Part shown: positions 1-64,000 of the stretch, one piece after another | Layout: every line of letters begins with the position of its first letter | How positions within the stretch are numbered: position 1 is the first letter of the stretch | Source: an uncultured Bacteroidia bacterium | GTDB taxonomy: Bacteria > Bacteroidota > Bacteroidia > Bacteroidales > UBA932 | Assembly: GCA_902768985.1 (NCBI GenBank) | Contig: CACXNA010000002.1 | Span: forward strand, 62,001-126,000 | Length of the DNA stretch: 64,000 nt | Direction of reading: 5' to 3' | Made by a program: the position numbers and the translations under genes | The notes under the pieces: generated by a model | The model's input: only the letters and a program-made list of their open reading frames with translations | What the model was told of the DNA's origin: nothing | The model's database searches: none

Positions 1-320
1 TTGATGATGCGGCCGCCGTAGGCCTCCAGCAGCACGTCGGAGATGATGCGCATGTAGCCCGCCAGGCAGACGAGGTCGATGCCTGCGGCGTCCATCCGCT
101 TGATCACCTCCCGCTCGAAATCCGCCTTGGAGGCGAATTCTTTCGGGCTGGCGACGAAGCTCGGGACGCCGAAACGCTCGGCGCGCGCCACCACGGCGGC
201 GCCCGGCTTGTCGCAGACCATCAGGGCCACTTCGGCGTCCAGCCGCCCGTCGGCGCAAGCCTGGGCGATGGCCTCGAAGTTGGTCCCGGAGCCGCTGGCG
301 AATACCGCTAACTTCTTCAT
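1..320 (-). CDS. purN: Phosphoribosylglycinamide formyltransferase (N-terminal part, cut by window edge)
   Basis: PurN transfers a formyl group from 10-formyl-tetrahydrofolate to GAR in step 3 of de novo purine synthesis in the cytoplasm. The start ATG is at 318-320 and the frame stays open to the window edge, giving about 106 residues. The N-terminus MKKLAVFASGSGTNFEAIA contains the family's GSGTN phosphate-binding loop, and a later stretch reads LAGYMRIIS, matching the conserved AGYMRIL region. The formyl-transfer residues further on lie outside the window. It is the last visible gene of the purine operon, 31 bases after purM, and that gap is filled by a dispersed repeat (326-349). Confidence 0.93.
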   Translation of the reverse strand, partial: MKKLAVFASGSGTNFEAIAQACADGRLDAEVALMVCDKPGAAVVARAERFGVPSFVASPKEFASKADFEREVIKRMDAAGIDLVCLAGYMRIISDVLLEAYGGRII

Positions 321-325
321 AATAT

Positions 326-349
326 ATTCTTCACTACGTTCAGAATGAC
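326..349 (-). repeat. Dispersed intergenic repeat GTCATTC...GAAT between purM and purN
   Basis: On the minus strand this reads GTCATTCTGAACG followed by TAGTGAAGAAT, with a short inverted repeat ATTCT/AGAAT at the ends. The motif is familiar from many bacterial genomes, where its read-through yields spurious peptides such as VILNVVKN. It shares its GTCATTC...GAAT ends with the longer palindromes at 10088-10117 and 12225-12254, which suggests one repeat family with different central stems. It fills almost the whole purM-purN gap. Family membership is my inference from pattern similarity. Confidence 0.6.
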
Positions 350-351
350 AA

Positions 352-1383
352 TTATGCCATTTTGATGTTGACACCCGGCTGGTCGGTGACGCGGCCGATG
401 ACGGAAGCTTTCTCGCCGTGGGCCTCGAGGATGCTGATGGCCTTGTCCGCCTCGGAGGCGTCGATGGCCAGCACCATGCCGATGCCCATGTTGAAGATGT
501 TGAACATCTCGCGATGCGCGACGCCGCCCCATTTCTCCAGCATCTTGAAGACCGGAAGGATCTCCCAGGTGCCCTCGATGATCTCAAGGCCCTGGCCGCC
601 CTGCAGGATGCGGGGGATGTTCTCGTCGAAGCCGCCGCCCGTGATGTGCGCCACGCCGTGCACGTCGCACTGGCGGATGACGTCGAGCACCTGCTTGACG
701 TAGATGCGCGTCGGGGTCAGCAGGACCTCGCCGAGGGTGCGGCCGTCGAACTCGGGAATGGCGTCGGAGAAAGCGTGACCGCTGTCCGCGACGATCTTGC
801 GCACCAGGCTGAAGCCGTTGGAATGCACGCCGCTGGAGGCGATGCCCACCAGGATGTCGCCCACCTTCACCTTCGTGCCGTCGATGAGCTTGCTCTTCTC
901 GACGACGCCCGTCGTGAAGCCGGCGATGTCGTACTCGTCGCCCTCGTACATGCCGGGCATTTCGGCCGTCTCGCCGCCCACCAGGGCGCAGCCCGCCTGC
1001 CGGCAGCCTTCGGCCACGCCGGCGACGATGGCCTCCACCTTCGCGGGAACATTGTGGCCCAGGGCCACGTAGTCGAGGAAGAAGAGGGGCTCGGCGCCCT
1101 GCGCGAGCACGTCGTTGACGCACATCGCCACGGCGTCGATGCCGATGGTGTCGTGCTTGTCCATCGCGAACGCGATCTTGAGCTTGGTGCCCACGCCGTC
1201 GGTGCCGCTCACCAGGACCGGCTCCTTGTAGCCGAGCGAAGCGAGGTCGAACATGCCGCCGAAGGATCCGATGCCGCCCATCGAGCCCGGACGGGCCGTG
1301 GAGGCGACGTGCTGCTTGATGCGGCGGACCACCTCGTAGCCCGCTTCCAGGTTCACGCCTGCTTTTTCGTAAGATTGTGCCAT
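352..1383 (-). CDS. purM: Phosphoribosylformylglycinamidine cyclo-ligase (AIR synthetase)
   Basis: PurM closes the imidazole ring, converting FGAM to AIR with ATP, step 5 of purine synthesis. The 343-residue product has the usual length. The N-terminal region carries the [14 protein letters not shown] segment and then [13 protein letters not shown], the family's GTDGVGTK signature, followed by [18 protein letters not shown] and the [11 protein letters not shown] motif; [12 protein letters not shown] is near residue 245. All are typical of the PurM/ThiL/SelD ATP-binding fold. It starts 9 bases after the purF stop and is followed by purN, so it is co-transcribed in the minus-strand purine operon. 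Confidence 0.97.
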
Positions 1384-1392
1384 ATCTCTTTT

Positions 1393-2754
1393 TTAGTCGT
1401 TTTCAATCATTTCTTCATACAGGAGCGTCGGGTACTCACCCGTGAAGCACGCCTGGCAAGGATCGGCGCAGCCGAAGCAGGAGTCGCGCGTGGACTCCGG
1501 GCTGAGGTAGCCCAGGGAGTCGGCGCCGAGCACCTGGCGCGCCTCCTCCAGCGTGCGGTGGGAGCAGAGGAGCTCCTCCTCGGTGGAGGTATCCACGCCG
1601 TAGTGGCAGGTGTACTTCATCATCGGGCTGGCGATGCGGACGTGCACCTCCGTGGCGCCGGCCTCGCGCAGCATCTTGACGATCTTGAGCGAGGTCGTGC
1701 CGCGGACGATCGAGTCGTCCACCAGCACCACGCGCTTGCCGGCCACGATGCTTCGCACCGGCGAGAGCTTCATCTTCACGCCCAGCTCGCGGAGCGACTG
1801 GACCGGCTGGATGAAGGTGCGGCCCACGTATTTGTGCTTCACCAGGCCCATCTCATAAGGGATGCCGCTCTCCTCGGCGAAGCCCATGGCCGCACTGAGG
1901 CTGGACTCGGGCACGCCCACCACGATGTCGGCCTCGACCGGATTCTCGCGGTAGAGGCGCCGGCCGGCTTCCTTGCGGTACGCGTGGACGTTGCAGCCGT
2001 CGATGTCGCTGTCCGGACGGGCGAAGTAGATGTATTCCATCGCGCACATGCGGTGGCGGTTGAAGTGCGAATAGGTCGTGCTCCGCAGGCCGTGGTTGTC
2101 CATCGAGACGATCTCGCCGGGCTGGACGTCGCGGATGAACTGCGCGCCCATGATCTCGAAGGCGCAGGACTCGCTGCTGACCACGTAGCCGTCGCCGAGC
2201 TTGCCGATGCAGAGGGGCTTGATGCCGTACTTGTCGCGCGCGGCGTAGATGCGGTTCTTGGTCATGATCACGAAGGTAAAACCGCCCTCGATCATGTTCA
2301 GGGCCTTGACGATGGTCGTGATGCGTCCCTCCTTGGCCCGATCCTTCTTGATGAGGTTCGCCAGCAGTTCGCTGTCGGTGCCGGTCTGGAAGATGGATCC
2401 GTGGCGCTCCAGGTACATCGTGACCTGGCGGGCGTTGATGAGGTTGCCCTCCCCCGCGATGGCGAAGTCGCCGGAATGGTGGTGGAAGAACAGCGGCTCC
2501 ACGTTGTCCAGGCCGCCCTTGGAAGCGTTGGCATACTTGACGCTGCCGATGCCGATCTTGCCGGGCAGGTGGTTCAGTTCTCCGTTGGTGAAGATCTCGC
2601 TCAGCAGGCCCTGTCCACGGTAGCGGTGGCTCTCGCCCTTCGAGTCGAAGGTGATGATGCCGCCGCCCTCCTGGCCACGGTGCTGGAGGTTGTGCAGTCC
2701 GTAATAGATATAGGTCGATGCGCTCGGCACGCCATATACAGCAAGAACGCCCAT
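1393..2754 (-). CDS. purF: Amidophosphoribosyltransferase with a degenerate glutaminase site
   Basis: PurF makes phosphoribosylamine from PRPP, the committed purine step. The 453-residue protein aligns with the Bacillus type: N-terminal Ntn-hydrolase glutaminase half and C-terminal phosphoribosyltransferase half with the PRPP loop VVLVDDSIVRGTTS. Cysteines expected to hold the 4Fe-4S cluster are present (MCAMEYIYFARPDS, YTCHYG, CQACFTGEYPT). The glutaminase half is unusual. The start reads MGVLAVYG where the family has the catalytic Cys (CGVFGIYG), and an in-frame stop lies four codons upstream, so no hidden Cys is available. VRYAT is VKYAN and HNGN is GEGN, while QHRGQE and the TDSE aspartate are kept. 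I infer loss of glutamine use, leaving ammonia-dependent synthesis. It sits 1 base after purC. Confidence 0.93.
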   Translation of the reverse strand: MGVLAVYGVPSASTYIYYGLHNLQHRGQEGGGIITFDSKGESHRYRGQGLLSEIFTNGELNHLPGKIGIGSVKYANASKGGLDNVEPLFFHHHSGDFAIAGEGNLINARQVTMYLERHGSIFQTGTDSELLANLIKKDRAKEGRITTIVKALNMIEGGFTFVIMTKNRIYAARDKYGIKPLCIGKLGDGYVVSSESCAFEIMGAQFIRDVQPGEIVSMDNHGLRSTTYSHFNRHRMCAMEYIYFARPDSDIDGCNVHAYRKEAGRRLYRENPVEADIVVGVPESSLSAAMGFAEESGIPYEMGLVKHKYVGRTFIQPVQSLRELGVKMKLSPVRSIVAGKRVVLVDDSIVRGTTSLKIVKMLREAGATEVHVRIASPMMKYTCHYGVDTSTEEELLCSHRTLEEARQVLGADSLGYLSPESTRDSCFGCADPCQACFTGEYPTLLYEEMIEND

Positions 2755-2755
2755 A

Positions 2756-3475
2756 TTATTCAGTTACTTTTTTCAAACGATTCAACACATTGGTATAGCT
2801 CTCCACCACGCGGCTGAGGTCCAGACGGAAGCGGTCCTTGTCCATCCGCTCGCCCGTGGCCTCGTCCCAGAGGCGGCAGGTGTCGGGGCTGATCTCGTCG
2901 GAGATGATGATGGCGCCCGTGTCGGAGGCCCGGCCGAACTCGATCTTCATGTCCACCAGCTCGATGCCGGCCTTGTGGAAGACAGGCTTGAGCAGGTCGT
3001 TCACCTTGCGGGCCGTGTTGTACATCTCGTCCAGCTCCCGGTAGGAGGCCAGGCCGAGCGCGACGGCATGGTCGCGGTTGATGAGGGGATCGTCGAGCTC
3101 GTCGTTGTTGTAGCGCAGATCCACGATGGTATTGGCATGGCGGAAGCCCTCCGGCACACCGAGGCGGTAGGCCAGCGAGCCGGCGATGCGGTTGTGCACC
3201 ACCACCTGCAGGGGGATGATCTCGATCTTGCGGCAGAGTTGCTCCTGGTCGCCCACCTGGCGGATGAAATGCGTCTCCACGCCGTTCTTGTTCAGGTAAT
3301 CCAGCAGGATGGCCGAGATCTGGTTGTCCAGGGCGCCCTTGCCGATGAAGCGGGCCCGCTTCACGTTGTTGTAAGCCACCGTCACATCCTTGTAACGGAA
3401 AATGACTTCGTCGGGATGGTCGGTCGCAAAGACCTGCTTCTCGTTGCCTTCGAAGATCAGTGCTCCTTTCTTCAT
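2756..3475 (-). CDS. purC: Phosphoribosylaminoimidazole-succinocarboxamide synthase
   Basis: PurC joins CAIR and aspartate using ATP to give SAICAR. The 239-residue length fits the short bacterial form. Visible features are the N-terminal KKGALIFEGNEKQVFATD (substrate/ATP loop), the NRIAGSLAYRLG region, FKKAG-like FHKAGIELVDMKIEFGR, and ISDEISPDTCRLWD, which is the second family signature. It lies between purL (5-base gap) and purF (1-base gap), so the order purE-L-C-F-M-N follows one transcript. Nothing unusual is seen in its catalytic motifs. Confidence 0.97.
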   Translation of the reverse strand: MKKGALIFEGNEKQVFATDHPDEVIFRYKDVTVAYNNVKRARFIGKGALDNQISAILLDYLNKNGVETHFIRQVGDQEQLCRKIEIIPLQVVVHNRIAGSLAYRLGVPEGFRHANTIVDLRYNNDELDDPLINRDHAVALGLASYRELDEMYNTARKVNDLLKPVFHKAGIELVDMKIEFGRASDTGAIIISDEISPDTCRLWDEATGERMDKDRFRLDLSRVVESYTNVLNRLKKVTE

Positions 3476-3480
3476 GTTAT

Positions 3481-6400
3481 TTATTGGTTTTTCTTGAAAT
3501 ATTTCACAGCGTTGTCGAAGAGCGGCTGGTAGAGCTCTTCCTCGATGTTCTTGAACACGTTGGGCTCCCAGCGCTCGGTGTGGCCCATCTTGCCGAGGAT
3601 CTGGCCGCTCGGGCTGACGATGCCCTCGATGGCGTAGTAGGAGCCGTTCGGGTTGTACGGCGCCTCCATCGTGACCTCCTCGGAGAAGGGATCCACGTAC
3701 TGGAAGGCCACCTGGCCCTTGGCGAAGAGCTCCTTCGCCAGCGCCTCGGATACCATGAACTTGCCCTCGCCGTGGCTGACGGCGATGGTGTGCAGGTCGC
3801 CGATGTTCATGCCGGCGAGCCAGGGCGAGCGGGTCGTGGCGACGCGCGTCGTGGCCATCTGGGAGATGTGGCGGTTGATGTCGTTGCGGAACAGGGTCGG
3901 GCTCTCGTGCGTGACCATCCCGAGGTGGCCGTACGGCAGCAGGCCGCTCTTGACGAGCGCCTGGAAGCCGTTGCAGATGCCCAGGATGAGGCCGCCGCGC
4001 TCGAGCAGGCCCTCGATGGCCTGCGCCACGCGGGCGTTGTTGAGCACGTTGGCGATGAACTTGCCGCTGCCGTCCGGCTCGTCGCCGGCGGAGAAGCCGC
4101 CCGCGAGCATGAGGATCTGGCAGCCGTCAATCGCGCGCGCCATCTCGTCGATGGAGCTGAGCACGTCCGCGCCCGTGAGGTTGCGGAACACGCCGAAGGT
4201 GACGTCGGCACCCGCCCGGCGGAACGCCTTGGCGGTGTCGTAGTCGCAGTTCGTACCCGGGAAAACCGGGATATAGACGAGCGGTTTTTCAACCGGAGCG
4301 CCCTTCCAGGACGGGGCCTTGTACTCCCCTTCCTGCTTAACTTTCAGCATCTTGGTATGGGCGGCCGGGACGCGGGCCGGATAGACTTTGGCGTACTTGC
4401 CGGCGTTCGCCTCCAGCAGGCGGTCGATCGAGATGCGCTCGCCGTCGATGCGCAGCAGGCCGTCCTCGCCGGGCGTGACCTCACCGAGCAGGATGGCCTG
4501 CGGGAAGTCCAGCGCCTCCTCGGCCTCCACGAGGATGGTGCCGTAGCCGAGGTCGAAGAGCTGGCGCTCGTCCAGCTTGACGTTCACGCCGAAGAGGTTG
4601 CCGAAGGCCATCTTGGCGAGGCCTTCCGCCACGCCGCCGCGGCCCAGGGCCCACGCGGACACCACGTTGCCCGTGGCGATCTGCTCGTGGACGAAGTCCC
4701 AGTTGGCCTTCAGCTGCTCCGTATCCGGCATGCGGTTGGCCAGCGGGGTATGTTTGATGAGGTAGAGCTTGTTGCCCTCCCATTTGAGTTCCGGGGAGAT
4801 GACGCGCCGCGCGTCCACCGTCGTCACGCCGAAGGCGATGAGGGTGGGTGGCACGCTGATGTGCTCGAAGGTGCCGCTCATCGAGTCCTTGCCGCCGATG
4901 GACGGCAGGCCGAAGGCGAGCTGCATCTTCAGGGCGCCGAGCAGCGCGGAGAGCGGCTTGCCCCAGCTGTGCGGGTCGGCCGTCATGCGCTCGAAGTACT
5001 CCTGGTAGGAGAAACGCATCCCCGACCATTCGCCGCCCGCGGCGACGACCTTCGCACAGGCGTCCACCACTGCGTACGCGGCACCGTGGTAAGGGCTCCA
5101 GCTCGACAGGAACGGGTCGTAGCCGAAGGCCATCATGCTCGCCGTGTCGGTGTAGCCGTCGGCGGGGAGCTTCTGCACGGACACCTGCGTCTCCGTGGCC
5201 TGCAGGGCGCCGCCGTAAGGCATGAGCACCGTGGAGCGGCCGATCGTGGAGTCGAACATCTCCACGAGGCCCTTCTGGGAGGCCACGTTGGGGTCGGACA
5301 GGGTCGCGACCATCTTCTCTTTGAGGGTCTCGCCCGCCGGCTCGCGGCGGAACGGGTCAATGTCCTCGACGGCCCCGATGACCGCCTTGGAGTAGTGCTT
5401 CGCACCGGCGCTGTCGATGAACTCGCGGGAGAGGTCGGCGACCGTCTCGCCGTGGTAGCTCATGCGCATGCGGCCGCGGTCCGTCACGTCGGCGACGTGC
5501 GTCACCTCGACGTTCTCCTCGCCGCAGAGGGCCTCGAAGGCCGCGCGGTCCTTTGCTTCCACCACCACGGCCATGCGCTCCTGGGACTCGCTGATGGCGA
5601 GCTCGGTGGCGTTCAGGCCGCTGTATTTGGTCGGCACGCGGTCCAGGTAGATGTCCAGGCCGGGGGCCAGTTCACCGATGGCGACGCTCACGCCGCCCGC
5701 GCCGAAGTCGTTCGATTTCTTGATGAGGCGCGTCACGTCCGGGCGGCGGAAGAGCCGCTGGAGCTTGCGCTCCTCCGGGGCGTTGCCCTTCTGGACCTCG
5801 CTGCCGCAGGTCTCAAGCGAGGCGCCCGTGTGCTCCTTGGAGGAGCCGGTGGCGCCGCCGATGCCGTCGCGGCCCGTGCGGCCGCCCAGCAGGAGGATCA
5901 CGTCGCCCGGCGCGGGGCTCTCGCGGCGAACGTTCTCCGCCTTGACGGCGCCCACCACGGCGCCCACCTCGAGGCGCTTGGCGGTGTAGCCGGGATGATA
6001 GATTTCTCGCACGTGCGTGGTGGCGAGGCCGATCTGGTTGCCGTAGCTGGAATAGCCGTGGGCCGCCTTGCGGCTGATCATGCGCTGCGGGAGCTTGCCC
6101 GCCAGGGTGTCCTTGACGGCGGCGTTGATGTCGCCGGCGCCCGTCACGCGCATCGCCTGGTATACATAGGCGCGGCCGGAGAGCGGGTCGCGGATGGCGC
6201 CGCCCAGACAGGTGGCCGCGCCGCCGAACGGCTCGATCTCGGTCGGATGGTTGTGCGTCTCGTTCTTGAACTGCAGCAGCCACTTCTCCGGCTGCCCGTC
6301 CACTTCCACGTCCACGAAGATGCTGCAGGCGTTGTTCTCTTCGCTCTGCTCCAGGTCCTCCAGCAGGCCGCGCTTGCGCAGCACGCGCGCGCCGATGGTG

Positions 6401-7209
6401 GCGAGCTCCATCAGGCAGAGGCTCTTCTGCTCGCGCCCCAGCTCCTTGCGGACGGACAGGAATTCGCGGTACTCCGCCTCGATCTCCTCCTTGGCGAAGG
6501 AATCGTCCACGCGGACGTCCGTCAGCTCGGTGGTGAAGGTCGTGTGGCGGCAGTGGTCGCTCCAGTAGGTGTCGAGGATGCGCAGCTCCGTCTCGGACGG
6601 ATCACGGCCTTCCGCTGTGAAATAACGCACCACCTCCGCGAGGTCGTCGGTGTTCATCGCCAGGCCCCACTGCTTGCAGAAGGCGGCGTACTCCGCGGGC
6701 TGCATCTTCGTGAAGCCTGCGAGCGAGGCCAGCGGCTTCACGTCCGCCTTGCCTTCCGGCTGCAGGCGGCCGAGATCCTTGGGCCGGGACTCCACCACGT
6801 TGATGTAGTAGTGGCGGATGGCGGCGAGCGCCTCGTCGGAGAGGTCGTCGTCGAAGATGAGCAGGCGCGAGGAGCGGATCTGCACGTCGGCCGACGGGTC
6901 GATCAGGTGGACGCAGTCCAGGGCCGAGGAGGCCCGCTGGTCGAACTGGCCGGGGATGTACTCGACAGCCAGGTATTTCTTGCCTTCGAGCGGGCAGTCG
7001 TCCGTCACGGTGTCCGTGACCACCTCGCCAAAGACCGTGTAACGGCATTTCTCCAACAGCTCGTCGGAGAAGCCGAACAAATCATAGACATTCAGGAGCC
7101 GCAGGGTACGCAGCGAGAGAGAAAGGTTTTCGTTGAACTCGTTCTTGAGGCTCTGCGCCTCAACCTGGAACTCCGAACACTTTTCTACAAAGATGCGGTG
7201 TGCATTCAT
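3481..7209 (-). CDS. purL: Phosphoribosylformylglycinamidine synthase, single-chain large form
   Basis: This 1242-residue enzyme converts FGAR and glutamine to FGAM with ATP. It is the large single-chain form, with linker and two PurM-like halves (HNHPTEIEPFGGAATCLGGAIRD and SIGGKDSMSG mark the ATP-binding core) followed by a C-terminal class I glutaminase domain over about the last 250 residues. The glutaminase nucleophile is in LGICNGFQAL and the His-Glu pair in MGHTERWE near the C-terminus, so this amidotransferase looks intact, unlike PurF next door. No separate purQ or purS is needed. It starts 3 bases after purE and is co-transcribed with it. Confidence 0.97.
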   Translation of the reverse strand: MNAHRIFVEKCSEFQVEAQSLKNEFNENLSLSLRTLRLLNVYDLFGFSDELLEKCRYTVFGEVVTDTVTDDCPLEGKKYLAVEYIPGQFDQRASSALDCVHLIDPSADVQIRSSRLLIFDDDLSDEALAAIRHYYINVVESRPKDLGRLQPEGKADVKPLASLAGFTKMQPAEYAAFCKQWGLAMNTDDLAEVVRYFTAEGRDPSETELRILDTYWSDHCRHTTFTTELTDVRVDDSFAKEEIEAEYREFLSVRKELGREQKSLCLMELATIGARVLRKRGLLEDLEQSEENNACSIFVDVEVDGQPEKWLLQFKNETHNHPTEIEPFGGAATCLGGAIRDPLSGRAYVYQAMRVTGAGDINAAVKDTLAGKLPQRMISRKAAHGYSSYGNQIGLATTHVREIYHPGYTAKRLEVGAVVGAVKAENVRRESPAPGDVILLLGGRTGRDGIGGATGSSKEHTGASLETCGSEVQKGNAPEERKLQRLFRRPDVTRLIKKSNDFGAGGVSVAIGELAPGLDIYLDRVPTKYSGLNATELAISESQERMAVVVEAKDRAAFEALCGEENVEVTHVADVTDRGRMRMSYHGETVADLSREFIDSAGAKHYSKAVIGAVEDIDPFRREPAGETLKEKMVATLSDPNVASQKGLVEMFDSTIGRSTVLMPYGGALQATETQVSVQKLPADGYTDTASMMAFGYDPFLSSWSPYHGAAYAVVDACAKVVAAGGEWSGMRFSYQEYFERMTADPHSWGKPLSALLGALKMQLAFGLPSIGGKDSMSGTFEHISVPPTLIAFGVTTVDARRVISPELKWEGNKLYLIKHTPLANRMPDTEQLKANWDFVHEQIATGNVVSAWALGRGGVAEGLAKMAFGNLFGVNVKLDERQLFDLGYGTILVEAEEALDFPQAILLGEVTPGEDGLLRIDGERISIDRLLEANAGKYAKVYPARVPAAHTKMLKVKQEGEYKAPSWKGAPVEKPLVYIPVFPGTNCDYDTAKAFRRAGADVTFGVFRNLTGADVLSSIDEMARAIDGCQILMLAGGFSAGDEPDGSGKFIANVLNNARVAQAIEGLLERGGLILGICNGFQALVKSGLLPYGHLGMVTHESPTLFRNDINRHISQMATTRVATTRSPWLAGMNIGDLHTIAVSHGEGKFMVSEALAKELFAKGQVAFQYVDPFSEEVTMEAPYNPNGSYYAIEGIVSPSGQILGKMGHTERWEPNVFKNIEEELYQPLFDNAVKYFKKNQ

Positions 7210-7212
7210 AAT

Positions 7213-7680
7213 TTATATCTCGGTTTGAAGGACCTTTTCTGCCTGTTTCTTCCGGAAGTCCTCCAGCTTGGCCGCAAGGCCGGCGTCCTGGAGGGCGAGC
7301 ATCGCGATGGCGTAGAGCGCGGCATTCTTGGCTCCGTCGATCGCCATCGTCGCGACGGGGATGCCGGAAGGCATCTGCACAATGGAAAGCAGGGAATCCA
7401 GCCCGTTCAGCGCCTTGCTCTTGATCGGAATGCCGATCACCGGGAGCGAAGTCAGGGCGGCCGCCATGCCGGGCAGGTGGGCGGCGCCGCCGGCGCCCGC
7501 AATCACGATGCCCACCCCGCGGTCGCGGGCCGTGGCCATGTACTCACTGAAGAACTGCGGTGTGCGATGTGCGCTGATGACTTTTTTTTCGTAGGGGACC
7601 CCGAACTGTTCGAGGGTCTCGCAAGCGGCTGACATCACCTCCCAGTCGCTCTTGGATCCCATGATAATACTGACTTTCAT
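7213..7680 (-). CDS. purE: 5-(carboxyamino)imidazole ribonucleotide mutase
   Basis: PurE converts N5-CAIR to CAIR. I choose the ATG at 7680 ([16 protein letters not shown]), which puts the family's GSKSDW motif at its normal distance from the N-terminus and gives 155 residues; an in-frame upstream ATG at 7701 would overlap the promoter's -7 element. ISAHRTPQ and [10 protein letters not shown] are the substrate loops. It is class I by these motifs and would need PurK, which is not in the window. It is the first gene of the purine operon and has a well-formed promoter directly upstream at 7699-7729. Confidence 0.96.
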
Positions 7681-7698
7681 ACTCGAACTAACAAGCTG

Positions 7699-7729
7699 CA
7701 AATTTACAACAAACTGAAACTCCTTGCAA
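7699..7729 (-). promoter_or_regulatory. Bacteroidota-type promoter of the purine operon
   Basis: On the minus strand TTG (7727-7729) is followed after exactly 20 bases by TAAATTTG (7699-7706), which matches the Bacteroidota -33/-7 pattern. Transcription would start about 6-8 bases downstream, leaving a leader of roughly 10-15 bases before the purE ATG at 7680. Such a short leader leaves no room for a purine riboswitch, so any purine control would have to act at the promoter. Confidence 0.7.
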
Positions 7730-7820
7730 GGAAAGTTATCGACATTTTTACGATTTACATTGTTAATAACTTTTTACGCACGTGCGTGCATTTTGCGCGG
7801 GCGCGACGGGATTTTTTCCG

Positions 7821-7828
7821 TACCTTTG
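7821..7828 (+). promoter_or_regulatory. Possible -7 element for the mgtC-pyr operon
   Basis: TACCTTTG matches the TAnnTTTG element and lies 31 bases before the ATG of the MgtC-like gene. The best upstream box, TTTTG at 7791-7795, is 25 bases away, longer than the usual 19-22, so this promoter is less certain than the divergent purine one. The 179-base interval between the two operons holds both promoters and nothing else that I recognise. Confidence 0.5.
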
Positions 7829-7859
7829 TCGTTTGGTATAATCTGCAAATCCAAACCGT

Positions 7860-8489
7860 ATGACACTCGCCCTGGAATTACCTCTCCGCCTGGTAGGCGC
7901 AGCCCTGCTCGGAGCGGCCATCGGCTATGAGCGCGAACTGCGCGGCAAGGGGGCCGGCCTCCGGACCCACATGCTCGTGGCGCTGGGCTCGGCCCTGTTC
8001 ATGACCATTTCCATCTACGGTTTCCCCGACGCCAGCAAGTTCGACGCCTCGCGTGTCGCGGCCGGCGTGGTGGGCGGCCTCGGTTTCCTCTGCGCCGGCA
8101 TCATCATGAAGAACCGCCACGTCAGCGGCCTGACCACAGCGGCCGGCCTCTGGGTGACGGGCGCCGTGGGCCTGGGCATGGGCGGCGGCATGTACGAGAT
8201 GAGCATCCTCTGCACCGTCCTGATGATCATCTGCCTCGAAGTTATGCACTTCTTCATCCCCAGCATGGGCGAACGGCAGGTCACGGCCACCATCTCCGCC
8301 GCGGACGACAAGGTGCTGCAGACGGCGATCGAATCGCTGGGCAAGCAGGTGAAATGGTTCGCCATCCTGCGCGAAGACCAACTCGTCAAGGCGGAGATCA
8401 GCCTCTGCACCAACAAGAAAGAAAGCCCGCTCGCGCTGCTGGAACGCCTCTCGGCGATGCCCGGCATCCGGGTGGAAAACATGGAATAG
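7860..8489 (+). CDS. MgtC/SapB-family inner-membrane protein
   Basis: The 209-residue protein begins with LRLVGAALLGAAIGYERELRGKGAGLRTHMLVALGSALF, the MgtC/SapB signature with the conserved Glu-Arg pair and GLRT. Four to five hydrophobic segments fill residues 5-130, including the GVVGGLGFLCAGIIMK and GLTTAAGLWVTGAVGLGMG segments. A soluble C-terminal part of about 70 residues resembles the small ACT-like tail of MgtC proteins. The family has been tied to Mg2+ limitation and control of membrane potential or ATP synthase in pathogens; its role here is unknown. It is followed with no gap by pyrC, so it appears to head the pyrimidine operon. Confidence 0.9.
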   Translation: MTLALELPLRLVGAALLGAAIGYERELRGKGAGLRTHMLVALGSALFMTISIYGFPDASKFDASRVAAGVVGGLGFLCAGIIMKNRHVSGLTTAAGLWVTGAVGLGMGGGMYEMSILCTVLMIICLEVMHFFIPSMGERQVTATISAADDKVLQTAIESLGKQVKWFAILREDQLVKAEISLCTNKKESPLALLERLSAMPGIRVENME

Positions 8490-9755
8490 ATGGACAGACT
8501 GCTCAAAGGAGGGACCCTGATCGACGCCGCGGGCCGGCGCCGGGGGGACGTACTCATCCGCGACGGCCGCATCGCCGCCATCGGGCCGGACATCGTCGGG
8601 GCCTCCGGCGCGCAGGTCGTCGACTGCAGCGGGAAATGGATCTCCGCGGGCTTCGTGGACGTCCACGTCCATTTCCGCGAGCCTGGCCAGAGTTATAAAG
8701 AGACCATCCGCACCGGGTCGCTGGCTGCCGCGCACGGCGGCTACACCACCGTCTGCGCGATGCCGAACCTCAACCCCGTGCCCGACAGCCCCGAAACGAT
8801 CGCCCTGGAGCAGGAGATCATCGACCGCGACGCCTGCATCGAGGTCCTCCCCTACGCCGCCATCACGCGCGGCCGCCGGGGGCTGGAGCCCGTGGACATC
8901 GCCGCGCTCAAGGGCCGCTGCTGCGCCTTCTCCGACGACGGCAGCGGCGTGCAGGACGAGGCGATGATGCGCCGCGCCATGCAGACCGCCGCCCGCGAGG
9001 GCGTGATCATCGCCGCGCACTGCGAGGACAACAAGCTGCTGCGCGGCGGCTATATTCATGACGGCCGCTACGCCGCCGCCCACGTCCACAAGGGCATTTG
9101 CTCGGAGAGCGAATGGGGCCAGATCGCCCGCGACCTGCAGCTCGCGGAGGAGACCGGCTGCCGCTACCACGTCTGCCACATTTCCTGCGCGGAGAGCGTG
9201 GAGCTCATCCGCCAGGCCAAGTCCCGCGGGGTGCGCGTCACCTGCGAGACGGGCCCGCACTACCTCTCCCTCTGCGAGGACGAGCTCCAGGAGGACGGCC
9301 GTTTCAAGATGAATCCCCCGCTGCGCCGCGCCGAGGACCGCGCGGCCCTCATCGAAGGCCTGCGGGACGGCACCATCGACGCCGTGGCCACGGACCACGC
9401 GCCGCACAGCGCCGAGGAGAAGGCCCGCGGGCTCGCGGGCAGCGCCATGGGCGTCGTCGGGCTGGAGACGGCCTGGGCGGTGCTCTACACCGACCTCGTC
9501 CTGCCCGGCAAGGTCTCCCTGGAGCGCGTGGTGGAGGCGCTGACCTCCGGACCGCGCGCCGCCTTCGGGCTGGCCGGCGGCCTGCGCCCCGGCGAGCGCG
9601 CCGACCTCACGGTCATCGATCCCGACGCCGCCTGGACCGTGGATCCGGCAGACTTCCTCTCGCTCGGCAAGGCCACGCCCTTCGCGGGCAAGGCCGTCCG
9701 CAGCCGCGTCATCCTGACCCTGAAAGACGGCGAACCCGTCTGGCAAGCTGAATAA
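8490..9755 (+). CDS. pyrC: Dihydroorotase, class I
   Basis: Cyclises N-carbamoyl-aspartate to dihydroorotate, step 3 of pyrimidine synthesis. At 421 residues it belongs to the longer class I amidohydrolase type. The metal-binding DVHVHFREPG is near residue 58, CCAFSDDGSGVQD supplies the bridging Asp region, IAAHCED and HVCHIS provide histidines, and ATDHAPHS holds the catalytic Asp. The ATG follows directly on the mgtC-like stop, implying coupled translation, and pyrK starts 4 bases after its stop. Confidence 0.96.
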   Translation: MDRLLKGGTLIDAAGRRRGDVLIRDGRIAAIGPDIVGASGAQVVDCSGKWISAGFVDVHVHFREPGQSYKETIRTGSLAAAHGGYTTVCAMPNLNPVPDSPETIALEQEIIDRDACIEVLPYAAITRGRRGLEPVDIAALKGRCCAFSDDGSGVQDEAMMRRAMQTAAREGVIIAAHCEDNKLLRGGYIHDGRYAAAHVHKGICSESEWGQIARDLQLAEETGCRYHVCHISCAESVELIRQAKSRGVRVTCETGPHYLSLCEDELQEDGRFKMNPPLRRAEDRAALIEGLRDGTIDAVATDHAPHSAEEKARGLAGSAMGVVGLETAWAVLYTDLVLPGKVSLERVVEALTSGPRAAFGLAGGLRPGERADLTVIDPDAAWTVDPADFLSLGKATPFAGKAVRSRVILTLKDGEPVWQAE

Positions 9756-9759
9756 ACAT

Positions 9760-10599
9760 ATGCAGAAACGCATTTTCCATATCGAAAGCAACGACGCGGT
9801 GGCGCGCGATACTTTCCGGATTGTGCTGCGCACGGACGGCCCGGTGGCGGTCCGCAGCGGGCAGTTCGTCGACCTCGACATCCCCGGATACTACCTGCGC
9901 CGCCCGATCTCGGTCAGCGATGCGCTGCCCGACGGCGTCGTCCTTTATTACAAAGTCGTCGGCGAGGGAACGAGAGTCCTGTCGACGATGTCGCCAGGCT
10001 CTAGCACAGAGCTGCTCTGCAGCTCTGTTTATGACCGGGGGGCGTTCCCCCCGGACCCCCTGCGTCGCGAGGCTCCGAATCCCACCCGTCATTCGCCGGC
10101 CCCGACCGGCGAATCTCTGACCGGACTGGGCAACGGATTCCATCCGGAGCAGTGTGCGGCTGAGGCGCTGCTGATCGGCGGCGGGCTGGGCGCCGCGCCG
10201 CTGTACCTGCTGGCGAAGGAGCTGCTCGCGGCCGGCAGGAAGGCCACCGCGGTGCTCGGCTTCAACAAGGCCGACGAGATCTGCCTGGTCGATGAACTGA
10301 AGGCGCTCGGCGTGCCGGTGCACATCGCCACGATGGACGGCTCCGTGGGCACGAAAGGATTCGTCACCGACGCCATCGCCGCGGCGAAGCCCGCCTTCGA
10401 CCGCTTCTACACCTGCGGCCCGCTGCCGATGATGAAGGCGGTCTGCGCCGCCCTGTCCGCCCCCGGCGAAGTGAGCCTGGAGGAGCGCATGGGCTGCGGC
10501 GCCGGCTTCTGCTACGGCTGCACCGTCCAAACCGCATCCGGCCCCCGGCGCGTCTGCGCCGACGGCCCCGTCTTTGATAAGGAGGAAGTGCTATGGTAA
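9760..10599 (+). CDS. pyrK: Dihydroorotate dehydrogenase electron-transfer subunit with an in-frame repeat insertion
   Basis: PyrK carries electrons from the PyrD flavin to NAD+ through FAD and a 2Fe-2S cluster. The FAD motif is RRPISVSD (about residue 47), the NAD-binding loop is LLIGGGLGAAPLY, and the cluster cysteines are in GCGAGFCYGC and RRVCADGP at the C-terminus. The 279-residue length exceeds the usual 250-260. The excess maps to residues about 81-119, between SPG and LTGLGNGF, where the DNA (about 10000-10116) holds three back-to-back perfect hairpins. The reading frame is preserved across the insert. The segment is rich in Pro, Ser and Arg and looks like translated repeat DNA, in a loop between the FAD and NAD lobes. 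pyrD overlaps its end by 7 bases. Confidence 0.93.
   Translation: MQKRIFHIESNDAVARDTFRIVLRTDGPVAVRSGQFVDLDIPGYYLRRPISVSDALPDGVVLYYKVVGEGTRVLSTMSPGSSTELLCSSVYDRGAFPPDPLRREAPNPTRHSPAPTGESLTGLGNGFHPEQCAAEALLIGGGLGAAPLYLLAKELLAAGRKATAVLGFNKADEICLVDELKALGVPVHIATMDGSVGTKGFVTDAIAAAKPAFDRFYTCGPLPMMKAVCAALSAPGEVSLEERMGCGAGFCYGCTVQTASGPRRVCADGPVFDKEEVLW
10006..10117. repeat. Composite three-hairpin element inserted in pyrK
   Basis: Three perfect inverted repeats follow one another: ACAGAGCTGC/GCAGCTCTGT with a 3-base loop (10006-10028), CCGGGGGG/CCCCCCGG with a 4-base loop (10035-10054), and ATTCGCCGG/CCGGCGAAT with a 6-base loop (10091-10114). The last lies inside a 30-base unit (10088-10117) that recurs at 12225-12254 with one difference in the loop. 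A stretch ACCCCCTGCG between stems 2 and 3 also occurs in the hairpin block after pyrB (13983-13992). The element lies in frame inside pyrK, adding about 38 codons. Confidence 0.85.
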
Positions 10600-11510
10600 C
10601 GAAAGATCTCACCGTCTCCCTGTGCGGCCTGCAGCTCGCCAACCCGGTCGTCCCCGCCAGCGGGACCTTCGGTTTCGGGCTCGAGCTCGCCGACAGCTTC
10701 GACCTCAACGTGCTGGGCGGCATTTCCCTGAAAGGGACCACGCGCGAGGCGCGCTTCGGCAACCCCACGCCGCGCATCGCCGAGTGCACCGCCGGCATGA
10801 TCAACTCCGTGGGCCTGCAGAACCCCGGCATCGAGGTGCTCGTCACCGAGAAGGCCCCCGCCCTGCGCAAGGTTTACCGCGGCGCCATCATCGCGAACAT
10901 CAGCGGCTTCTCCATCGAGGAGTACGCCTACAACTGCGGCCGCGCCGACGCGTGCCCGGACATCGACATCATCGAGGTGAACGTGTCCTGCCCGAACGTG
11001 CACGCGGGCGGCATGGCCTTCGGCACCGACCCCGCTTCCGCGGCCTCCGTCACGAAGGCCGTGCGCGAAGTGGTTCGCAACAAACCCGTCTTCATCAAGC
11101 TCAGCCCTAACGTCACGGACATCGTGTCCATCGCCAAGGCGTGTGAGGACGCCGGCGCGGACGGCATCACCCTGATCAATACCCTGCTCGGGATGCGCAT
11201 CGACATCAGGAAGCGCAAACCCGTCATTGCCAACAAGATGGGCGGCTTCTCCGGGCCGGCGGTCTTCCCGCTCGCCCTGCGGATGGTCTACCAGGTGGCC
11301 CATGCCTGCAGCATCCCCGTGATGGGCTGCGGCGGCGTGCGGCGCGCCGAGGACGTCATCGAGATGATGATGGCCGGCGCCACGGCCGTGCAGGTGGGCG
11401 CGGAGAACCTCCGCAACCCGATGGCCTGCCCGGAGATTGTCGCGGCCCTGCCCGCGCTGATGGACAGCCTCGGCATCAACAGTTTACAAGAAATTATCGG
11501 AACCGTATAG
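10593..11510 (+). CDS. pyrD: Dihydroorotate dehydrogenase B, catalytic subunit
   Basis: Oxidises dihydroorotate to orotate with FMN. The class 1B assignment follows from the catalytic Cys in [11 protein letters not shown] (about residue 132), the N-terminal [13 protein letters not shown] and the partner pyrK just upstream. [19 protein letters not shown] and [26 protein letters not shown] mark the FMN- and phosphate-binding strands. The start overlaps pyrK by 7 bases, as expected for a coupled heterotetramer. The product is NAD+-linked and cytoplasmic, suited to anaerobic life. Confidence 0.96.
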
Positions 11511-11511
11511 C

Positions 11512-12216
11512 ATGGCAAAAGACGTCATCATCGCCTGCGACTTCGCAAGCAAACAGCAAACCCTGGACTTCCTCGACCGCTTCGAGGGCGGCCGCAAACC
11601 CTTCGTCAAGATCGGCATGGAGCTGTTCTATGCCGAAGGCCCGGACATCGTGCGCGAGATCAAGCGCCGCGGCCATCCCATCTTCCTGGACCTCAAGCTC
11701 CACGACATCCCCAACACCGTCCGCAAGGCGATGAAGGTCCTCTCCGGGCTGGACGTCGACATGTGCAACGTGCACGCGGCCGGCACCGTGGAGATGATGC
11801 GCGCCGCCGTGGAGGGCCTGACCCGCGCAGACGGCACGCGCCCGCTGCTGATCGCCGTCACGCAGCTCACCTCCACCAGCGAGGAGCGTATGCAGCAGGA
11901 ACTGCTCATCGGCGCGAGCATCAACGACACGATCGTGAAATACGCGCAGAACGCGCGCGAAGCCGGCCTGGACGGCGTCGTCTGCTCGCCGCTCGAAGCG
12001 GCGATGGTCAAGGACGCCTGCGGGCAGGACTTCGTCACCGTGACGCCGGGCATCCGTTTCGCGGATGCGGCCGCGGACGACCAGGTGCGCATCACCACCC
12101 CCGCCCGCGCCCGCGAGATCGGCGCCGACTACATCGTGGTCGGCCGTCCCGTGACGGCCGCCCCGGACCCCGTCGCCGCCTATCAGCGCTGTTTACTCGA
12201 GTTTTTAAATATATAA
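11512..12216 (+). CDS. pyrF: Orotidine 5'-phosphate decarboxylase
   Basis: Decarboxylates OMP to UMP. The 234-residue protein is of the short bacterial type: IIACDFAS at the N-terminus, FVKIGMELF, and the catalytic [12 protein letters not shown] with the Lys-Asp array near residue 60. VTPGIRF and [10 protein letters not shown] near the C-terminus bind the phosphate. It starts 1 base after the pyrD stop. The 50-base gap to pyrE is filled by a palindromic repeat. Confidence 0.96.
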
Positions 12217-12224
12217 TCATATTC

Positions 12225-12254
12225 GTCATTCGCCGGCTCCGACCGGCGAATCTC
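12225..12254. repeat. 30-base palindromic repeat between pyrF and pyrE
   Basis: The unit begins GTCATTCGCCGG, has the loop CTCCGA, and ends CCGGCGAATCTC; its 9-bp stem is perfect. It differs by one loop base from the unit inside pyrK (10088-10117). A half copy (first 15 bases) is at 28556-28570 and a divergent stem TCGCCGG/CCGGCGA at 42200-42218. It is followed by an A-run rather than a T-run, so it does not look like an intrinsic terminator for this strand; it may act as an mRNA stability element between two operon genes. Confidence 0.8.
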
Positions 12255-12266
12255 AAAAAAAGCAAT

Positions 12267-12875
12267 ATGGAAAAGTTAATCGCTAAGCAACTCCTCTCCA
12301 TCAAGGCCGTGTTCCTCCGCCCCGAGGAGCCGTTCACCTGGGCCAGCGGCATCAAGAGCCCGATCTACTGCGACAACCGGCTCACGCTGTCCTCCCCCGT
12401 CGTCCGTTCCCGCATTGAGGCGGGCCTCGCCTCGCTCGTGCAGCTGCACTTCCCCGAGGCCGAGGCGCTGATGGGCACGTCCACCGCCGGCATCGCCCAC
12501 GCCGCCATCACCGCCACCCTGCTCGACCTGCCGATGGGCTATGTCCGCGGCGAGGCCAAGAGCCACGGGCGCACCAACCGCATCGAGGGCCGGCTCGACC
12601 CCGGCACCAAGGTCGTCGTGGTCGAGGACCTCATCTCCACGGCCGGCAGCGCCATTGAGGTGGTGGAGGCCCTGCGCGAAGCGGGCGCCGAGGTGCTCGG
12701 CATCGTGAGCATCTTCACCTACGGCCTGAAGAAGGGCATCGAGCGCCTGGCCGCCGCGAAGGTCGAGAACTATTCGCTCAGCAACCTCGACGCCCTCGTG
12801 GACGTCGCCGTCGAGGAGAACTACATCACCCCCGCCCAGAAAGAACAGATTCTGCAATTCCGCAACAGTTTATGA
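12267..12875 (+). CDS. pyrE: Orotate phosphoribosyltransferase
   Basis: Transfers ribose-5-phosphate from PRPP to orotate. The start ATG at 12267 gives a 202-residue protein beginning [19 protein letters not shown], followed by [16 protein letters not shown], the substrate-binding segment. The PRPP loop [16 protein letters not shown] lies near residue 115. A flexible-loop region [13 protein letters not shown] precedes it. The end overlaps pyrB by 4 bases, so the two are translationally coupled. Confidence 0.96.
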
Positions 12876-13951
12876 AACACCTCATCGATCCTACTGACCT
12901 CTCCAAGGAGGAAATCGACCAGATCGTAGCCCTGGCCGAAGACATCATCGCCCACCGCGAGCGCTATCAGGGCAGCATGGCCCACAAGAAGCTCGCCACG
13001 CTTTTCTACGAACCCAGCACCCGCACACGCCTGTCTTTCACGGCCGCGATGATGGAGCTGGGCGGCAACGTCCTCGGTTTCTCCAATCCGCAGAATTCTT
13101 CCGTCAGCAAGGGTGAGACGGTGCAGGACACCGTCCGCGTGGTGGGCTGCTTCGCCGACATCATCGCGATGCGCCACCCCATCGAGGGTGCGCCGCTCGT
13201 GGCCACCGAGGTGTCCCGCGTGCCGATCATCAACGCCGGCGACGGTTCGCACAGCCACCCGACCCAGACGCTTACCGACCTGCTGACCATCAAGCGGGAG
13301 CTCGGCCACATCGACAACATCACCATCGGCTTCTGCGGCGATCTCCGCTTCGGCCGCACGGTGCACTCCCTGATCAAGGCGCTGTCGCGCTACCAGGGCA
13401 TCAAGGTCGTGCTCATCGCGCCGGACGAGCTGCGCCTGCCGGATTATATCAAGCAGGATGTCTGCGACAAGATGGGCGTGCAGTACCGCGAGACCAATTC
13501 GCTCGACGAGGCGATTCCCGAGCTGGACGTCCTCTACATGACGCGCGTGCAGAAGGAGCGCTTCCTGGACGAGGATGAGTTCGACCGCGTGAAGGACAGC
13601 TTCGTGCTGGACGCCCGCCGCATGGCGCTGGCGAAGCCGAAGATGGCCGTGCTGCATCCGCTGCCGCGCGTGAACGAGATCCTCACGGAGGTGGACGACG
13701 ATCCGCGCGCCGCGTATTTCCGCCAGGTGGAGAACGGCAAGTTCGTCCGCATGGCGCTGATCGTGAGCCTGATGGAGTGGAAGAACGATCCGGCGCACGG
13801 GATGCCGGAGCACGAGGCGCCCATCAACAATCCGGCGCTGCACTGCACCAATCCCAAATGTATCTGCAACAACGAGAAGCACGAACCGCTCTTCCGCCTC
13901 GCCGAAAACGGCATCACCCGCTGCTGGTACTGCGATAGCAAGGTCCGCTAA
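12872..13951 (+). CDS. pyrB: Aspartate carbamoyltransferase with a C-terminal PyrI-like zinc tail
   Basis: Makes N-carbamoyl-aspartate from carbamoyl phosphate and aspartate. The catalytic chain occupies about residues 1-305: [23 protein letters not shown] and [11 protein letters not shown] further 50 residues end with C325-x4-C330 and C351-x2-C354, the same spacing as the zinc domain of the regulatory chain PyrI (C-x4-C, C-x2-C), but there is no PyrI nucleotide-binding domain and no pyrI gene follows. Fused catalytic/regulatory ATCases are known from Thermotoga maritima. I infer that this tail supports chain contacts without classical CTP/ATP control. A 13-bp hairpin overlaps the stop codon. 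Confidence 0.94.
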
Positions 13952-14036
13952 TGCGCACCTTGCTATCGCCTTCGGCTATCTAACCCCCTGCGCCCCCTAT
14001 TAGGGGGATGGCCGGATAATCGCTTCGCGATCCGGC
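13932..14036. repeat. Three-hairpin block overlapping the pyrB stop codon
   Basis: First stem: GCGATAGCAAGGT/ACCTTGCTATCGC, 13 perfect pairs with a 12-base loop (13932-13969) that holds the pyrB stop codon. Second: CCCCCT/AGGGGG with loop ATT (13993-14007). Third: GCCGG...CCGGC enclosing ATCGC/GCGAT with a bulge (14011-14036). The block shares its three-stem layout and the ACCCCCTGCG spacer with the element inside pyrK. No T-run follows any stem, so an intrinsic terminator is unlikely. The last codons of pyrB form the left arm of the first stem. Confidence 0.75.
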
Positions 14037-14066
14037 GCCCACGCACTACCAGACCAAGTAACCAAT

Positions 14067-15047
14067 ATGAAAAGAAGAGATTTTATCAAGATTGCGGCGA
14101 TGGTGCCGGTGGCGGCGGCGGTCGATCCGCTGGCGCTGGCGCAGGAGCCGCCGGCACGGCCCCCGCAGGGCCCGCCGCCCGGCGGCTTCCCGGGGGGCTT
14201 CCCCGGCCGCAACGCCGGCCCGGCCGTCTATGAGCCCACCGGCCCCGGCATCCAGGTCCGCTTCCTCGGCACCGGCGGCGCAGACTGGCGCGGCCCGGCC
14301 GCCAACGGCGAGCTCCGCCGCCACGCCAGCATCCTGGCCGACGGCAAGGTCCTCTTCGACCTGACCGCCTCGTCGCTGGACATGATCCCCGCGGGCCTGC
14401 ACCCCGAGGTCATCTTCTATACCCATTCCCACGACGACCACTATGATCCCGCCGCGGCCCTGGAGCTCGGCATCAAGCGCGCCTACCTGGGCGACAGCTG
14501 GGTCGAGCGGGCGCGGGAGGATTTCCGGAAGGCTTCCGAGAAGACCGGCAAGCCGGCGCCGGAGATCATCCCCGTCTCCCTGGGCAAGCCCGTGGAGGTG
14601 GAGGGCCTGACGGTCACGCCGCTCCCGGCCAACCACGCGTCGTATTTCGTGGAGGAGGAGACGCTCATCTACCTGATCGAGAAGGACAGCACGCGGCTGC
14701 TCTACGCCACCGACACCGGCGGCCTGACGGCCCGCGCGGCCGGCTATGCCGGCATCGGGCAGTTCTCCCGCAGCCGCAAGTTCCTAACGGGCATCATCAT
14801 GGAGGCCACGATGTCGATGGATTATCCCGAGCCGGATTTCCGGATGTTCTCGCACTCCAGCGCCGCCATGGTGCGCGACACCGTCGAGGTGCTCTCCAAG
14901 AACCGCCGCTACATCCCCGTCGAAGGCCAGAAGGTGTGGCTCACGCACCTCTCCAAGAGCTACCACACCAGCCAGGCCGAGCTCGACGCCTCCCTCCCCG
15001 ACCCCTTCCGCTACGCCTACGACGGTCTGGAAATCGTTATTCGCTAA
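14067..15047 (+). CDS. Tat-exported metallo-beta-lactamase-fold hydrolase
   Basis: The 326-residue protein starts MKRRDFIKIAAMVPVAAAV, a twin-arginine signal (RRDFIK plus hydrophobic stretch), followed by a Pro/Gly-rich linker (PPQGPPPGGFPGGFPG) to about residue 55. The mature part has VRFLGTGGADW, the metal site THSHDDHYD (HxHxDH), LPANHASYF and a DTGG segment near residue 218. This matches PhnP/AtsA-like metallo-beta-lactamase-fold enzymes acting on phosphodiesters or lactones; the substrate is unknown. It lies 115 bases after pyrB, beyond the hairpin block, and may form a separate transcript. Confidence 0.85.
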   Translation: MKRRDFIKIAAMVPVAAAVDPLALAQEPPARPPQGPPPGGFPGGFPGRNAGPAVYEPTGPGIQVRFLGTGGADWRGPAANGELRRHASILADGKVLFDLTASSLDMIPAGLHPEVIFYTHSHDDHYDPAAALELGIKRAYLGDSWVERAREDFRKASEKTGKPAPEIIPVSLGKPVEVEGLTVTPLPANHASYFVEEETLIYLIEKDSTRLLYATDTGGLTARAAGYAGIGQFSRSRKFLTGIIMEATMSMDYPEPDFRMFSHSSAAMVRDTVEVLSKNRRYIPVEGQKVWLTHLSKSYHTSQAELDASLPDPFRYAYDGLEIVIR

Positions 15048-15120
15048 TTTCAGCCGACAGAAACAGGGCACGGCGGTTTTGACTGTGAGCTGCAACTAAT
15101 TCAATACCAGTCATTTATAT

Positions 15121-15155
15121 AAATATACTACCCCAAAATTCGGGGTAGTATATTT
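15121..15155. terminator. Bidirectional transcription terminator
   Basis: AAATATACTACCCC and GGGGTAGTATATTT pair perfectly (14 bp) around the 7-base loop AAAATTC. The stem ends in A/T pairs so that each strand finishes with a short T-run. It lies between the convergent ends of the metallo-hydrolase (14067-15047) and the MBOAT gene (15217-17073) and can serve both. Confidence 0.8.
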
Positions 15156-15216
15156 CATTATTTCTCTGTAAATCAACGACTTATATCTCACAGCAAAAAG
15201 GAGGGGCTGGAGAAAT

Positions 15217-17073
15217 TTAGAACTGGAAATAGATAAACGCCTGCAGGTCTGCCGTGATGAACTGGTAGACCAGGATGACGACGGCGACGACGAGGAGGAC
15301 GATGACCTGGATCGGGAGCATCGCGAAGTTGATGCGGTACCAGCGCTTCCAGCGCGCCGGGAGCCAGTGGATCACCATGCCGATGATCACCAGCGCGAAG
15401 ACCTTCCAGTAGGCCACGCAGATCTGCGGGACCAGCGACCAGTCCCAGGCGGAGCCGATCTGCTCCACCATCTTGCGGGCGGTCTGCCAGGCCACCTCAT
15501 TGGCCGTGGACGGATTCAGGTTGCTGCCGCTGCGGAAGAACAGGCGCGTGAAGGTGATGAAGGTGAAGGTCTGCGCCACACCCCAGATGTAGCCGATCTT
15601 CTTGCAGCCCCAGCCATTTGCCAGGTGGAAGATGAAGCGCACCAGTGTACCCAGCCAGACAAAGACTGACCAGACGAAGAGGAGGTTCCAGATCGGAGCG
15701 CCGACCGTCCAGTGCAGCACGCCCAGGAGCACAGTTCCGCCCGTGACGACCGCCATGCGCGTCCACCAGCCCATCTCCTTCCAGAACTGGTAGGCGATCA
15801 GGCCGATGCCGTTCAGGCCGCCCCAGATGATGAAATTCCAGGAGGCGCCGTGCCAGAGGCCGCCCAGCAGCATCGTGATGAAGCGGTTGATGTTCGCGAG
15901 GATCTTCTTGCGCCGTTCCGGCTTGAAATGAGCCACCACGCCCAGGCCCGCCGCCAGCAGCACGAAGACCAGCGATACCACCCAGCTGCCCGACAGGATC
16001 ATCGCGATCACCGCGAAGAGGATGATCCAGAAGTAGGTGCCGAAGGTGGCGTTGCGATTGCCGCCCAGCGGGATGTAGAGGTAGTTCTTCAGCCAGTTGC
16101 TCAGCGACATGTGCCAGCGCCGCCAGAAGTCCTGGGGGTTGGACGCCTTGTAGGGCGAGTTGAAGTTCTGCGGCAGGTAGAAGCCCATCAGCATGGCCAC
16201 GCCGATGGCAATGTCCGTGTAGCCGGAGAAGTCGGCGTAGACTTGCAGGGAGTAGCCGAACAGCGCTGCGAGGTTCTCGAAGCCCGTGTAGAGCTGGGGG
16301 TTCTCGAAGACGCGGTCGATGAAGTTGACCGCGATGTAGTCGCTCAGGATCAGCTTCTTCGCCAGACCGTTCAGGATCCAGAACACCGCGATGCCGAACT
16401 GCTTGCGCGCCAGGTAGAAGGGCTTGTAGAGCTGCGGGATGAACTCGCTCGCCCGCACGATCGGACCGGCCACCAGCTGCGGGAAGAAGCTCACGTAGAA
16501 GCCGAAGTCGAGGATGTTGTCCACCGGCTTCACCTGCCCGCGGTACACGTCGACCGTGTAGCTGATCACCTGGAAGGTGAAGAAGGAAATGCCCACCGGC
16601 AGGACGATGCTGTCCACGCTGAAGCGCTCCGCGCCCGTGAGGGCGTTGCCCAGCATGCCGAACACGTTGACGACCTTCATCTCCAGACCCGTCATCGAAT
16701 AGACGAAGTCCGCGAAGAAGTAGGAATACTTGAAATAGCACAGGATCAGCAGGTCCAGCGTGACGCTCAGCACCAGCCAGCGCTTCTTGCGGCGCGCGTC
16801 CTTCTCCGCGGCGATGCGCCGCGCGATCGAGAAGTCCGAGCAGGTCATGAAGATCAGGATCAGCACGGACAGGCCGCTGGTCTTGTAGTAGAAGAAGAGG
16901 CTGACGAAGAACAGGAAGGCGTTGCGCAGCAGGCGGCGGTCGCCGATGAGCGCGAAGACGGCGTACACCAGCGCGAAGAACGCCCAGAAGTAGAACTGGG
17001 TGAACAGCAGCGGCGAGTTCGGGTCAAACCCGAACAGACGCTGTGCGAATGCCGATATGCCGCTGAGATCCAT
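15217..17073 (-). CDS. MBOAT-family membrane O-acyltransferase
   Basis: The 618-residue protein is a polytopic membrane enzyme of the AlgI/DltB group that moves acyl groups, usually acetyl, across the inner membrane onto cell-surface glycans. About eleven hydrophobic segments are visible. The family core is present: YFVSFFPQLVAGPIVRASEF-like text (DFGFYVSFFPQLVAGPIVR), DFWRRWHMSLSNWLKNYLYIPLGGNR, and the catalytic-His region LGGLWHGASWNFIIWG. It follows two SGNH hydrolase genes with a 1-base gap; AlgI-type acyltransferases commonly work with periplasmic SGNH partners. The acceptor cannot be read from the sequence. Confidence 0.93.
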   Translation of the reverse strand: MDLSGISAFAQRLFGFDPNSPLLFTQFYFWAFFALVYAVFALIGDRRLLRNAFLFFVSLFFYYKTSGLSVLILIFMTCSDFSIARRIAAEKDARRKKRWLVLSVTLDLLILCYFKYSYFFADFVYSMTGLEMKVVNVFGMLGNALTGAERFSVDSIVLPVGISFFTFQVISYTVDVYRGQVKPVDNILDFGFYVSFFPQLVAGPIVRASEFIPQLYKPFYLARKQFGIAVFWILNGLAKKLILSDYIAVNFIDRVFENPQLYTGFENLAALFGYSLQVYADFSGYTDIAIGVAMLMGFYLPQNFNSPYKASNPQDFWRRWHMSLSNWLKNYLYIPLGGNRNATFGTYFWIILFAVIAMILSGSWVVSLVFVLLAAGLGVVAHFKPERRKKILANINRFITMLLGGLWHGASWNFIIWGGLNGIGLIAYQFWKEMGWWTRMAVVTGGTVLLGVLHWTVGAPIWNLLFVWSVFVWLGTLVRFIFHLANGWGCKKIGYIWGVAQTFTFITFTRLFFRSGSNLNPSTANEVAWQTARKMVEQIGSAWDWSLVPQICVAYWKVFALVIIGMVIHWLPARWKRWYRINFAMLPIQVIVLLVVAVVILVYQFITADLQAFIYFQF

Positions 17074-17074
17074 C

Positions 17075-18292
17075 TTAGTTGCTATGCTGTTCTTTATCTG
17101 CCATCAGCGCCTCCGTGAAGAGGTCGCCCAGCAGTTCGTATCCTGTTTGCGTGAAATGCAGGCGGTCCGGCCGGGCCAGCCCGGCGTCGCGCCATTTCTC
17201 CACCGAATGCGCCCCACCCATGATGGCGTAGACGTCCCAGACGCCGGCGCCGAATTCCTCGGCCAGCTCCATCATCGCCTGGCGCACGCGTTCGGTATTC
17301 TGGTTGTAGCTCATCCCGCGCCGCACGTAGCGGTAGCTGTCGTTGTTGGTCACGAAGATGAAGGCGCACTCCGGGTTGGTCTCCAGGACCAGGCGCATCA
17401 TGCGCCGGTAGTTCTCCTTGAAGCGCTCCGGGTTGAAATTCTTCGCCGGCACGGCGGAATCGTTGATGCCCACCGCCAGGATGGCCAGGTCGGGGTGCAC
17501 CAGCTGCATGTCGCGCGCGAAGTCCTCGCACTTGTCCAGCCAGGACGGCAGCGCCGCCCCGTTCACGCCGGAGGCGAAATAGTTGATGCCCGGCCGCCAG
17601 CTGAGCGGCTGCAGGCCGGTGAGCGTGAATTCCTCCCCCGCCGGGACGTGGAACTGCACCAGGACGCTGTCCGTCGGCGCCGGGAGGTCGAAGAGGAAGC
17701 TGTGCGTGTCGGACTCGTAGTCGAAGCGGAGCGTGTCCGCGAGGCAGACGATGTAGGGGTAGGCCCTCAGCGAGGAGCCATAACCCAGCACGCGCAGGCT
17801 CTCGCAGGTCCAGCGGTCGGAGCCGTCCGGGTTCAGCCGGAAGCCCACCGACGCGTCGGGGCTCGCGGTGCGCGCGCCGTAGCCCGTGACGCCGTAGCGC
17901 GGACGGCGGAGCGAGCTGCTCTGCGTGAGGATGGGCGCCTCCCACGTGCCGGTCGCCGAGATGTTGTAGGAGCGGTCGGTGTTGGTACCCGCCAGGCGGA
18001 GCGGGAAAAGGAAGCCGCGGTCGCCGCGCACGAAGAGCGAGTCGAGGTTGTTCATGATGCGGTTCGGGAAGTACGCCGCCTGCACGTGGGAGCCGCCCAC
18101 GTGCCAGATGTTCACGTTCCCCTGCCCCGTCGCCACCAGGCTGTCCAGCTTGGCGTAGAAGCGGTCCTGCGCCGCCCGGGAACCCGGGAAATGGAGCACT
18201 GACTCCTCCGCATGCACGCATGCGGGGAGCTCCTGCGCGGCCACGCCGACGGACAGGAACAGGGATAACAGTATGAACATTCTAGCGCCCAT
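17075..18292 (-). CDS. Secreted SGNH/GDSL-type hydrolase or acetyltransferase (first)
   Basis: I start at 18292 ([20 protein letters not shown], a signal peptide); an ATG at 18280, just past the upstream stop, is possible. The 405-residue protein shows SGNH blocks: block I as WHVGGSHVQAAYF (GGSH in place of GDS), block III as AVGINDSAVPAK with the Asn, and block V as DRLHFTQTGYELLGDLF with the Asp-His pair. It sits between another SGNH gene and an MBOAT gene, so I infer a role in O-acetylating or deacetylating an exported glycan. Confidence 0.85.
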   Translation of the reverse strand: MGARMFILLSLFLSVGVAAQELPACVHAEESVLHFPGSRAAQDRFYAKLDSLVATGQGNVNIWHVGGSHVQAAYFPNRIMNNLDSLFVRGDRGFLFPLRLAGTNTDRSYNISATGTWEAPILTQSSSLRRPRYGVTGYGARTASPDASVGFRLNPDGSDRWTCESLRVLGYGSSLRAYPYIVCLADTLRFDYESDTHSFLFDLPAPTDSVLVQFHVPAGEEFTLTGLQPLSWRPGINYFASGVNGAALPSWLDKCEDFARDMQLVHPDLAILAVGINDSAVPAKNFNPERFKENYRRMMRLVLETNPECAFIFVTNNDSYRYVRRGMSYNQNTERVRQAMMELAEEFGAGVWDVYAIMGGAHSVEKWRDAGLARPDRLHFTQTGYELLGDLFTEALMADKEQHSN

Positions 18293-19634
18293 TCTTCTTT
18301 CTCCAGCGATAGTATTCGTAGTAAAGGAAGAATGCGTCACTGAACATGTCGCCGACCTTCTTGGCACCGGCGAGCGTGAAGTGGACGTAGTCCGGGCCGG
18401 CCAGCGGCGGCCGGGCGGTCACCCACTGCACCATGGCGTTCTCCCCGCCCATCACGCCGTAGATGTCCCAGTACGCGGCGCCGCACTCCGTGGCGGCCGC
18501 CCGCAGGGAATCCACGACATTCGCGAGCTTGGGATAGGTCTGACGTTTGCCGTTGACCGTCGTGGCCATGTCGGAGGGGCCGATGAAGATGATCTTCGCC
18601 TTCGGCGCCAGCTCCTGCACGAAGCGGATCTGCTTGCGGATGTTCTCTTTATAATTCGAGATCACCTTGTCCGTCTTGAGGTACGGCACGCTGTTGCCGC
18701 CGTACTGGAGGATGATCAGGCGAACGTTCTCCTCCTGGTAGAACTGGCGGAGCTGCGCGGCGTCCATCGAAGTGAAGATGGTGCCGGAGCAGCCGCGCAT
18801 CGGGACGTTGTCCATCCGTACGCCCGTCTTGCTGTCAAGCAGGATGCCGTAAAGGTCGGCATAGCCGGAAGCGGTCAGCGACACGCGCGTGGAGCTGTCC
18901 GGCAGCTCGTAACGGAGGAAGGAGAGCGGGGCGCTGTCGGCCTCCACGCGACGCTGGTCGCCCTGGCTGCTCGCGCTCATTTTGTTCTTGACATTGCCCA
19001 CCAGCAGCGTCACGCGCTCGAAGCTGCTCGGCCGCTGGTCCTTGCGGGTCACGGAGCGGAAGGAGAAGGTCGTGACCGTGTCCAGCCGCACGAAATCGGC
19101 GAACGGGCCGTACAGGCGGCCGCTTGCGCGGTTGGACGCGCCGCCGTAGTTGAAGAAGCGGCGCAGCTTCGCGGAGCTGCTCCCGCTCATGTGCGGGGTG
19201 GACAGCTTGCGCCCCGGCATCAGGCCCGGGCCGTTGCCGCCGAAGCGCTCCTGGAGCCGCTCGCGGATGGCGCCCGTGATGCGGTCCTCCTCGATCTGGG
19301 AGTCGCCGTAGTGCACGATGCGCATCGGCGTCTGCTCGGCCTGCTCGAGCGCGGCGAAGACGTCGTCGAAAAAGCGCTCATCGCCGTCCGGCAGGTAGAA
19401 GCGGGCCGGATCCTCCCGGAAAAAAACCTGGAACTGGTCCTGCTCGGCGGCGAGGGCCGCCTCCCGGCGCTGCTCGATCAGCTCCTCCGGCGAGGGCCCC
19501 TTCTCCTGCGCCGGCACGAAGATCTCGCACAGGCGCGGGAAGCGCAACGCGCTCCCCTCGGGGACGATGAGGCACATGACCCCCAACACGGCGATCACGG
19601 AGAACAGGAACAGGACTATATAGGATTTTTTCAT
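18282..19634 (-). CDS. Secreted SGNH/GDSL-type hydrolase or acetyltransferase (second)
   Basis: The chosen ATG at 19634 overlaps the uvrB stop by 4 bases and opens [24 protein letters not shown], a signal anchor. The 450-residue protein has block [18 protein letters not shown] (about residue 105), block III-like [11 protein letters not shown] and block [19 protein letters not shown] long insert between the first and third blocks separates it from simple esterases and resembles the SGNH partners of MBOAT enzymes. Its relation to the next SGNH gene is that of a diverged paralogue. Confidence 0.84.
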
Positions 19635-21811
19635 TTCTCTTTCCACACTTTGAGGTACTCCTGCAGGGCCCACATCTCATCGCGGTAGTGAGCGGCCTGC
19701 GTGAAGTCGAGGTCGGCCGCGGACTTCTTCATCCGGCGGCGGTCCTCTTCAATCATTTTTTCAATCTGCTCCCGCGACATCGACCGGATCACGGGATCCT
19801 GCAGCACGGCCGCCAGGTCGGCGGCCACGTAGCCGTCGCGGTAGGCGGCGCCCGCCTCGCGCTTGGAGTCGTGGCCGAAGCCGACGCTCACCACGCCGCG
19901 TCCCAGGTCGGACGGGTTCGGGATGTAGGTCGGGTCGTCGTAGGAATTGGGCGCGCTCACGCGGCCGGTCGTGCCGTTGGCGAGGCCGCGGGCGATGGGC
20001 TTACCGCCCCGCGAGGCCAGCTCGCCCGCGAGGGCGTTCTGCTTCACCTCCACCTGCTTCGGCGTGATATGGTGCAGTTTGTTGTATTCTATCTGTTTGC
20101 GGCGGCGCCGCTCGGTCTCGCGGATGGTCTCATCCATCGAGGGGGTGATCTTGTCGGCGTACATAATCACGAGGCCGTTGACGTTGCGCGCCGCGCGGCC
20201 CGCCGTCTGCGTCAGGGCCCGCGTGGTCCGCAGGAACCCTTCCTTGTCGGCGTCCAGGATGGCCACCAGCGACACCGTCGGGATGTCCAGGCCTTCGCGC
20301 AGCAGGTTCACACCCACCAGCACGTCGAAGAGACCGTTCTTGAAGTCCTCGATGATTTCCACGCGCTCCGTGGTGTCGACGTCGGAGTGGATGTAGCGCA
20401 CGCGCACGCCGATGCGGCGCAGGTACTCGTCCAGCTCCTCGGCCATGCGCTTGGTGAGCGTCGTGACGAGCGTGCGCTCGTCGGCCTCGGAGCGCTTGCG
20501 GATCTCCTCCACCAGGTCGTCCACCTGGTTCTTGGTGGGCCGGACCTCGATGGGCGGGTCCAGCAGGCCGGTCGGCCGGACCACCTGCTCCACCACCAGG
20601 CCTTCGGACTTCTCCAGTTCGTAGTCGGCCGGCGTGGCGCTGACGTAGACCTTCTGGCCCGTCAGGGCCTCGAATTCCTCGAACTTCAGGGGGCGGTTGT
20701 CGGCCGCCGCGGGCAGGCGGAAGCCGTATTCGATCAGCACGCTCTTGCGGCTGTGATCGCCGCCGTACATGGCGTGCACCTGCGGCAGCGTGACGTGGCT
20801 TTCGTCCACGAAGGTGATGAAATCCTTCGGGAAATAGTCGATCAGGCAGAAGGGGCGCTGCCCCTCCTGGCGGCCGTCGAAGTAGCGGGAGTAGTTCTCG
20901 ATGCCCGGGCAGTAGCCCATCTCCTTGATCATCTCCAGGTCATACTCCACGCGCTGCTTCAGGCGCTTGGCCTCCAGGCCCTTGTCCACGCTCTCGAAGT
21001 AGTCCATCTGCCGGACCAGATCGTCCTGGATATGGGACACCGCGGCGGCGCTCCGCTCCTTGGTGGTCACGAAGTTGCCCGCCGGGTAGATGTTGATCTC
21101 GTCGATGTCCTCGCGCTTCGCGCCCGTCACCGGGTCGATCAGGCTCAGGGAGTCGATCTCGTCGCCGAAGAATTCGATGCGCACGGCGTCGTCCGAGCCG
21201 CCGAGATAGACGTCCACGGTGTCGCCCCGCACGCGGAAGGTGCCGCGCTTGAACTCCACCTCCGTCCGGTTGTAGAGCGCGTCCACCAGGCGGTAGAGCA
21301 GTCCGGTGAGGCTGCGGGTCTCCCCGCGCCGGACCGGGACGGTCTGGGCGTGGAAGTCATCGGGGTTGCCGATGCCGTATAGGCAAGACACGCTGGAGAC
21401 CACGATCACGTCGCGCCGCCCGCTGAGCAGGGCGCTCGCGGCGCTCAGGCGCAGTTTCTCGATCTGGTCGTTGATGCTCAGGTCTTTCTCGATGTAGGTA
21501 TCCGTCGTGGGGATGTAGGCCTCCGGCTGGTAGTAGTCGTAGTAGGAGACGAAGTACTCCACGGCGTTGTGCGGGAAGAAGGACTTGAATTCGCCGTAGA
21601 GCTGGGCGGCGAGGGTCTTGTTGTGGCTGAGGATCAGCGCCGGACGCTGCAGGCGCTCGATCACCCCGGCCATGGTGAAAGTCTTGCCCGAGCCCGTGAC
21701 GCCGAGCAGCGTCACGTCACCCACGCCTGCCTCCAATGCGGAGCAGAGCTGGGCGATGGCTTCCGGCTGGTCACCGGCAGGCTTGTATTCGGATTCGAGC
21801 TGAAATTTCAT
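19631..21811 (-). CDS. uvrB: Excinuclease ABC subunit B
   Basis: UvrB verifies damage in nucleotide excision repair with UvrA and UvrC. I start at 21811 ([19 protein letters not shown]), the usual N-terminus. Walker A is [12 protein letters not shown], the beta-hairpin is [14 protein letters not shown], and helicase motifs DESHVTLPQ and QTAGRAARN follow. The C-terminal UVR motif is near residue 690. At 726 residues it is longer than the usual 660-680; the extra is a loop of about 50 residues between the helicase part and the UVR motif. A promoter lies directly upstream, and three surface-acylation genes follow in the same direction with 4-11-base overlaps or no gap. Confidence 0.96.
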
Positions 21812-21819
21812 AAAACTTA

Positions 21820-21850
21820 CAAAAATAACGATTAATCGTTGTTTTTGCAA
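21820..21850 (-). promoter_or_regulatory. Promoter of uvrB and the following acylation genes
   Basis: Minus strand: TTG (21848-21850), 20 bases, TATTTTTG (21820-21827), matching the -33/-7 pattern with ideal spacing. The -7 element ends 8 bases before the uvrB ATG at 21811, so the leader is extremely short or the mRNA leaderless. Confidence 0.65.
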
Positions 21851-21919
21851 TGGAGCTTCAAAACACAGGTCTCGGGCACAAAATGAGGGCTTTTCGTGCC
21901 CGGCATCCGTTTTATTTAT

Positions 21920-21927
21920 TATATTTG
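21920..21927 (+). promoter_or_regulatory. -7 element immediately before the RSH gene
   Basis: TATATTTG matches TAnnTTTG exactly and ends 5 bases before the ATG at 21933. With the normal distance from element to start site, transcription would begin at or next to the ATG. No good -33 box is found at 19-22 bases. Confidence 0.45.
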
Positions 21928-21932
21928 TCCTG

Positions 21933-24029
21933 ATGGACAATATCGTTGAACAAGCCCGCGCGCTGGCGCAGGAGGTGCTGAAGGACGAGACCCGCTACGA
22001 CGGGTCCCCGTTCCTCACGCACCCCGACAACGTGGCCCGCATCGTAGAGGACGAGATCGGTCTCCCGGATGCGTGCGTGGCCGCGGTGTATCTGCACGAG
22101 GCGACCCGCGTCCATAAGGAGGTGGATATCAGTGCCTTCCCGCAGGATGTCCGCACGCTCGTGGACGGGCTCAACAAGATCTCGACCATCAAGCCCAAGG
22201 ACACCCGCCTGGAGGCGGAGAACTACAAGCGCCTCATCGTCCAGTACTCCACCGACCCGCGCGTGACCGTGCTCAAGATCGCCGACCGCCTGGAGGTGAT
22301 GCGGGGCCTGCAGATGTTCCCCAAGACCTCCCGCGACCAGAAGCTGCTGGAGACGCTGATGCTCTACATGCCGCTGGCGCATCAGCTCGGCCTGTACAAC
22401 ATCAACAACGAGCTGGGCAACATCTGGTTCCGTTACGCCGACCCCGAGCAGTACCGCGCCATCACCAACAAGCTGAAAGCCACCGAGAAGGACCGCGAGC
22501 AGATCACGGCCGAGTTCATCGAGCCGCTGAAGCGCAAGCTCTCCGACGCGGGCATCGTCTATAAACTGAAGATCCGCACCAAGAGCGCCTACTCCATCTA
22601 CCGCAAGATGCAGGTGCAGAAAGTGCCTTTCGAGGGCGTCTACGACGTCTTCGCCATCCGTTTCATCATCGACTGCGAGGATGATCCCAAGGTGGAGAAG
22701 GACCTCTGCTGGAAGGTGTTCTCATACGTGACCGAGGAATACGAATCGGACACGAAGCGCCTGCGCGACTGGCTGACCACGCCCCGTCCCAACGGCTACG
22801 AATCCTTGCACATCACCGTCAAGAACAAGCAGGGCCAGGCCCTCGAGGTGCAGATCCGCACCAAGCGGATGGACATTGAGGCCGAGAGCGGCAGCGCCGC
22901 CCACTGGGCCTACAAGGGCATCCGCCACGAGGCGTCGATGGACCGCTGGCTGCAGAGCGTGCGCGACGCGCTCGCGCATCCCTTCGACGCCACGCCGGAG
23001 GAGATGCCCACGCCGCCCGACAAGGAGATCTTCGTGTTCACGCCTACCGGCGAATTGCGCATCCTGCCTGCAGGCGCGTCGGTGCTGGATTTCGCCTTCA
23101 ACATCCACTCCGGCCTGGGCTGCCGCTGCATCGGCGGCCGCGTGAACGGCAAGGCCGTCCCCATCCGCGAGAAGCTGGGGACCGGCGACGTGGTGGAGAT
23201 CATGACCCGCAAGGACCAGCGGCCGAACCGCGACTGGCTGGGCTGGGTGGTCTCGTCCAAGGCGCGCAACAAGATCAAGCAGGAGTTGGACGCCGACGAG
23301 CGCAAGGCGGCCTCCGACGGCCGCGAGCTGCTGGAGCGGCGCCTGCGCAACTGGAAACTCGAATTCCCGGACGACTGGATGACGGAGTTCATCAAGGTCC
23401 GCAAATACCCCTCCGTCCTCCCGTTCATGGCGGCCATCGCCCGCGAGGAGGTGGATGTCAACGACATCAAGGCCTTCATCCAGCGCAAGCTGGCCGCGCA
23501 GCAGGAGAAGCCCGCTGCGCCGGTCCAGGAAGAGCCCGAGAAGGCGGAGCCGAAGGGCTACGCCGGCACGGCGGACGACATCCTCGTGCTGAACGCCAAA
23601 AACGTCAAGGGCCTGGAATACAAGATGTCCAAGTGCTGCAACCCGGTCTTCGGCGACGACGTGTTCGGCTTCGTGACCCGCACGGAAGGCATCAAGATCC
23701 ACCGCATGTCCTGTCCCAACGCCGCCCGCCTCATCGAGCGCTATCCCTACCGCATCCAGAAAGTGGTGTGGCAGGACAACCCCGGCCAGGGCGACTTCCA
23801 GTGCACGCTGACCGTCACCACCGACCTCGACCACCCGGTGCTCAGCGCCATCATGGACATCATCGGGCAGTTCCGCGTGTCGATGCGCTCCTTCAATGTG
23901 AAGGAGAACCTGCGCGCCGGCACTTATGAAATCACCATCCGCCTGCTGGTGCCGTCCAGCGCCGAGCTGGACAAGGTCCTCTCGCAAGTCGGCGCCCTGC
24001 GGCAGGTCATCAAAATCCGAAGAAACTAA
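21933..24029 (+). CDS. RelA-type (p)ppGpp synthetase with a degenerate hydrolase site
   Basis: This 698-residue long RSH protein has a hydrolase-like domain (about 1-150), synthetase domain (about 180-310), TGS (about 365-430), zinc-finger region ([12 protein letters not shown]) and C-terminal ACT domain. Synthetase motifs are intact: [32 protein letters not shown] and EVQIRT. In the hydrolase domain the metal His (H30) and KIADRLEVM Asp (D118) remain, but the HD motif is H55-E56 and the following Glu-Asp of HDVVEDT is missing (HEATRVH). I infer synthesis without efficient hydrolysis, so a separate hydrolase should exist elsewhere. The stop overlaps the next ATG by one base. Confidence 0.93.
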
Positions 24030-24586
24030 TGTCCCGCGAAGAAGATACCCGCGATCTCGACCGTTTCGAGCAGCTGCTCGAGGACGGTCTCCTGAAAATC
24101 TGCAGCGGCGCCGGCCTGTTGCCCGGCGAGCTGGTCCGCAATCCGGACCTCGATGCGCTATGGGACGTCTATATCAAAGACTACATCTCAGACGCGGTGG
24201 TCAATTTCAACGAATACCCCGAAGCCGCCCTCGCCTGGGCGGGTTTCCTCGGCCTCGGCACGGCCTGGGCCTGGGACGCCGACTGGCAGAAGTACAAGGA
24301 CCGGCCCTACCGCAAGTGGTACGGCTCGCGCGGCTGGGACGACATGGACGAGCACATCCTGCGCGACGTCCTGGGCCTGCCGCTCGACAGCCACGAGGCC
24401 AAGAAGATCTCTGACACCCTGCAGAGCTGCGCCCTCGCGGTGCTCGGGCTGCTGCAGCACGAAGGCGTCGAGACGCAGACTGCGCGCGGCTTCTACCTGC
24501 TCGCCCGCGCCTACACGGTGCTCTACCGCGTCGGCGCCGCCATCGAACTCGATCGGTTGGGGTATAAGAAAGTATTGATCGGATAG
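24029..24586 (+). CDS. Conserved protein of unknown function coupled to the RSH gene
   Basis: I do not recognise a family with certainty. The 185-residue protein is acidic in its first third, then has a short hydrophobic stretch ALAWAGFLGLGTAWAWDADW, a Trp/Tyr-rich segment (YRKWYGSRGWDDMDEHILRDVLGL) and a helical C-terminal half. There is no signal peptide, so a cytoplasmic or peripheral membrane location is likely. Its ATG shares one base with the RSH stop (TAATG), which indicates translational coupling and suggests a role near stringent response control. Confidence 0.75.
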   Translation: MSREEDTRDLDRFEQLLEDGLLKICSGAGLLPGELVRNPDLDALWDVYIKDYISDAVVNFNEYPEAALAWAGFLGLGTAWAWDADWQKYKDRPYRKWYGSRGWDDMDEHILRDVLGLPLDSHEAKKISDTLQSCALAVLGLLQHEGVETQTARGFYLLARAYTVLYRVGAAIELDRLGYKKVLIG

Positions 24587-24595
24587 GTTTCCGTC

Positions 24596-25636
24596 CTATT
24601 CCTTCGGACGGACGACCCGTTTCTTCCACTTGTCGCGGGCCAGCTGCTGCATGTCGCGGACGGTGTCGTTCTCGTCCACGATCTCGCTGCCGAGCAGCGT
24701 CTCGATCACGTCCTCCAGGGTCAGAATGCCCTGGAAGCTGCCGTATTCGTTGATGATGATGGCGATCTGCTCGTCCTTGCTGAGCATCTCGTCCCAGATC
24801 TTGTCGAGGGTCGTGTCCTCGTCGAAGGTCGCCACGTCGCGGCGGATCTCGCCGAGCGTGAGGTCGAACTTGTCTTCGGCCATGAGCTGGAGCGCTTCCA
24901 TGCGCAGGATGTAACCGGTGATGTATTCGTCGTTGTCGGCGTACACCGGGATGCGGCTGTGGTGGCGGTAGCGCTTGCTCTTATAGAAGGTCTTGAGCGT
25001 CATCGACTCGGGCGCGATCTCACAGACCACGCGCGGGGTCATGACGTCGAAGGCCTTCACCTCATCCATGCTGATGAGGTTCTGGATAATGGTATTCTCG
25101 TCCTCTTCGAGGTCGCCCTCCTCCTCCGCGACGTTCGCCATCGCGCTCACTTCATCGCGCGAGACGGCGGGTTCCTCCGCGTCCTTGGGTGTGACCAGGC
25201 GCGTGAGCAGCTCGATGAGCAGCACCAGCGGGTACATCAGCACGATCAGCGCACCGATCAGCGCCGTGGCGAAGCCCATCAGGGACTTCCAGCGCGTGGT
25301 GCCGATGGTCTTGGGGATGATTTCCGAGAAGACGAGGATGAGGATGGTCATCACGGCACTGACCAGGCCGAACCAGCCGGAGCCGAAGACTTCGGTGGCC
25401 TGGTGGCCCACCCCGGCCGCGCCAATCGTATTCGCTATCGTATTGAGCGACAGGATCGCGGCGATCGGCCGGGAGGAATCCTGCTTGTATTCCTTGAACC
25501 GGGTCGCGGGCTTGTAGCCCTCCTCCTCCCGCATCGTGATGTAGGAGATCGGGGTGGACATCAGCGTTGCCTCCAGGATCGAGCAGAGGAACGAGATGGC
25601 CATCGCGCCCAGCAGGAAAAACAGCAGCAGAGCCAT
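24596..25636 (-). CDS. CNNM/DUF21-CBS membrane protein (HlyC/CorC-like, no C-terminal domain)
   Basis: Residues 1-175 form the DUF21 (CNNM) membrane domain with four hydrophobic segments, including the SILEATLMSTP and LSLNTIANTIGAAGVGHQA signatures and FSEIIPKTIG. A CBS pair follows (VMTPRVVCEIAPE to about residue 320, with IIINEYGSFQGILTLEDVIETLLGSEIVDE). At 346 residues the CorC/HlyC C-terminal domain of longer homologues is absent. The family is linked to Mg2+ and other divalent-cation transport. It follows the beta-barrel gene by 12 bases in the DASS operon. Confidence 0.9.
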   Translation of the reverse strand: MALLLFFLLGAMAISFLCSILEATLMSTPISYITMREEEGYKPATRFKEYKQDSSRPIAAILSLNTIANTIGAAGVGHQATEVFGSGWFGLVSAVMTILILVFSEIIPKTIGTTRWKSLMGFATALIGALIVLMYPLVLLIELLTRLVTPKDAEEPAVSRDEVSAMANVAEEEGDLEEDENTIIQNLISMDEVKAFDVMTPRVVCEIAPESMTLKTFYKSKRYRHHSRIPVYADNDEYITGYILRMEALQLMAEDKFDLTLGEIRRDVATFDEDTTLDKIWDEMLSKDEQIAIIINEYGSFQGILTLEDVIETLLGSEIVDENDTVRDMQQLARDKWKKRVVRPKE

Positions 25637-25648
25637 GCAGGACAGGAT

Positions 25649-26878
25649 TTAGAAGGTGTACTTCACCATCAGCTGGAAGCGATGGTTGGTCACGCAGTGG
25701 ATGTTCTGGTTGGCCAGGCCGTAGACGTCGGCAGCGCCGAAGTCGCCGTATTGGACGCTGGTCATTTCATACTCCAGACCGAAGGCCACCTTGCCGAGGT
25801 TGTAGATCAGCTCCGGGGCGATGCGGTACATCTGGCGCATGTTGGAGAAGCTGTTCTTGCTGAAGTAGAGGTCGCCGACCAGCGCGTCCTTGGTGCCGAA
25901 GTTGCGGACATAGCCGCCGAAAAGCACGCCCTGGAGCTTCTTACCGTAGCTCAGGCTGACCCAGGTGGAGGAGTTGCGCGTCGGGCTGTAGGACCAGCTG
26001 CCGTCGGCGTTGAAAGCGCTGACGCCGTAACCGCCGTTCAGGTTCATGTGCTCACCGGCCTGGGCGTAGATGCTCTTGGCCTTGATGGAGAACAGGTTCT
26101 TGGTGTATTCGAGGTAGATGAACGGGCTGACGGTCGTGATGCGGTCGGAGACCTTGCGGGTGCCGTCGTTGTGGCGCGGGCGAATGGAGAGCATGTCCAC
26201 GCCGACGCGGCCGGTGAAGCCGTTCGCCTTGTAGCTCAGACCGAGGTAGAGCTCAGGGATACCGCTGTATTTCATGTAGTTGGCGGAAGCGCCTTCCGGA
26301 CCGAAGGAGGTGTACTGCATCTGCCAGAGGAGGGCGCCGGTCAGGGTCACGGAGTCGGAGAGCTTGCCTTCCAGCACCACTTCCGGGGTGCGGCTGAACG
26401 GGCCGAAGGGGGCGCCGGTGTTCAGGGAGAACACGTGCGGCATGTCGGCAGCCATCGGGTGCCAGGCCTGGCCGATCTTGGCGGAGAAGCCGCCCTTCGA
26501 GAGGGTCACGTAAGCCTGGCGGAGGCGAAGCAGGGCCGTGCCGGTCACGCCGGACACGCCGGCGTAGAAGTCGGCCTCCAGCTTGGCGCCGACGTTCCAG
26601 CCGCTCACCTCACAGCCGGTCACATCGAGACCGATGCGGGAGGTGATGGCCGCGAACGCGAAGGTCTTCTGCGCGTTCAGGTCCGTGCCGTTCACCATCT
26701 TGATGTCCTTCGGGACATAGTAGAAGAAGTCTTCCGTGCCGTAGATGCTCTCACGCGTGTCGGCGACGGCGTAGTTACGGATGAATCCGTACCACTTGAA
26801 CTTGGGGGCAGTCTCCTGGGCGGCGGCGCTCAGCGTCGCGGCCAGCAGGGCTATTGCGAGAATGGTTTTCTTGGTCAT
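25649..26878 (-). CDS. Outer-membrane beta-barrel protein, porin-like
   Basis: MTKKTILAIALLAATLSAAAQ is a signal peptide with an AxAQ-type cleavage site. The mature part is rich in alternating strands with aromatic ends and finishes in ...HRFQLMVKYTF, the C-terminal Phe typical of barrel signals. The segment KFKWYGFIRNYAVADTRES resembles the start of DcaP/OprP-like porins common in Bacteroidota. No specific substrate motif is visible. It lies 58 bases downstream of the DASS transporter, so I infer that it admits the organic acids taken up by that transporter. Confidence 0.8.
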   Translation of the reverse strand: MTKKTILAIALLAATLSAAAQETAPKFKWYGFIRNYAVADTRESIYGTEDFFYYVPKDIKMVNGTDLNAQKTFAFAAITSRIGLDVTGCEVSGWNVGAKLEADFYAGVSGVTGTALLRLRQAYVTLSKGGFSAKIGQAWHPMAADMPHVFSLNTGAPFGPFSRTPEVVLEGKLSDSVTLTGALLWQMQYTSFGPEGASANYMKYSGIPELYLGLSYKANGFTGRVGVDMLSIRPRHNDGTRKVSDRITTVSPFIYLEYTKNLFSIKAKSIYAQAGEHMNLNGGYGVSAFNADGSWSYSPTRNSSTWVSLSYGKKLQGVLFGGYVRNFGTKDALVGDLYFSKNSFSNMRQMYRIAPELIYNLGKVAFGLEYEMTSVQYGDFGAADVYGLANQNIHCVTNHRFQLMVKYTF

Positions 26879-26936
26879 ATCTTGTAATTAAAATCTGGTG
26901 GTCCCGGTCAGGGGCCACCAGAAGGGAAAAGTCTAA

Positions 26937-28358
26937 TTAAGCGCTGAACGGGAAGATCGCGGTCAGCCAGAAGTAGCCAAGGATGAAACCGAAGGCACCG
27001 ATGATGATACCGACCTTGGTCATATCCTTGGTCTCCACCATACCGGTGGAGGAGGCGATGGCATTCGGCGGCGTGGAGATCGGGAACAGCATCGCAATCG
27101 AGGCGCACACGGCGATGTAAGAGATCATGGCGCGGGAGCCGGTGGCACCCAGGTTCATGCCCTCCGCGACCACGATGAGAATCGGGATCAGCAGGGCCGC
27201 AGTGGCGGAGTTGGAGATGAAGTTCGACAGGAAGTAGCAGACCAGGCCGGCGATGATCATCACGAGCACGACGGACATCGTGTTGAACGGAATGGCGCCG
27301 ATGAGGACTTTGGCGAGGCCGGTGCCCTGCAGGCAGGTGCCGAGGGCGAAACCTCCGGCCACCAACCAGAGCACGCTCCAGTTGATCTCCTTGATATCCT
27401 CCTTGCCGAAGATGCCGGTGGCGGTCAGCACGCCGAGCGGGATGAGCGCCACGACGTTGGAGTTGATCTTGGTCCACTGCTCCGTGGCCCACAGCAGGAT
27501 GGTGCCGAGGAAGGTGATCCACACCACGGTGGTGCGCCAGTCTTTCTTACGCTTGTTCTCCGGGATCTCGAGCACGATCTTCTCGGACTTGAACGGGAAG
27601 AGGACCTGGAGGACGATCCAGGCGACGACGATCATGATCAGCACATAAGGGACCATGCGCTCGGCCCACTGCATGAAAGTAACATCGTATCCGGCTTCAG
27701 CCAGGAACTTGACGGCGGTGGCGTTCGGCGGGGTGCCGATCGGGGTGCCGATGCCGCCGATGTTCGCAGCCACCGGGATGGCCAGCGCGAGGCCGATCTT
27801 ACCCTTGTCGTCGGCCGGGAGCTTCGAGAGCACCGGGACGAGGAAGGCCAGCATCATGGCGGCCGTGGCGGTGTTGGACATGAACATGGAGAAGATGGCG
27901 ATCACGAGCAGGAAGCCCAGCAGGACCATCTTTGGCTTGGTGCCGAACAGGGACAGCAGAGCGCGGGCCATGGTGACGTCCAGGCCGTATTTCTCAGCCA
28001 CGATGGCGAGCACGAAGCCGCCGAGGAAGAGCATCACCACAGGATCCGCGAAGGAAGCCATCAGGCTCTTGTAGTCCACGAGGGTGCCGAACTCAGGCTT
28101 GCAGAAGAAACCGATACCCTTGTTGGAAACGGTCAGCAGGGCGATCACGATCACCAGCACGGAGGTGGTCCAGTTCGGGATGATCTCAAAGATCCACATC
28201 AGGGCGGCGAAGACGAAGAGCGCGATCACGCGCTGCTGGACGACAGTCAGTTCGGCGATCCCGAAAGTACTGACCGGGAGGGCCCAAAGAAGGATTGTGA
28301 CGATCAGCACGATAGGCAGAAGCACACAATACTTCACAGAGAAATTGCTGTTGGACAT
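26937..28358 (-). CDS. DASS/SLC13-family sodium:dicarboxylate (or sulfate) symporter
   Basis: The 473-residue inner-membrane protein has about eleven hydrophobic segments. Two SNT-type motifs are visible: FMSNTATAAMM with NIGGIGTPIGTPPNA, and FISNSATAALL with PISTPPNAIASSTGMV; they bind Na+ and the carboxylates in this family (VcINDY, SLC13). Substrate cannot be told from dicarboxylate, tricarboxylate or sulfate by eye; succinate/fumarate-type acids are most common. The operon continues with an outer-membrane barrel and a CNNM protein. A strong promoter lies 43 bases upstream. Confidence 0.93.
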   Translation of the reverse strand: MSNSNFSVKYCVLLPIVLIVTILLWALPVSTFGIAELTVVQQRVIALFVFAALMWIFEIIPNWTTSVLVIVIALLTVSNKGIGFFCKPEFGTLVDYKSLMASFADPVVMLFLGGFVLAIVAEKYGLDVTMARALLSLFGTKPKMVLLGFLLVIAIFSMFMSNTATAAMMLAFLVPVLSKLPADDKGKIGLALAIPVAANIGGIGTPIGTPPNATAVKFLAEAGYDVTFMQWAERMVPYVLIMIVVAWIVLQVLFPFKSEKIVLEIPENKRKKDWRTTVVWITFLGTILLWATEQWTKINSNVVALIPLGVLTATGIFGKEDIKEINWSVLWLVAGGFALGTCLQGTGLAKVLIGAIPFNTMSVVLVMIIAGLVCYFLSNFISNSATAALLIPILIVVAEGMNLGATGSRAMISYIAVCASIAMLFPISTPPNAIASSTGMVETKDMTKVGIIIGAFGFILGYFWLTAIFPFSA

Positions 28359-28400
28359 AAATATTTGATACTAATTTTACTTGCTACGTAAAATGCGGCG

Positions 28401-28431
28401 CAAATTTAGTCATTTTCAGAGATAAAACAAA
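28401..28431 (-). promoter_or_regulatory. Promoter of the DASS transporter operon
   Basis: Minus strand: TTTG (28428-28431), 19 bases, TAAATTTG (28401-28408). The leader of about 35 bases to the ATG at 28358 contains a weak stem TTTTAC/GTAAAA. Confidence 0.7.
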
Positions 28432-29011
28432 GAAAAAAGGCACGTCCCCCGAGGCGGCCGCACCTTCTAAAACACACTAACTTTTATCCAGTTGCAAAAT
28501 TAACGCATCCCTCCCATTCCGGAAATCCCCATTTATAGGTATTTTACCCCTCTTCGTCATTCGCCGGCTCTTCCTCCACAACGCTATCCCACAGCACCCG
28601 CCCCCCTTCTGCAACGCTCCCGCACATCCTCCCCACCGGCTGCCGCAAAAATGAATCTCGGCGCTGTTTTTGCCCGTTTTTGGCGCTGACCCCGGTTTCA
28701 AAACCCCTGTCGGCGCCAATTTCGGCCTTTTTCGGTTCCGACTTGCAGAACCTTGTATGTTACCGTTACAGATGTCCCAAAAACGGGGACATCTGGCATG
28801 AAAACTGGCTATTTCGTTACCAATGTCCCCGGAATGGGACATCGGTAACACCGGGAGGAAGTTGCTGGGCACAAAACAGGCCCCCAGCGTGCCCGGCAGC
28901 ATGCGCCCGGCGACAGGCGTCCTCAAAATGGGGTGCTGGTGAGGATGAAAGGCGGTTTTTCAGGGAAAATCGCGGCTGGTGGGTACTATCGCATTTTTGG
29001 TGGGAAAATGG
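28432..29011. other. 580-base region without a supported gene, rich in palindromes
   Basis: This lies between the divergent DASS operon and M3 peptidase. It holds a 15-base half copy of the GTCATTCGCCGG repeat (28556-28570) and two hairpins with the shared core ATGTCCC/GGGACAT (28769-28795 and 28816-28849). A 149-codon minus-strand frame (28477-28926) runs through it, but its product is full of repeat-derived text (GDIGN, ARCPRFWDICNGN) and I do not call it a gene. TAATTTTG on the minus strand at 28495-28502 resembles a -7 element with no gene close by. Confidence 0.7.
28769..28849. repeat. Pair of related hairpins with ATGTCCC/GGGACAT cores
   Basis: First: CAGATGTCCC/GGGACATCTG, 10 perfect pairs around a 7-base loop (28769-28795). 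Second: GTTACCAATGTCCC/GGGACATCGGTAAC, 14 pairs with one mismatch around CGGAAT (28816-28849). A partial GTTAC also precedes the first stem. Their shared core and close spacing mark them as two copies of one small palindromic element. Confidence 0.75.
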
Positions 29012-29019
29012 TATCTTTG
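29012..29019 (+). promoter_or_regulatory. -7 element immediately before the M3 peptidase gene
   Basis: TATCTTTG matches TAnnTTTG and ends 4 bases before the ATG at 29024. No convincing -33 box is at the usual spacing. If used, the transcript would start at or within the first codons, as for the RSH gene at 21933. Confidence 0.45.
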
Positions 29020-29023
29020 CAGT

Positions 29024-31042
29024 ATGGAAAACCCTTTGCTGCAGCCTTCGTCCCTGCCGTTCGGCGCGCCGCGCTTCGACCTGATCCGGCCGGAGCACTG
29101 GAAGTCCGCCTTCGAGGCGGCCATCGCCGCGGGCAAGGCCGAGGTGGACGCCATCGCGGCGAACCCCGCGGCGCCGGACTTCGCCAACACGGTCGAGGCG
29201 CTGGAGCTCGCCGGCGCCGCGCTGGACCGCGTGAGCGGGCTCTTTTTCAACCTGCTCGAAGCCGAGAGCGACGACGCCATGCAGCAGCTCGCGGAGGAGA
29301 TCTCCCCGCTGCTGACCGAATACGAACTCTACATTTCCCTCAACGAAACCCTCTTTGCGCGCATCCGCGCCGTCTACGACCGCCGGGATGCGCTCGAGCT
29401 TGCCCCCGACCAGCGTAAGCTGTTGGAGGAAAGCTACAAGGGCTTTACGCGCAGCGGCGCTCTCCTCAGCCCGACGGACAAAAAGACCTACGCCGCGCTG
29501 GAGGAGGAACTCGACCTGCTGGAGCTGAAATTCGGCAAGAACGTGCTCGATGCCACCAATGCCTTCAGCCTGGAGATCACCGACGAGGCGGAGCTGGAAG
29601 GCCTGCCGCAGTACGTCCGCGACGCGGCGGCGCAGGCCGCCCGCGAGAAGAGGCTGAGCGGCTGGCGCTTCGACCTCTCGCACCCCAGCTACGTCCCCTT
29701 CCTGCAGTTCAGCGCCCGCGCCGACCTGCGGGAGAAAATGTGGCGCGCCTTCAATTCGCGGGCCCTCGGCGGCCCGCATGACAATAGCGACAACTGTTTG
29801 AAAATCACCCGGCTGCGTCAGCAGATCGCGCAGCTGCTCGGCTACGCCGACTGGGCGGCCTACGAGCTCGAAGAGCGCATGGCCAAGACCATCGGCGCCG
29901 TGCGCAAGCTGCTCGACGAGCTGATGGCGCCGTCCCTGCCCGCCGCCCGGCGGGAGGTGGCGGAGCTGCTCGCCTGGGCGCGGGAGCGCGGCTATGCGCA
30001 GGAGCAGATGCTCCCTTGGGATTTCCCGTACTGGTCCGAGCGCTACCGCGCCGAACACTACGCCCTCAGCGACGAGCAGCTCAAGCCCTACTTCCGCCTG
30101 GAGAACTGCATCGCGGCCGTGTTCGGCCTCGCCACACGCCTCTACGGCGTGCAGTTCGTCGAGCGGCCGGAGCTGCCGGTCTACCACCCGGACGTGCGCG
30201 TCTACGACGTGCAGGACGCGGACGGGCGGCACCTGGCGCTCTTCTACGCGGACTTCTTCCCCCGTCCCGGCAAGCGCAGCGGCGCGTGGATGACCAATTT
30301 CCGCGAGCTCGCGGTGCGCGGCGGCATCGAAGAACGGCCGCTGGTGAGCATTGTCACGAATTTCACGAAACCCACCCCCGACGCGCCCTCGCTGCTGACG
30401 CACGACGAGCTGACGACGCTCCTGCACGAATTCGGGCACGCCCTGCACGGGATGCTCGCCGAGGGGCGTTACCCGTCCCTGACGGGCACCAACGTCGCGC
30501 GCGACTTCGTGGAGCTGCCTTCGCAGCTGATGGAGAACTGGGGCTTCGAGCCAGAATGGCTGCACACCTTCGCGCGGCACTGGCAGACGGGAGAGCCCAT
30601 CCCCGACGCGCTCGTGGAGCGGCTCGTCGCCGCCCGCAACTACCACGCGGCCTACTTCCAGGTGCGCCAGCTGCGCTTCGGCCTGCTGGACCTCGCCTGG
30701 CACACCGCCCCCGCGACCGTCGCCGACGTCGAGGCGCGGGCGCTGGCGGACTGCACCGTCCTGCCGGACATCCCCGGCAGCTGCATCTCCACCTCCTTCC
30801 ACCACATCTTCGACGGCGGCTACTCCGCAGGCTACTATTCCTACAAGTGGGCGGAGGTCCTCGAGGCGGACGCCTTCTCGCTCTTCCGCGAACGGGGCAT
30901 CTTCGACCGCGCGACGGCCGCCTCCTTCCGGGAGAACGTCCTCTCGAAGGGCGGCAGCGAGGACGAAGCCCTGCTGTACCGCCGCTTCCGCGGGCATGAA
31001 CCCGACCCGCAGGCATTACTCAAGAAACTGGAAATCATTTAG
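29024..31042 (+). CDS. M3-family metallopeptidase (oligopeptidase A / dipeptidyl carboxypeptidase type)
   Basis: The 672-residue zinc peptidase has the HExxH site in LLHEFGHALHGML (about residue 468) with the downstream ARDFVELPSQLMENW helix that supplies the third ligand. The N-terminus MENPLLQPSSLPFGAPRFDLIRPEHW matches the family start, so the ATG at 29024 is preferred over one 45 bases upstream. No signal peptide is visible, suggesting a cytoplasmic enzyme that trims short peptides. pncB follows after 5 bases. Confidence 0.94.
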   Translation: MENPLLQPSSLPFGAPRFDLIRPEHWKSAFEAAIAAGKAEVDAIAANPAAPDFANTVEALELAGAALDRVSGLFFNLLEAESDDAMQQLAEEISPLLTEYELYISLNETLFARIRAVYDRRDALELAPDQRKLLEESYKGFTRSGALLSPTDKKTYAALEEELDLLELKFGKNVLDATNAFSLEITDEAELEGLPQYVRDAAAQAAREKRLSGWRFDLSHPSYVPFLQFSARADLREKMWRAFNSRALGGPHDNSDNCLKITRLRQQIAQLLGYADWAAYELEERMAKTIGAVRKLLDELMAPSLPAARREVAELLAWARERGYAQEQMLPWDFPYWSERYRAEHYALSDEQLKPYFRLENCIAAVFGLATRLYGVQFVERPELPVYHPDVRVYDVQDADGRHLALFYADFFPRPGKRSGAWMTNFRELAVRGGIEERPLVSIVTNFTKPTPDAPSLLTHDELTTLLHEFGHALHGMLAEGRYPSLTGTNVARDFVELPSQLMENWGFEPEWLHTFARHWQTGEPIPDALVERLVAARNYHAAYFQVRQLRFGLLDLAWHTAPATVADVEARALADCTVLPDIPGSCISTSFHHIFDGGYSAGYYSYKWAEVLEADAFSLFRERGIFDRATAASFRENVLSKGGSEDEALLYRRFRGHEPDPQALLKKLEII

Positions 31043-31047
31043 ATATC

Positions 31048-32253
31048 ATGAAACCGATCATCAACCATTTCACGGACAACGACCTCTACACCTTCACCTG
31101 CCAGTACTACATCCTGAAGACCTACCCGCGGGCGGAAGTCGAGTACACCTTCTATGACCGCAACCACCAGGTCTACCCCAAGGGCTTCGACAAGCTCCTG
31201 CGCGAGCAGATCGACCACCTGGCCGAGGTCGTCATCACCGACGGGGAGATCGAGTTCATGAAGACCCGCTGCGTCTTCCTGCCGCTGTGGTACTTCACCT
31301 TCCTGCGCGGCTTCCGCTTCCGCCCGGGCGAGGTGACCATCCAGCAGGATGCTGAGGGCCACCTGAACATCAGCGTCCGCGGCAAATGGTTCTCCACCAT
31401 CATGTGGGAAATGCCCATCCTCTCCTGCATCAGCGAGCTGATGCACGGCCTGCGCGGCGACTTCGAGCGCTACGACGCCGCGGCCGAGGAGGCCAAGGCG
31501 CGCGCGAAGACCGAGCGAATCTTCGGCAGCGGCCTCGTGCTCGGCGACATGGGCACCCGCCGCCGTTTCAGCTTCGCCCACCACGACATGGTCGTGCGGG
31601 TGATGAAGGAAGTGGCCGACTCCCGCAACGACTGGCCGGGCAAGTTCACCGGCACCTCCAACGTCTGGCTGGCGATGAAATACGACTGCGTGCCGCTGGG
31701 CACGATGTCCCACCAGCTCATCTCCTTCGAGGAGAACGTGAGCGGCGTGTTCGAGTGCAACTTCAACGTAATGAAGAAGTTCAGCGACGTCTACGACGGC
31801 GACAACGGCATCTACCTCTACGACTGCTTCGGCGACGAAGTCTTCTTCTCCAACCTCTCCAAGCGCATGGCCATGATGTACAAGGGCCTCCGCGTGGACA
31901 GCGGCGACGAGTTCGAGCAGACGGAGAAGATCATCGCCAAGTACAAGTCCCTGGGCATCGACCCCGCCACCAAGCAGGTCTGCTACTCCAACGGCCTCGA
32001 CATCGACAAGGCCATCGAGATCCACAAATATGTGAACGGCCGCGTACAGGACTCCTATGGCGTCGGCACGTTCCTGACCTGCGACGTCACGGGCGCCGAG
32101 CCGATGAACATCGTCGTCAAGCTCACCCGCGGCCGCATCACCGAGCTCCGCGAATGGCACGACTGCGTCAAGCTCTCCTGCACTCCAGGCAAGACCCTCG
32201 GCAACCCCGAAAAGTGCAACTACCTGATCAAGCTGCTGAACCACGCTGAATAA
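31048..32253 (+). CDS. pncB: Nicotinate phosphoribosyltransferase
   Basis: Converts nicotinate and PRPP to nicotinate mononucleotide in NAD salvage. The 401-residue protein starts MKPIINHFTDNDLYTFTCQYYIL, the typical PncB N-terminus, and has VEYTFYDRN, GTSNVWLAMK with the phosphorylatable-His region upstream (GTRRRFSFAHH), LRVDSGDEFEQTEKI and YGVGTFLTCDV. It ends at a strong hairpin facing gdhA. It is 5 bases after the M3 peptidase gene; a functional link between them is not obvious. Confidence 0.95.
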   Translation: MKPIINHFTDNDLYTFTCQYYILKTYPRAEVEYTFYDRNHQVYPKGFDKLLREQIDHLAEVVITDGEIEFMKTRCVFLPLWYFTFLRGFRFRPGEVTIQQDAEGHLNISVRGKWFSTIMWEMPILSCISELMHGLRGDFERYDAAAEEAKARAKTERIFGSGLVLGDMGTRRRFSFAHHDMVVRVMKEVADSRNDWPGKFTGTSNVWLAMKYDCVPLGTMSHQLISFEENVSGVFECNFNVMKKFSDVYDGDNGIYLYDCFGDEVFFSNLSKRMAMMYKGLRVDSGDEFEQTEKIIAKYKSLGIDPATKQVCYSNGLDIDKAIEIHKYVNGRVQDSYGVGTFLTCDVTGAEPMNIVVKLTRGRITELREWHDCVKLSCTPGKTLGNPEKCNYLIKLLNHAE

Positions 32254-32257
32254 AGCA

Positions 32258-32286
32258 AAGGAGGCTGACCTTGGGTCAGCCTCCTT
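32258..32286. terminator. Terminator-like hairpin between convergent pncB and gdhA
   Basis: AAGGAGGCTGACC/GGTCAGCCTCCTT is a perfect 13-bp stem with the 3-base loop TTG. It begins 5 bases after the pncB stop and lies 23 bases beyond the gdhA stop on the other strand. There is little T-run, so termination may need more than this hairpin, but the position between convergent ends fits. Confidence 0.65.
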
Positions 32287-32308
32287 GCGGGTACGTTTAG
32301 GCGGCAGC

Positions 32309-33652
32309 CTAGATCGTGCCTTGCTCGAGCATCGCTTGGGCGACCTTCATGAAGCCGGCGATGTTGGCACCCTTCACGTAGTCGACGCTGCCGTCCGGCT
32401 GGGTGCCGAACTTCACGCACTGCTCGTGGATGGACTTCATGATGAAGTGCAGCTTCTCGTCGACCTCCTTGCCACTCCAGCTGATGTGCTCGGCGTTCTG
32501 CGTCATCTCGAGGCCGGACGTGGCCACGCCACCGGCGTTGACCGCCTTGCCCGGCGCGAAGAGGATGCCGTTGTGCTGGAAGAAGTGGATGGCGCCCGGC
32601 TGGCAGCCCATGTTGGACACCTCGCAGCAGCACCAGCAGCCATTGGCCTTCAGCTCCTTGGCATCATCCTCGGAAAGCTCGTTCTGGAAAGCGCAAGGCA
32701 GCGCAATGTCGCACGGCACGCTCCACGCCTTCTTGCCGGCCGTGAAGAAAGCCTGGCCCGGGAAACGGGTCGCCATGTCCTCCACGCGGTCGCGGTTGGA
32801 AGCACGCATCACGAGCATGTAGTCGATCATCTCCTTGGTGATGCCCTCCGGCATGGCGCAGACGCCGTCCGGGCCGGAAATGGCCACCACCTTGGCACCG
32901 AGCTCGAGGGCCTTGATGCAGGCGCCCCAGGCCACGTTGCCGAAGCCGGAGACCGCCACCTTGCAGCCCTTGATGTCCTTGCCCGCATGGTGCAGCAGGT
33001 TCTGGGTGAAATAGAGCGCACCGAAGCCCGTGGCTTCCGGGCGCAGGATGCTGCCGCCCCAGGTGGAACCCTTGCCGGTCAGCACGCCGGTATTGTACTC
33101 GCGTGCGAGTTTCTTATACATGCCATAGAGGAAGCCGATCTCGCGGCCGCCCACGCCCACGTCACCGGCCGGGATGTCCTGGTCGGGGCCGATGCACTGC
33201 CAGAGCTCCAGCATGAAGGCCTGGCAGAAACGCATGATCTCGGCGTCGGTCTTGCCCTTGGGATCGAAATCGCTGCCGCCCTTGGCGCCGCCCATCGGGA
33301 GGGTCGTCAGAGCGTTCTTGAAGGTCTGCTCAAAGCCGAGGAACTTCAGCATGGAGGGGGTCACGGCGCGGTGGAAGCGCAGGCCGCCCTTGTAGGGGCC
33401 GATGGCGCTGTTGAACTGGATGCGGTAGCCGGTGTTGGTCTGGACCTCGCCCTGGTCGTCCACCCAGGTCACGCGGAACGTGAAGATGCGGTCCGGCTCG
33501 ACCATCCGCTCGACGATCTTCGCCCGTTCAAACTCAGGATGCTGGTTATAGACTTCCTCGATGCTCTCGAGCACCTCCTGTACCGCCTGGAGATATTCGC
33601 TTTCGCCAGGGTACTTGGCCTGGAGACGGGCCATAATGTCTTTCGTTTTCAT
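32309..33652 (-). CDS. gdhA: Glutamate dehydrogenase (hexameric, probably NADP-linked)
   Basis: Interconverts 2-oxoglutarate plus ammonia and glutamate. The 447-residue length is that of hexameric class I GDH. The substrate site GPYKGGLRFHRAVTPS, PMGGAKGGSDFDPKGK with the catalytic Lys, and PAGDVGVGGREIGFLYG are all present; the nucleotide-binding fold contains VSGFGNVAWGA. It begins 24 bases after the korB stop with no visible promoter between, so I infer a korA-korB-gdhA transcript that makes and then aminates 2-oxoglutarate. Confidence 0.96.
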   Translation of the reverse strand: MKTKDIMARLQAKYPGESEYLQAVQEVLESIEEVYNQHPEFERAKIVERMVEPDRIFTFRVTWVDDQGEVQTNTGYRIQFNSAIGPYKGGLRFHRAVTPSMLKFLGFEQTFKNALTTLPMGGAKGGSDFDPKGKTDAEIMRFCQAFMLELWQCIGPDQDIPAGDVGVGGREIGFLYGMYKKLAREYNTGVLTGKGSTWGGSILRPEATGFGALYFTQNLLHHAGKDIKGCKVAVSGFGNVAWGACIKALELGAKVVAISGPDGVCAMPEGITKEMIDYMLVMRASNRDRVEDMATRFPGQAFFTAGKKAWSVPCDIALPCAFQNELSEDDAKELKANGCWCCCEVSNMGCQPGAIHFFQHNGILFAPGKAVNAGGVATSGLEMTQNAEHISWSGKEVDEKLHFIMKSIHEQCVKFGTQPDGSVDYVKGANIAGFMKVAQAMLEQGTI

Positions 33653-33676
33653 TATCAGTGTTAAAAGTGGTTCTAA

Positions 33677-34696
33677 TTATTCAACTTCCCAGGTGGAGCC
33701 GCTGTGCAGCAGCTCGTCCACGCTGTGGATCTTCGACTTCGCCATGACGTCCTTGACCTGGTCGCGGACGCCGTCGTCGTAGGTGATGTCCTTGACGTCG
33801 CGGATCACGCCGAGGGCCACCGGCATGTCCGGGCCCTTCATGTCGGCGAGCGCCATGTGCAGGCCGATGTAGTCGGTGTGTGCGTCGTGCACGAGGATGT
33901 CGTCCTCGGTGAAGCCGCCCTCGCCGATGCGCACGGCACGGATCTTTTTGCCGTCGTAGATGAGGCCGCGGTCGCGGTCCTTGCCGAAGATCATCTTCTC
34001 GCCGTGGTGCAGCACGATGGTGTGGTCCGCCTTGACGGCGGGATCGGTCAGGGCCTTGTGGGCCCCGTCATTGAAGATCACGCAGTTGGTCAGCATCTCC
34101 ATCACGGAGCAGCCGTCGTGCAGCGCGGCCGCCGTCATGATCTCCTCGTTGAGCTTGAGTTCCACGTCCAGCGAACGGGCGAAAAAGGTGCCCTTGGCGC
34201 CCAGCACGAGCGAGCCCGGGTTGAACGGGTGCTCGACGGTGCCGTAGGGCGAGGTCTTCGTGATGGCGCCGAACTTGGACGTCGGCGAATACTGCCCCTT
34301 GGTCAGGCCGTAGATCTGGTTATTGAAGAGGATGATGTTGATGTCGATATTGCGCCGGATGGCGTGGATAAAATGGTTACCGCCGATGGCGAGGGCATCG
34401 CCGTCGCCGCAGGCCTGCCAGACCGTCAGCCAGGGGTTCGCCACCTTGATGCCGGTGGAGACCGCCGTGGCGCGGCCGTGGATGCTGTGGAACCCGTAGG
34501 TGTCCATATAATACGGAAGGCGGGAGGAGCATCCGATGCCGGACACCACCACGTAGCGTTCCTTATCGTAATTGAGCGCCTGGCTCACTTTGGGGAGCGC
34601 GCGCTGCAGCGCGGCCAGCACCGCGTGGTCGCCGCATCCGGGGCACCAGCGGACCTCCTGGTCGCTCTTGAAATCCTTGAATGTCAGTGTTGCCAT
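33677..34696 (-). CDS. korB: 2-oxoglutarate:ferredoxin oxidoreductase, beta subunit
   Basis: The TPP-binding subunit of a 2-oxoacid:ferredoxin oxidoreductase. The 339-residue protein shows RWCPGCGDHAVLAALQRAL with the CxxC of the cluster region, GIGCSSRLPYYMDTYGFHSIHGRA, and the TPP motif GDGDALAIGGNHFIHA followed by NIILFNNQIYGLTKGQYSPTS. The TKGQ/SPTS text is typical of the 2-oxoglutarate-type pair. It follows korA with a 4-base gap. No separate ferredoxin-like delta gene is present here. Confidence 0.94.
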   Translation of the reverse strand: MATLTFKDFKSDQEVRWCPGCGDHAVLAALQRALPKVSQALNYDKERYVVVSGIGCSSRLPYYMDTYGFHSIHGRATAVSTGIKVANPWLTVWQACGDGDALAIGGNHFIHAIRRNIDINIILFNNQIYGLTKGQYSPTSKFGAITKTSPYGTVEHPFNPGSLVLGAKGTFFARSLDVELKLNEEIMTAAALHDGCSVMEMLTNCVIFNDGAHKALTDPAVKADHTIVLHHGEKMIFGKDRDRGLIYDGKKIRAVRIGEGGFTEDDILVHDAHTDYIGLHMALADMKGPDMPVALGVIRDVKDITYDDGVRDQVKDVMAKSKIHSVDELLHSGSTWEVE

Positions 34697-34700
34697 AGTG

Positions 34701-36545
34701 CTACATCTCCTTTTGGATAGCCTCGACCAGCTCGCTCACGAGGAACGGCTGACCCTGGACCTTGTTGAACTTGCGGATGTCCCGGCCGGGGAACTTCGCC
34801 CGGAGGTAATCCGCGAACTGCCCGCTGTTGAGCTCGCAGACGAGGATCTTCTCGAAGTGCGTGAAGACCTCCTCCGTATTCGCGGGCAGCGGGTTGATGT
34901 AGTCGAAATGCGCGTAGGAGACGGTGTCGCCGATCTCGTGCACGGCGGAGAGTAGGTGGCCGTAGGTGCCGCCCCAGCCGACCACCAGCAGCTTGCCGGA
35001 GGCGGAGCCGTTCAGGATCTCCAGCGCCGGCAGGTCGCGCGCGATGCGCTGCACCTTCTCGGCGCGCTCGGCAACCATCAGGGCGTGGTTGGCGGGGTCG
35101 GTGGACAGGACGCCTTCGTGCGTCTTCTCCAGGCCGCCCACGCGGTGCTCGAAGCCCTTCTGGCCCGGCAGGGCCCAACGGCGCACGAGCGTCTCGGGGT
35201 CGCGCTCGAAGGGTTTGAACTTCTCCCCTTCCGGCAGGATGCCCTGCACGAAGGGGGGCTTGATCTCGGGATAATCCTTCATCGACGGGATGCGCCAGGG
35301 CTCGGAGCCGTTGCCGAGGAAACCCTCGGAGAGCAGCAGGACCGGGGTCATGTGCTCCAAGGCGATCTTCGCAGCCTGGAAGGCGGCGTCGAAGCAGTGC
35401 GCCGGGGAATGCGCGGCGATGACGGCCATCGGGCATTCGCCGTTGCGGCCGTACAGCGCCTGGTTCAGGTCGGACTGCTCCGTCTTCGTCGGCAGGCCCG
35501 TGGAAGGGCCGCCGCGCTGCACGTCCACGACCACCAGCGGCAGCTCGGCCATGACGGCGAGGCCCATCGCCTCGGACTTCAGCGAGAGGCCCGGGCCGGA
35601 GGTCGTCGTGACGGCGAGGTTGCCCGCATAGGCGGCGCCGATGGCGGTGCAGATGCCCGCGATCTCATCTTCAGCCTGCAGCGTCTTGGCGCCCAGGCTC
35701 TTGTGGAGCGCGAGCTCCTCGAGGATCGCCGTGGCCGGCGTAATGGGATAGGAGCCGCAGAAGAGGGACAGGCCCGACTTCTCGGAAGCGGCGAGCAGGC
35801 CCCAGGCCGTGGCCTGGTTGCCCGTGATGTTGCGGTAGGTGCCTTTCTCGAGCTTCTCCGCAGGAGCGATCGTATAGGTGTTGGCTATCGCCTGGATGTT
35901 CGCGGCATAGTTGAAACCGTCGTTCAGGACCTTCTTGTTGGGTTCGATCACCTCGGGGTGCTTCTTGGCGAATTTCTTCTCCAGATAAGCGTAGATGTAC
36001 TCCAGCGGCCGGTTGTAGATGTAGCAGGCCATGCCGAGGGTGAACATGTTCTTGCACTTGAGGATGGCCTTGTTGTCCATCCCGCTGTCCTTCAGGCTCT
36101 CCTGGGTCAGCGTAGTGATCGGAGCGACGATGAGCGTGCGGTCTTCGACCCCGAGCTCCGTGAAAGGATTCTCGGTCTTGAAGCCGGCTTTCTTCATGCC
36201 CGCCTCGTCGAAGGCGTCCTCGTCCACGAGGATCATCGCGTGGCGCTTGCACCACTTGGCGTTCGCCTTCAGGGCGGCGGGGTTCATGGCCACCAGCAGG
36301 TCGCAGAAGTCACCGGGCGTGGAGATCTTCTCGCTGCCAATGTGGACCTGAAAACCGGATACGCCCGAGACGGTCCCGTGCGGGGCGCGGATCTCGGCAG
36401 GATAGTCCGGGAACGTGGAAAGACCATTGCCATAGATGGCTGACATATCCGCAAAAAGAGACCCGGTGAGTTGCATGCCATCACCCGAATCTCCAGCGAA
36501 TCTGATTACAACATCTTTGGCGTCAATGACTTTGTGTTGCATCAT
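34701..36545 (-). CDS. korA: 2-oxoglutarate:ferredoxin oxidoreductase, fused gamma-alpha subunit
   Basis: The 614-residue protein combines the gamma domain (about 1-190, starting VIRFAGDSGDGMQLTG) with the alpha pyrimidine-binding domain (from about 210, GNQATAWGLLAASEKSGLSLFCGSYPITPATAILEELA). AEDEIAGICTAIGAAYAG and TTTSGPGLSLKSEAMGLAVMAELPLVVVDVQRGGPSTGLPTKTEQSDL are strongly conserved in KorA. With korB it converts 2-oxoglutarate and CoA to succinyl-CoA with reduced ferredoxin, or the reverse in a reductive branch. An ATG one codon into the frame (MQHKVI) is an alternative start. Confidence 0.94.
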   Translation of the reverse strand: MMQHKVIDAKDVVIRFAGDSGDGMQLTGSLFADMSAIYGNGLSTFPDYPAEIRAPHGTVSGVSGFQVHIGSEKISTPGDFCDLLVAMNPAALKANAKWCKRHAMILVDEDAFDEAGMKKAGFKTENPFTELGVEDRTLIVAPITTLTQESLKDSGMDNKAILKCKNMFTLGMACYIYNRPLEYIYAYLEKKFAKKHPEVIEPNKKVLNDGFNYAANIQAIANTYTIAPAEKLEKGTYRNITGNQATAWGLLAASEKSGLSLFCGSYPITPATAILEELALHKSLGAKTLQAEDEIAGICTAIGAAYAGNLAVTTTSGPGLSLKSEAMGLAVMAELPLVVVDVQRGGPSTGLPTKTEQSDLNQALYGRNGECPMAVIAAHSPAHCFDAAFQAAKIALEHMTPVLLLSEGFLGNGSEPWRIPSMKDYPEIKPPFVQGILPEGEKFKPFERDPETLVRRWALPGQKGFEHRVGGLEKTHEGVLSTDPANHALMVAERAEKVQRIARDLPALEILNGSASGKLLVVGWGGTYGHLLSAVHEIGDTVSYAHFDYINPLPANTEEVFTHFEKILVCELNSGQFADYLRAKFPGRDIRKFNKVQGQPFLVSELVEAIQKEM

Positions 36546-36578
36546 TATGTTTTAGTGTGGGAATGTGGTTCAGGTTAA

Positions 36579-36614
36579 TAAAAAACCTCATCCCGCCGGA
36601 TGGGCGGGACGAGG
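36579..36614 (-). terminator. Intrinsic terminator after ompH
   Basis: On the minus strand CCTCGTCCCGCC pairs with GGCGGGATGAGG (12 positions, one G-U) around the loop CATCC, followed directly by TTTTTT. It starts 12 bases past the ompH stop and closes the nadK-uppS-bamA-ompH unit. The korA promoter would then have to lie in the 35 bases after it; I see no clear TAnnTTTG there. Confidence 0.8.
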
Positions 36615-36626
36615 CGGAAGCGTCAA

Positions 36627-37184
36627 TTACTGAGCCTGCTGCTGGGCCTGGAGCTCGGCGGCGAGGGACTCGAGGGTCCGGTCGGCCGGAATGTTCAGGG
36701 CCTTGCGGGCGTCCGGCGTGAGGTCGAAGCTCTGCGTGGCGTCCACATAGACCAGGGACTGCACATCGAAGACATAGATGTAGCCACCCTTCTTGGCGAG
36801 GTCCTGGACAACCTGGTTGACCTTCTCGTAGATCGGCTGCATCAGCGTCTCCTGCTGCTGCTGGAGCTCCATCTGCACGGTCTGGGAGAACTCCTGGAGG
36901 CGCTGCTGGATCTCAGTCAGCTCCTTCTCCTTGCTCTCGCGGACGGCCTGGGTCCAGGTGCTGGCCTTGGACTGGTAGGTCTGGTACTTGGTGTTGAACT
37001 CCGCCTGCATATCATTGAAAGTCTCCTGGGCTTCGTTGCTGGCGGCGGTCATCGTCTCGCGGGCCTTGTCCATATCAGGGCAGAGCTGCACCAGCTCGGT
37101 GGAATTCACGTGTGCGAACTTCGGCTGGGCGAAACCGGTCACTGCAGCAAGGGCAGTAGCGGCAATCAAAAGAATCTTTTTCAT
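36627..37184 (-). CDS. OmpH/Skp-family periplasmic chaperone
   Basis: Signal peptide MKKILLIAATALAAVTGFAQ, then KFAHVNSTELVQLCPDMDKARE, which matches the start of OmpH proteins, and a long coiled coil (about residues 45-125) rich in Glu, Gln and Lys. The C-terminal part GGYIYVFDVQSLVYVDATQSFDLTPDARKALN is the conserved OmpH tail. The 185 residues fit Skp-type holdases for outer-membrane proteins in the periplasm. It is 43 bases downstream of bamA, whose product uses such chaperones. A second family member lies at 42251-42862. Confidence 0.92.
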   Translation of the reverse strand: MKKILLIAATALAAVTGFAQPKFAHVNSTELVQLCPDMDKARETMTAASNEAQETFNDMQAEFNTKYQTYQSKASTWTQAVRESKEKELTEIQQRLQEFSQTVQMELQQQQETLMQPIYEKVNQVVQDLAKKGGYIYVFDVQSLVYVDATQSFDLTPDARKALNIPADRTLESLAAELQAQQQAQ

Positions 37185-37227
37185 ATCAATCTAAGATTTA
37201 AAATTTGTTCGGTTAGTTAGTATTCAA

Positions 37228-39807
37228 TTAAAACTGTTGTCCAATCACAAAGTGGAACTGGCTTCCGCCGTGCGTGGGATCGTCAAATCCGTAGCCCCAG
37301 TCGACGCCGAGCAGACCCACCATCGGTAAGAAGATGCGAACACCGACGCCAGCGCTGCGTTTCATCTGGAAAGGATTGAAATCTTTTATGTCCGCCCAGC
37401 AGTTACCACCCTCCAGGAAGAGGAGCGCGTAGATGGTGGACTGCGGCTGCAGGATTACCGGATAGCGGAGCTCGACGGTAAACTTGTCGTACACGTTACC
37501 GGCGTAGGCGTAGCCGTTGGAGTTGTAGGAGGAAGGCACGTACGGGGTCAGGGAGTTGTTCTCGTAACCACGCAGGGCCACCATCTCAGTACCGTAGGAA
37601 TAATAGCCCGACATACCGTCGCCACCCACGAGGAAGCCCTCGAACGGGGAGTAACCCCAGTTGCGGTTGTAGTAACCCAGGTAGCCGAACTGCGCACGCG
37701 TCATGAGCACCAGGTCGCCGATGATGCGGCTGTAGGTGGTGGCGGAGAATTTCCATTTGTGGTATTCAATCCACTTGTAGCGTTCGCGGCCGGGCCAGTT
37801 GTCGTAGTTGATATCCTTCCAGCTTGCCACGGGCACCTTGTTGCCGTCGGCGTCGAAGTCGTGCTTGCGGAACAGGGAGAACGGCGGGGTGAGCTGCAGC
37901 GAGAAGGAGAATTCCGAACCCATACGCGGGTAGATCTGCTGGTCGGTGGAGTTGCGGATCAGGTTGAGCGTATAGTTGACGTTGTGCGTGACGCCGTCGT
38001 CGATGATAAAATAGCCGGAGTACCAGTTGTTCAGGCGGTAGCTCTGCCAGTTGATGCCGTTGTAGAGGACGAAGTAGTTGTCCGGCCACTTCAGACGCGT
38101 ACCGATGGACGCGGAGAAGCCGTACACCTGCATCTCGCGGTCATGGTTGAGGATGTTCAGCGCGAGGTAGGAGCTGGTCTGGCGGGTGAAGTAAGCGCTC
38201 AGGTTGAGCGAAGTAGGCTTCTTGCCGAAGAGCCAGGGCTCCGTGAAGCTCGCCGTGATGGCGGTGTAGTACGTACCGTTCGTCTGGAAACGGAAAGCCA
38301 GGTTCTGCGCGTCACCGAGCGGGACCGGACGCCAGGCGCCCTTGTCGAAGAGGCGGTGCGTGGAGAAGTTGTTGAACGCCACACCGACCGTCGCCACGAA
38401 GGTCTTGCCGCCCCAGCCGCCGGAGACCTCCAGCGTGGAGGAAGGCTTCTCGGTCACGTTGTAGATGAGGTCCACCGTGTTGTCCAGCTGGTTCGGGATG
38501 ATCGAATAGCCGCCCTCCTTCATGATGGCTTCCGGGTCGAACTGGCCCAGGGAGGCGATTTCACGCACGGAGCGCTCGAAGTCGGACTGGCTGAACAGGT
38601 AGCCCGGACGGGTAAATATCTGGCGGCGGACGACCTTCTCGTTGGTCAGGTCGTTGCCGTTGATGACGATGTTGTTGAGCGTGGCCTGCTTACCCTCGGA
38701 GATGCGGAACTCCACATCCACGGAGTCGTGCTGGATGTTGGTCTCGACCGGCGTCACGTTGAAGAAGAGGAAGCCGTTGTCGCGGTACAGCTTGGTGATG
38801 TCCAGCTCGTTCTGCTTGCCGCCGCCGTAAAGGCGCTTCTGCATCGTGACCATGTCATAGACGTCGCCCTTCTTGATGCCGAGCACTTCGTTCAATGCGG
38901 GGGTGGCATAGACGGAGTTGCCCGTCCAGGTCAGGTCGCGGAAGTAGTATTTGTCGCCCTCTTCGAAGACCAGGTCGATGCCCAGCTTGCCGGGCTCCAC
39001 GTAGTAGATGGAGTCGCGCACCAGGCGGGCGTCGCGGTAGCCGGCCTCGTTGAAGGCGCTCAGGGCCGACTTCTTGTCGGACTGGTATTCCTTCTCGTTG
39101 AACTTCTTGCTGTGGAAGAAGTTGTAAATCTTGTTGGACTTCGTCTTCTTCATCGAGCGGGCGAGCTTGAACTCCTTGACGTGCTCGTTGCCGACGAAGT
39201 TGATCGTCTTGATGCGCACCTTCTCGCCCTTGTCGATGGCGAAGTTGACGCGGATGGCGTTCTTGACCACGGTATCGCGCTGCACCTGCGCCTTGACGTC
39301 GCAGAGCAGGAAGCCCTTCTCGGCGAAGTAACGCTTGATGATGTCGGCGGATGTCTTCTCGACGTATTCGGAGAACTCACCGCCGCGGCGGAGGTTCAGG
39401 CGCTCCTCGATGTCCTTGCGCTCGCTCGACTTGACGCCGCTGAAGGACCAACGGGACACGCGCGGACGCTCCTTGATGCGGATCTTGAACCAGGCGGAGT
39501 CCTGGCGGGCGCTGAGGCTATCCAGCTCGAAGGAGACATCCTCGAAGAAGCGCTGCAGGTACAGGCGGCGGACCACATTGGCGATGTCGTCGCCCGGGAC
39601 GGTCACGGTCATTCCCTTGTGCAGACCCGTCTGGTTGACGATCTGCTGCTCGCTGAACACCGTATTGCCCTCGACCGAAATCCCCGCGATGATATATTTC
39701 TGCGGATGGTTGTAGTCCACTTCAATCCCACTGTCCTGCGCCCGGGTTACGATCGGCGCAAGCAGCAGTGCGAGAAGGGTCAGGATCCGTCCTATTTTCA
39801 TTTCCAT
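37228..39807 (-). CDS. bamA: Outer-membrane protein assembly factor BamA
   Basis: BamA folds beta-barrel proteins into the outer membrane. From the ATG at 39807 (or 39801, two codons later) the protein has 859 residues: signal peptide KIGRILTLLALLLAPIVTRAQ, five POTRA domains (about 35-460; IAGISVEGNTVFSEQQIV opens the first), then a 16-strand barrel ending GSQFHFVIGQQF with the C-terminal Phe. The lid-lock motif region contains VGGDGMSGYYSYGTEMVALRGYEN, close to the VRGF/Y loop. It has its own -7 element upstream and lies 25 bases after uppS. Confidence 0.95.
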   Translation of the reverse strand: MEMKIGRILTLLALLLAPIVTRAQDSGIEVDYNHPQKYIIAGISVEGNTVFSEQQIVNQTGLHKGMTVTVPGDDIANVVRRLYLQRFFEDVSFELDSLSARQDSAWFKIRIKERPRVSRWSFSGVKSSERKDIEERLNLRRGGEFSEYVEKTSADIIKRYFAEKGFLLCDVKAQVQRDTVVKNAIRVNFAIDKGEKVRIKTINFVGNEHVKEFKLARSMKKTKSNKIYNFFHSKKFNEKEYQSDKKSALSAFNEAGYRDARLVRDSIYYVEPGKLGIDLVFEEGDKYYFRDLTWTGNSVYATPALNEVLGIKKGDVYDMVTMQKRLYGGGKQNELDITKLYRDNGFLFFNVTPVETNIQHDSVDVEFRISEGKQATLNNIVINGNDLTNEKVVRRQIFTRPGYLFSQSDFERSVREIASLGQFDPEAIMKEGGYSIIPNQLDNTVDLIYNVTEKPSSTLEVSGGWGGKTFVATVGVAFNNFSTHRLFDKGAWRPVPLGDAQNLAFRFQTNGTYYTAITASFTEPWLFGKKPTSLNLSAYFTRQTSSYLALNILNHDREMQVYGFSASIGTRLKWPDNYFVLYNGINWQSYRLNNWYSGYFIIDDGVTHNVNYTLNLIRNSTDQQIYPRMGSEFSFSLQLTPPFSLFRKHDFDADGNKVPVASWKDINYDNWPGRERYKWIEYHKWKFSATTYSRIIGDLVLMTRAQFGYLGYYNRNWGYSPFEGFLVGGDGMSGYYSYGTEMVALRGYENNSLTPYVPSSYNSNGYAYAGNVYDKFTVELRYPVILQPQSTIYALLFLEGGNCWADIKDFNPFQMKRSAGVGVRIFLPMVGLLGVDWGYGFDDPTHGGSQFHFVIGQQF

Positions 39808-39819
39808 TCGATAAATATG

Positions 39820-39851
39820 CAAATATACCCAATTATTTGATTTTTCCGAAA
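39820..39851 (-). promoter_or_regulatory. Probable promoter of bamA inside the uppS end
   Basis: Minus strand: TATATTTG at 39820-39827 fits the -7 pattern; 20 bases upstream is TTTC (39848-39851), one base from TTTG. The box overlaps the last codons of uppS. The -7 element ends 12 bases before the first candidate ATG (39807) and 18 before the second (39801). Confidence 0.5.
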
Positions 39852-40540
39852 CGCCGGTCGCGCGACGCGTATTCGTCGAGGGCCTGCCGGAAGGCTTCCT
39901 TGCGGAAGTCGGGCCAGAGCGTTTCAGTAAATACAAATTCGGTGTATGCCGTCTGCCAAAGCAGGTAGTTACTTATTCTCTGCTCCCCGGAAGTACGGAT
40001 CAGCAGATCCGGGTCCGGGATGTCCGCGGTCACCAGGTAGCGGCTGAAATCTTCCGGCTGCACCGGGTGCCCGGGTTGGTTAATCAAATCGTGTGCCATC
40101 TTTTCTGCGGCCTGCAGAATATCCCACCGGCCGCTGTAGCTCAGGAAGAGGATCATCGTAACCCCCTTGTTGGCGGCCGTGGCGGACATGACCTTGTCAA
40201 TGTCGGCCTTGAGCGCATCCGAGAGGCGGTCGCGGTTGCCCAGCACCATGAAACGCACGCCGTGCTCCATGAAGTTGTCGAGCTCGCCGAGCATCGCGCG
40301 GCCCATCAGCTCCATCAGCGTCTGGACCTCGGCCTCGGGCCGTCCCCAGTTCTCCTCGGAGAAGGCGAAGAAGGACACGTAGGGAATCTTCCACTCCACG
40401 GCGGCTTCCACCACGGCACGGACGCTCTCGACTCCCTCGAAATGTCCATAAACTCTTTCTTTTCCCCGCTCCTGGGCCCAGCGGCCGTTGCCGTCCATGA
40501 TGATGGACACGTGTGTCGGAAGTTTGACCGGTGCTTGCAT
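39833..40540 (-). CDS. uppS: Isoprenyl (undecaprenyl) diphosphate synthase
   Basis: Cis-prenyltransferase that makes the lipid carrier for peptidoglycan and surface glycans. From the ATG at 40540 (MQAPVKLPTHVSIIMDGNGRWA) it has 235 residues. The catalytic MDGNGRWAQERGK, FFAFSEENWGRP, and the C-terminal DLLIRTSGEQRISNYLLWQTAYTEFVF are all family signatures. It lies 10 bases after nadK and upstream of bamA, so envelope functions are grouped. Confidence 0.96.
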   Translation of the reverse strand: MQAPVKLPTHVSIIMDGNGRWAQERGKERVYGHFEGVESVRAVVEAAVEWKIPYVSFFAFSEENWGRPEAEVQTLMELMGRAMLGELDNFMEHGVRFMVLGNRDRLSDALKADIDKVMSATAANKGVTMILFLSYSGRWDILQAAEKMAHDLINQPGHPVQPEDFSRYLVTADIPDPDLLIRTSGEQRISNYLLWQTAYTEFVFTETLWPDFRKEAFRQALDEYASRDRRFGKIK

Positions 40541-40550
40541 AGATTTTTCT

Positions 40551-41375
40551 TTATTCCAGGTTTCCTCCGTTGCGCACATCCTCGCCCCAGAGCAGGCGGG
40601 TGCGCAGCGCATTGATGAAATTCGACTGTCCGAGGCGCAGGCGGCGCAGGCGCATCGGTGCGGCGCCGACCTCGATCCGGGTCCCGGCCGGGACCGTGTA
40701 GTTGCGGTTGTCCATCGACAGGACCGCCCGGTCGTCGCGCGAGCGCAGCGAGATGCAGATGCGGGAGCCTTCGGGCACGATCAGCGGGCGCACATTGAGG
40801 TTGTGCGGGGAGATCGGGGCCACGATGAAGACCTTCGTCTCCGGCAGGCAGATGGGCCCGCCGACGCTGAGGCTGTAGGCCGTGGAGCCGGAGCTCGTGG
40901 CCACCAGCAGGCCGTCCGCCCAGTAGGTCGGGAGCTGCGCGCCGTCCACCTCCACGTCCACGCCGAGCATCGAGGCGCTCACGCGCGAAATGCTCATCTC
41001 GTTGAGCGCGTAGGGCCAGATCTTGCCTTCCGGCAAATCCGGACAGCGGATCTGCAGCAGCTCGCGCTCCTCCACGGAGTAGTCCCGCGCGGACAGCGCC
41101 TCCACGACCCGGTCCGGGTCGTTCTCCGACAGGAAGCCGAGGCGGCCGAAATTGACCCCCAGCACCGGGATGCCCGCAGGCACGGCGAACTGGGCCGCCG
41201 TCAGGAAGGTGCCGTCGCCGCCGAGGCTCAGCAGCACATCCGTCTCCGGCTGGAAGGCGTCCGGCTGCTCCACGGCGTACAGCACGTGACCGGCTGCACG
41301 GAGCCGCTCCAGGAGGGCTTCCACGCGGGCGTCCCCCTTGAGGCGGTTTTTCTTGATATAATAGGCCAATTTCAT
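40551..41375 (-). CDS. nadK: NAD kinase
   Basis: Phosphorylates NAD to NADP. The 274-residue protein carries LSLGGDGTFLTAA (GGDG motif, about residue 52), GVNFGRLGFLSE, the conserved ALNEMSISR (NE motif) and TSSGSTAYSLSVGGPI. All are in the usual order and the length is normal. A -7-like element (minus strand TAAATTTG, 41384-41391) lies 9 bases upstream. First gene of the nadK-uppS-bamA-ompH unit. Confidence 0.96.
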   Translation of the reverse strand: MKLAYYIKKNRLKGDARVEALLERLRAAGHVLYAVEQPDAFQPETDVLLSLGGDGTFLTAAQFAVPAGIPVLGVNFGRLGFLSENDPDRVVEALSARDYSVEERELLQIRCPDLPEGKIWPYALNEMSISRVSASMLGVDVEVDGAQLPTYWADGLLVATSSGSTAYSLSVGGPICLPETKVFIVAPISPHNLNVRPLIVPEGSRICISLRSRDDRAVLSMDNRNYTVPAGTRIEVGAAPMRLRRLRLGQSNFINALRTRLLWGEDVRNGGNLE

Positions 41376-41383
41376 TTGGACGC

Positions 41384-41391
41384 CAAATTTA
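41384..41391 (-). promoter_or_regulatory. -7 element before nadK
   Basis: Minus-strand TAAATTTG fits TAnnTTTG and ends 8 bases before the nadK ATG. No TTG is found at 19-22 bases upstream, so support is from the -7 box and position only. Confidence 0.4.
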
Positions 41392-41424
41392 CTACTTAAT
41401 TTACAATTATTCTATAGAAATGCT

Positions 41425-41432
41425 TACTTTTG
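41425..41432 (+). promoter_or_regulatory. -7 element before pdxJ
   Basis: TACTTTTG matches TAnnTTTG and lies 23 bases before the ATG at 41456, a normal leader length. The nadK and pdxJ elements face away from each other in the 80-base divergent gap. Confidence 0.45.
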
Positions 41433-41455
41433 TGAGATTTTAATTGAGAAGGGAA

Positions 41456-42175
41456 ATGACCCAGCTAAGCGTTAACATTAACAAGATCGCCACCCTGCGC
41501 AACGCCCGCGGCGGCAACATGCCGGACGTGCTGAAAGCCGCCCTCGACTGCGAGCGCTTCGGCGCCCAGGGCATCACCGTCCATCCGCGTCCCGACGAGC
41601 GGCACATCCGCTACAGCGACGTGCGCGCCCTGCGCCCCGCTTTACATACCGAATTCAACATCGAAGGCAATCCGACCGGCTCCTTCAGCGCGCTGGTCTG
41701 CGAGGTGATCCCCGACCAGGTGACCCTGGTGCCGGACGCCCCGGACGCCATCACCTCCAACGCGGGCTGGGACACCGTCCGCAACCATGCCTTCCTCAAG
41801 CGCATGTGCGCCTCCTTCAAGGAACGCGGCATCCGCACGTCCATCTTCATCGATCCCGATCCGAAGATGGCCGAGGGCGCCTTCAAGTGCGGCGCCGACC
41901 GCGTGGAGCTCTACACCGCCGCCTACGCCGCGAACTATGCGGCCGGGCGCGACGCGGCCATCGCCCCCTACCTCGAGACCGCCAAGGCGGCCCGAGAGCT
42001 GGGGCTCGGCCTCAACGCCGGCCACGACCTCTCCCTCGAGAACCTCGCCTTCTTCATCCAGACCATTCCCTGGACGGACGAAGTCAGCATCGGCCACGCA
42101 CTGATCTGTGACGCGTTGTACCTCGGGTTGGAGACAACTATCCGGGAATATTTGGCGCAGATTCAGAATTTTTAA
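41456..42175 (+). CDS. pdxJ: Pyridoxine 5'-phosphate synthase
   Basis: Condenses 1-deoxy-xylulose-5-phosphate with 3-amino-2-oxopropyl phosphate to give pyridoxine phosphate. I start at the ATG at 41456 ([20 protein letters not shown]), giving 239 residues, the usual length. [32 protein letters not shown] and [11 protein letters not shown] are the family's phosphate- and substrate-binding segments. It faces away from nadK and is followed by an OmpH-like gene that has its own promoter. Confidence 0.95.
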
Positions 42176-42184
42176 CTAATTTTG
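42151..42184 (+). promoter_or_regulatory. Promoter of the second ompH-like gene
   Basis: TTTG (42151-42154), 22 bases, TAATTTTG (42177-42184). The -33 box is inside the end of pdxJ. A 67-base leader to the ATG at 42251 contains the hairpin TCGCCGG/CCGGCGA (42200-42218), a diverged relative of the pyrK/pyrF-E repeat. Confidence 0.55.
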
Positions 42185-42199
42185 CAAACTTAATGGGAT

Positions 42200-42218
42200 T
42201 CGCCGGCCTGCCCGGCGA
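42200..42218. repeat. Diverged copy of the CGCCGG palindrome
   Basis: TCGCCGG and CCGGCGA form a 7-bp stem around CCTGC, preceded by GAT, so that GATTCGCCGG matches the left arm of the 30-base unit at 12225-12254. The right end does not continue as GAATCTC. It falls in the leader between pdxJ and the OmpH-like gene. Confidence 0.5.
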
Positions 42219-42250
42219 CCGACACGGATAAAAACAAAACAACCAATAAA

Positions 42251-42862
42251 ATGAAGAAATTACCCCTTATCCTCAGCATCGTCGCCCTCGTGGGCGTGAT
42301 TTGCCTGGCCATCGTGACCTTCACCAAGGGCGGCGACAAGAAACCTGCCGCAGCCACCGAAGCTACCGCCCAGAAGGGCGCCATCGTGTACTTCAACATG
42401 GACCGCGTCCTCGCCGAGTACGACATGGCCAACGACCTGCGCAGCGTCTTCGAGACCAAGGCCAACAGCATCAACCAGGAAGTCCAGCGCCGCGTCAACA
42501 AGTTCCAGAAGGACGCCAACGCTTTCCAGGACAAGATCAACAAGGGCCTGATGACCCAGTCCACCGCCCAGGTGCAGAGCCAGAAGCTCCAGGAGCAGCA
42601 GAACAGCGTGGAGACCTACGCCAACCAGAAGCAGCAGGAAATCCTCGAGGAGCAGCAGGTCATGCTGAACCAGATCTCCGACGCCATCGATACCTTCGTC
42701 AAAGAATACAACGAGACCATGGGCTACGCCATGATCCTCGCCTCCCAGGGAGACATCCTGCCGATGCCGGTCGTGACCGGTGACGCCGCCCTCGACATCA
42801 CCGACGCCCTGATCGAAGGCCTCAACGCCGCCTACGTCAAGGAGAAGGGCAAAAGCGAATAA
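42251..42862 (+). CDS. OmpH/Skp-like protein with an N-terminal membrane anchor
   Basis: The first 25 residues (MKKLPLILSIVALVGVICLAIVTFTKG) form an uncleaved signal-anchor or signal peptide. IVYFNMDRVLAEYDMANDLRSVFE is the OmpH-like start, then a long Gln/Glu-rich coiled coil (about 65-145) and a short C-terminal part ending VKEKGKSE. Compared with the OmpH at 36627-37184, it lacks the V/I-FDV strand ending and has a hydrophobic anchor that may be retained. It precedes a glycosyltransferase by 3 bases, suggesting a linked envelope role. Confidence 0.85.
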   Translation: MKKLPLILSIVALVGVICLAIVTFTKGGDKKPAAATEATAQKGAIVYFNMDRVLAEYDMANDLRSVFETKANSINQEVQRRVNKFQKDANAFQDKINKGLMTQSTAQVQSQKLQEQQNSVETYANQKQQEILEEQQVMLNQISDAIDTFVKEYNETMGYAMILASQGDILPMPVVTGDAALDITDALIEGLNAAYVKEKGKSE

Positions 42863-42865
42863 GGG

Positions 42866-43990
42866 TTGAAAATCGCCATACTGTCCTGCTTCTACCCTTA
42901 CCGCGGAGGGATCGCCCAGTTCAACGCCAACCTTTTTGAAGAGCTGGGCAAAACACACGACGTCCGCGCATTCAATTTCAGCAGACAGTATCCCGACATC
43001 CTTTTCCCGGGCAAGACCCAGTACGTCACCCCTGAAGATGAAGCCGTACCCATCGAGGCGGAAGCCTTGCTGGATACGGCTAATCCTTTGTCCTGGGGCC
43101 GCACGGCCCGCACGATCCGCAGCTGGGGCCCCGACGTACTGATTGTCCGCTACTGGATGTCCTGGTTCGCCCCTTCGCTGGGCGAAGTGGCCCGGAAGAT
43201 GGCGCCAGGATGCCGCGTGATCGGCATCCTGGACAACGTCGTCCCGCACGAGCGGCACTGGTTCGACACGCCGCTCACGCGCTGGTTCCTGAAAGGGCTG
43301 GACGGCGCCGTGACCCTCTGCGAGGAGGTCGGCCGGGACCTGCAGGCCCTGCGCCCCGACATCCCGCACGCCATCCTGCCCCACCCCATCTACACCCATT
43401 TCGGGGCGAAGCTCCCGCGCGAAGAAGCGGAGCGCCGCCTCAACATCCCCGCCGGCCGCCGGACCCTGCTCTTCTTCGGACTCATCCGGGAGTACAAGGG
43501 CCTGGACATCCTCCTGCAGGCCTTCGACCTGCTGGACGACCGCTACCAGCTGGTCGTCGCCGGCGAGCCTTACGGCTCCTTTGACAAATATCAGAAACTC
43601 ATTGACGGCGGCCGCGCCCCGGCCGACGTCCACGTCTTCCCGGACTACATCCGCGACGCCGAGGTCAAGAACTACTTCTCCGCCGCGGACCTGACCGTCC
43701 TTCCCTACCGCAACGCCACGCAGAGCGGCATCAGCTCGGTGTCCGCCCACTTCGGCGTGCCGATGGTGGTCACGGACGTGGGCGGACTCCGCGAGACGGT
43801 CGGCGCACGCGGCACGGGTATTGTCTGCGAAAACGGGACGCCCGCCTGCATCGCCGCCGCCATCACCCGCTATTTCGACGAGCCGGCCCTGCAGGAAGAA
43901 CTCCGCGCCGGCATCGCCGCCGAAAAGGAGCGGCTCTCCTGGAGCCGCTTCGCCCAAGATTTGATGACTTTCGTCGAAAGCATAAAGTAA
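42866..43990 (+). CDS. GT4-type glycosyltransferase, TTG start
   Basis: The 374-residue protein starts with TTG at 42866: KIAILSCFYPYRGGIAQFNANLFEEL directly follows and is the conserved N-terminus of GT4 enzymes, while no ATG lies nearby. The C-terminal half holds LLFFGLIREYKGLDILLQAFDLL, VVAGEPYGSFDKYQ and the donor-site segment SVSAHFGVPMVVTDVGGLRETVGARGTG. The fold is GT-B and the enzyme is cytoplasmic; donor and acceptor are unknown. It sits between an OmpH-like gene and a lipoprotein gene in one transcript. Confidence 0.9.
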   Translation: MKIAILSCFYPYRGGIAQFNANLFEELGKTHDVRAFNFSRQYPDILFPGKTQYVTPEDEAVPIEAEALLDTANPLSWGRTARTIRSWGPDVLIVRYWMSWFAPSLGEVARKMAPGCRVIGILDNVVPHERHWFDTPLTRWFLKGLDGAVTLCEEVGRDLQALRPDIPHAILPHPIYTHFGAKLPREEAERRLNIPAGRRTLLFFGLIREYKGLDILLQAFDLLDDRYQLVVAGEPYGSFDKYQKLIDGGRAPADVHVFPDYIRDAEVKNYFSAADLTVLPYRNATQSGISSVSAHFGVPMVVTDVGGLRETVGARGTGIVCENGTPACIAAAITRYFDEPALQEELRAGIAAEKERLSWSRFAQDLMTFVESIK

Positions 43991-45220
43991 ATGATTATGA
44001 AGAGATTCAGCATCCTCGCCCTCCTCGTCTGCGCACTGTCGCTCAACGCCTGCGCCCAGTGGTATCTGTTCCCCGGCAAGAAGAAACAGGCCGACACCAC
44101 CAAGGTGGATTCCATGCGGAACTACCGCCCGGACAGCGTGTCGAAGCAAGCCACGACGGCTCCGATCGACAGCGTTCTGACGGAGGAAACGCCCGCGGTG
44201 GACAGTCCGTACGTGCTGGATATGCCGGGCGTGATCCGCATCGGCCTCGTCCTGCCGCTGCAGGCTTCCACCCAGAAGCCCAGCGAGAACTTCCTGGATT
44301 TCTACAGCGGTGCCCTGCTGGCGCTGCGCGAAATGGGCGCGGCCGGCCTGAAGGCCGACCTGCAGGTCTATGATTCCGCCGACAGCAAGACCACCGTCCC
44401 GCAATCGCTCATCGACGAGAGCGACGTCATCATCGGTCCGGTCTCTTATGAAGAACTGGAAAGCGCCGCCGCCCTGTGCAACGGCAAGGTGCTGATCTCA
44501 CCGCTGGAGCCCAAGGCCGCCGCGCTGGCCGCCGCCGGCGCCGTGGTGCAGGCGCCGTCCGGCTGGAGCGCCCAGGTGGACGAGCTGGTCCAGTGGGTGC
44601 GCGAGGAGCTCCCGGTCGGCGAAGTTCTCTATGTCATCCAGGACACCACCGCCCTGACGCCGGGCGGGCAGAGCGCCTACCTGCTCGAGCGGCTGCAAGC
44701 GCGCGGCGTCCGCTACCGGAGCGTGGCCTCCGTGGAGGAGCTTCCCCTTGAGAGCAAGCAGAAAATCCGCGTGACGGTGGCCTCCGAGCAGGACAGCTTC
44801 ATCACCGCCACGGTCCGCGGCCTCGGCATCGAGGGTGCGCGCGGCGGCAACATCATCTTCTACGGCACGGCCCGCATGCGCACCAACGGCATCGCCCAGA
44901 CCGACCTCCACAACATGGAGGCCCGCATGGTGCTGTCCTACTTCATCGATTACGACGATCCGGCCGTCCGCAACTTCGTGCTGACCTACCGCTCGCTCTT
45001 CCAGGGCGAGCCCGGCTCCTTCGCCTTCCAGGGCTACGACACCACGCACTACTTCGTCACGATGTGCGCCAAATACGGCCGCCAGTGGTACAAGAAGCTC
45101 GACGAGTACGTCGAGAAAGGACTGCAGGCGGACTTCCGCTTCCGCGAAGAGCCCGCCCGCGTCAATCAGGCTGCGCGCCGTGTCGTCTATCGTTCTGACC
45201 TGACGACGGAGCGGCGCTAA
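43991..45220 (+). CDS. Lipoprotein with a type I periplasmic-binding-protein fold
   Basis: The signal peptide ends in the lipobox SLNAC (Cys21), giving a lipid-anchored protein of 409 codons; a second ATG at 43997 (MKRFSIL) could be the true start. After a low-complexity linker (KKKQADTTKVDS...), residues 80-385 start VIRIGLVLPLQAS and continue FYSGALLALREM, SDVIIGPVSYEELESAAALCNGKVLISPL, like Leu/Ile/Val-binding or LpoA-type domains. No ABC permease genes are near, so a structural or regulatory envelope role is as likely as transport. Its stop codon overlaps that of the convergent NRPS-like gene. Confidence 0.8.
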   Translation: MIMKRFSILALLVCALSLNACAQWYLFPGKKKQADTTKVDSMRNYRPDSVSKQATTAPIDSVLTEETPAVDSPYVLDMPGVIRIGLVLPLQASTQKPSENFLDFYSGALLALREMGAAGLKADLQVYDSADSKTTVPQSLIDESDVIIGPVSYEELESAAALCNGKVLISPLEPKAAALAAAGAVVQAPSGWSAQVDELVQWVREELPVGEVLYVIQDTTALTPGGQSAYLLERLQARGVRYRSVASVEELPLESKQKIRVTVASEQDSFITATVRGLGIEGARGGNIIFYGTARMRTNGIAQTDLHNMEARMVLSYFIDYDDPAVRNFVLTYRSLFQGEPGSFAFQGYDTTHYFVTMCAKYGRQWYKKLDEYVEKGLQADFRFREEPARVNQAARRVVYRSDLTTERR

Positions 45221-47655
45221 ACGTTTTTCAGGAAATAATCCACGAGGATATTCTTGCTCTCCCGCGTGATCAGGAACCCGTTGTGGTCCGTGGGGTGCTG
45301 GATGACTTCGCAGTCGGGATAGCGGTTCTTCCAGCGCTGCTCGTTGGTGAAGAACTCCTCCTTCTCCAGCCGCTTCATCTCGGGCGTCTTCTCGATACCC
45401 GTGTTGACGGCGCTTCCCTCCGTGTAGATGCTTGAGATGATGGAGGTGACGCGGCCGTTGTAGGTTTCCTCCGGCATCGTGGCCATCAGGTTGATGTCCA
45501 GATCCGTACGGGCCATGTTGCGCTCTTCGTTGTAGAAGGGGAAGAAGTACAGCCTGCGCAGCTTGTACTGCAGGCTGATGTCGCGGTCCAGCTCGCCGTC
45601 CAGGACAACCACGTGCGGCTTCTTCGCCTTGTCGTTATACAGGCGCGCGGCCAGGGCGAGCGCCTGCTCGCCGCCGGCGCAGAAGCCGGTGATCGCCACG
45701 ACGTTACGCGTCTCGACGACGTCCTTGACCAGCTTGACATATTCGTCCACCAAGCCGTTCACGTCCGTCAGCCGGTCCTCCATGATGGTATGGTAGGACT
45801 CGAGGGCGAAGATGGCGAACTTGTGGGAAATCCGCTCGGCCCATTCGCCGAAGATAAAGGAGAAGCTGGTGAAGCCGCTGATCACGATGATCACGGGCTT
45901 GTCCGTGTCCTTCCCGGGATCACCGTACCAGAACGCATTGGGATGCTTCTCCGCGGCCATGACCTTGCGGATGGTCCGCAGGGTATAAAAGTCGTTGGCA
46001 GTCAGATGAATGCCAGACATGCCCATCTGGACGGTCAGCTGCATGACGTGCAGCGAAGTGATGCCCAGATCATTGAAAAGATCCGCCTCGACGTTGACGC
46101 TGGGCAGGCCGAGCATCGTGGCCGTGGCCTGCATGAGCAGTTCCTCATTCGGCGTCAGCGGCGTATCGTTCCGGGTGACCGGATCCAGCGCCCTGTTCAC
46201 GAGCGTGGTCTTGTCGATCTTGCCGTTGATGTTCAGCTTGAAGTCCTCGACCTGGTTCCAGTAGGTCGGCATCATATAGTCAGGCAGTTGCTTGGCGACA
46301 TTCTTCTTGATCTCATCCAGGCTGTCGATCCCTTCGGCGGTCCGGACATAGGCCACGATGTATTTCTCGGTCCCGATGTCCTCCAGGCGCACGAAGGCCC
46401 GCAGCACGCCTTCCTGGCGCTCGATCTGCGTGCAGATCTCGCCCAGTTCGATGCGGTAGCCGTGGAGCTTGATCTGCGAGTCCATGCGGCCAATGTAGTT
46501 GAAGCTGCCGTCCTCGTTGAGCGTCACCAGGTCGCCGCTGTGGTAGAGGCGGGAAACGTCGATGCCGTCATGCTCCTTCTCGTAGGGATTGTCGAAGAAC
46601 ATCCTGGCGTTCAGGTCGGGGCGGTTCCAGTAGCCGTTGGTCAGCTGCATGCCGCCGATGAGCAGTTCTCCCTGCTCCCCCGGGGCAACCAGCTTCCCGT
46701 TCGCGTCCGCGACGTAGCATACGACGCCGGGGACGGCCTTGCCGATGTTGCGCCAGTCATCCGGGCCCTCGATCTCGTGGGTCGTGGTCACGATGCTCTC
46801 CGTCGGGCCGTAGCCGTTGACGAAGCGATAAGGATACTTCCCGGCGATCTTGCTGGTGAGGCTGTGCGGGATGGCTTCGCCGCCGGCGGACAGGGTGTCC
46901 ATGGCGGGGAAATCGTAGTCCGGAAAGACGGCCAGCAGGGACGGCGGCATGAAGGTGTAGGTAATCCCCTTCTCCTTCATGAGTTTGTACACCAGCAGCG
47001 GGTCGTGCTTCTCCTCCGCCTGGACAATCACCAGGGTACCGCCGTAGTAGAGCGAGGAGAAGATCTCCAGGACGGAGACGTCGAAGTTGATGCTGGCGAA
47101 CTGGAGGACGACGGACTTGTCGCTGATATTGAAATTGTCCGGCAGGCAGACGGTCTGCATGTAGCTGTACAGGGTCCGGTACGGCTGTGAAACGCCCTTA
47201 GGCTGGCCGGTGGTGCCGGATGTATAGATCATATAAGCCTCGGAGACCGTGCCGCTCAGCACGGGCAGCTTCTCCAGCAGCGGGCTGGCGAGCAGTTCCT
47301 GAAGGTTATCTTTGGTGATCAGGATGCCCAGGGAGGCGTCCTGGCAGATGAAATCCCGGCGGTCCGCCGGCGTCTCCACGTCGATGGGGACATACGAGCA
47401 TCCCAGTTTCACGGCAGCCAGGATGCAGGGCACATAGTCCTCGTCCCGGGCCAGCGAGATGCCGATGCGGAAGGGGACGTCCCCGATGGCCTTGTCACCG
47501 GCCTTCCGCGCCACGCCGGAGGCGATATGGCAGGCCATCTCATCCATCTGGGCATAAGAGACCTCCCGGTCGCCAATGCTGTAGGCGGTCTTGTCCTTGT
47601 ACTTTTCTATAATTGACTGGATCCGCTCCGCAAATTTCTCGTAATAGAAGTCCAT
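45217..47655 (-). CDS. Free-standing NRPS-like enzyme: adenylation-carrier-thioesterase
   Basis: The 812-residue protein has an adenylation domain (about 1-500), a carrier domain (about 510-585) and a thioesterase-like domain (about 595-812). Adenylation motifs: AYMIYTSGTTGQPKGV, FDVSVLEI, GYGPTES, LYHSGDL, MDSQIKLHGYRIELGEI, LNINGKIDK (catalytic Lys). The carrier Ser is Ser534 in DLGITSLHVMQL. The TE motif is GFCAGG with Cys659 instead of Ser, followed by VVLDGELD and a late HPTDHNG. FDVS keeps the Asp that binds an alpha-amino group. There is no condensation or reductase domain. The substrate is not identifiable; A-T-TE proteins can dimerise or release a single acid. It is last in the signalling operon, 41 bases after the TonB receptor; TATATTTA (47673-47680) is one base from a -7 element. 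Confidence 0.88.
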   Translation of the reverse strand: MDFYYEKFAERIQSIIEKYKDKTAYSIGDREVSYAQMDEMACHIASGVARKAGDKAIGDVPFRIGISLARDEDYVPCILAAVKLGCSYVPIDVETPADRRDFICQDASLGILITKDNLQELLASPLLEKLPVLSGTVSEAYMIYTSGTTGQPKGVSQPYRTLYSYMQTVCLPDNFNISDKSVVLQFASINFDVSVLEIFSSLYYGGTLVIVQAEEKHDPLLVYKLMKEKGITYTFMPPSLLAVFPDYDFPAMDTLSAGGEAIPHSLTSKIAGKYPYRFVNGYGPTESIVTTTHEIEGPDDWRNIGKAVPGVVCYVADANGKLVAPGEQGELLIGGMQLTNGYWNRPDLNARMFFDNPYEKEHDGIDVSRLYHSGDLVTLNEDGSFNYIGRMDSQIKLHGYRIELGEICTQIERQEGVLRAFVRLEDIGTEKYIVAYVRTAEGIDSLDEIKKNVAKQLPDYMMPTYWNQVEDFKLNINGKIDKTTLVNRALDPVTRNDTPLTPNEELLMQATATMLGLPSVNVEADLFNDLGITSLHVMQLTVQMGMSGIHLTANDFYTLRTIRKVMAAEKHPNAFWYGDPGKDTDKPVIIVISGFTSFSFIFGEWAERISHKFAIFALESYHTIMEDRLTDVNGLVDEYVKLVKDVVETRNVVAITGFCAGGEQALALAARLYNDKAKKPHVVVLDGELDRDISLQYKLRRLYFFPFYNEERNMARTDLDINLMATMPEETYNGRVTSIISSIYTEGSAVNTGIEKTPEMKRLEKEEFFTNEQRWKNRYPDCEVIQHPTDHNGFLITRESKNILVDYFLKNV

Positions 47656-47696
47656 TCTTTCAGACTGTTTGGTAAATATACTTTGGGGTAGTGCAC

Positions 47697-50048
47697 TCAG
47701 ATTTTCAGCCGGATATGGCCCAGCAGCCAGAGGCCGGCCTGCCGCATCGGTGCCACGCTCGAGCCACCCTGCTGGTAGTTCGTATTGGCGACGTTGTAGG
47801 CGTTCAGCCCGAATTCCAGTTTCCAGACCGCATAGCTGATACCGGCGTCGACAATCACGCGGGCGGGAATGTCGATATCCAGGGGATCCATACCGGGCAA
47901 CGAGTACAGCGACTTCTGGGACGATACGAAGTTGGCGTGCGCCTGCAGCTTCAGCCCGGACAGGATCTCATACGACGCCGACAGGTTGGCCTGGACGTCC
48001 GGAATATTGTAGACGCTGTGGTTGAAAACCGTGAAGTTCTGGGAATTCAACACGCGCTGCCAGGTGAGGTTGCCGTCCACCCGGAAGCGGGACGCGGCGT
48101 AGCCGAGGGCCAGCTCCACGCCGGCGTTGGTGAGGCTACCGGCATTGGTGTTTCCCGTTTCACTCTGGATGATGAACTGGTCGGCCCTGTTCACGAAGCC
48201 GCTCAGTTCAAGCTTCAGGCCGGGCACCAGCTTGCCGTCGCTGTAGAAAGACAGCTGCCAGGAATTCAGGTATTCGGGCGAGAGGTTATCGTCGCCGAAA
48301 TTAATGTCCAGGGTGTTGTTGCGATAGAAATACGGAGCGTCCACGAAAGCCTTGGAGTAGCTCAGCTTGGCACTCCACTTGGGGCGGGAGTAGATCAAGG
48401 CGATACGGGGCGAGAACACGTGCAGGCGCTTGCCCGTCGAACGCAGCTTGAAGTCGTAGCGCAGGCCGGCGTTGAGCACCAGCCCCGCGCCGAAGGAATG
48501 CTTGAGCTGGACATAAGCGTCCGAGCTCGTCTCCCGGCCCGTATTCAGCACCTTGAGGTCGTTGTAGGTCTTCAGGATGAGGTCGTAATTGATACCTTCC
48601 AGATAGCTGGCGTCAGCCAGGTTGAAGCGGTTGAAATGGCCGCCGAGCATCATGACGCCCGACTGCGACTTGCCGAACGAATAATTGTAGCTCATCTGCG
48701 CCGCTGCGCCCAGCGTGTATTCGTTCCAGTTCACGCTTTGGAACACGTCGTCATAGAGCTTGAGGACGATCCCCTCTGTGCCGTTGGGGGTCACGTCGTT
48801 GGCGCCCACCTCGGGGATGTCGCCGTCAATCTGGTAGCGTTGCTGATGCTGCGAGTCGAAGTTGGCGGTAATCTGCCAGGAGAAATTGCCGTGGCTGTCG
48901 GCATAGCCCAGCTCGGCGTGCTGCGAAGAGATGGCGTAGCCGGGAGCGTAGCCGTCAAGCAGACGGTATTTGTCGTATTCGTAGGGCGTAAAGAAGTAGC
49001 TGAGCGACATCGGCGCCACCGTCTTGGCGAAGCGGCGGTTGTAGAGCAGGTGCAACTTGTCCCACTTGAGCGACAGACCGAAGTCATAGGAAGGGGCACG
49101 GTTGTACCCGCCAATGATCATGTCGCCGTCCATGGGGACCACCGCATACGGCTGGTCATCCCAGTTGCCGGCGTAGTGAACCTTCTGACCGTCAGCGTTG
49201 TAAATGCTGGCCCAGGCCAGGATGTCCAGCGAGAGGAAGTGCTTGCCGAAGAGCAGGTCGCCGCGGACCTGTCCGTAATTGCCCCCGCTCGCCTTCAGCT
49301 CGAAGCCGTCCACGTCGGAGCCCCCCTTGGTAATGATGTTGACCACACCCGTCAAGGCGACGCCGCCGTACAGGGAGGACGCCGGGCCCCGCAGCACCTC
49401 GATCTGCTTGACCTTCTCCAGGCTGATCGAATAATCCGGGCTGGCCGTGTTGGTGGAATAACTGTTCAGCCGGTGGCCGTTCAACATGATGAGGATCTTC
49501 TCCTGGCCGGACGAGTAGATGCCGCGCATAGCCACGTTCATCTCCTCGTTGCTGGCAATGTCCGTCATGCCGGGGACGTAGGCCACCAGGGCGTCTTTCA
49601 GGGTCCGGGCACCGATGCTTCGGAGCATGTCTTCCGTGATGAGCGTCACGGGGACCGGCGCCTCCTCGATGGACTCCGCCTGCTGGGAAGCCGTCGTAAT
49701 CGTGGCCGTCTTGCCGGCGCGCAGGCGGTTCACCATCTCGGTGAAGCGCGGCACGTCGTTGTACACCCGGTAGTAGGGATCGACGGCCAGCAGTTTCGCC
49801 ACCCATTCCTCGGCCACGGCGGGCTTGTCCATATTCAGGTTGCACAGGGCCAGCAGGCGGTACACGCCGATCCGGCTCTCCCCGTGGAAGCTGTTCACGG
49901 ACCGGGTCAGGAGCGTGTCCGCTTTCTCAAAGAGACCCAGCTCGTAAGCTTCCTGGGCGGATTCGAACAGATGCGAATCATCCTGCGCACGGACGGCCCA
50001 TGAGCAGCACACGAGGAAAAATGCGATGATGTAGCTCTTGATGCTCAT
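47697..50048 (-). CDS. TonB-dependent outer-membrane receptor with N-terminal TPR-like domain
   Basis: The 783-residue protein has a signal peptide (MSIKSYIIAFFLVCCSWAVRAQ), a helical repeat domain (about 25-110: LFESAQEAYELGLFEKADTLLTRSVNSF..., TPR-like), a plug (about 125-240: VTLITEDMLRSIGARTLKDALVAYVPGM, IEVLRGPASSLYGGVALTGVVNIITK) and a 22-strand-type barrel ending GLWLLGHIRLKI. There is no SusD partner, so this is not a glycan-utilisation SusCD pair. Plug and barrel resemble siderophore/colicin-type receptors. It overlaps the upstream kinase stop by 4 bases and precedes the NRPS-like gene, suggesting uptake or sensing of the product of this operon. Confidence 0.9.
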   Translation of the reverse strand: MSIKSYIIAFFLVCCSWAVRAQDDSHLFESAQEAYELGLFEKADTLLTRSVNSFHGESRIGVYRLLALCNLNMDKPAVAEEWVAKLLAVDPYYRVYNDVPRFTEMVNRLRAGKTATITTASQQAESIEEAPVPVTLITEDMLRSIGARTLKDALVAYVPGMTDIASNEEMNVAMRGIYSSGQEKILIMLNGHRLNSYSTNTASPDYSISLEKVKQIEVLRGPASSLYGGVALTGVVNIITKGGSDVDGFELKASGGNYGQVRGDLLFGKHFLSLDILAWASIYNADGQKVHYAGNWDDQPYAVVPMDGDMIIGGYNRAPSYDFGLSLKWDKLHLLYNRRFAKTVAPMSLSYFFTPYEYDKYRLLDGYAPGYAISSQHAELGYADSHGNFSWQITANFDSQHQQRYQIDGDIPEVGANDVTPNGTEGIVLKLYDDVFQSVNWNEYTLGAAAQMSYNYSFGKSQSGVMMLGGHFNRFNLADASYLEGINYDLILKTYNDLKVLNTGRETSSDAYVQLKHSFGAGLVLNAGLRYDFKLRSTGKRLHVFSPRIALIYSRPKWSAKLSYSKAFVDAPYFYRNNTLDINFGDDNLSPEYLNSWQLSFYSDGKLVPGLKLELSGFVNRADQFIIQSETGNTNAGSLTNAGVELALGYAASRFRVDGNLTWQRVLNSQNFTVFNHSVYNIPDVQANLSASYEILSGLKLQAHANFVSSQKSLYSLPGMDPLDIDIPARVIVDAGISYAVWKLEFGLNAYNVANTNYQQGGSSVAPMRQAGLWLLGHIRLKI

Positions 50049-50905
50049 TTTACGATCTTGGCAGGAATGATAAAGGTAAACGTAGAGCCGACCTTCGGCT
50101 CCGTTTCCACCAGCAGCTGGCCGCCGTGGTTCTTGGTAATGACATCGTAGGTGATACCCATGCCCAGGCCCGTACCCTGACCGGCCGGCTTGGTGGTGAA
50201 GAAATTCTCAAAGATCTTGGCCTTGACCTCGGGGGTCATGCCCATGCCGTTGTCCGTGATGTCAATGCGGATCTCCGCCTCGCCGGCGCCTTTGTCGGTC
50301 TGGGCGACCTTCACCGTGATGGTCGGCACGTAGTCGGGACCTTCCTGGCCGGCGCGCTCCTTGACCGTGTAGCAGGCGTTGTTCATGACGTTGAGCACGG
50401 CCCGGCTGAGGTCCTGCGGGATCACCATGACCTTGGGCAGGTTCTCCGGGATCTCCTCCCGGATGGTGATGTTGAAGCTCTTGTCGTTGGCGCGCATGGC
50501 ATGGTAGCTGAGCCAGACATATTCATGCACGAGCTGGCCCACGTCGGTGGGCAGCTTCTCACCGGCCTTGCCGCGGCTCTGCAGCAGGATGCCGCGGATG
50601 ATGCTGATGGCCCGCTCGCCGTGTTCCTGGATTTTCTGGAGATTGTCGGCCAGATCCGCCGAGATGTCTTTCATGTCGGCGGCGTCGTCCTCGCCCAGTT
50701 TGTCCGCGCAGTCGTTCACGATCTCCTGCAAGTCGTCCAGCAATTTGACGGACATCTTGCTGAAATTGATCACGAAGTTCAGCGGGTTCTGGATTTCATG
50801 GGCAATGCCTGCGCTGAGCAGGCCCAGGGAAGCCATCTTCTCCTGCCTGTTCAACTGCTCCTGCAAATAGGTCACCTTTTGTTTCAGACCTTCCAGTTCT
50901 TCCAT
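50045..50905 (-). CDS. Soluble sensor histidine kinase core
   Basis: The 286-residue protein starts with a short coiled coil (LEGLKQKVTYLQEQLNRQEKMASLGLLSAG), then the phosphoacceptor box GIAHEIQNPLNFV with His36, and a HATPase domain (about 150-283) with N-box NVMNNACYTVKE, G1 DNGMGM, F-box FFTTKPAGQGTGLGMGI. There is no membrane segment or input domain. Beside it (upstream in the operon) is a large sensor whose own phosphoacceptor is Asp, so I infer that this kinase provides the His in a mixed complex. It is 12 bases after that gene and overlaps the TonB receptor gene by 4. Confidence 0.92.
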   Translation of the reverse strand: MEELEGLKQKVTYLQEQLNRQEKMASLGLLSAGIAHEIQNPLNFVINFSKMSVKLLDDLQEIVNDCADKLGEDDAADMKDISADLADNLQKIQEHGERAISIIRGILLQSRGKAGEKLPTDVGQLVHEYVWLSYHAMRANDKSFNITIREEIPENLPKVMVIPQDLSRAVLNVMNNACYTVKERAGQEGPDYVPTITVKVAQTDKGAGEAEIRIDITDNGMGMTPEVKAKIFENFFTTKPAGQGTGLGMGITYDVITKNHGGQLLVETEPKVGSTFTFIIPAKIVK

Positions 50906-50917
50906 AAGACTTTATTC

Positions 50918-53497
50918 TTAAGCCAAATTAATGACGAATTCCGTATACTCATCCTTCACGGACTGCACCGACAGGGTGCCGCCGCAGTCGTGCAGGACCT
51001 GCTGGCTGAGGTAGAGGCCCACGCCCGGCGCTTCGGCCGTCGGCTTGGTGGTGAAGAAGGGATCGAAGATCTTGCTGATGATCCCCTCCTCGATGCCAAT
51101 GCCGTTGTCGTAGACCTTGATGACGACGCCCACGCCTTCCTTCGCCACGGTGACGCGGAGGACCGGGCTGTAGCTCCCGCCCGCCTTCTCCGCCTTTTTC
51201 TTGATGGCGTACAGGCTGTTGGACAGCATCGACATGATGGACTTGCCGATCTGGTCGGCCACGACGTCCCGCATGACGGGCGCCTCCGGCCGGATGCATT
51301 CCACCTGGATGCCCAGCGCGGAGATGTCCGCGGCAGCGTAGGTCTTGAATCTCTCGACGCTCTGCTGACACAGCAGGGCGAGGTCGGTGGCCTCGAACTT
51401 CAGGGAGCGCTCCTTGAGCAGCTCCTCCATCGCCTTGAGCGTACGCGTGGTGGAGAGTCCGTGCTGCTCGATCTTCTCGAGGTTCGTGTTCATCATGTCC
51501 ATGATGTCCTGGGAATCCTCGTAGATATCCTCGGGAATGTTTTCTTTCACATCCTCAATGTTCCCCTTCATGTCCTTCGTCAGGCCGAGGGTCAGGTGCG
51601 CGAAGTTGTTGATGTAGTTCATCGGATTGAGGATGCGGTCGATGAGACCCTTGGTCAGCTTACCGATGGCCGCCTCCCGCTCCTGGCGCAGGAGTTTGTC
51701 CTGGGCCTGGCGCAGCTCCCGGGTCCGCTCGTCGACGATGGTCTCCAGGCGCTGCTGCTCCGCGGCCATGCGGCGCATGCGGTACTTGAAGATCTGATAG
51801 ACCAGGTAAACGATGAGCAGCAGGTACACCAGCAGCGCATACCAGCGCACGAAGATCGGATACGGCCGCCGGAATTCGAGCGGGCCGATCTCGCTCAGCT
51901 GCCCGAAGGCGTCCATCGAACGGACGGACACCTGGTAGGTGCCGTAGCTGAGGTTGGCGAACAGGTGCTCCTGCTGGTCGCTCCAGTCGGACCAGGCGTT
52001 ATCCTGACGCAGGCGGTAGCTGTAGCGCGCCTGCCCGAAGGGGTCGATCTTGTCGTTGGAGAAGCTGATGGACAGGTCGCTGCTGGTCTTCTTGAAACTG
52101 CGGAAATACAGCAGCGGCGCGAAGCGCTCCGTCGTCCGGCACTGGGCCATATTGAAGCGGACCAGGCCGTCGTTGTCGCCGATCCAGACCAGGCCCCTGT
52201 CGACCAGCATGGCCTGGATGCTGTAGCCGGAGAACGGCTCGATCCAGGCTTCCAGCTCGGCCGGCATGCCCTCGTAGCTGATGCCCAGGCCGTTGTCGTG
52301 GCTGCGCCACAGATTCCCGTCGCGGTCCTCGTATTCGAACAACTGCGAGAACGGGCCGTCCTGGCGTTTCTCGAAGGACGTGCTGCCGGCTGCAAGGTAG
52401 TAATAGTCGCCCGCCAGGGTCATCGCCCAGACGCCGCCGCGCTCATCCTGCTTGAAACGGGTGATATTGGGGATCTCGCCAACGGTCGAAACGCCCTTTC
52501 CGGGGCGGAAACGGCTCACACGCTCCAGTTCGCCGAACAGGTAGGAGCCGTCGGCGAGTGCCGTGATGGACAGGGCGAACTGGTTGGAGATCTGGCGCGT
52601 CGCGCCGCCGGCGTATTCATAGACGCCGTCCGACGTAGCCACGTAGATACGTCCGCTGCCCACCTGGGCGATCTGCCAGCAGGCGTGGCTGATCTGCGCC
52701 ACCGGGACGAAACGCTGTCCCACCAGGCGGTACAGGCCCTGGAAGGTGCCCACCATCAGGTCGGAGCCGCACAGGGCGATGCAGGAGATCTGCCCCCGCA
52801 GGCCTTCCTTCTCCGTGAAATGGGTATAGATTTCGGTCACCGAGAGGCTGAAGACGCCGTTGTCCGTCGCCCCCCAGACCGTTCCCTTGCCGTCGTAGGC
52901 AAGCTTGGTGATACTGTTGGAGCAGAGCCCGTTGGCGACGTTGACCCGCCACACTTCCCGGCCCTGCGCATCGATGGCAATCACGCCGTCGGTGGCCGTG
53001 GCCAGCAGCGTCCGGTCCCCGCCCAGCGGGAGACGCTGATAGACCTCGATGTCGTTCCAGCGGTCCACGGCGGCTTCCTGGTTGCGCTCGCCGCCGGAGA
53101 GCACCCGCTCATCGCGGGCGTCGGCGGAGGAATACGCGACGCGGATGGAATCCCCGGCCATGCCCAGGATCCGTCCCGTCTGGTTGATGCCCTCGAAACG
53201 GACCGTGCCGTCCTCCTCTATATCCACGCTCACCACGCGGGAGATGTCGGGCGTATGGACAATCCGCCATTTGACGTTGTCGAAGACCAGCAGACCCTCG
53301 AAGTTCGCGAAGAAAGTATGCCCCTCACCGTCGCAGATTACGTCGAAGTTGCGGTTATGGGCATTGTAGAGGCTGGCCGGATAGTTCCTGAAGAACGGGA
53401 CGCCCATGTAGGCGTTGGCGCCGCTCTGCGCGACGGCCGGCACCGCGAAGAGCAACGCGGCGACCGTCAGCACGATATGATACGCTAACCTTCTCAT
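50918..53497 (-). CDS. Propeller/Y_Y_Y transmembrane sensor with a pseudo-histidine-kinase domain
   Basis: From the ATG at 53497 (4-base overlap with the previous stop) the protein has 859 residues. Signal peptide MRRLAYHIVLTVAALLFAVPAVAQ; a periplasmic beta-propeller (about 30-465); a Y_Y_Y-like domain (YSYRLRQDNAWSDWSDQQEHLFANLSYGTYQVSVRSMDAFG, about 480-545); one membrane helix (WYALLVYLLLIVYLVYQIFKY); a coiled coil; then a kinase-like part. The usual HExxNP box reads IDRILNPMNYI, with Asp620 in place of the phosphoacceptor His. The HATPase domain is complete (NSLYAIKK, DNGIGI, FFTTKPTAEAPGVGLYLSQ). I infer a pseudokinase that senses ligand and controls a partner kinase, most simply the adjacent soluble one. 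Confidence 0.88.
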   Translation of the reverse strand: MRRLAYHIVLTVAALLFAVPAVAQSGANAYMGVPFFRNYPASLYNAHNRNFDVICDGEGHTFFANFEGLLVFDNVKWRIVHTPDISRVVSVDIEEDGTVRFEGINQTGRILGMAGDSIRVAYSSADARDERVLSGGERNQEAAVDRWNDIEVYQRLPLGGDRTLLATATDGVIAIDAQGREVWRVNVANGLCSNSITKLAYDGKGTVWGATDNGVFSLSVTEIYTHFTEKEGLRGQISCIALCGSDLMVGTFQGLYRLVGQRFVPVAQISHACWQIAQVGSGRIYVATSDGVYEYAGGATRQISNQFALSITALADGSYLFGELERVSRFRPGKGVSTVGEIPNITRFKQDERGGVWAMTLAGDYYYLAAGSTSFEKRQDGPFSQLFEYEDRDGNLWRSHDNGLGISYEGMPAELEAWIEPFSGYSIQAMLVDRGLVWIGDNDGLVRFNMAQCRTTERFAPLLYFRSFKKTSSDLSISFSNDKIDPFGQARYSYRLRQDNAWSDWSDQQEHLFANLSYGTYQVSVRSMDAFGQLSEIGPLEFRRPYPIFVRWYALLVYLLLIVYLVYQIFKYRMRRMAAEQQRLETIVDERTRELRQAQDKLLRQEREAAIGKLTKGLIDRILNPMNYINNFAHLTLGLTKDMKGNIEDVKENIPEDIYEDSQDIMDMMNTNLEKIEQHGLSTTRTLKAMEELLKERSLKFEATDLALLCQQSVERFKTYAAADISALGIQVECIRPEAPVMRDVVADQIGKSIMSMLSNSLYAIKKKAEKAGGSYSPVLRVTVAKEGVGVVIKVYDNGIGIEEGIISKIFDPFFTTKPTAEAPGVGLYLSQQVLHDCGGTLSVQSVKDEYTEFVINLA

Positions 53498-55152
53498 TTG
53501 AACGTCATATACGGGATGGACACGCCGACGTAACGGGTCCATTCCTGTTGGGTCAGATTACGCTTGAATTTCCGCCGGAGCTGCTGCGCCATGTCGTCGG
53601 CCGAAGAATTCAGCAGCATGACGTTGCCGGCGGAAGTGCCGATCCACACGGACTTCCCGTCGGCGTCGGCGCACACGGCCAGCGTCCACCCGTCGAACGA
53701 ATAATCCACGGGCACCAGCCACTCCGTCGGAATCTCCCCGCTGTTCACCACGCGCTTCTCCACATGCTCCGTCTCCAACTCCTCCCGGAAGTTCAGGCCG
53801 GTTTCGAACAGCAGGTTGTCCATATTCCAGATAAAGGCAGTCTTGTCATAACCGCCGGTGACGACGACCGGGTCGAGCATCGTGATGCTCACGCAGCGCG
53901 ACTTGTGGGCCGCGAGCGTCTCCAGCACGCGGTTGTATTTGTTGACCGGATAGACCGTGCCGTCCTTCACGCCCAGCAGCAGGCACTCGGTGGACGGGTC
54001 ATAGCAGGCGGCGGTGACCACGTAGTTCACCAGCGGCGCCTTGGCCGTAATCCGGCCCGCGGCGTCCATCTCGGCATACGAGCCGTCCGCGTAGAAGAGG
54101 CAGATGACACCGGCCCGGTCGACGACCGCCGACAGGGACTTGTCCAGGGCCACGCGGCCCGTCAGGGCGCCGTCCGCATACCAGCCCAGGCTCCGCCGGG
54201 CAGCCACGAGCAGGCGGTTCCCGCTCGGCACCAGCTTGAAGTAATCATCTTCGGGCAGGTCCACGGCCGTCAGCCTGCCCTGGAAGTCCAGCACGCACAG
54301 GGGGCCGTTGTGCGACAGCGCAAGGATCTTCCCGTCCCGGACCGTCACGTCCCGGAAATCGTAAGCAGGATCGAACAGCAACGGCTTGGAGCTGATCCTG
54401 GCGCCGCCTTCGCTGCTGCCGGCGCTCAGCCATTCCACTTCGCCGTAATTGGATACGGCCACGCACTGGCCATTCTGGCCGGGCACCTGCGCGATGGCGT
54501 TCACGGCGCCGCCTTCGCGGAGCTTGTAGCGCGGCATGCCGCCGGTGGCCTGGGTCAGGGACTTGAAGGTATCGGCGTAGTATTCGTTACCCCGGTTGTT
54601 CTTGAGGAAATACCAACTGGCGTAGGCCAGCAGGTCGGCCACTTCCGGCTCTCCGGCTTCCCGCCGGACCTGGGAGCTCACGGCCAGGCTCCGGGCCTGG
54701 GTGCGGCGGTTCAGCGTGTCTGCCACATTCTTGGCATGGTTGGCCTCATCTCTCTGCTCCAGCGCGATTTCCTGCTGCCGCTCGGCGTTGGCCCGCTCCC
54801 GCTCGGCCACCTCGGCGGCGGCGTTCGCCTTGCTCTCGGCGGCACGCGCGGCGCGGCTCTCCATCTCGGCGCGCGCGGCGCTCCGGGTAGCCAGGATGGA
54901 CTGCTCCTCGGCGCGGTCGCGCTGCTGGTCGGAGATCGCCTTCTGCTGATAGGCGATATCCTCCATCTGCTGGCTGACGCGCTTCACGATGGCCGCGTCC
55001 TTCTCGGCAGCCACCAGGCGTTCCATCTCTTCCTGCAGGGCGGCCAGTTCCTTCTGGGACTTTCTGCTGCCCGCGTGGTATGCGACCGCAGCCACACCGG
55101 CCAGGACCGCCAGTGCCGTCAGCGCATACAATAGGAGGGTGCGAGGTTTCAC
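53494..55152 (-). CDS. Membrane-anchored coiled-coil and WD40-like propeller protein
   Basis: The 552-residue protein has a membrane helix (about 7-27), an Ala/Glu/Arg-rich coiled coil (about 30-150), a helical segment (QARSLAVSSQVRREAGEPEVADLLAYASWYFLK) and a propeller (about 195-525; SRCVSITMLDPVVVTGGYDKTAFIWNMD is a clear WD40 blade). The end, FKRNLTQQEWTRYVGVSIPY, matches the LTxxEWxxYxG tail of WD40 signalling proteins. The propeller would lie either in periplasm or cytoplasm; the N-terminal helix with MKPR before it favours cytosol-in/periplasm-out. It overlaps both neighbours by 4 bases and is likely a scaffold or sensor for the REC-PP2C regulator upstream. Confidence 0.83.
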   Translation of the reverse strand: MKPRTLLLYALTALAVLAGVAAVAYHAGSRKSQKELAALQEEMERLVAAEKDAAIVKRVSQQMEDIAYQQKAISDQQRDRAEEQSILATRSAARAEMESRAARAAESKANAAAEVAERERANAERQQEIALEQRDEANHAKNVADTLNRRTQARSLAVSSQVRREAGEPEVADLLAYASWYFLKNNRGNEYYADTFKSLTQATGGMPRYKLREGGAVNAIAQVPGQNGQCVAVSNYGEVEWLSAGSSEGGARISSKPLLFDPAYDFRDVTVRDGKILALSHNGPLCVLDFQGRLTAVDLPEDDYFKLVPSGNRLLVAARRSLGWYADGALTGRVALDKSLSAVVDRAGVICLFYADGSYAEMDAAGRITAKAPLVNYVVTAACYDPSTECLLLGVKDGTVYPVNKYNRVLETLAAHKSRCVSITMLDPVVVTGGYDKTAFIWNMDNLLFETGLNFREELETEHVEKRVVNSGEIPTEWLVPVDYSFDGWTLAVCADADGKSVWIGTSAGNVMLLNSSADDMAQQLRRKFKRNLTQQEWTRYVGVSIPYMTFK

Positions 55153-56312
55153 TTTCTGCGAATTACTAATTGCGTAATGTCATCACTCTGGGGTGCGCCG
55201 TCGGCGAATTCCCGGACCTTGGTCAGGACCGTCTCGACGATCTGCTTGCTGGGAGCGCCCTGCAGCGCGGCCAGCTCCGCCTCCAGGCGGGACTCCCCGA
55301 ACTGGGCGTGCTCCTTGTTCTCCGCCTCGGTCACGCCGTCCGTGTACATCACGAGCGCGTCGCCGGGGTTCAGCTGCAGCGAAGACCGCTTGAACGTCAT
55401 GTCTTCCATCACGCCGAGCACCAGGTTGCCGTCGTTTTTCAGCATCTCGACGGAGCCGTCGGCATGCAGGATGTAAGGCGGGTTGTGGCCGGCGTTGGTG
55501 TAGTCGATCTGGCCGGTCTGCAGATCGTATATGCCGTAGAACACGGTCACGAACATGGAGCCGACGCTCTCGCCGCACAGGATGTTGTTGACCGTCTCCA
55601 TGCATTCGTTCGAAGCCAGGTCGCGGATGCCCGTGGCCTTGATGAGCGTGTGGCTCACCGCCATGAAGATGGCGGCCGGGACGCCCTTGCCGCTCACGTC
55701 GGCGATGGCGAACCCGATCCGATGGTCGTCGATCGGGAAGAGATCGTAGAAGTCGCCGCCCACGTCCTTGGCCGCCTCCATGCTGGCGAAGATGTCCACG
55801 GCGTCGGGGTTCGACACCTTCAGCGTGAACGAGCGCGGCAGGATGCCCTGCTGGATCTCGCGGGCCACGGAAAGGTCGCTCTGGATGTCCACCAGTTCGG
55901 CGTGCTCCTTCTGGGCGCTCTTGATGTACTCGATCTGCTCGATGGCCTTGTCAATGGTCCGCTGCAGGTCGTCCAGGTCAATCGGCTTGGTGGCGAAATC
56001 GAAGGCGCCGCTGTTCATGGCGTGGCGGATGTTGTCCATGTCTCCGTATGCGCTCACCATGATGCACTTCCGGGACGGGACACGCATCTCGTTGATCTTG
56101 GCCAGAAGCGTCAGTCCGTCCATTTCCGGCATGTTGATATCCGAAAGGATGATGGAAATGTCCGGATACTTCAGCAGGAGCTGAAGCGCCTCCAGTCCGT
56201 TGTGGGCGAAGTAGAATTCGTATTCGCCCTTTCTAATCTGTCTGCGGAAGAATTGCGTCAACAACAATTCGAGATCGGTCTCGTCGTCGACACTCAAAAT
56301 TTTAACGGCCAT
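55149..56312 (-). CDS. Response regulator with PP2C-type (RsbU/SpoIIE) phosphatase output
   Basis: The 387-residue protein has a receiver domain (about 1-125; acidic pocket VDDE, phosphoacceptor Asp58 in ILSDINMPEMDG, KPID Lys) and a coiled-coil linker followed by a PP2C-type phosphatase (about 170-385: AKDVGGDFYDLF, ADVSGKGVPAAIFMAVSHTL, GHNPPYIL, MYTDGVTEAEN, SDDITQLVI with metal Asp residues). Such proteins usually dephosphorylate an anti-sigma-antagonist (STAS) partner; no STAS or anti-sigma gene is in this window. It heads the six-gene operon. Confidence 0.93.
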   Translation of the reverse strand: MAVKILSVDDETDLELLLTQFFRRQIRKGEYEFYFAHNGLEALQLLLKYPDISIILSDINMPEMDGLTLLAKINEMRVPSRKCIMVSAYGDMDNIRHAMNSGAFDFATKPIDLDDLQRTIDKAIEQIEYIKSAQKEHAELVDIQSDLSVAREIQQGILPRSFTLKVSNPDAVDIFASMEAAKDVGGDFYDLFPIDDHRIGFAIADVSGKGVPAAIFMAVSHTLIKATGIRDLASNECMETVNNILCGESVGSMFVTVFYGIYDLQTGQIDYTNAGHNPPYILHADGSVEMLKNDGNLVLGVMEDMTFKRSSLQLNPGDALVMYTDGVTEAENKEHAQFGESRLEAELAALQGAPSKQIVETVLTKVREFADGAPQSDDITQLVIRRK

Positions 56313-56337
56313 CGCTATATATAAATAATAAAACTTC

Positions 56338-56369
56338 GAAATTTACGCAAAAAAAAGCAGAAAAGCAAA
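56338..56369 (-). promoter_or_regulatory. Probable promoter of the six-gene signalling/NRPS-like operon
   Basis: Minus strand: TTTG (56366-56369), 20 bases, TAAATTTC (56338-56345), one base from TAnnTTTG. The leader to the ATG at 56312 would be about 20 bases and is A/T-rich. Confidence 0.5.
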
Positions 56370-56390
56370 ACACCTATCCCCGTTTTTTAC

Positions 56391-56398
56391 TACCTTTG
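56391..56398 (+). promoter_or_regulatory. -7 element of the secreted unknown protein gene
   Basis: TACCTTTG fits TAnnTTTG and ends 8 bases before the ATG at 56407. It faces away from the signalling operon; the two promoters are only about 20 bases apart. No -33 box at the right spacing is visible. Confidence 0.5.
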
Positions 56399-56406
56399 AG
56401 GACGTT

Positions 56407-57621
56407 ATGAAAAAGCTCTTCTCTCTTCTGACAGTGGCGGCACTGGTCGTGTCCGCCCTGTCCGCCGCCCCCGCCCGCGGGGCAGCCCCCATTAAAAATC
56501 CGGCCCCGGAAAACATCTGGGCGTTCTTCGAAGCATTGCCTGACGCGGGTCTGCCGGAAGACATCAACACGCGCGCCAAGCGCGAAGGCTTCCACAAGGA
56601 TTACGAGGAGAAGCTCCTCGAGATAGAGGCAGCCCAGGCAGAAGCCTCCGAGGACGGCGAAGAGTACTACGACGACGCTGTGTACCTTTCCCCGATCGAG
56701 TATTCGATCTTCTGGGATCCCACCGCGCTGGAGCCCTACTGGATCAGCCAGGATTATGTAGAATCCGAAGGTTCGCTCCCGGCCATCTCCCTGGCTACGT
56801 TCCAGGGATCCGACCCGGACCGGATTTTCGGCATTCTCCGCATCCTGGAGACCCACTTTGAAGAGTCCACCACCGTCAAGGCCACGCAATACTACTGGTA
56901 TTCCGTGTCGAAAAAGACGGTGACGCCCACCCAGCTCCCCCTCGATGTGCCTTATACCGATGACGACATCACGGACGACGGTCTGTACTACTACAACACG
57001 AACGAGCTCTATTGGGCCATGCGCGACCATCATCTCGACTGGGATATTGACTCGAACCGCATCACCCTCAACCTGGACAGAATCGGCAACGTGCCGGTCC
57101 GCTACAACTGGAACGGGACGAAATTCATCCGCGACCGCTACTACAGCCCGCTGGGGATCTACTCCAACGGCATCGGCAACATCCAGTTCGGAGAGAGCGT
57201 CGTCACGTACGGCGTCCACGGCTATGATATTGAATGGATCAACATTGACGAAGAGTACACCCGCGCCTGGCGTTATACCAAGGAAGGCGAGGATACGCAG
57301 CGCATGATTGTCTACGCCTATGGCAACGGCGTCGCGACCACGGACGCCATCGACGTCTACTATCCGGGCTACAAGCTCTTCGACTCCATCTACGCCGGCA
57401 TGCCGGCCGCCGAGGCCATCGAGGCCATCAAAGCCTGGTATAGCTGGGAGGATCCGGAAGCGCGCGATCCGTACGTGAGCGCCTTCGACGGCAAGGCCTG
57501 GATCTTCACAGGCCGTGACGACCCCTTCATGCTGGCCGTGGACCTCAAGTACTTCAAGAACGACAAGCTGACCCCGGACGCCGTGATCGAATTCATCCGC
57601 ATCGCCCCGGCAGTCGGTTAA
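56407..57621 (+). CDS. Secreted protein of unknown function, divergent to the signalling operon
   Basis: No family recognised. The 404-residue product has a signal peptide (MKKLFSLLTVAALVVSALSAAPARGA), then an acidic, Tyr/Trp-rich mature protein (EDGEEYYDDAVYLSPIEYSIFWDP, YYWYSVSKKTV, YYYNTNELYWAMRDHHLDWDID). No Cys appears in the mature part and there is no lipobox, so it is periplasmic or exported. The divergent promoter arrangement suggests, but does not show, shared control with the REC-PP2C operon. Confidence 0.75.
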   Translation: MKKLFSLLTVAALVVSALSAAPARGAAPIKNPAPENIWAFFEALPDAGLPEDINTRAKREGFHKDYEEKLLEIEAAQAEASEDGEEYYDDAVYLSPIEYSIFWDPTALEPYWISQDYVESEGSLPAISLATFQGSDPDRIFGILRILETHFEESTTVKATQYYWYSVSKKTVTPTQLPLDVPYTDDDITDDGLYYYNTNELYWAMRDHHLDWDIDSNRITLNLDRIGNVPVRYNWNGTKFIRDRYYSPLGIYSNGIGNIQFGESVVTYGVHGYDIEWINIDEEYTRAWRYTKEGEDTQRMIVYAYGNGVATTDAIDVYYPGYKLFDSIYAGMPAAEAIEAIKAWYSWEDPEARDPYVSAFDGKAWIFTGRDDPFMLAVDLKYFKNDKLTPDAVIEFIRIAPAVG

Positions 57622-57655
57622 TGATTTTCCGGGTCAGGCCCCCAGTATTAGAATC

Positions 57656-59320
57656 CTAGCGCTCTGATAAGAGCGCTTTTGCGTTTTCTATCGCCGCAGG
57701 CGTAATCGTGGCGCCGGAGAGCAGGCGCGCGATCTCCATCGTGCGTTCCTCGCCCTGCACCTCGCGGATGGAGGAGAGGGTGCGGCCGTCGGCCTGCACG
57801 GATTTCTCGACCACGAAGTGGGCGTCGCCCTTGGCGGCCACCTGCGGGAGGTGCGTGATGGAGAAGACCTGCATATCGCGCCCCATGGCGCAGATCATGC
57901 GGCCCATCTTGTCGGCGACGCTGCCGCTCACACCCGTGTCGATCTCATCGAAGATGAGGGTCGGCATGCCCACGAACTTCGCCATCATCTCCTTGAGGCT
58001 GAGCATGATGCGCGAGAGCTCGCCGCCGGACGCGCACTTGGCCACGTCCTGCGGGTCGCGGCCCGTGGCGGAGAACAGGTACGCCACGCGGTTGCTGCCC
58101 GTGGCGCTCTCCGGGGCGGACGTGACGGCCACGTCGAAGACGGCGCGGTCCAGCTCCAGGAAGCGGAGCGACTCGGTGATGGCCGCGGCGAACGACGGGG
58201 CGGCCTGGCAGCGCGCGGCCGTCAACTCGGCGCAGACGGCCTGGTAGCGGCCCTCGGCCGCCTTCAGCTCCTTCTCCAGCGTGTGGATGCGGTCCTCCGA
58301 GGCCTCGGAGCCGGAAAGGGCCTCGGCATAGCGCTCCCGCACGGCGATCAGCTCGTCCACGGTCGTGCACTGGTGTTTCTTCAGCAAGGTATAGAGCCGC
58401 GACATGCGGTCCTCCACGGCCTCCAGCCGCTCGGGCGAGAGGTCCACGCGGGCGTCCAGCGCCTCGAGTTCGGCCTCAATGTCGTCCAGCTCGATGCGGA
58501 CGGACTCCAGCCGCTCCTGAAGGCCGGACACGGCCGGCAGGTATTTCTCCACGGCGGACAGGCGCCGCGCGGCGTCCTTGAGCGCCGCCGACATGCCGGG
58601 GCCCTCCCCTTCCGCGCGCAGCAGCGCGAGGCTGCCGCCGAGCCCTTCCTTGATCTGCTCGGCGTTCGCGAGGCTCCGTTGCTCCTCCTCCAGGGATTCC
58701 AGCTCCCCGGGGACCAGCTTCGCCTCGTCCAGCTGCTTCCACTGGGCTTCGGTGTAGTCGCGGTCCGCCTGCAGGCGCGAGAGCTGCTCCCGCTCGGCGG
58801 CGAGCTGCGCGCGCAGGTCCTGCAGCGAGCGCCACAGCTCCCGGCAGGCCGCCAGCCGTTCGCCGTTGCCGGCGAAATGGTCCAGCACGGAGAGCTGGAA
58901 ATGCGGATCCGTGAGCAGCAGGCTCTTGTGCTGCGAATGGATGTCCACGAGGCGGGACGCCACATCCTGCAGCAGGCCGACGGGCACGGGGCAATCGTTG
59001 ATGAAGCTGCGCGAGCGGCCCGAGCGGGACACCACGCGCCGGATCAGCAGGCGGTCGCCGCCTTCCTCCACGTCCGCCTCGGCGAGCAGCGCGCGCAGGG
59101 TCTCGTCCGCCCCGGCGAATTCCGCCTCGACCACGCAGGAGTCCGCCCCCTCCGCGATCACCGACGCATCCGCCTTGGCGCCCGAAAGCAAAGACAGGGC
59201 GCCGAGCAGGATGGACTTGCCGGCGCCGGTCTGGCCCGTAATGATGACAAGACCCTCTGGGAACGTGACGTCCAGAGAGTCTATCAAAATGTAATTTTCA
59301 ATATGGAGGCTATGCAGCAC
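57656..59320 (-). CDS. recN: DNA repair protein RecN
   Basis: SMC-like ATPase acting early in double-strand-break repair. The 554-residue protein begins MLHSLHIENYILIDSLDVTFPEGLVIITGQTGAGKSILLGAL with Walker A, continues into two long coiled-coil arms (about 155-370), and has the ABC signature ASGGELSRIMLSLKEMM and Walker B PTLIFDEIDTGVSG. Its start overlaps the end of the omega-subunit gene by 11 bases, so the two are co-translated. It is the last gene of the rpoN-fur-trxB-bamD-rpoZ run. Confidence 0.96.
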   Translation of the reverse strand: MLHSLHIENYILIDSLDVTFPEGLVIITGQTGAGKSILLGALSLLSGAKADASVIAEGADSCVVEAEFAGADETLRALLAEADVEEGGDRLLIRRVVSRSGRSRSFINDCPVPVGLLQDVASRLVDIHSQHKSLLLTDPHFQLSVLDHFAGNGERLAACRELWRSLQDLRAQLAAEREQLSRLQADRDYTEAQWKQLDEAKLVPGELESLEEEQRSLANAEQIKEGLGGSLALLRAEGEGPGMSAALKDAARRLSAVEKYLPAVSGLQERLESVRIELDDIEAELEALDARVDLSPERLEAVEDRMSRLYTLLKKHQCTTVDELIAVRERYAEALSGSEASEDRIHTLEKELKAAEGRYQAVCAELTAARCQAAPSFAAAITESLRFLELDRAVFDVAVTSAPESATGSNRVAYLFSATGRDPQDVAKCASGGELSRIMLSLKEMMAKFVGMPTLIFDEIDTGVSGSVADKMGRMICAMGRDMQVFSITHLPQVAAKGDAHFVVEKSVQADGRTLSSIREVQGEERTMEIARLLSGATITPAAIENAKALLSER

Positions 59321-59630
59321 TGTCTTCCTGGGCTACCCGATAATACAGGTCGCCCTCCTCGAACTCGGCGATGGCCACGAGGTCCGGCTTGGGCTGGCGC
59401 TCATAGTACTTGGAGATTTCAATCTGCTCCTTGTTCTCGAAGACCTCGTCCATGGTGTCCCGCTCGCCGCGGAAATCCTCCAGCTTCTTGGCCAGTTCCT
59501 TCTTCTCGGCCAGGGCGATCTGGTTGGCGCGCTTGGCGAGGATGACGACAGTCTCATAGATGTTGCCCGTCGGGGCGGCGAGATCCTTGATGTCCCGCGT
59601 GATGGTATTGGTAGGTATTTTCTTTTCCAT
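59310..59630 (-). CDS. rpoZ: RNA polymerase omega subunit, Bacteroidota type
   Basis: The 106-residue protein contains TRDIKDLAAPTGNIYETVVILAKRANQIALAEKKELAKKLEDF, matching the omega/Rpb6-family helix set with the conserved RANQI, and VFENKEQIEISKYYERQPKPDLVAIAEFEEGDLYYR, a tail typical of the Bacteroidota form. It binds the beta' subunit. It is 33 bases after bamD; that gap contains a 16-base palindrome. Confidence 0.9.
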   Translation of the reverse strand: MEKKIPTNTITRDIKDLAAPTGNIYETVVILAKRANQIALAEKKELAKKLEDFRGERDTMDEVFENKEQIEISKYYERQPKPDLVAIAEFEEGDLYYRVAQEDSAA

Positions 59631-59640
59631 ATCCCTTTTA

Positions 59641-59656
59641 CGGCGAGCGCTCGCCG
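59641..59656. repeat. Perfect 16-base palindrome between bamD and rpoZ
   Basis: CGGCGAGCGCTCGCCG is self-complementary over its full length. It lies just past the bamD stop and before the rpoZ start. It has no T-run and may be an mRNA processing signal or a protein site; its TCGCCGG edge recalls the palindromes near pyrE. Confidence 0.5.
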
Positions 59657-59663
59657 GAAAGTT

Positions 59664-60461
59664 TCAATTTTTTTCTTTCACTTTTTCATACAGCCCGTCC
59701 AGCTCCTTCCGGTAGTGGGATTCGGGGAATTCGCCGATGAAATTGAGGTAGTCGTCCTGGAACACCAGGAAGCGCTCCTTCTTTTTCGAAGCGACGCTCA
59801 TGTCGGCGTATTTGTACGACGCCATGGCGGAATAATAAAGGATATCCTCGCGGTAGATGTTGTCCGCATCCTCCTTGAGGACGTTCTTCAGCGCCACGCG
59901 GGCCGCCTTGTAATCCTCCATCTTGTAGTACAGCTTCGCGTTCTCGTAGGCCTTGCGGTCCAGCCGGTCGCCCAGCTCCTGCAGGCGGTGGCGGGCGATG
60001 TCGGAATTCGCCCCCTCCGGGTGCTCGCGCAGGTACTCGCCGATGGCGGTGATGGCCGTGTACGTCGGCGTCTGGTCCAGCTCGTAGCGGAGCGTGCTGC
60101 GGTAGAGGCAGTCGATCCGCAGGAACTGCGCCATCTCCGCGAAGGCGCCCTGCGGGAAGTTGGTCAGGTACTGGTCGAAGTTGGTCTCGGCCGTATAGTA
60201 ATCCTTGTAGGAATAGTTGCTCAGGCCCAGGTAGTACATCACCGTGTCGTAGCGCTCGGTGCCGTTCGTCAGGAGCGTCAGCGACTCGAAGAGCGCAGAG
60301 GACCGGGAGTACTTGCCGGCGTTGAAATAATCGAAAGCAGTCTTGTACTTGAGGTCGACGTCATTGCCTTCGAGCACCAGGTCGTACTGCGTCTTGCAGG
60401 CGGACATACCGCCCAGCACGAGCAGCAGGGACAGGGCGAAATAGAGAGAGGATCGTTTCAT
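59664..60461 (-). CDS. bamD: Outer-membrane assembly lipoprotein BamD
   Basis: From the ATG at 60461 the protein has 265 residues: signal peptide MKRSSLYFALSLLLVLGGMSAC with the lipobox GMSAC, then TPR-type repeats (KYKTAFDYFNAGKYSRSSALFESLTL, MYYLGLSNYSYKDYYTAETNFDQYLTNFP, ...YENAKLYYKMEDYKAARVALKNVLKE) to about residue 255. This matches BamD, which sits on the periplasmic face of the outer membrane with BamA. Its start overlaps the trxB stop by 4 bases. Confidence 0.92.
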   Translation of the reverse strand: MKRSSLYFALSLLLVLGGMSACKTQYDLVLEGNDVDLKYKTAFDYFNAGKYSRSSALFESLTLLTNGTERYDTVMYYLGLSNYSYKDYYTAETNFDQYLTNFPQGAFAEMAQFLRIDCLYRSTLRYELDQTPTYTAITAIGEYLREHPEGANSDIARHRLQELGDRLDRKAYENAKLYYKMEDYKAARVALKNVLKEDADNIYREDILYYSAMASYKYADMSVASKKKERFLVFQDDYLNFIGEFPESHYRKELDGLYEKVKEKN

Positions 60462-61378
60462 CGTTTCAAATATTTTTCGGCATCCAACGCAGCCCGGCAG
60501 CCCGACGCGGCGGCGTTCACCGCCTGGCGGTACACGGGATCCTGCACATCCCCGGCGGCGAACACACCCTCGACGTTGGTGCGGCTGCTGCCGCCCTCCG
60601 TGACGATGTACCCGTTGGCGTCGGTCGTCACCCACGGCGCGAACAGCTCGGACTCGGGGTGGTGGCCGATGGCCAGGAAGAAGCCGTCCACCTGTATATC
60701 AAAAACCTCGCCATCCTTGCGGACCAGGCGCGCGCCCGTCACGCCGGAGGCGTCGCCGAGCACTTCCTGGGTGTTGCAGTTCCACAGGATCTCGATGTTC
60801 GGCGTATTCTTCACGCGCTCCTGCATGGCCACGGAGGCCCGCAGGACGTCGCGGCGCACGATCATGTACACCTTGCGGCAGAGCCCCGCCAGGTAGGTCG
60901 CCTCCTCGCAGGCCGTGTCACCGCCGCCCACGACCGCCACGTCCTTCTTCCGGTAGAAGAAGCCGTCGCAGGTCGCGCAGGCGGACACGCCCAGGCCGCG
61001 GAATTTCTCCTCGGACGGAAGGCCGAGGTAGCGGGCCGTGGCGCCGGTGGCGATGATCAGCGCGTCGGCCTCCAGCTCCGTGGCGCCGTCCACCGTCAGG
61101 CGGAACGGACGCACGCCCAGGTCGGCCTTCGTCACCACCCCGCGGCGGATGTCCGCCCCGAGGTTGACGGCCTGCTCGCGCATGTCGGCCATCAGCATGT
61201 TGGCGTCCACGCCCTTCGGGAAACCGGGGAAATTCTCCACGACCGTCGTCGTGGTCAGCTGGCCGCCGGGGGCGTTGCCCTCATACAGCACGGGGGTCAG
61301 GGCTGCCCGGGAGGCATATATCGCAGCGGTGTAGCCCGCAGGGCCACCGCCGATGATCAAGCATTTAATATGTTCCAT
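60458..61378 (-). CDS. trxB: Thioredoxin-disulfide reductase
   Basis: FAD/NADPH enzyme that reduces thioredoxin. The ATG at 61378 (MEHIKCLIIGGGPAGYTAAIYASRA) opens the FAD-binding fold and gives 306 residues, the usual size. The redox pair is SACATCDGFFYRKK (about residue 135), VVGGGDTACEEATYLAGLC is the NADPH loop, and GVFAAGDVQDPVYRQAVNAAASGC closes the FAD site. It has a -7 element directly upstream and starts 23 bases after fur, so it may also be read from the fur transcript. Confidence 0.96.
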   Translation of the reverse strand: MEHIKCLIIGGGPAGYTAAIYASRAALTPVLYEGNAPGGQLTTTTVVENFPGFPKGVDANMLMADMREQAVNLGADIRRGVVTKADLGVRPFRLTVDGATELEADALIIATGATARYLGLPSEEKFRGLGVSACATCDGFFYRKKDVAVVGGGDTACEEATYLAGLCRKVYMIVRRDVLRASVAMQERVKNTPNIEILWNCNTQEVLGDASGVTGARLVRKDGEVFDIQVDGFFLAIGHHPESELFAPWVTTDANGYIVTEGGSSRTNVEGVFAAGDVQDPVYRQAVNAAASGCRAALDAEKYLKR

Positions 61379-61386
61379 ACAAATTG

Positions 61387-61394
61387 CAAATATA
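61387..61394 (-). promoter_or_regulatory. -7 element before trxB
   Basis: Minus-strand TATATTTG matches TAnnTTTG and lies in the 23-base gap between fur and trxB, 8 bases before the trxB ATG. No TTG at 19-22 bases upstream. A local promoter for trxB within the larger operon is likely. Confidence 0.45.
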
Positions 61395-61401
61395 CATAAA
61401 A

Positions 61402-61863
61402 CTACAGTTTCCGCACCGGCCCCTTGCGGGACGGGTGGCAAAGCAGCTGCACCTCGAATCCGTCGATGCGGTAGCCGCGGTAGCGCTTGCCCTTCAGGTG
61501 TGCCTCCAGCCACTTCATCATCTCCTCGTCCTCCAGGTCGCGCCACGCCTCGCTCTCCGTGTCGTACAAGTGCAGGTGCGGCCCGACGCGGCCGTCGAAG
61601 ACCATCTTGCCGCCGCGGGCGGAGCGGCGTCCGTAGATGCCCAGCCCTGCGAGTAGGGTCAGGATGTTGTAGACGGACGCAGGCGAAATGCGCGCAGTGC
61701 CATGCTCCGCGATCCAGGCCGCCACGTCGTCCGCGCTGGCGTGCACGAGGTTCCACATCGCCTCGTGGACGGCCATGCGCTGCGGCGTGGCCTTGAGGCC
61801 GCGGTCGCGCAGCAGCCGCTTGAACTGGATGATGTCCGGTATGCCTTTCCCCTTGATCCTCAT
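61402..61863 (-). CDS. Fur-family transcriptional regulator without the CxxC zinc site
   Basis: The 153-residue protein has the Fur winged-helix region RDRGLKATPQRMAVHEAMWNLVHASADDVAAWI and ISPASVYNILTLLAGLGIYG. The metal region reads HLHLYDTESEAWRDLED, where Fur/PerR/Zur usually have HxHHxxCxxC; no CxxC pair is present anywhere, so the structural zinc site is missing. H-x-H plus acidic residues remain for regulatory metal. It could be a PerR- or Fur-like regulator; its neighbours (trxB) lean towards oxidative stress. It is 2 bases after rpoN. Confidence 0.88.
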   Translation of the reverse strand: MRIKGKGIPDIIQFKRLLRDRGLKATPQRMAVHEAMWNLVHASADDVAAWIAEHGTARISPASVYNILTLLAGLGIYGRRSARGGKMVFDGRVGPHLHLYDTESEAWRDLEDEEMMKWLEAHLKGKRYRGYRIDGFEVQLLCHPSRKGPVRKL

Positions 61864-61865
61864 GG

Positions 61866-63269
61866 CTATAACTCCTTGCGCCAGCGGGCCAGCGGGATGC
61901 CGAGCTGGCCGCGGTACTTGGCGATGGTGCGGCGCGCGACCTTGTAGCCGCGGCGGCCCATCTCCTCCACCAGCTGCTCGTCGGTGAGCGGTTTGTGCTT
62001 ATCTTCCGCATCCACACACTCCTGCAGGGCCTTCTTCAGCTCGCGGGTGGACACCTCCTCGCCTTCCTTGTTCTCCATGCCTTCGGAGAAGAAATACTTC
62101 AGCGGGAAGATGCCGAAATGCGTCTCGATGTATTTGCTGTTGACCACGCGGGAGATGGTGGAGATGTCGAATCCGGTCCGTTCGGCGATGTCCTTGAGGA
62201 CCATCGGCTTGAGGTCGGCCTCGTCGCCGGACACGAAGTAGTCGTGCTGGTAGTTCAGGATCTCCGTCATGGTCCGGTTCAGCGTGTTCTGGCGCTGCTT
62301 GAGCGCCTCCACGAACCACTTGGCGGAGTCGAGCTTCTGCCGCACGAAGGTCGCGGCCTCCTTCTGGGCGCGCTCCGAGGAGCCCTTCGCCTCGAGGAGC
62401 AGGTCCGCGTATTTCTTGTTGACGCGCAGCTCCGGCACGGAGAAGCGCGGCATGGTGAAGGACAGCTCACCGTCGTGCTCCTCGAGCACGAAGTCCGGCA
62501 CGATCTGCTGCGCCTGGTCGGTGTAGGTGTAGTCCACCTCCCCGCCCGGCGCGGGATTGAGCTTGACGATGCGGGCCATCGCCCCCTTCAGATCCGCCTC
62601 GGACAGGCCCAGGCGGGACATGATCTTCTGGAAATGCTTGTTCGAGAACTCCTGGAAATAATCCTCCAGGATGCGCTCGGCGTTGACCGTGTCGGGCGTC
62701 TGCTTCATGGACTTGAGCTGCAGCAGCAGGCACTCCCGCAGGTCGCGGGCGCCCACGCCGGCGGGGTCGAAGTCCTGGATCACCTTGAGCATCTCCAGCA
62801 CTTCCTCGGCCGTGGTGCTGATGCCGGCCCGGAAGGCCATGTCATCCACCAGCGACTCGATGTCGCGCCGCAGGTAGCCGTCCTCGTCGAGCGAGCCGAT
62901 GATGAACGACGCCACGGCGTACTGCTCGGGCGTGAGGTTGCGGTAGCCGAGCTGGTCCATCAGGCTCTGGGTGAAGCTCTGGCGCACCGAGAAAGTATTG
63001 TATTCGGGCCTGGGGTCCTTGCCCCAGTTGTTGACGCGCGTCTTGTAGGCAGGGATATCGCCCTCGTCCGTGATCTCGTCCAGCGAGACGTCCTTGGCCT
63101 CTTCGGCCTTCTCGGGATCGGGCGTGTCGTCCAGCACAGGGTTCTCCTCCAGCTCCGCACGAATCCGCTGCTCGAGCTCCTGGATGGGAAGTTCGATCAG
63201 TTTGATCGTCTGGATCTGCAGCGGAGAGAGCTTCTGCTGCTGTTTGAGTTCGAGTCCCTGCTTGATCAT
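61866..63269 (-). CDS. rpoN: RNA polymerase sigma-54 factor
   Basis: The 467-residue protein has the Gln/Leu-rich region I (LKQQQKLSPLQIQTIKLIELPIQELEQRI), an acidic region II (EENPVLDDTPDPEKAEEAKDVSLDEI), the core-binding part (about 110-330), the HTH region (VLKDIAERTGFDISTISRVVNSKYIET) and the RpoN box VARRTIAKYRGQLG near the C-terminus. All parts are complete. Activators for it are not in the window. It lies 2 bases after the SPOR-like gene. Confidence 0.97.
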   Translation of the reverse strand: MIKQGLELKQQQKLSPLQIQTIKLIELPIQELEQRIRAELEENPVLDDTPDPEKAEEAKDVSLDEITDEGDIPAYKTRVNNWGKDPRPEYNTFSVRQSFTQSLMDQLGYRNLTPEQYAVASFIIGSLDEDGYLRRDIESLVDDMAFRAGISTTAEEVLEMLKVIQDFDPAGVGARDLRECLLLQLKSMKQTPDTVNAERILEDYFQEFSNKHFQKIMSRLGLSEADLKGAMARIVKLNPAPGGEVDYTYTDQAQQIVPDFVLEEHDGELSFTMPRFSVPELRVNKKYADLLLEAKGSSERAQKEAATFVRQKLDSAKWFVEALKQRQNTLNRTMTEILNYQHDYFVSGDEADLKPMVLKDIAERTGFDISTISRVVNSKYIETHFGIFPLKYFFSEGMENKEGEEVSTRELKKALQECVDAEDKHKPLTDEQLVEEMGRRGYKVARRTIAKYRGQLGIPLARWRKEL

Positions 63270-63271
63270 CG

Positions 63272-63823
63272 CTACAACTCAGCAGGCAGGTCGGCGGGGC
63301 GGGTGTCCGCCCGGCCGATGGTGGGATACTTGAAGCGTTCCCGGACGATGAAAGCGTCCGGGAAATCCCCCTTGATCCGCTGCAGCAGGGCCTCGGCCTC
63401 CAGGCGCGTGCGGAAGTTGCCCACCGTCACCTTGAAATTCGGGGAGGCGAAGCTGCGGTAGGCCTGGATGTGGGGGTAGAGTGCGTTGAAACGGCGGATC
63501 ACGGCGGAGGATTCCTCGCGCGCCGTCCGGGTGCTCGCGAAATAGAGCCGGATCCGGAAGCCGTTGTACTGCTTGTCGGCATTGGCCGCCACCTGCTTGT
63601 TCAGCGCGGCGCGCACGGCCGGCGTCTGGCGCACCACCACCTGCTCGGGCAGGGCCGAGAAGATGTCGCGCCCCAGCAGCGTGGAGTCCACCTGGACCTC
63701 TTCGCCGGCGTGCTCGATCTCGCTCGAGATCTCCTCCGTCGCGTTCTGCGCCCGGAGCGCGGGAGCGCCCAGGAGCAGCAGGGCCAGGAGCCAGAACAGT
63801 TTATTCAGTCGTTGTAATCTCAT
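63272..63823 (-). CDS. Periplasmic SPOR-domain protein
   Basis: The 183-residue protein has a signal peptide (MRLQRLNKLFWLLALLLLGAPALRAQ) and a C-terminal SPOR-like domain (about 85-165): GFRIRLYFASTRTAREESSAVIRRFNALYPHIQAYRSFASPNFKVTVGNFRTRLEAEALLQRI. SPOR domains bind septal peptidoglycan lacking stem peptides, so I infer a role in cell division or wall remodelling. Its start overlaps the end of the upstream partial gene by 22 bases. Confidence 0.85.
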   Translation of the reverse strand: MRLQRLNKLFWLLALLLLGAPALRAQNATEEISSEIEHAGEEVQVDSTLLGRDIFSALPEQVVVRQTPAVRAALNKQVAANADKQYNGFRIRLYFASTRTAREESSAVIRRFNALYPHIQAYRSFASPNFKVTVGNFRTRLEAEALLQRIKGDFPDAFIVRERFKYPTIGRADTRPADLPAEL

Positions 63824-64000
63824 CGTTCTCTGTGTCGGGTTTGCTGAGCAGGCTGCTCAGCGGGATATCCAATATTTCAATATTCTTGCCAAGGCCGCCG
63901 CGGGCGGCCACCCGGGCGAATATGCTGAAGGTAACATCCTCATAGCTCGCATTCTTCCCCAGGAGGCGGAGCAGCCGCAGGGGCTTGAATCCTTCGGAGA
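63802..64000 (-). CDS. C-terminal end of an unrecognised protein (cut by window edge)
   Basis: An open frame enters from the right edge and ends with TAA at 63802-63804, giving about 65 residues: EGFKPLRLLRLLGKNASYEDV, then TFSIFARVAARGGLGKNIEIL, and a short acidic end DTENDEITTTE. The first part looks like alternating strands of a beta-rich domain. I cannot assign a family from this tail. It overlaps the SPOR gene start by 22 bases, so it is probably the upstream member of the same operon. Confidence 0.7.

Follow-up and report, generated by a model that had tools for sequence, protein, structure and literature searches.

A conserved six-gene row in Bacteroidales places a stand-alone A-T-TE synthetase beside a TonB-dependent receptor and kinase and phosphatase genes

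Introduction

Partner switching through PP2C phosphatases, STAS proteins and RsbW-type kinases is represented by the RsbU-RsbV-RsbW, RssB-type REC-PP2C and SiaABC systems. Pseudo-histidine-kinases that work with a true kinase are represented by DivL-CckA, where a Tyr replaces the His. In TonB surface signalling (FecA/FecR/FecI, FpvA, HasR, PupB), as set out in the available portion of one account (PMC9249621), an extra N-terminal periplasmic domain of the receptor signals to an inner-membrane protein. Excerpts of two further sources describe the co-evolution of synthetase and receptor in the pyoverdines of Pseudomonas (PMC11734721) and the use of aromatic keto acids by characterised non-reducing fungal A-T-TE enzymes (PMC9047271).

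The locus described here holds parts resembling components of these systems in a single row of six genes. It lies within a window (the whole stretch of DNA analysed, 64,000 nucleotides) from an uncultured Bacteroidia bacterium, whose assembly spans 2.35 Mb in 28 contigs and is 95% complete. Searches of the full-text literature for the gene set and the host group, judged by title and start of the abstract, found no description of this gene set, and by these searches the six-gene system is undescribed. The available part of a paper on rumen gene clusters (PMC8241843) has neither TonB nor receptor in its text.

Results

Gene arrangement in the window

A preliminary description had placed six minus-strand genes at 45217-56312, joined by 4-base overlaps at three junctions and separated by 12 and 41 bases at the other two. 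Both the row and its junctions are borne out by the list of open reading frames.

55149..56312, minus strand: gene 1, REC-PP2C response regulator/phosphatase, 387 aa (Pfam Response_reg 6e-21, SpoIIE 4e-53)
53494..55152, minus strand: gene 2, coiled-coil/WD40 protein, 552 aa, GTG start, one transmembrane (TM) helix
50918..53497, minus strand: gene 3, propeller/Y_Y_Y pseudo-histidine-kinase, 859 aa
50045..50905, minus strand: gene 4, soluble histidine kinase (HK), 286 aa, HisKA and HATPase_c
47697..50048, minus strand: gene 5, TonB-dependent receptor, 783 aa (Plug 3e-18, barrel 2e-28)
45217..47655, minus strand: gene 6, stand-alone A-T-TE synthetase, 812 aa (AMP-binding 8e-58, PP-binding 4e-07)

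The overlaps lie at the PP2C/WD40, WD40/propeller and HK/receptor junctions. The start of the propeller gene was set at the ATG at 53497, which overlaps the preceding stop, instead of at 53542, where the listed frame begins. Matches to SpoIIE, Response_reg, HATPase_c, HisKA, Plug, barrel, AMP-binding and PP-binding were above the Pfam cut-offs, the Y_Y_Y match of the propeller protein was slightly under (25.8 bits vs 26.6), and the WD40 match of gene 2 was also under (21.6 vs 27). Neither an exporter nor, by Pfam, an inner-membrane importer or reductase was found among the six genes. No shared promoter motif was seen by eye in the 130 bases 5' of the first gene at 16 loci, where resemblance was limited to kin with a common flank.

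Conservation of the six-gene unit

A synthetase scan of a genome-contig collection returned 14 loci, of which 13 belonged to Bacteroidales/Bacteroidia at 66-93% identity over the whole protein and the 14th was an unrelated Virgibacillus A domain at 23% identity. The complete ordered row was present in 10 of these 13, and the other three (L069, L070 and L073) are truncated where their contigs stop, L069 and L070 being two contigs of one assembly. Together with the window, L097 (G225) and L128 (G529), the search for the same six families in fixed order thus gave 13 loci with all six genes (the window, L062-L068, L071, L072, L074, L097 and L128), where L128 is counted even though its synthetase runs off the contig end. 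In L132 the last four genes are present and the propeller gene is cut. These results uphold the earlier proposal of a single six-gene system whose synteny is conserved.

At least six kinds of flank surround the row and its relatives (the window/L062/L064; L065/L074/L123; L068/L071/L072/L126; L066/L067; L063; L097). Chance clustering of the six genes was rejected because the 13 loci occur in six or more flanks. The six-gene unit is real and is a conserved system. When the gene starts nearest to those of the window were used, the 4-base overlaps were kept in 15 of 15 relatives at the PP2C/WD40 junction, in 15 of 16 at the WD40/propeller junction and in 16 of 17 at the HK/receptor junction, and the receptor/synthetase gap was 5-26 bases in 16 relatives. 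The receptor gene stood directly upstream of the synthetase in all 17 synthetase loci, among which L069 and L070 are two contigs of one assembly. Gene calls in some loci (e.g., L065, L071, L140 and L201) rest on tblastn.

Distribution and the five-gene core

The propeller protein was present in 14 of 400 genomes of the genus, the window included, and was not found in the remaining 386 at E 1e-50. Seven of the 14 carriers proved identical, as judged by shared 200-base words, to records behind seven loci of the synthetase scan, so the two counts are not independent. The sixth slot was readable in 12 carriers, the contigs of L123 and L126 stopping before it, and it held the synthetase in 11 and an alpha-L-rhamnosidase with a lipoprotein-like signal peptide in one (L131). 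Among the 13 scan loci, five have titles naming a ruminant (yak, red deer, goat, sheep and dairy cattle), five carry the label RUG, which we take to mean rumen uncultured genome, and three have titles without a host. The six-gene carriers identified form a narrow group within Bacteroidales, with 10 of the 13 scan loci ruminant-named or RUG-labelled.

At the level of the family, the propeller search matched 20 of 199 genomes, and only G027 (L098) matched outside the kinase part; this genome, from another genus, carries the five-gene core without the synthetase. The WD40 protein occurred in four of 18 genomes of another family of the order, all four with REC-PP2C, WD40, propeller, HK and receptor in order, and in L201 and L202 a second receptor follows in tandem. 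A WD40 profile matched four of 335 phylum genomes, the window included. L189 belongs to yet another family of the phylum, and its genes are WD40, receptor, acetyltransferase-like, propeller pseudokinase, HK, REC-PP2C and an RsbW-like gene. No synthetase relative was found near the core in the stretch read of L098, L173, L189, L200, L201 and L202. Since the five-gene core occurs without the synthetase in another genus and in another family, the synthetase is a clade-specific addition to it, and the signalling genes make up a module of wider occurrence in Bacteroidota. The concern raised at the outset, that the synthetase might be absent from most relatives, does not apply to the close ones (present in 11 of 12 readable) but does apply to the distant ones.

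A synthetase search at E <= 1e-40 matched 24 of 199 family genomes, the window included. The other family matches were rejected as orthologues, as none spans the TE, and their open frames range from 505 to 3477 codons. Of 61 genus genomes searched, 13 matched, with full-length matches only in the window and G225.

Signalling proteins

The WD40 protein has a single hydrophobic helix at its N-terminus (residues 6-24), and it is predicted to have the N-terminus inside and the WD40 part in the periplasm. Its relatives in L190 and L191, which adjoin a receptor matching that of the window in the N-terminal part and plug, have about 490-500 residues ahead of the equivalent helix. In L190, the one of the two scanned, Pfam placed an nSTAND1 NTPase in this extension; nSTAND conflict systems are treated in the available part of PMC7159879. 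If the L190 NTPase is cytosolic, the WD40 part would be periplasmic. The propeller domain and the N-terminal domain of the receptor are likewise predicted to be periplasmic, and the three may contact each other there.

The propeller protein has a predicted layout of signal peptide, periplasmic propeller and Y_Y_Y, one TM helix and a cytosolic pseudo-histidine-kinase. The assignment of gene 3 as a pseudokinase stands: all 22 aligned rows, among them a short form without propeller from another genus (L099-L102), have Asp where the H-box His would be. Its H-box reads GLIDRILNPMNYI, with Asp in place of His and Arg next to it, compared to AGIAHEIQNPLNFV in the adjacent HK, which keeps the His in 22 of 22 rows and has no TM helix by topology prediction. 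Asp-type pseudokinases were also seen in 11 distant loci (L173, L174, L176, L177, L178, L181, L184, L189, L200, L201 and L202), nine of them with a His-bearing kinase directly beside; the sequence retrieved around L178 and L181 showed none. The pairing is not a fixed rule, because in L103, L175, L180 and L182 the REC-PP2C is accompanied by a His-type sensor kinase alone, without a pseudokinase.

The receiver Asp and the PP2C Asp motifs of the REC-PP2C are present in 20 of 20 aligned rows, and the kinase His and receiver Asp of a two-component pair are thereby both in place (22/22 HK rows, 20/20 REC-PP2C rows). Pseudokinase-kinase pairs are known, and by analogy to these the membrane pseudokinase and the soluble HK may form a hetero-complex in which the pseudokinase steers the HK.

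Candidate output

The best NCBIfam match of the REC-PP2C is RssB of Pseudomonas, below its cut-off. Partner switching had been suggested for this protein, and STAS/RsbW neighbours in relatives support it, whereas the window operon itself contains neither a STAS nor an RsbW gene. In L097 a membrane PP2C carrying a dCache sensor and a C-terminal RsbW-like domain (HATPase_c_2) is followed by a STAS gene and, after 15 bases, the REC-PP2C. This pair stands in one row with the REC-PP2C only in L097, whereas in the window genome a pair of the L097 type (56% and 68% identity) lies on a separate contig, with the STAS gene at C1:87149-87436 beside the relative of the L097 PP2C/RsbW fusion. The window genome encodes five PP2C proteins in all and has SpoIIE/PP2C with Asp motifs, a stand-alone STAS and an RsbW-like domain as partner-switching parts.

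Separate RsbW-like genes follow the REC-PP2C in L104 and L107 (Pfam). BLAST comparison with the L097 proteins placed STAS and RsbW-like genes at the head of the row in L174 and L176 and in its vicinity in L175 and L202. In L173 and L189 it placed an RsbW-like gene close to the REC-PP2C. Given these genes beside the REC-PP2C in relatives, the output of the system is probably STAS partner switching.

Synthetase

The A and T domains of the synthetase are over the Pfam cut-off, and the T-domain Ser is present in 16 of 16 readable rows. Two parts of the protein are referred to below.

46636..47235, minus strand: A-domain core, residues 141-340, holding the specificity code DVLFSGGVTK save its last Lys, which falls outside these residues
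45220..45933, minus strand: TE-like domain with Cys nucleophile motif GFCAGGEQ, invariant in 14 rows of A1

With code positions set by known motif anchors, eight A-domain codes were distinguished: DVLFSGGVTK (window), DVIFSGGVTK, DALFSGGVIK, DALFSGGVVK, DALFSGAVMK, DVLLAGAVAK, DVLFCGGISK and DVIFCGCISK, the last two (L097 and L132) being alignment-dependent at positions 8 and 9. Asp occupies position 1 in 17 of 17 rows. An Asp at this position marks an amino-acid rather than a keto-acid substrate, and the fungal keto-acid code is without it. The sequence thus suggests an amino acid, not a keto acid, as the substrate. Within the A domain, L063 is 52-78% identical to the window in most segments of residues 141-340 and 95-98% at 341-440, so that its A core looks exchanged and A-core segments look recombined.

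The Cys, Asp and His of the TE are present in 16 of 16 readable rows. The Thioesterase match of the window synthetase (E 0.0014, 19.3 bits) is under the Pfam cut-off of 26.4, and no such domain was matched in the L097 synthetase at E 0.01. Against solved structures, the sole match of the TE at E 0.01 was the Dieckmann cyclase NcmC (E 0.0065 over 41 residues), a weak match that makes ring formation conceivable as a lead only. One PPTase-family gene, with a 247-codon frame, is present in the window genome.

Receptor

The receptor consists of a signal peptide, a TPR-like N-terminal domain, a plug and a barrel. Its earlier naming as a TPR-TonB receptor holds for the plug and barrel, which are over the Pfam cut-off, whereas the TPR part is only suggested by TPR_2 matches below the cut-off (E = 0.014 for the window fragment and 0.0021 for L097). 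The closest solved sequences are Cir, then BtuB. No STN signalling domain was found at E 0.01 with the whole protein or at E 1 with the N-terminal fragment, and neither a FecR-type anti-sigma nor an ECF sigma gene occurred among the six genes and the four neighbours scanned. Two segments are compared with the synthetase.

49299..49991, minus strand: TPR-like domain and plug of the receptor (residues 20-250), not tracking the synthetase
48339..49058, minus strand: receptor residues 331-570, mid-barrel, the part tracking the A domain most

Joint variation of receptor and synthetase

The proposal that receptor and synthetase share one small molecule is supported indirectly, by their joint divergence in a variant and by co-variation in the main clade. 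The ratio of the L097-to-group distance to the within-group distance was 1.01-1.11 for the four signalling proteins. In the receptor it reached 1.81 over residues 20-245 and 2.43 over the barrel, and in the synthetase 2.31. The L097 and L132 receptors were at most 5 points from within-clade identity over residues 61-140 and 6-24 points below it in the plug (about 141-240), the plug of the variant being 10-24 points less similar to the group. Their barrel (261-780) was 31-48% identical in most segments and 60-66% at 541-600, against 65-87% within the clade, and their synthetase was about 41% identical, with a different code. Trees were in partial agreement with this: for the four signalling proteins L097 either fell within the main group or had no resolved position in it, and the L097/L132 receptor and synthetase stood on long branches of 1.94 and 1.48 changes per column, respectively.

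Within the main clade, 11 loci were compared, which include close kin (the window/L062/L064 and L066/L067). The whole barrel (255-783) correlated with the A domain with a partial r of 0.79 (p 0.0002, the floor of 5000 permutations, with signalling-gene divergence regressed out) and with the TE with an r of 0.42 (p 0.004), so the signal is not confined to the A domain. Receptor residues 20-245 showed no correlation with the synthetase in these loci (r 0.00, p 0.48). In successive receptor segments from 331 to 720 the A-domain correlation was 0.77, 0.87, 0.70, 0.56 and 0.33, with nothing before residue 331 and 0.12 at 721-783 (2000 permutations, 33 receptor tests, uncorrected for number), and residues 571-650 were the one segment also following the TE (r 0.60). 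None of 16 tests on eight control segments from other genes reached a p below 0.06. For the mid-barrel, picked once the segment results were known, the partial Mantel r with the A domain was 0.92 (p 0.001, the floor; n = 11 loci), and it stayed at 0.87-0.94 when any one locus was left out and at 0.91 with one locus per close cluster. The missing correlation at 721-783, the receptor end nearest the synthetase, argues against plain linkage. Barrel and synthetase product appear to be lock and key, with the synthetase matched to the receptor.

Discussion

The reading preferred here is a cell-surface signalling system with its own ligand synthetase. The A-T-TE enzyme would load one, probably hydrophobic, amino acid, its Cys-type TE would release this as a small product, and the receptor barrel would recognise the product or a complex of it. 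Binding would be relayed via the TPR-like domain and plug to the periplasmic WD40/propeller assembly, which would switch the membrane pseudokinase and, through it, control the neighbouring soluble HK. The HK would phosphorylate the REC-PP2C, whose phosphatase would then dephosphorylate a STAS protein and move its RsbW-type kinase partner. The product, its binding, the direction of phospho-flow, STAS as the substrate and the periplasmic contacts are what we infer from sequence, and the chain from product to STAS protein is offered as a hypothesis with good anatomical support. Taken as a whole, the reading has about an even chance of being right. It is possible, at a little under even confidence, that the TPR-like TonB receptor, WD40 protein, pseudokinase/kinase pair, REC-PP2C and STAS form a distinct Bacteroidota class of outer-membrane-to-cytoplasm signalling, and that a ruminant-associated clade captured a one-module synthetase which co-diversifies with the receptor as a self-recognition or private signal.

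An unlikely alternative, which survives best among those considered, is that the product binds a metal or other nutrient and is imported by the receptor, the signalling genes merely tuning expression to supply. Most solved relatives of the receptor bind siderophores, B12 or haem, and synthetase-receptor co-evolution is documented for pyoverdine (PMC11734721). However, no iron ligand is obvious for the product of a single A-T-TE using one amino acid, and the six genes are without an inner-membrane importer or reductase. Regulation by a PP2C and two kinases is also unusual for metallophore systems. It is improbable that recombination hitch-hiking accounts for the co-variation, which would then reflect linkage of neighbours and be silent on function: although the two genes are adjacent and A-core segments look recombined (L063), a correlated 331-570 next to an uncorrelated 721-783 is the reverse of a linkage gradient, and the steep identity drop of the variant starts after the plug. 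Least probable is a nutrient-responsive operon. Its receptor would detect a compound from outside, and the A-T-TE would either alter that compound after import or produce something unrelated in response. This alone does not predict the co-variation of A domain and barrel, even though Bacteroidota propeller/Y_Y_Y sensors are often glycan sensors and the L131 rhamnosidase with its lipoprotein-like signal peptide sits in the sixth slot.

If the signalling reading with its own ligand synthetase is true, specialised-metabolite synthesis, TonB-dependent import and partner switching, which are usually studied apart, would be joined in one system, and TonB surface signalling would have a second wiring besides that through ECF sigma factors. 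It would also point to the use of private small-molecule signals among rumen Bacteroidales. The correlation of barrel and A domain points to a receptor segment, and the eight A-domain codes are natural variants for work on ligand specificity.

Compared to known systems, the window receptor resembles FecA-type transducers in having plug and barrel with an extra N-terminal periplasmic domain, but the operon is without STN, FecR and ECF sigma and has WD40, pseudokinase, kinase and REC-PP2C instead. As in the lock-and-key pairs of pyoverdine and other siderophores, synthetase and receptor distances correlate (11 loci); unlike these, one A-T-TE stands in place of a multimodular line, and the operon of the receptor also encodes kinases and a PP2C. 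The A-T-TE domain order with no condensation domain is that of the fungal quinone/furanone synthetases, from which the window enzyme differs by Asp at code position 1 and Cys in the TE. The REC-PP2C architecture and the STAS/RsbW-like neighbours in relatives are like RsbU-RsbV-RsbW, RssB-type and SiaABC partner switching, whereas the proposed input here is an outer-membrane receptor acting through a pseudokinase/kinase pair. As in DivL-CckA, a pseudo-histidine-kinase is proposed to act with a true kinase, but here it is Asp that takes the place of His, the two genes lie side by side and the pseudokinase carries a propeller sensor.

Genes flanking the operon and its sixth slot

The two genes bordering the six-gene operon are:
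window 43991-45220, Peripla_BP_6-like gene, convergent with the synthetase gene
window 56407-57621, 404-aa neighbour gene, divergent from the operon

Among the 13 synthetase-matched loci, the Peripla_BP_6-like neighbour was conserved, and the 404-aa neighbour present, in L062 and L064 only. The former overlaps the synthetase gene tail-to-tail by 4 bases; the 404-aa product gave no Pfam or NCBIfam hit at E 0.01. At L131, a locus of the window's genus, the synthetase's slot is occupied by another enzyme:
L131:5178-7769, alpha-L-rhamnosidase, with a signal peptide judged by eye to be lipoprotein-like

Its gene shares a 1-base overlap with the receptor gene. A serpin gene follows next on the opposite strand.

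Neighbours of the five-gene core

The operon genes other than the synthetase form a five-gene core that is carried by L098 (another genus) and by L201 and L202 (another family of the order).
L098:365-9142, exporter-type gene cluster, divergent to the core and 81 bases away
L202:2085-18994, one row of STAS, RsbW-like, DJ-1-like, five-gene core, ATPase-like gene and second receptor

The L098 cluster comprises a C39-peptidase ABC exporter, a second ABC protein, two HlyD-type proteins, an OEP and a VKOR/thioredoxin-like protein, and is possibly an exported-peptide cluster adjoining a receptor core without synthetase. The second receptor of L202 is of the same kind as the core receptor, and L201 also has a second receptor.

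Receptors and propeller kinases at other loci

Receptor or propeller-kinase genes lie near membrane proteins of about 1000 aa in three distant genomes:
L191:2328-5489
L183:13231-16230
L184:12836-15976

These proteins are alike in length and N-terminal look; a domain scan, covering the L191 protein alone among the three, detected HEAT repeats. An nSTAND1-TM-coil-WD40 protein is directly adjacent to a receptor at two loci:
L190:5748-11449
L191:6373-12161 (WD40 protein assigned by BLAST and length)

Both receptors match the window receptor in the N-terminal part and plug, and the same receptor input may here feed an NTPase in place of kinases.
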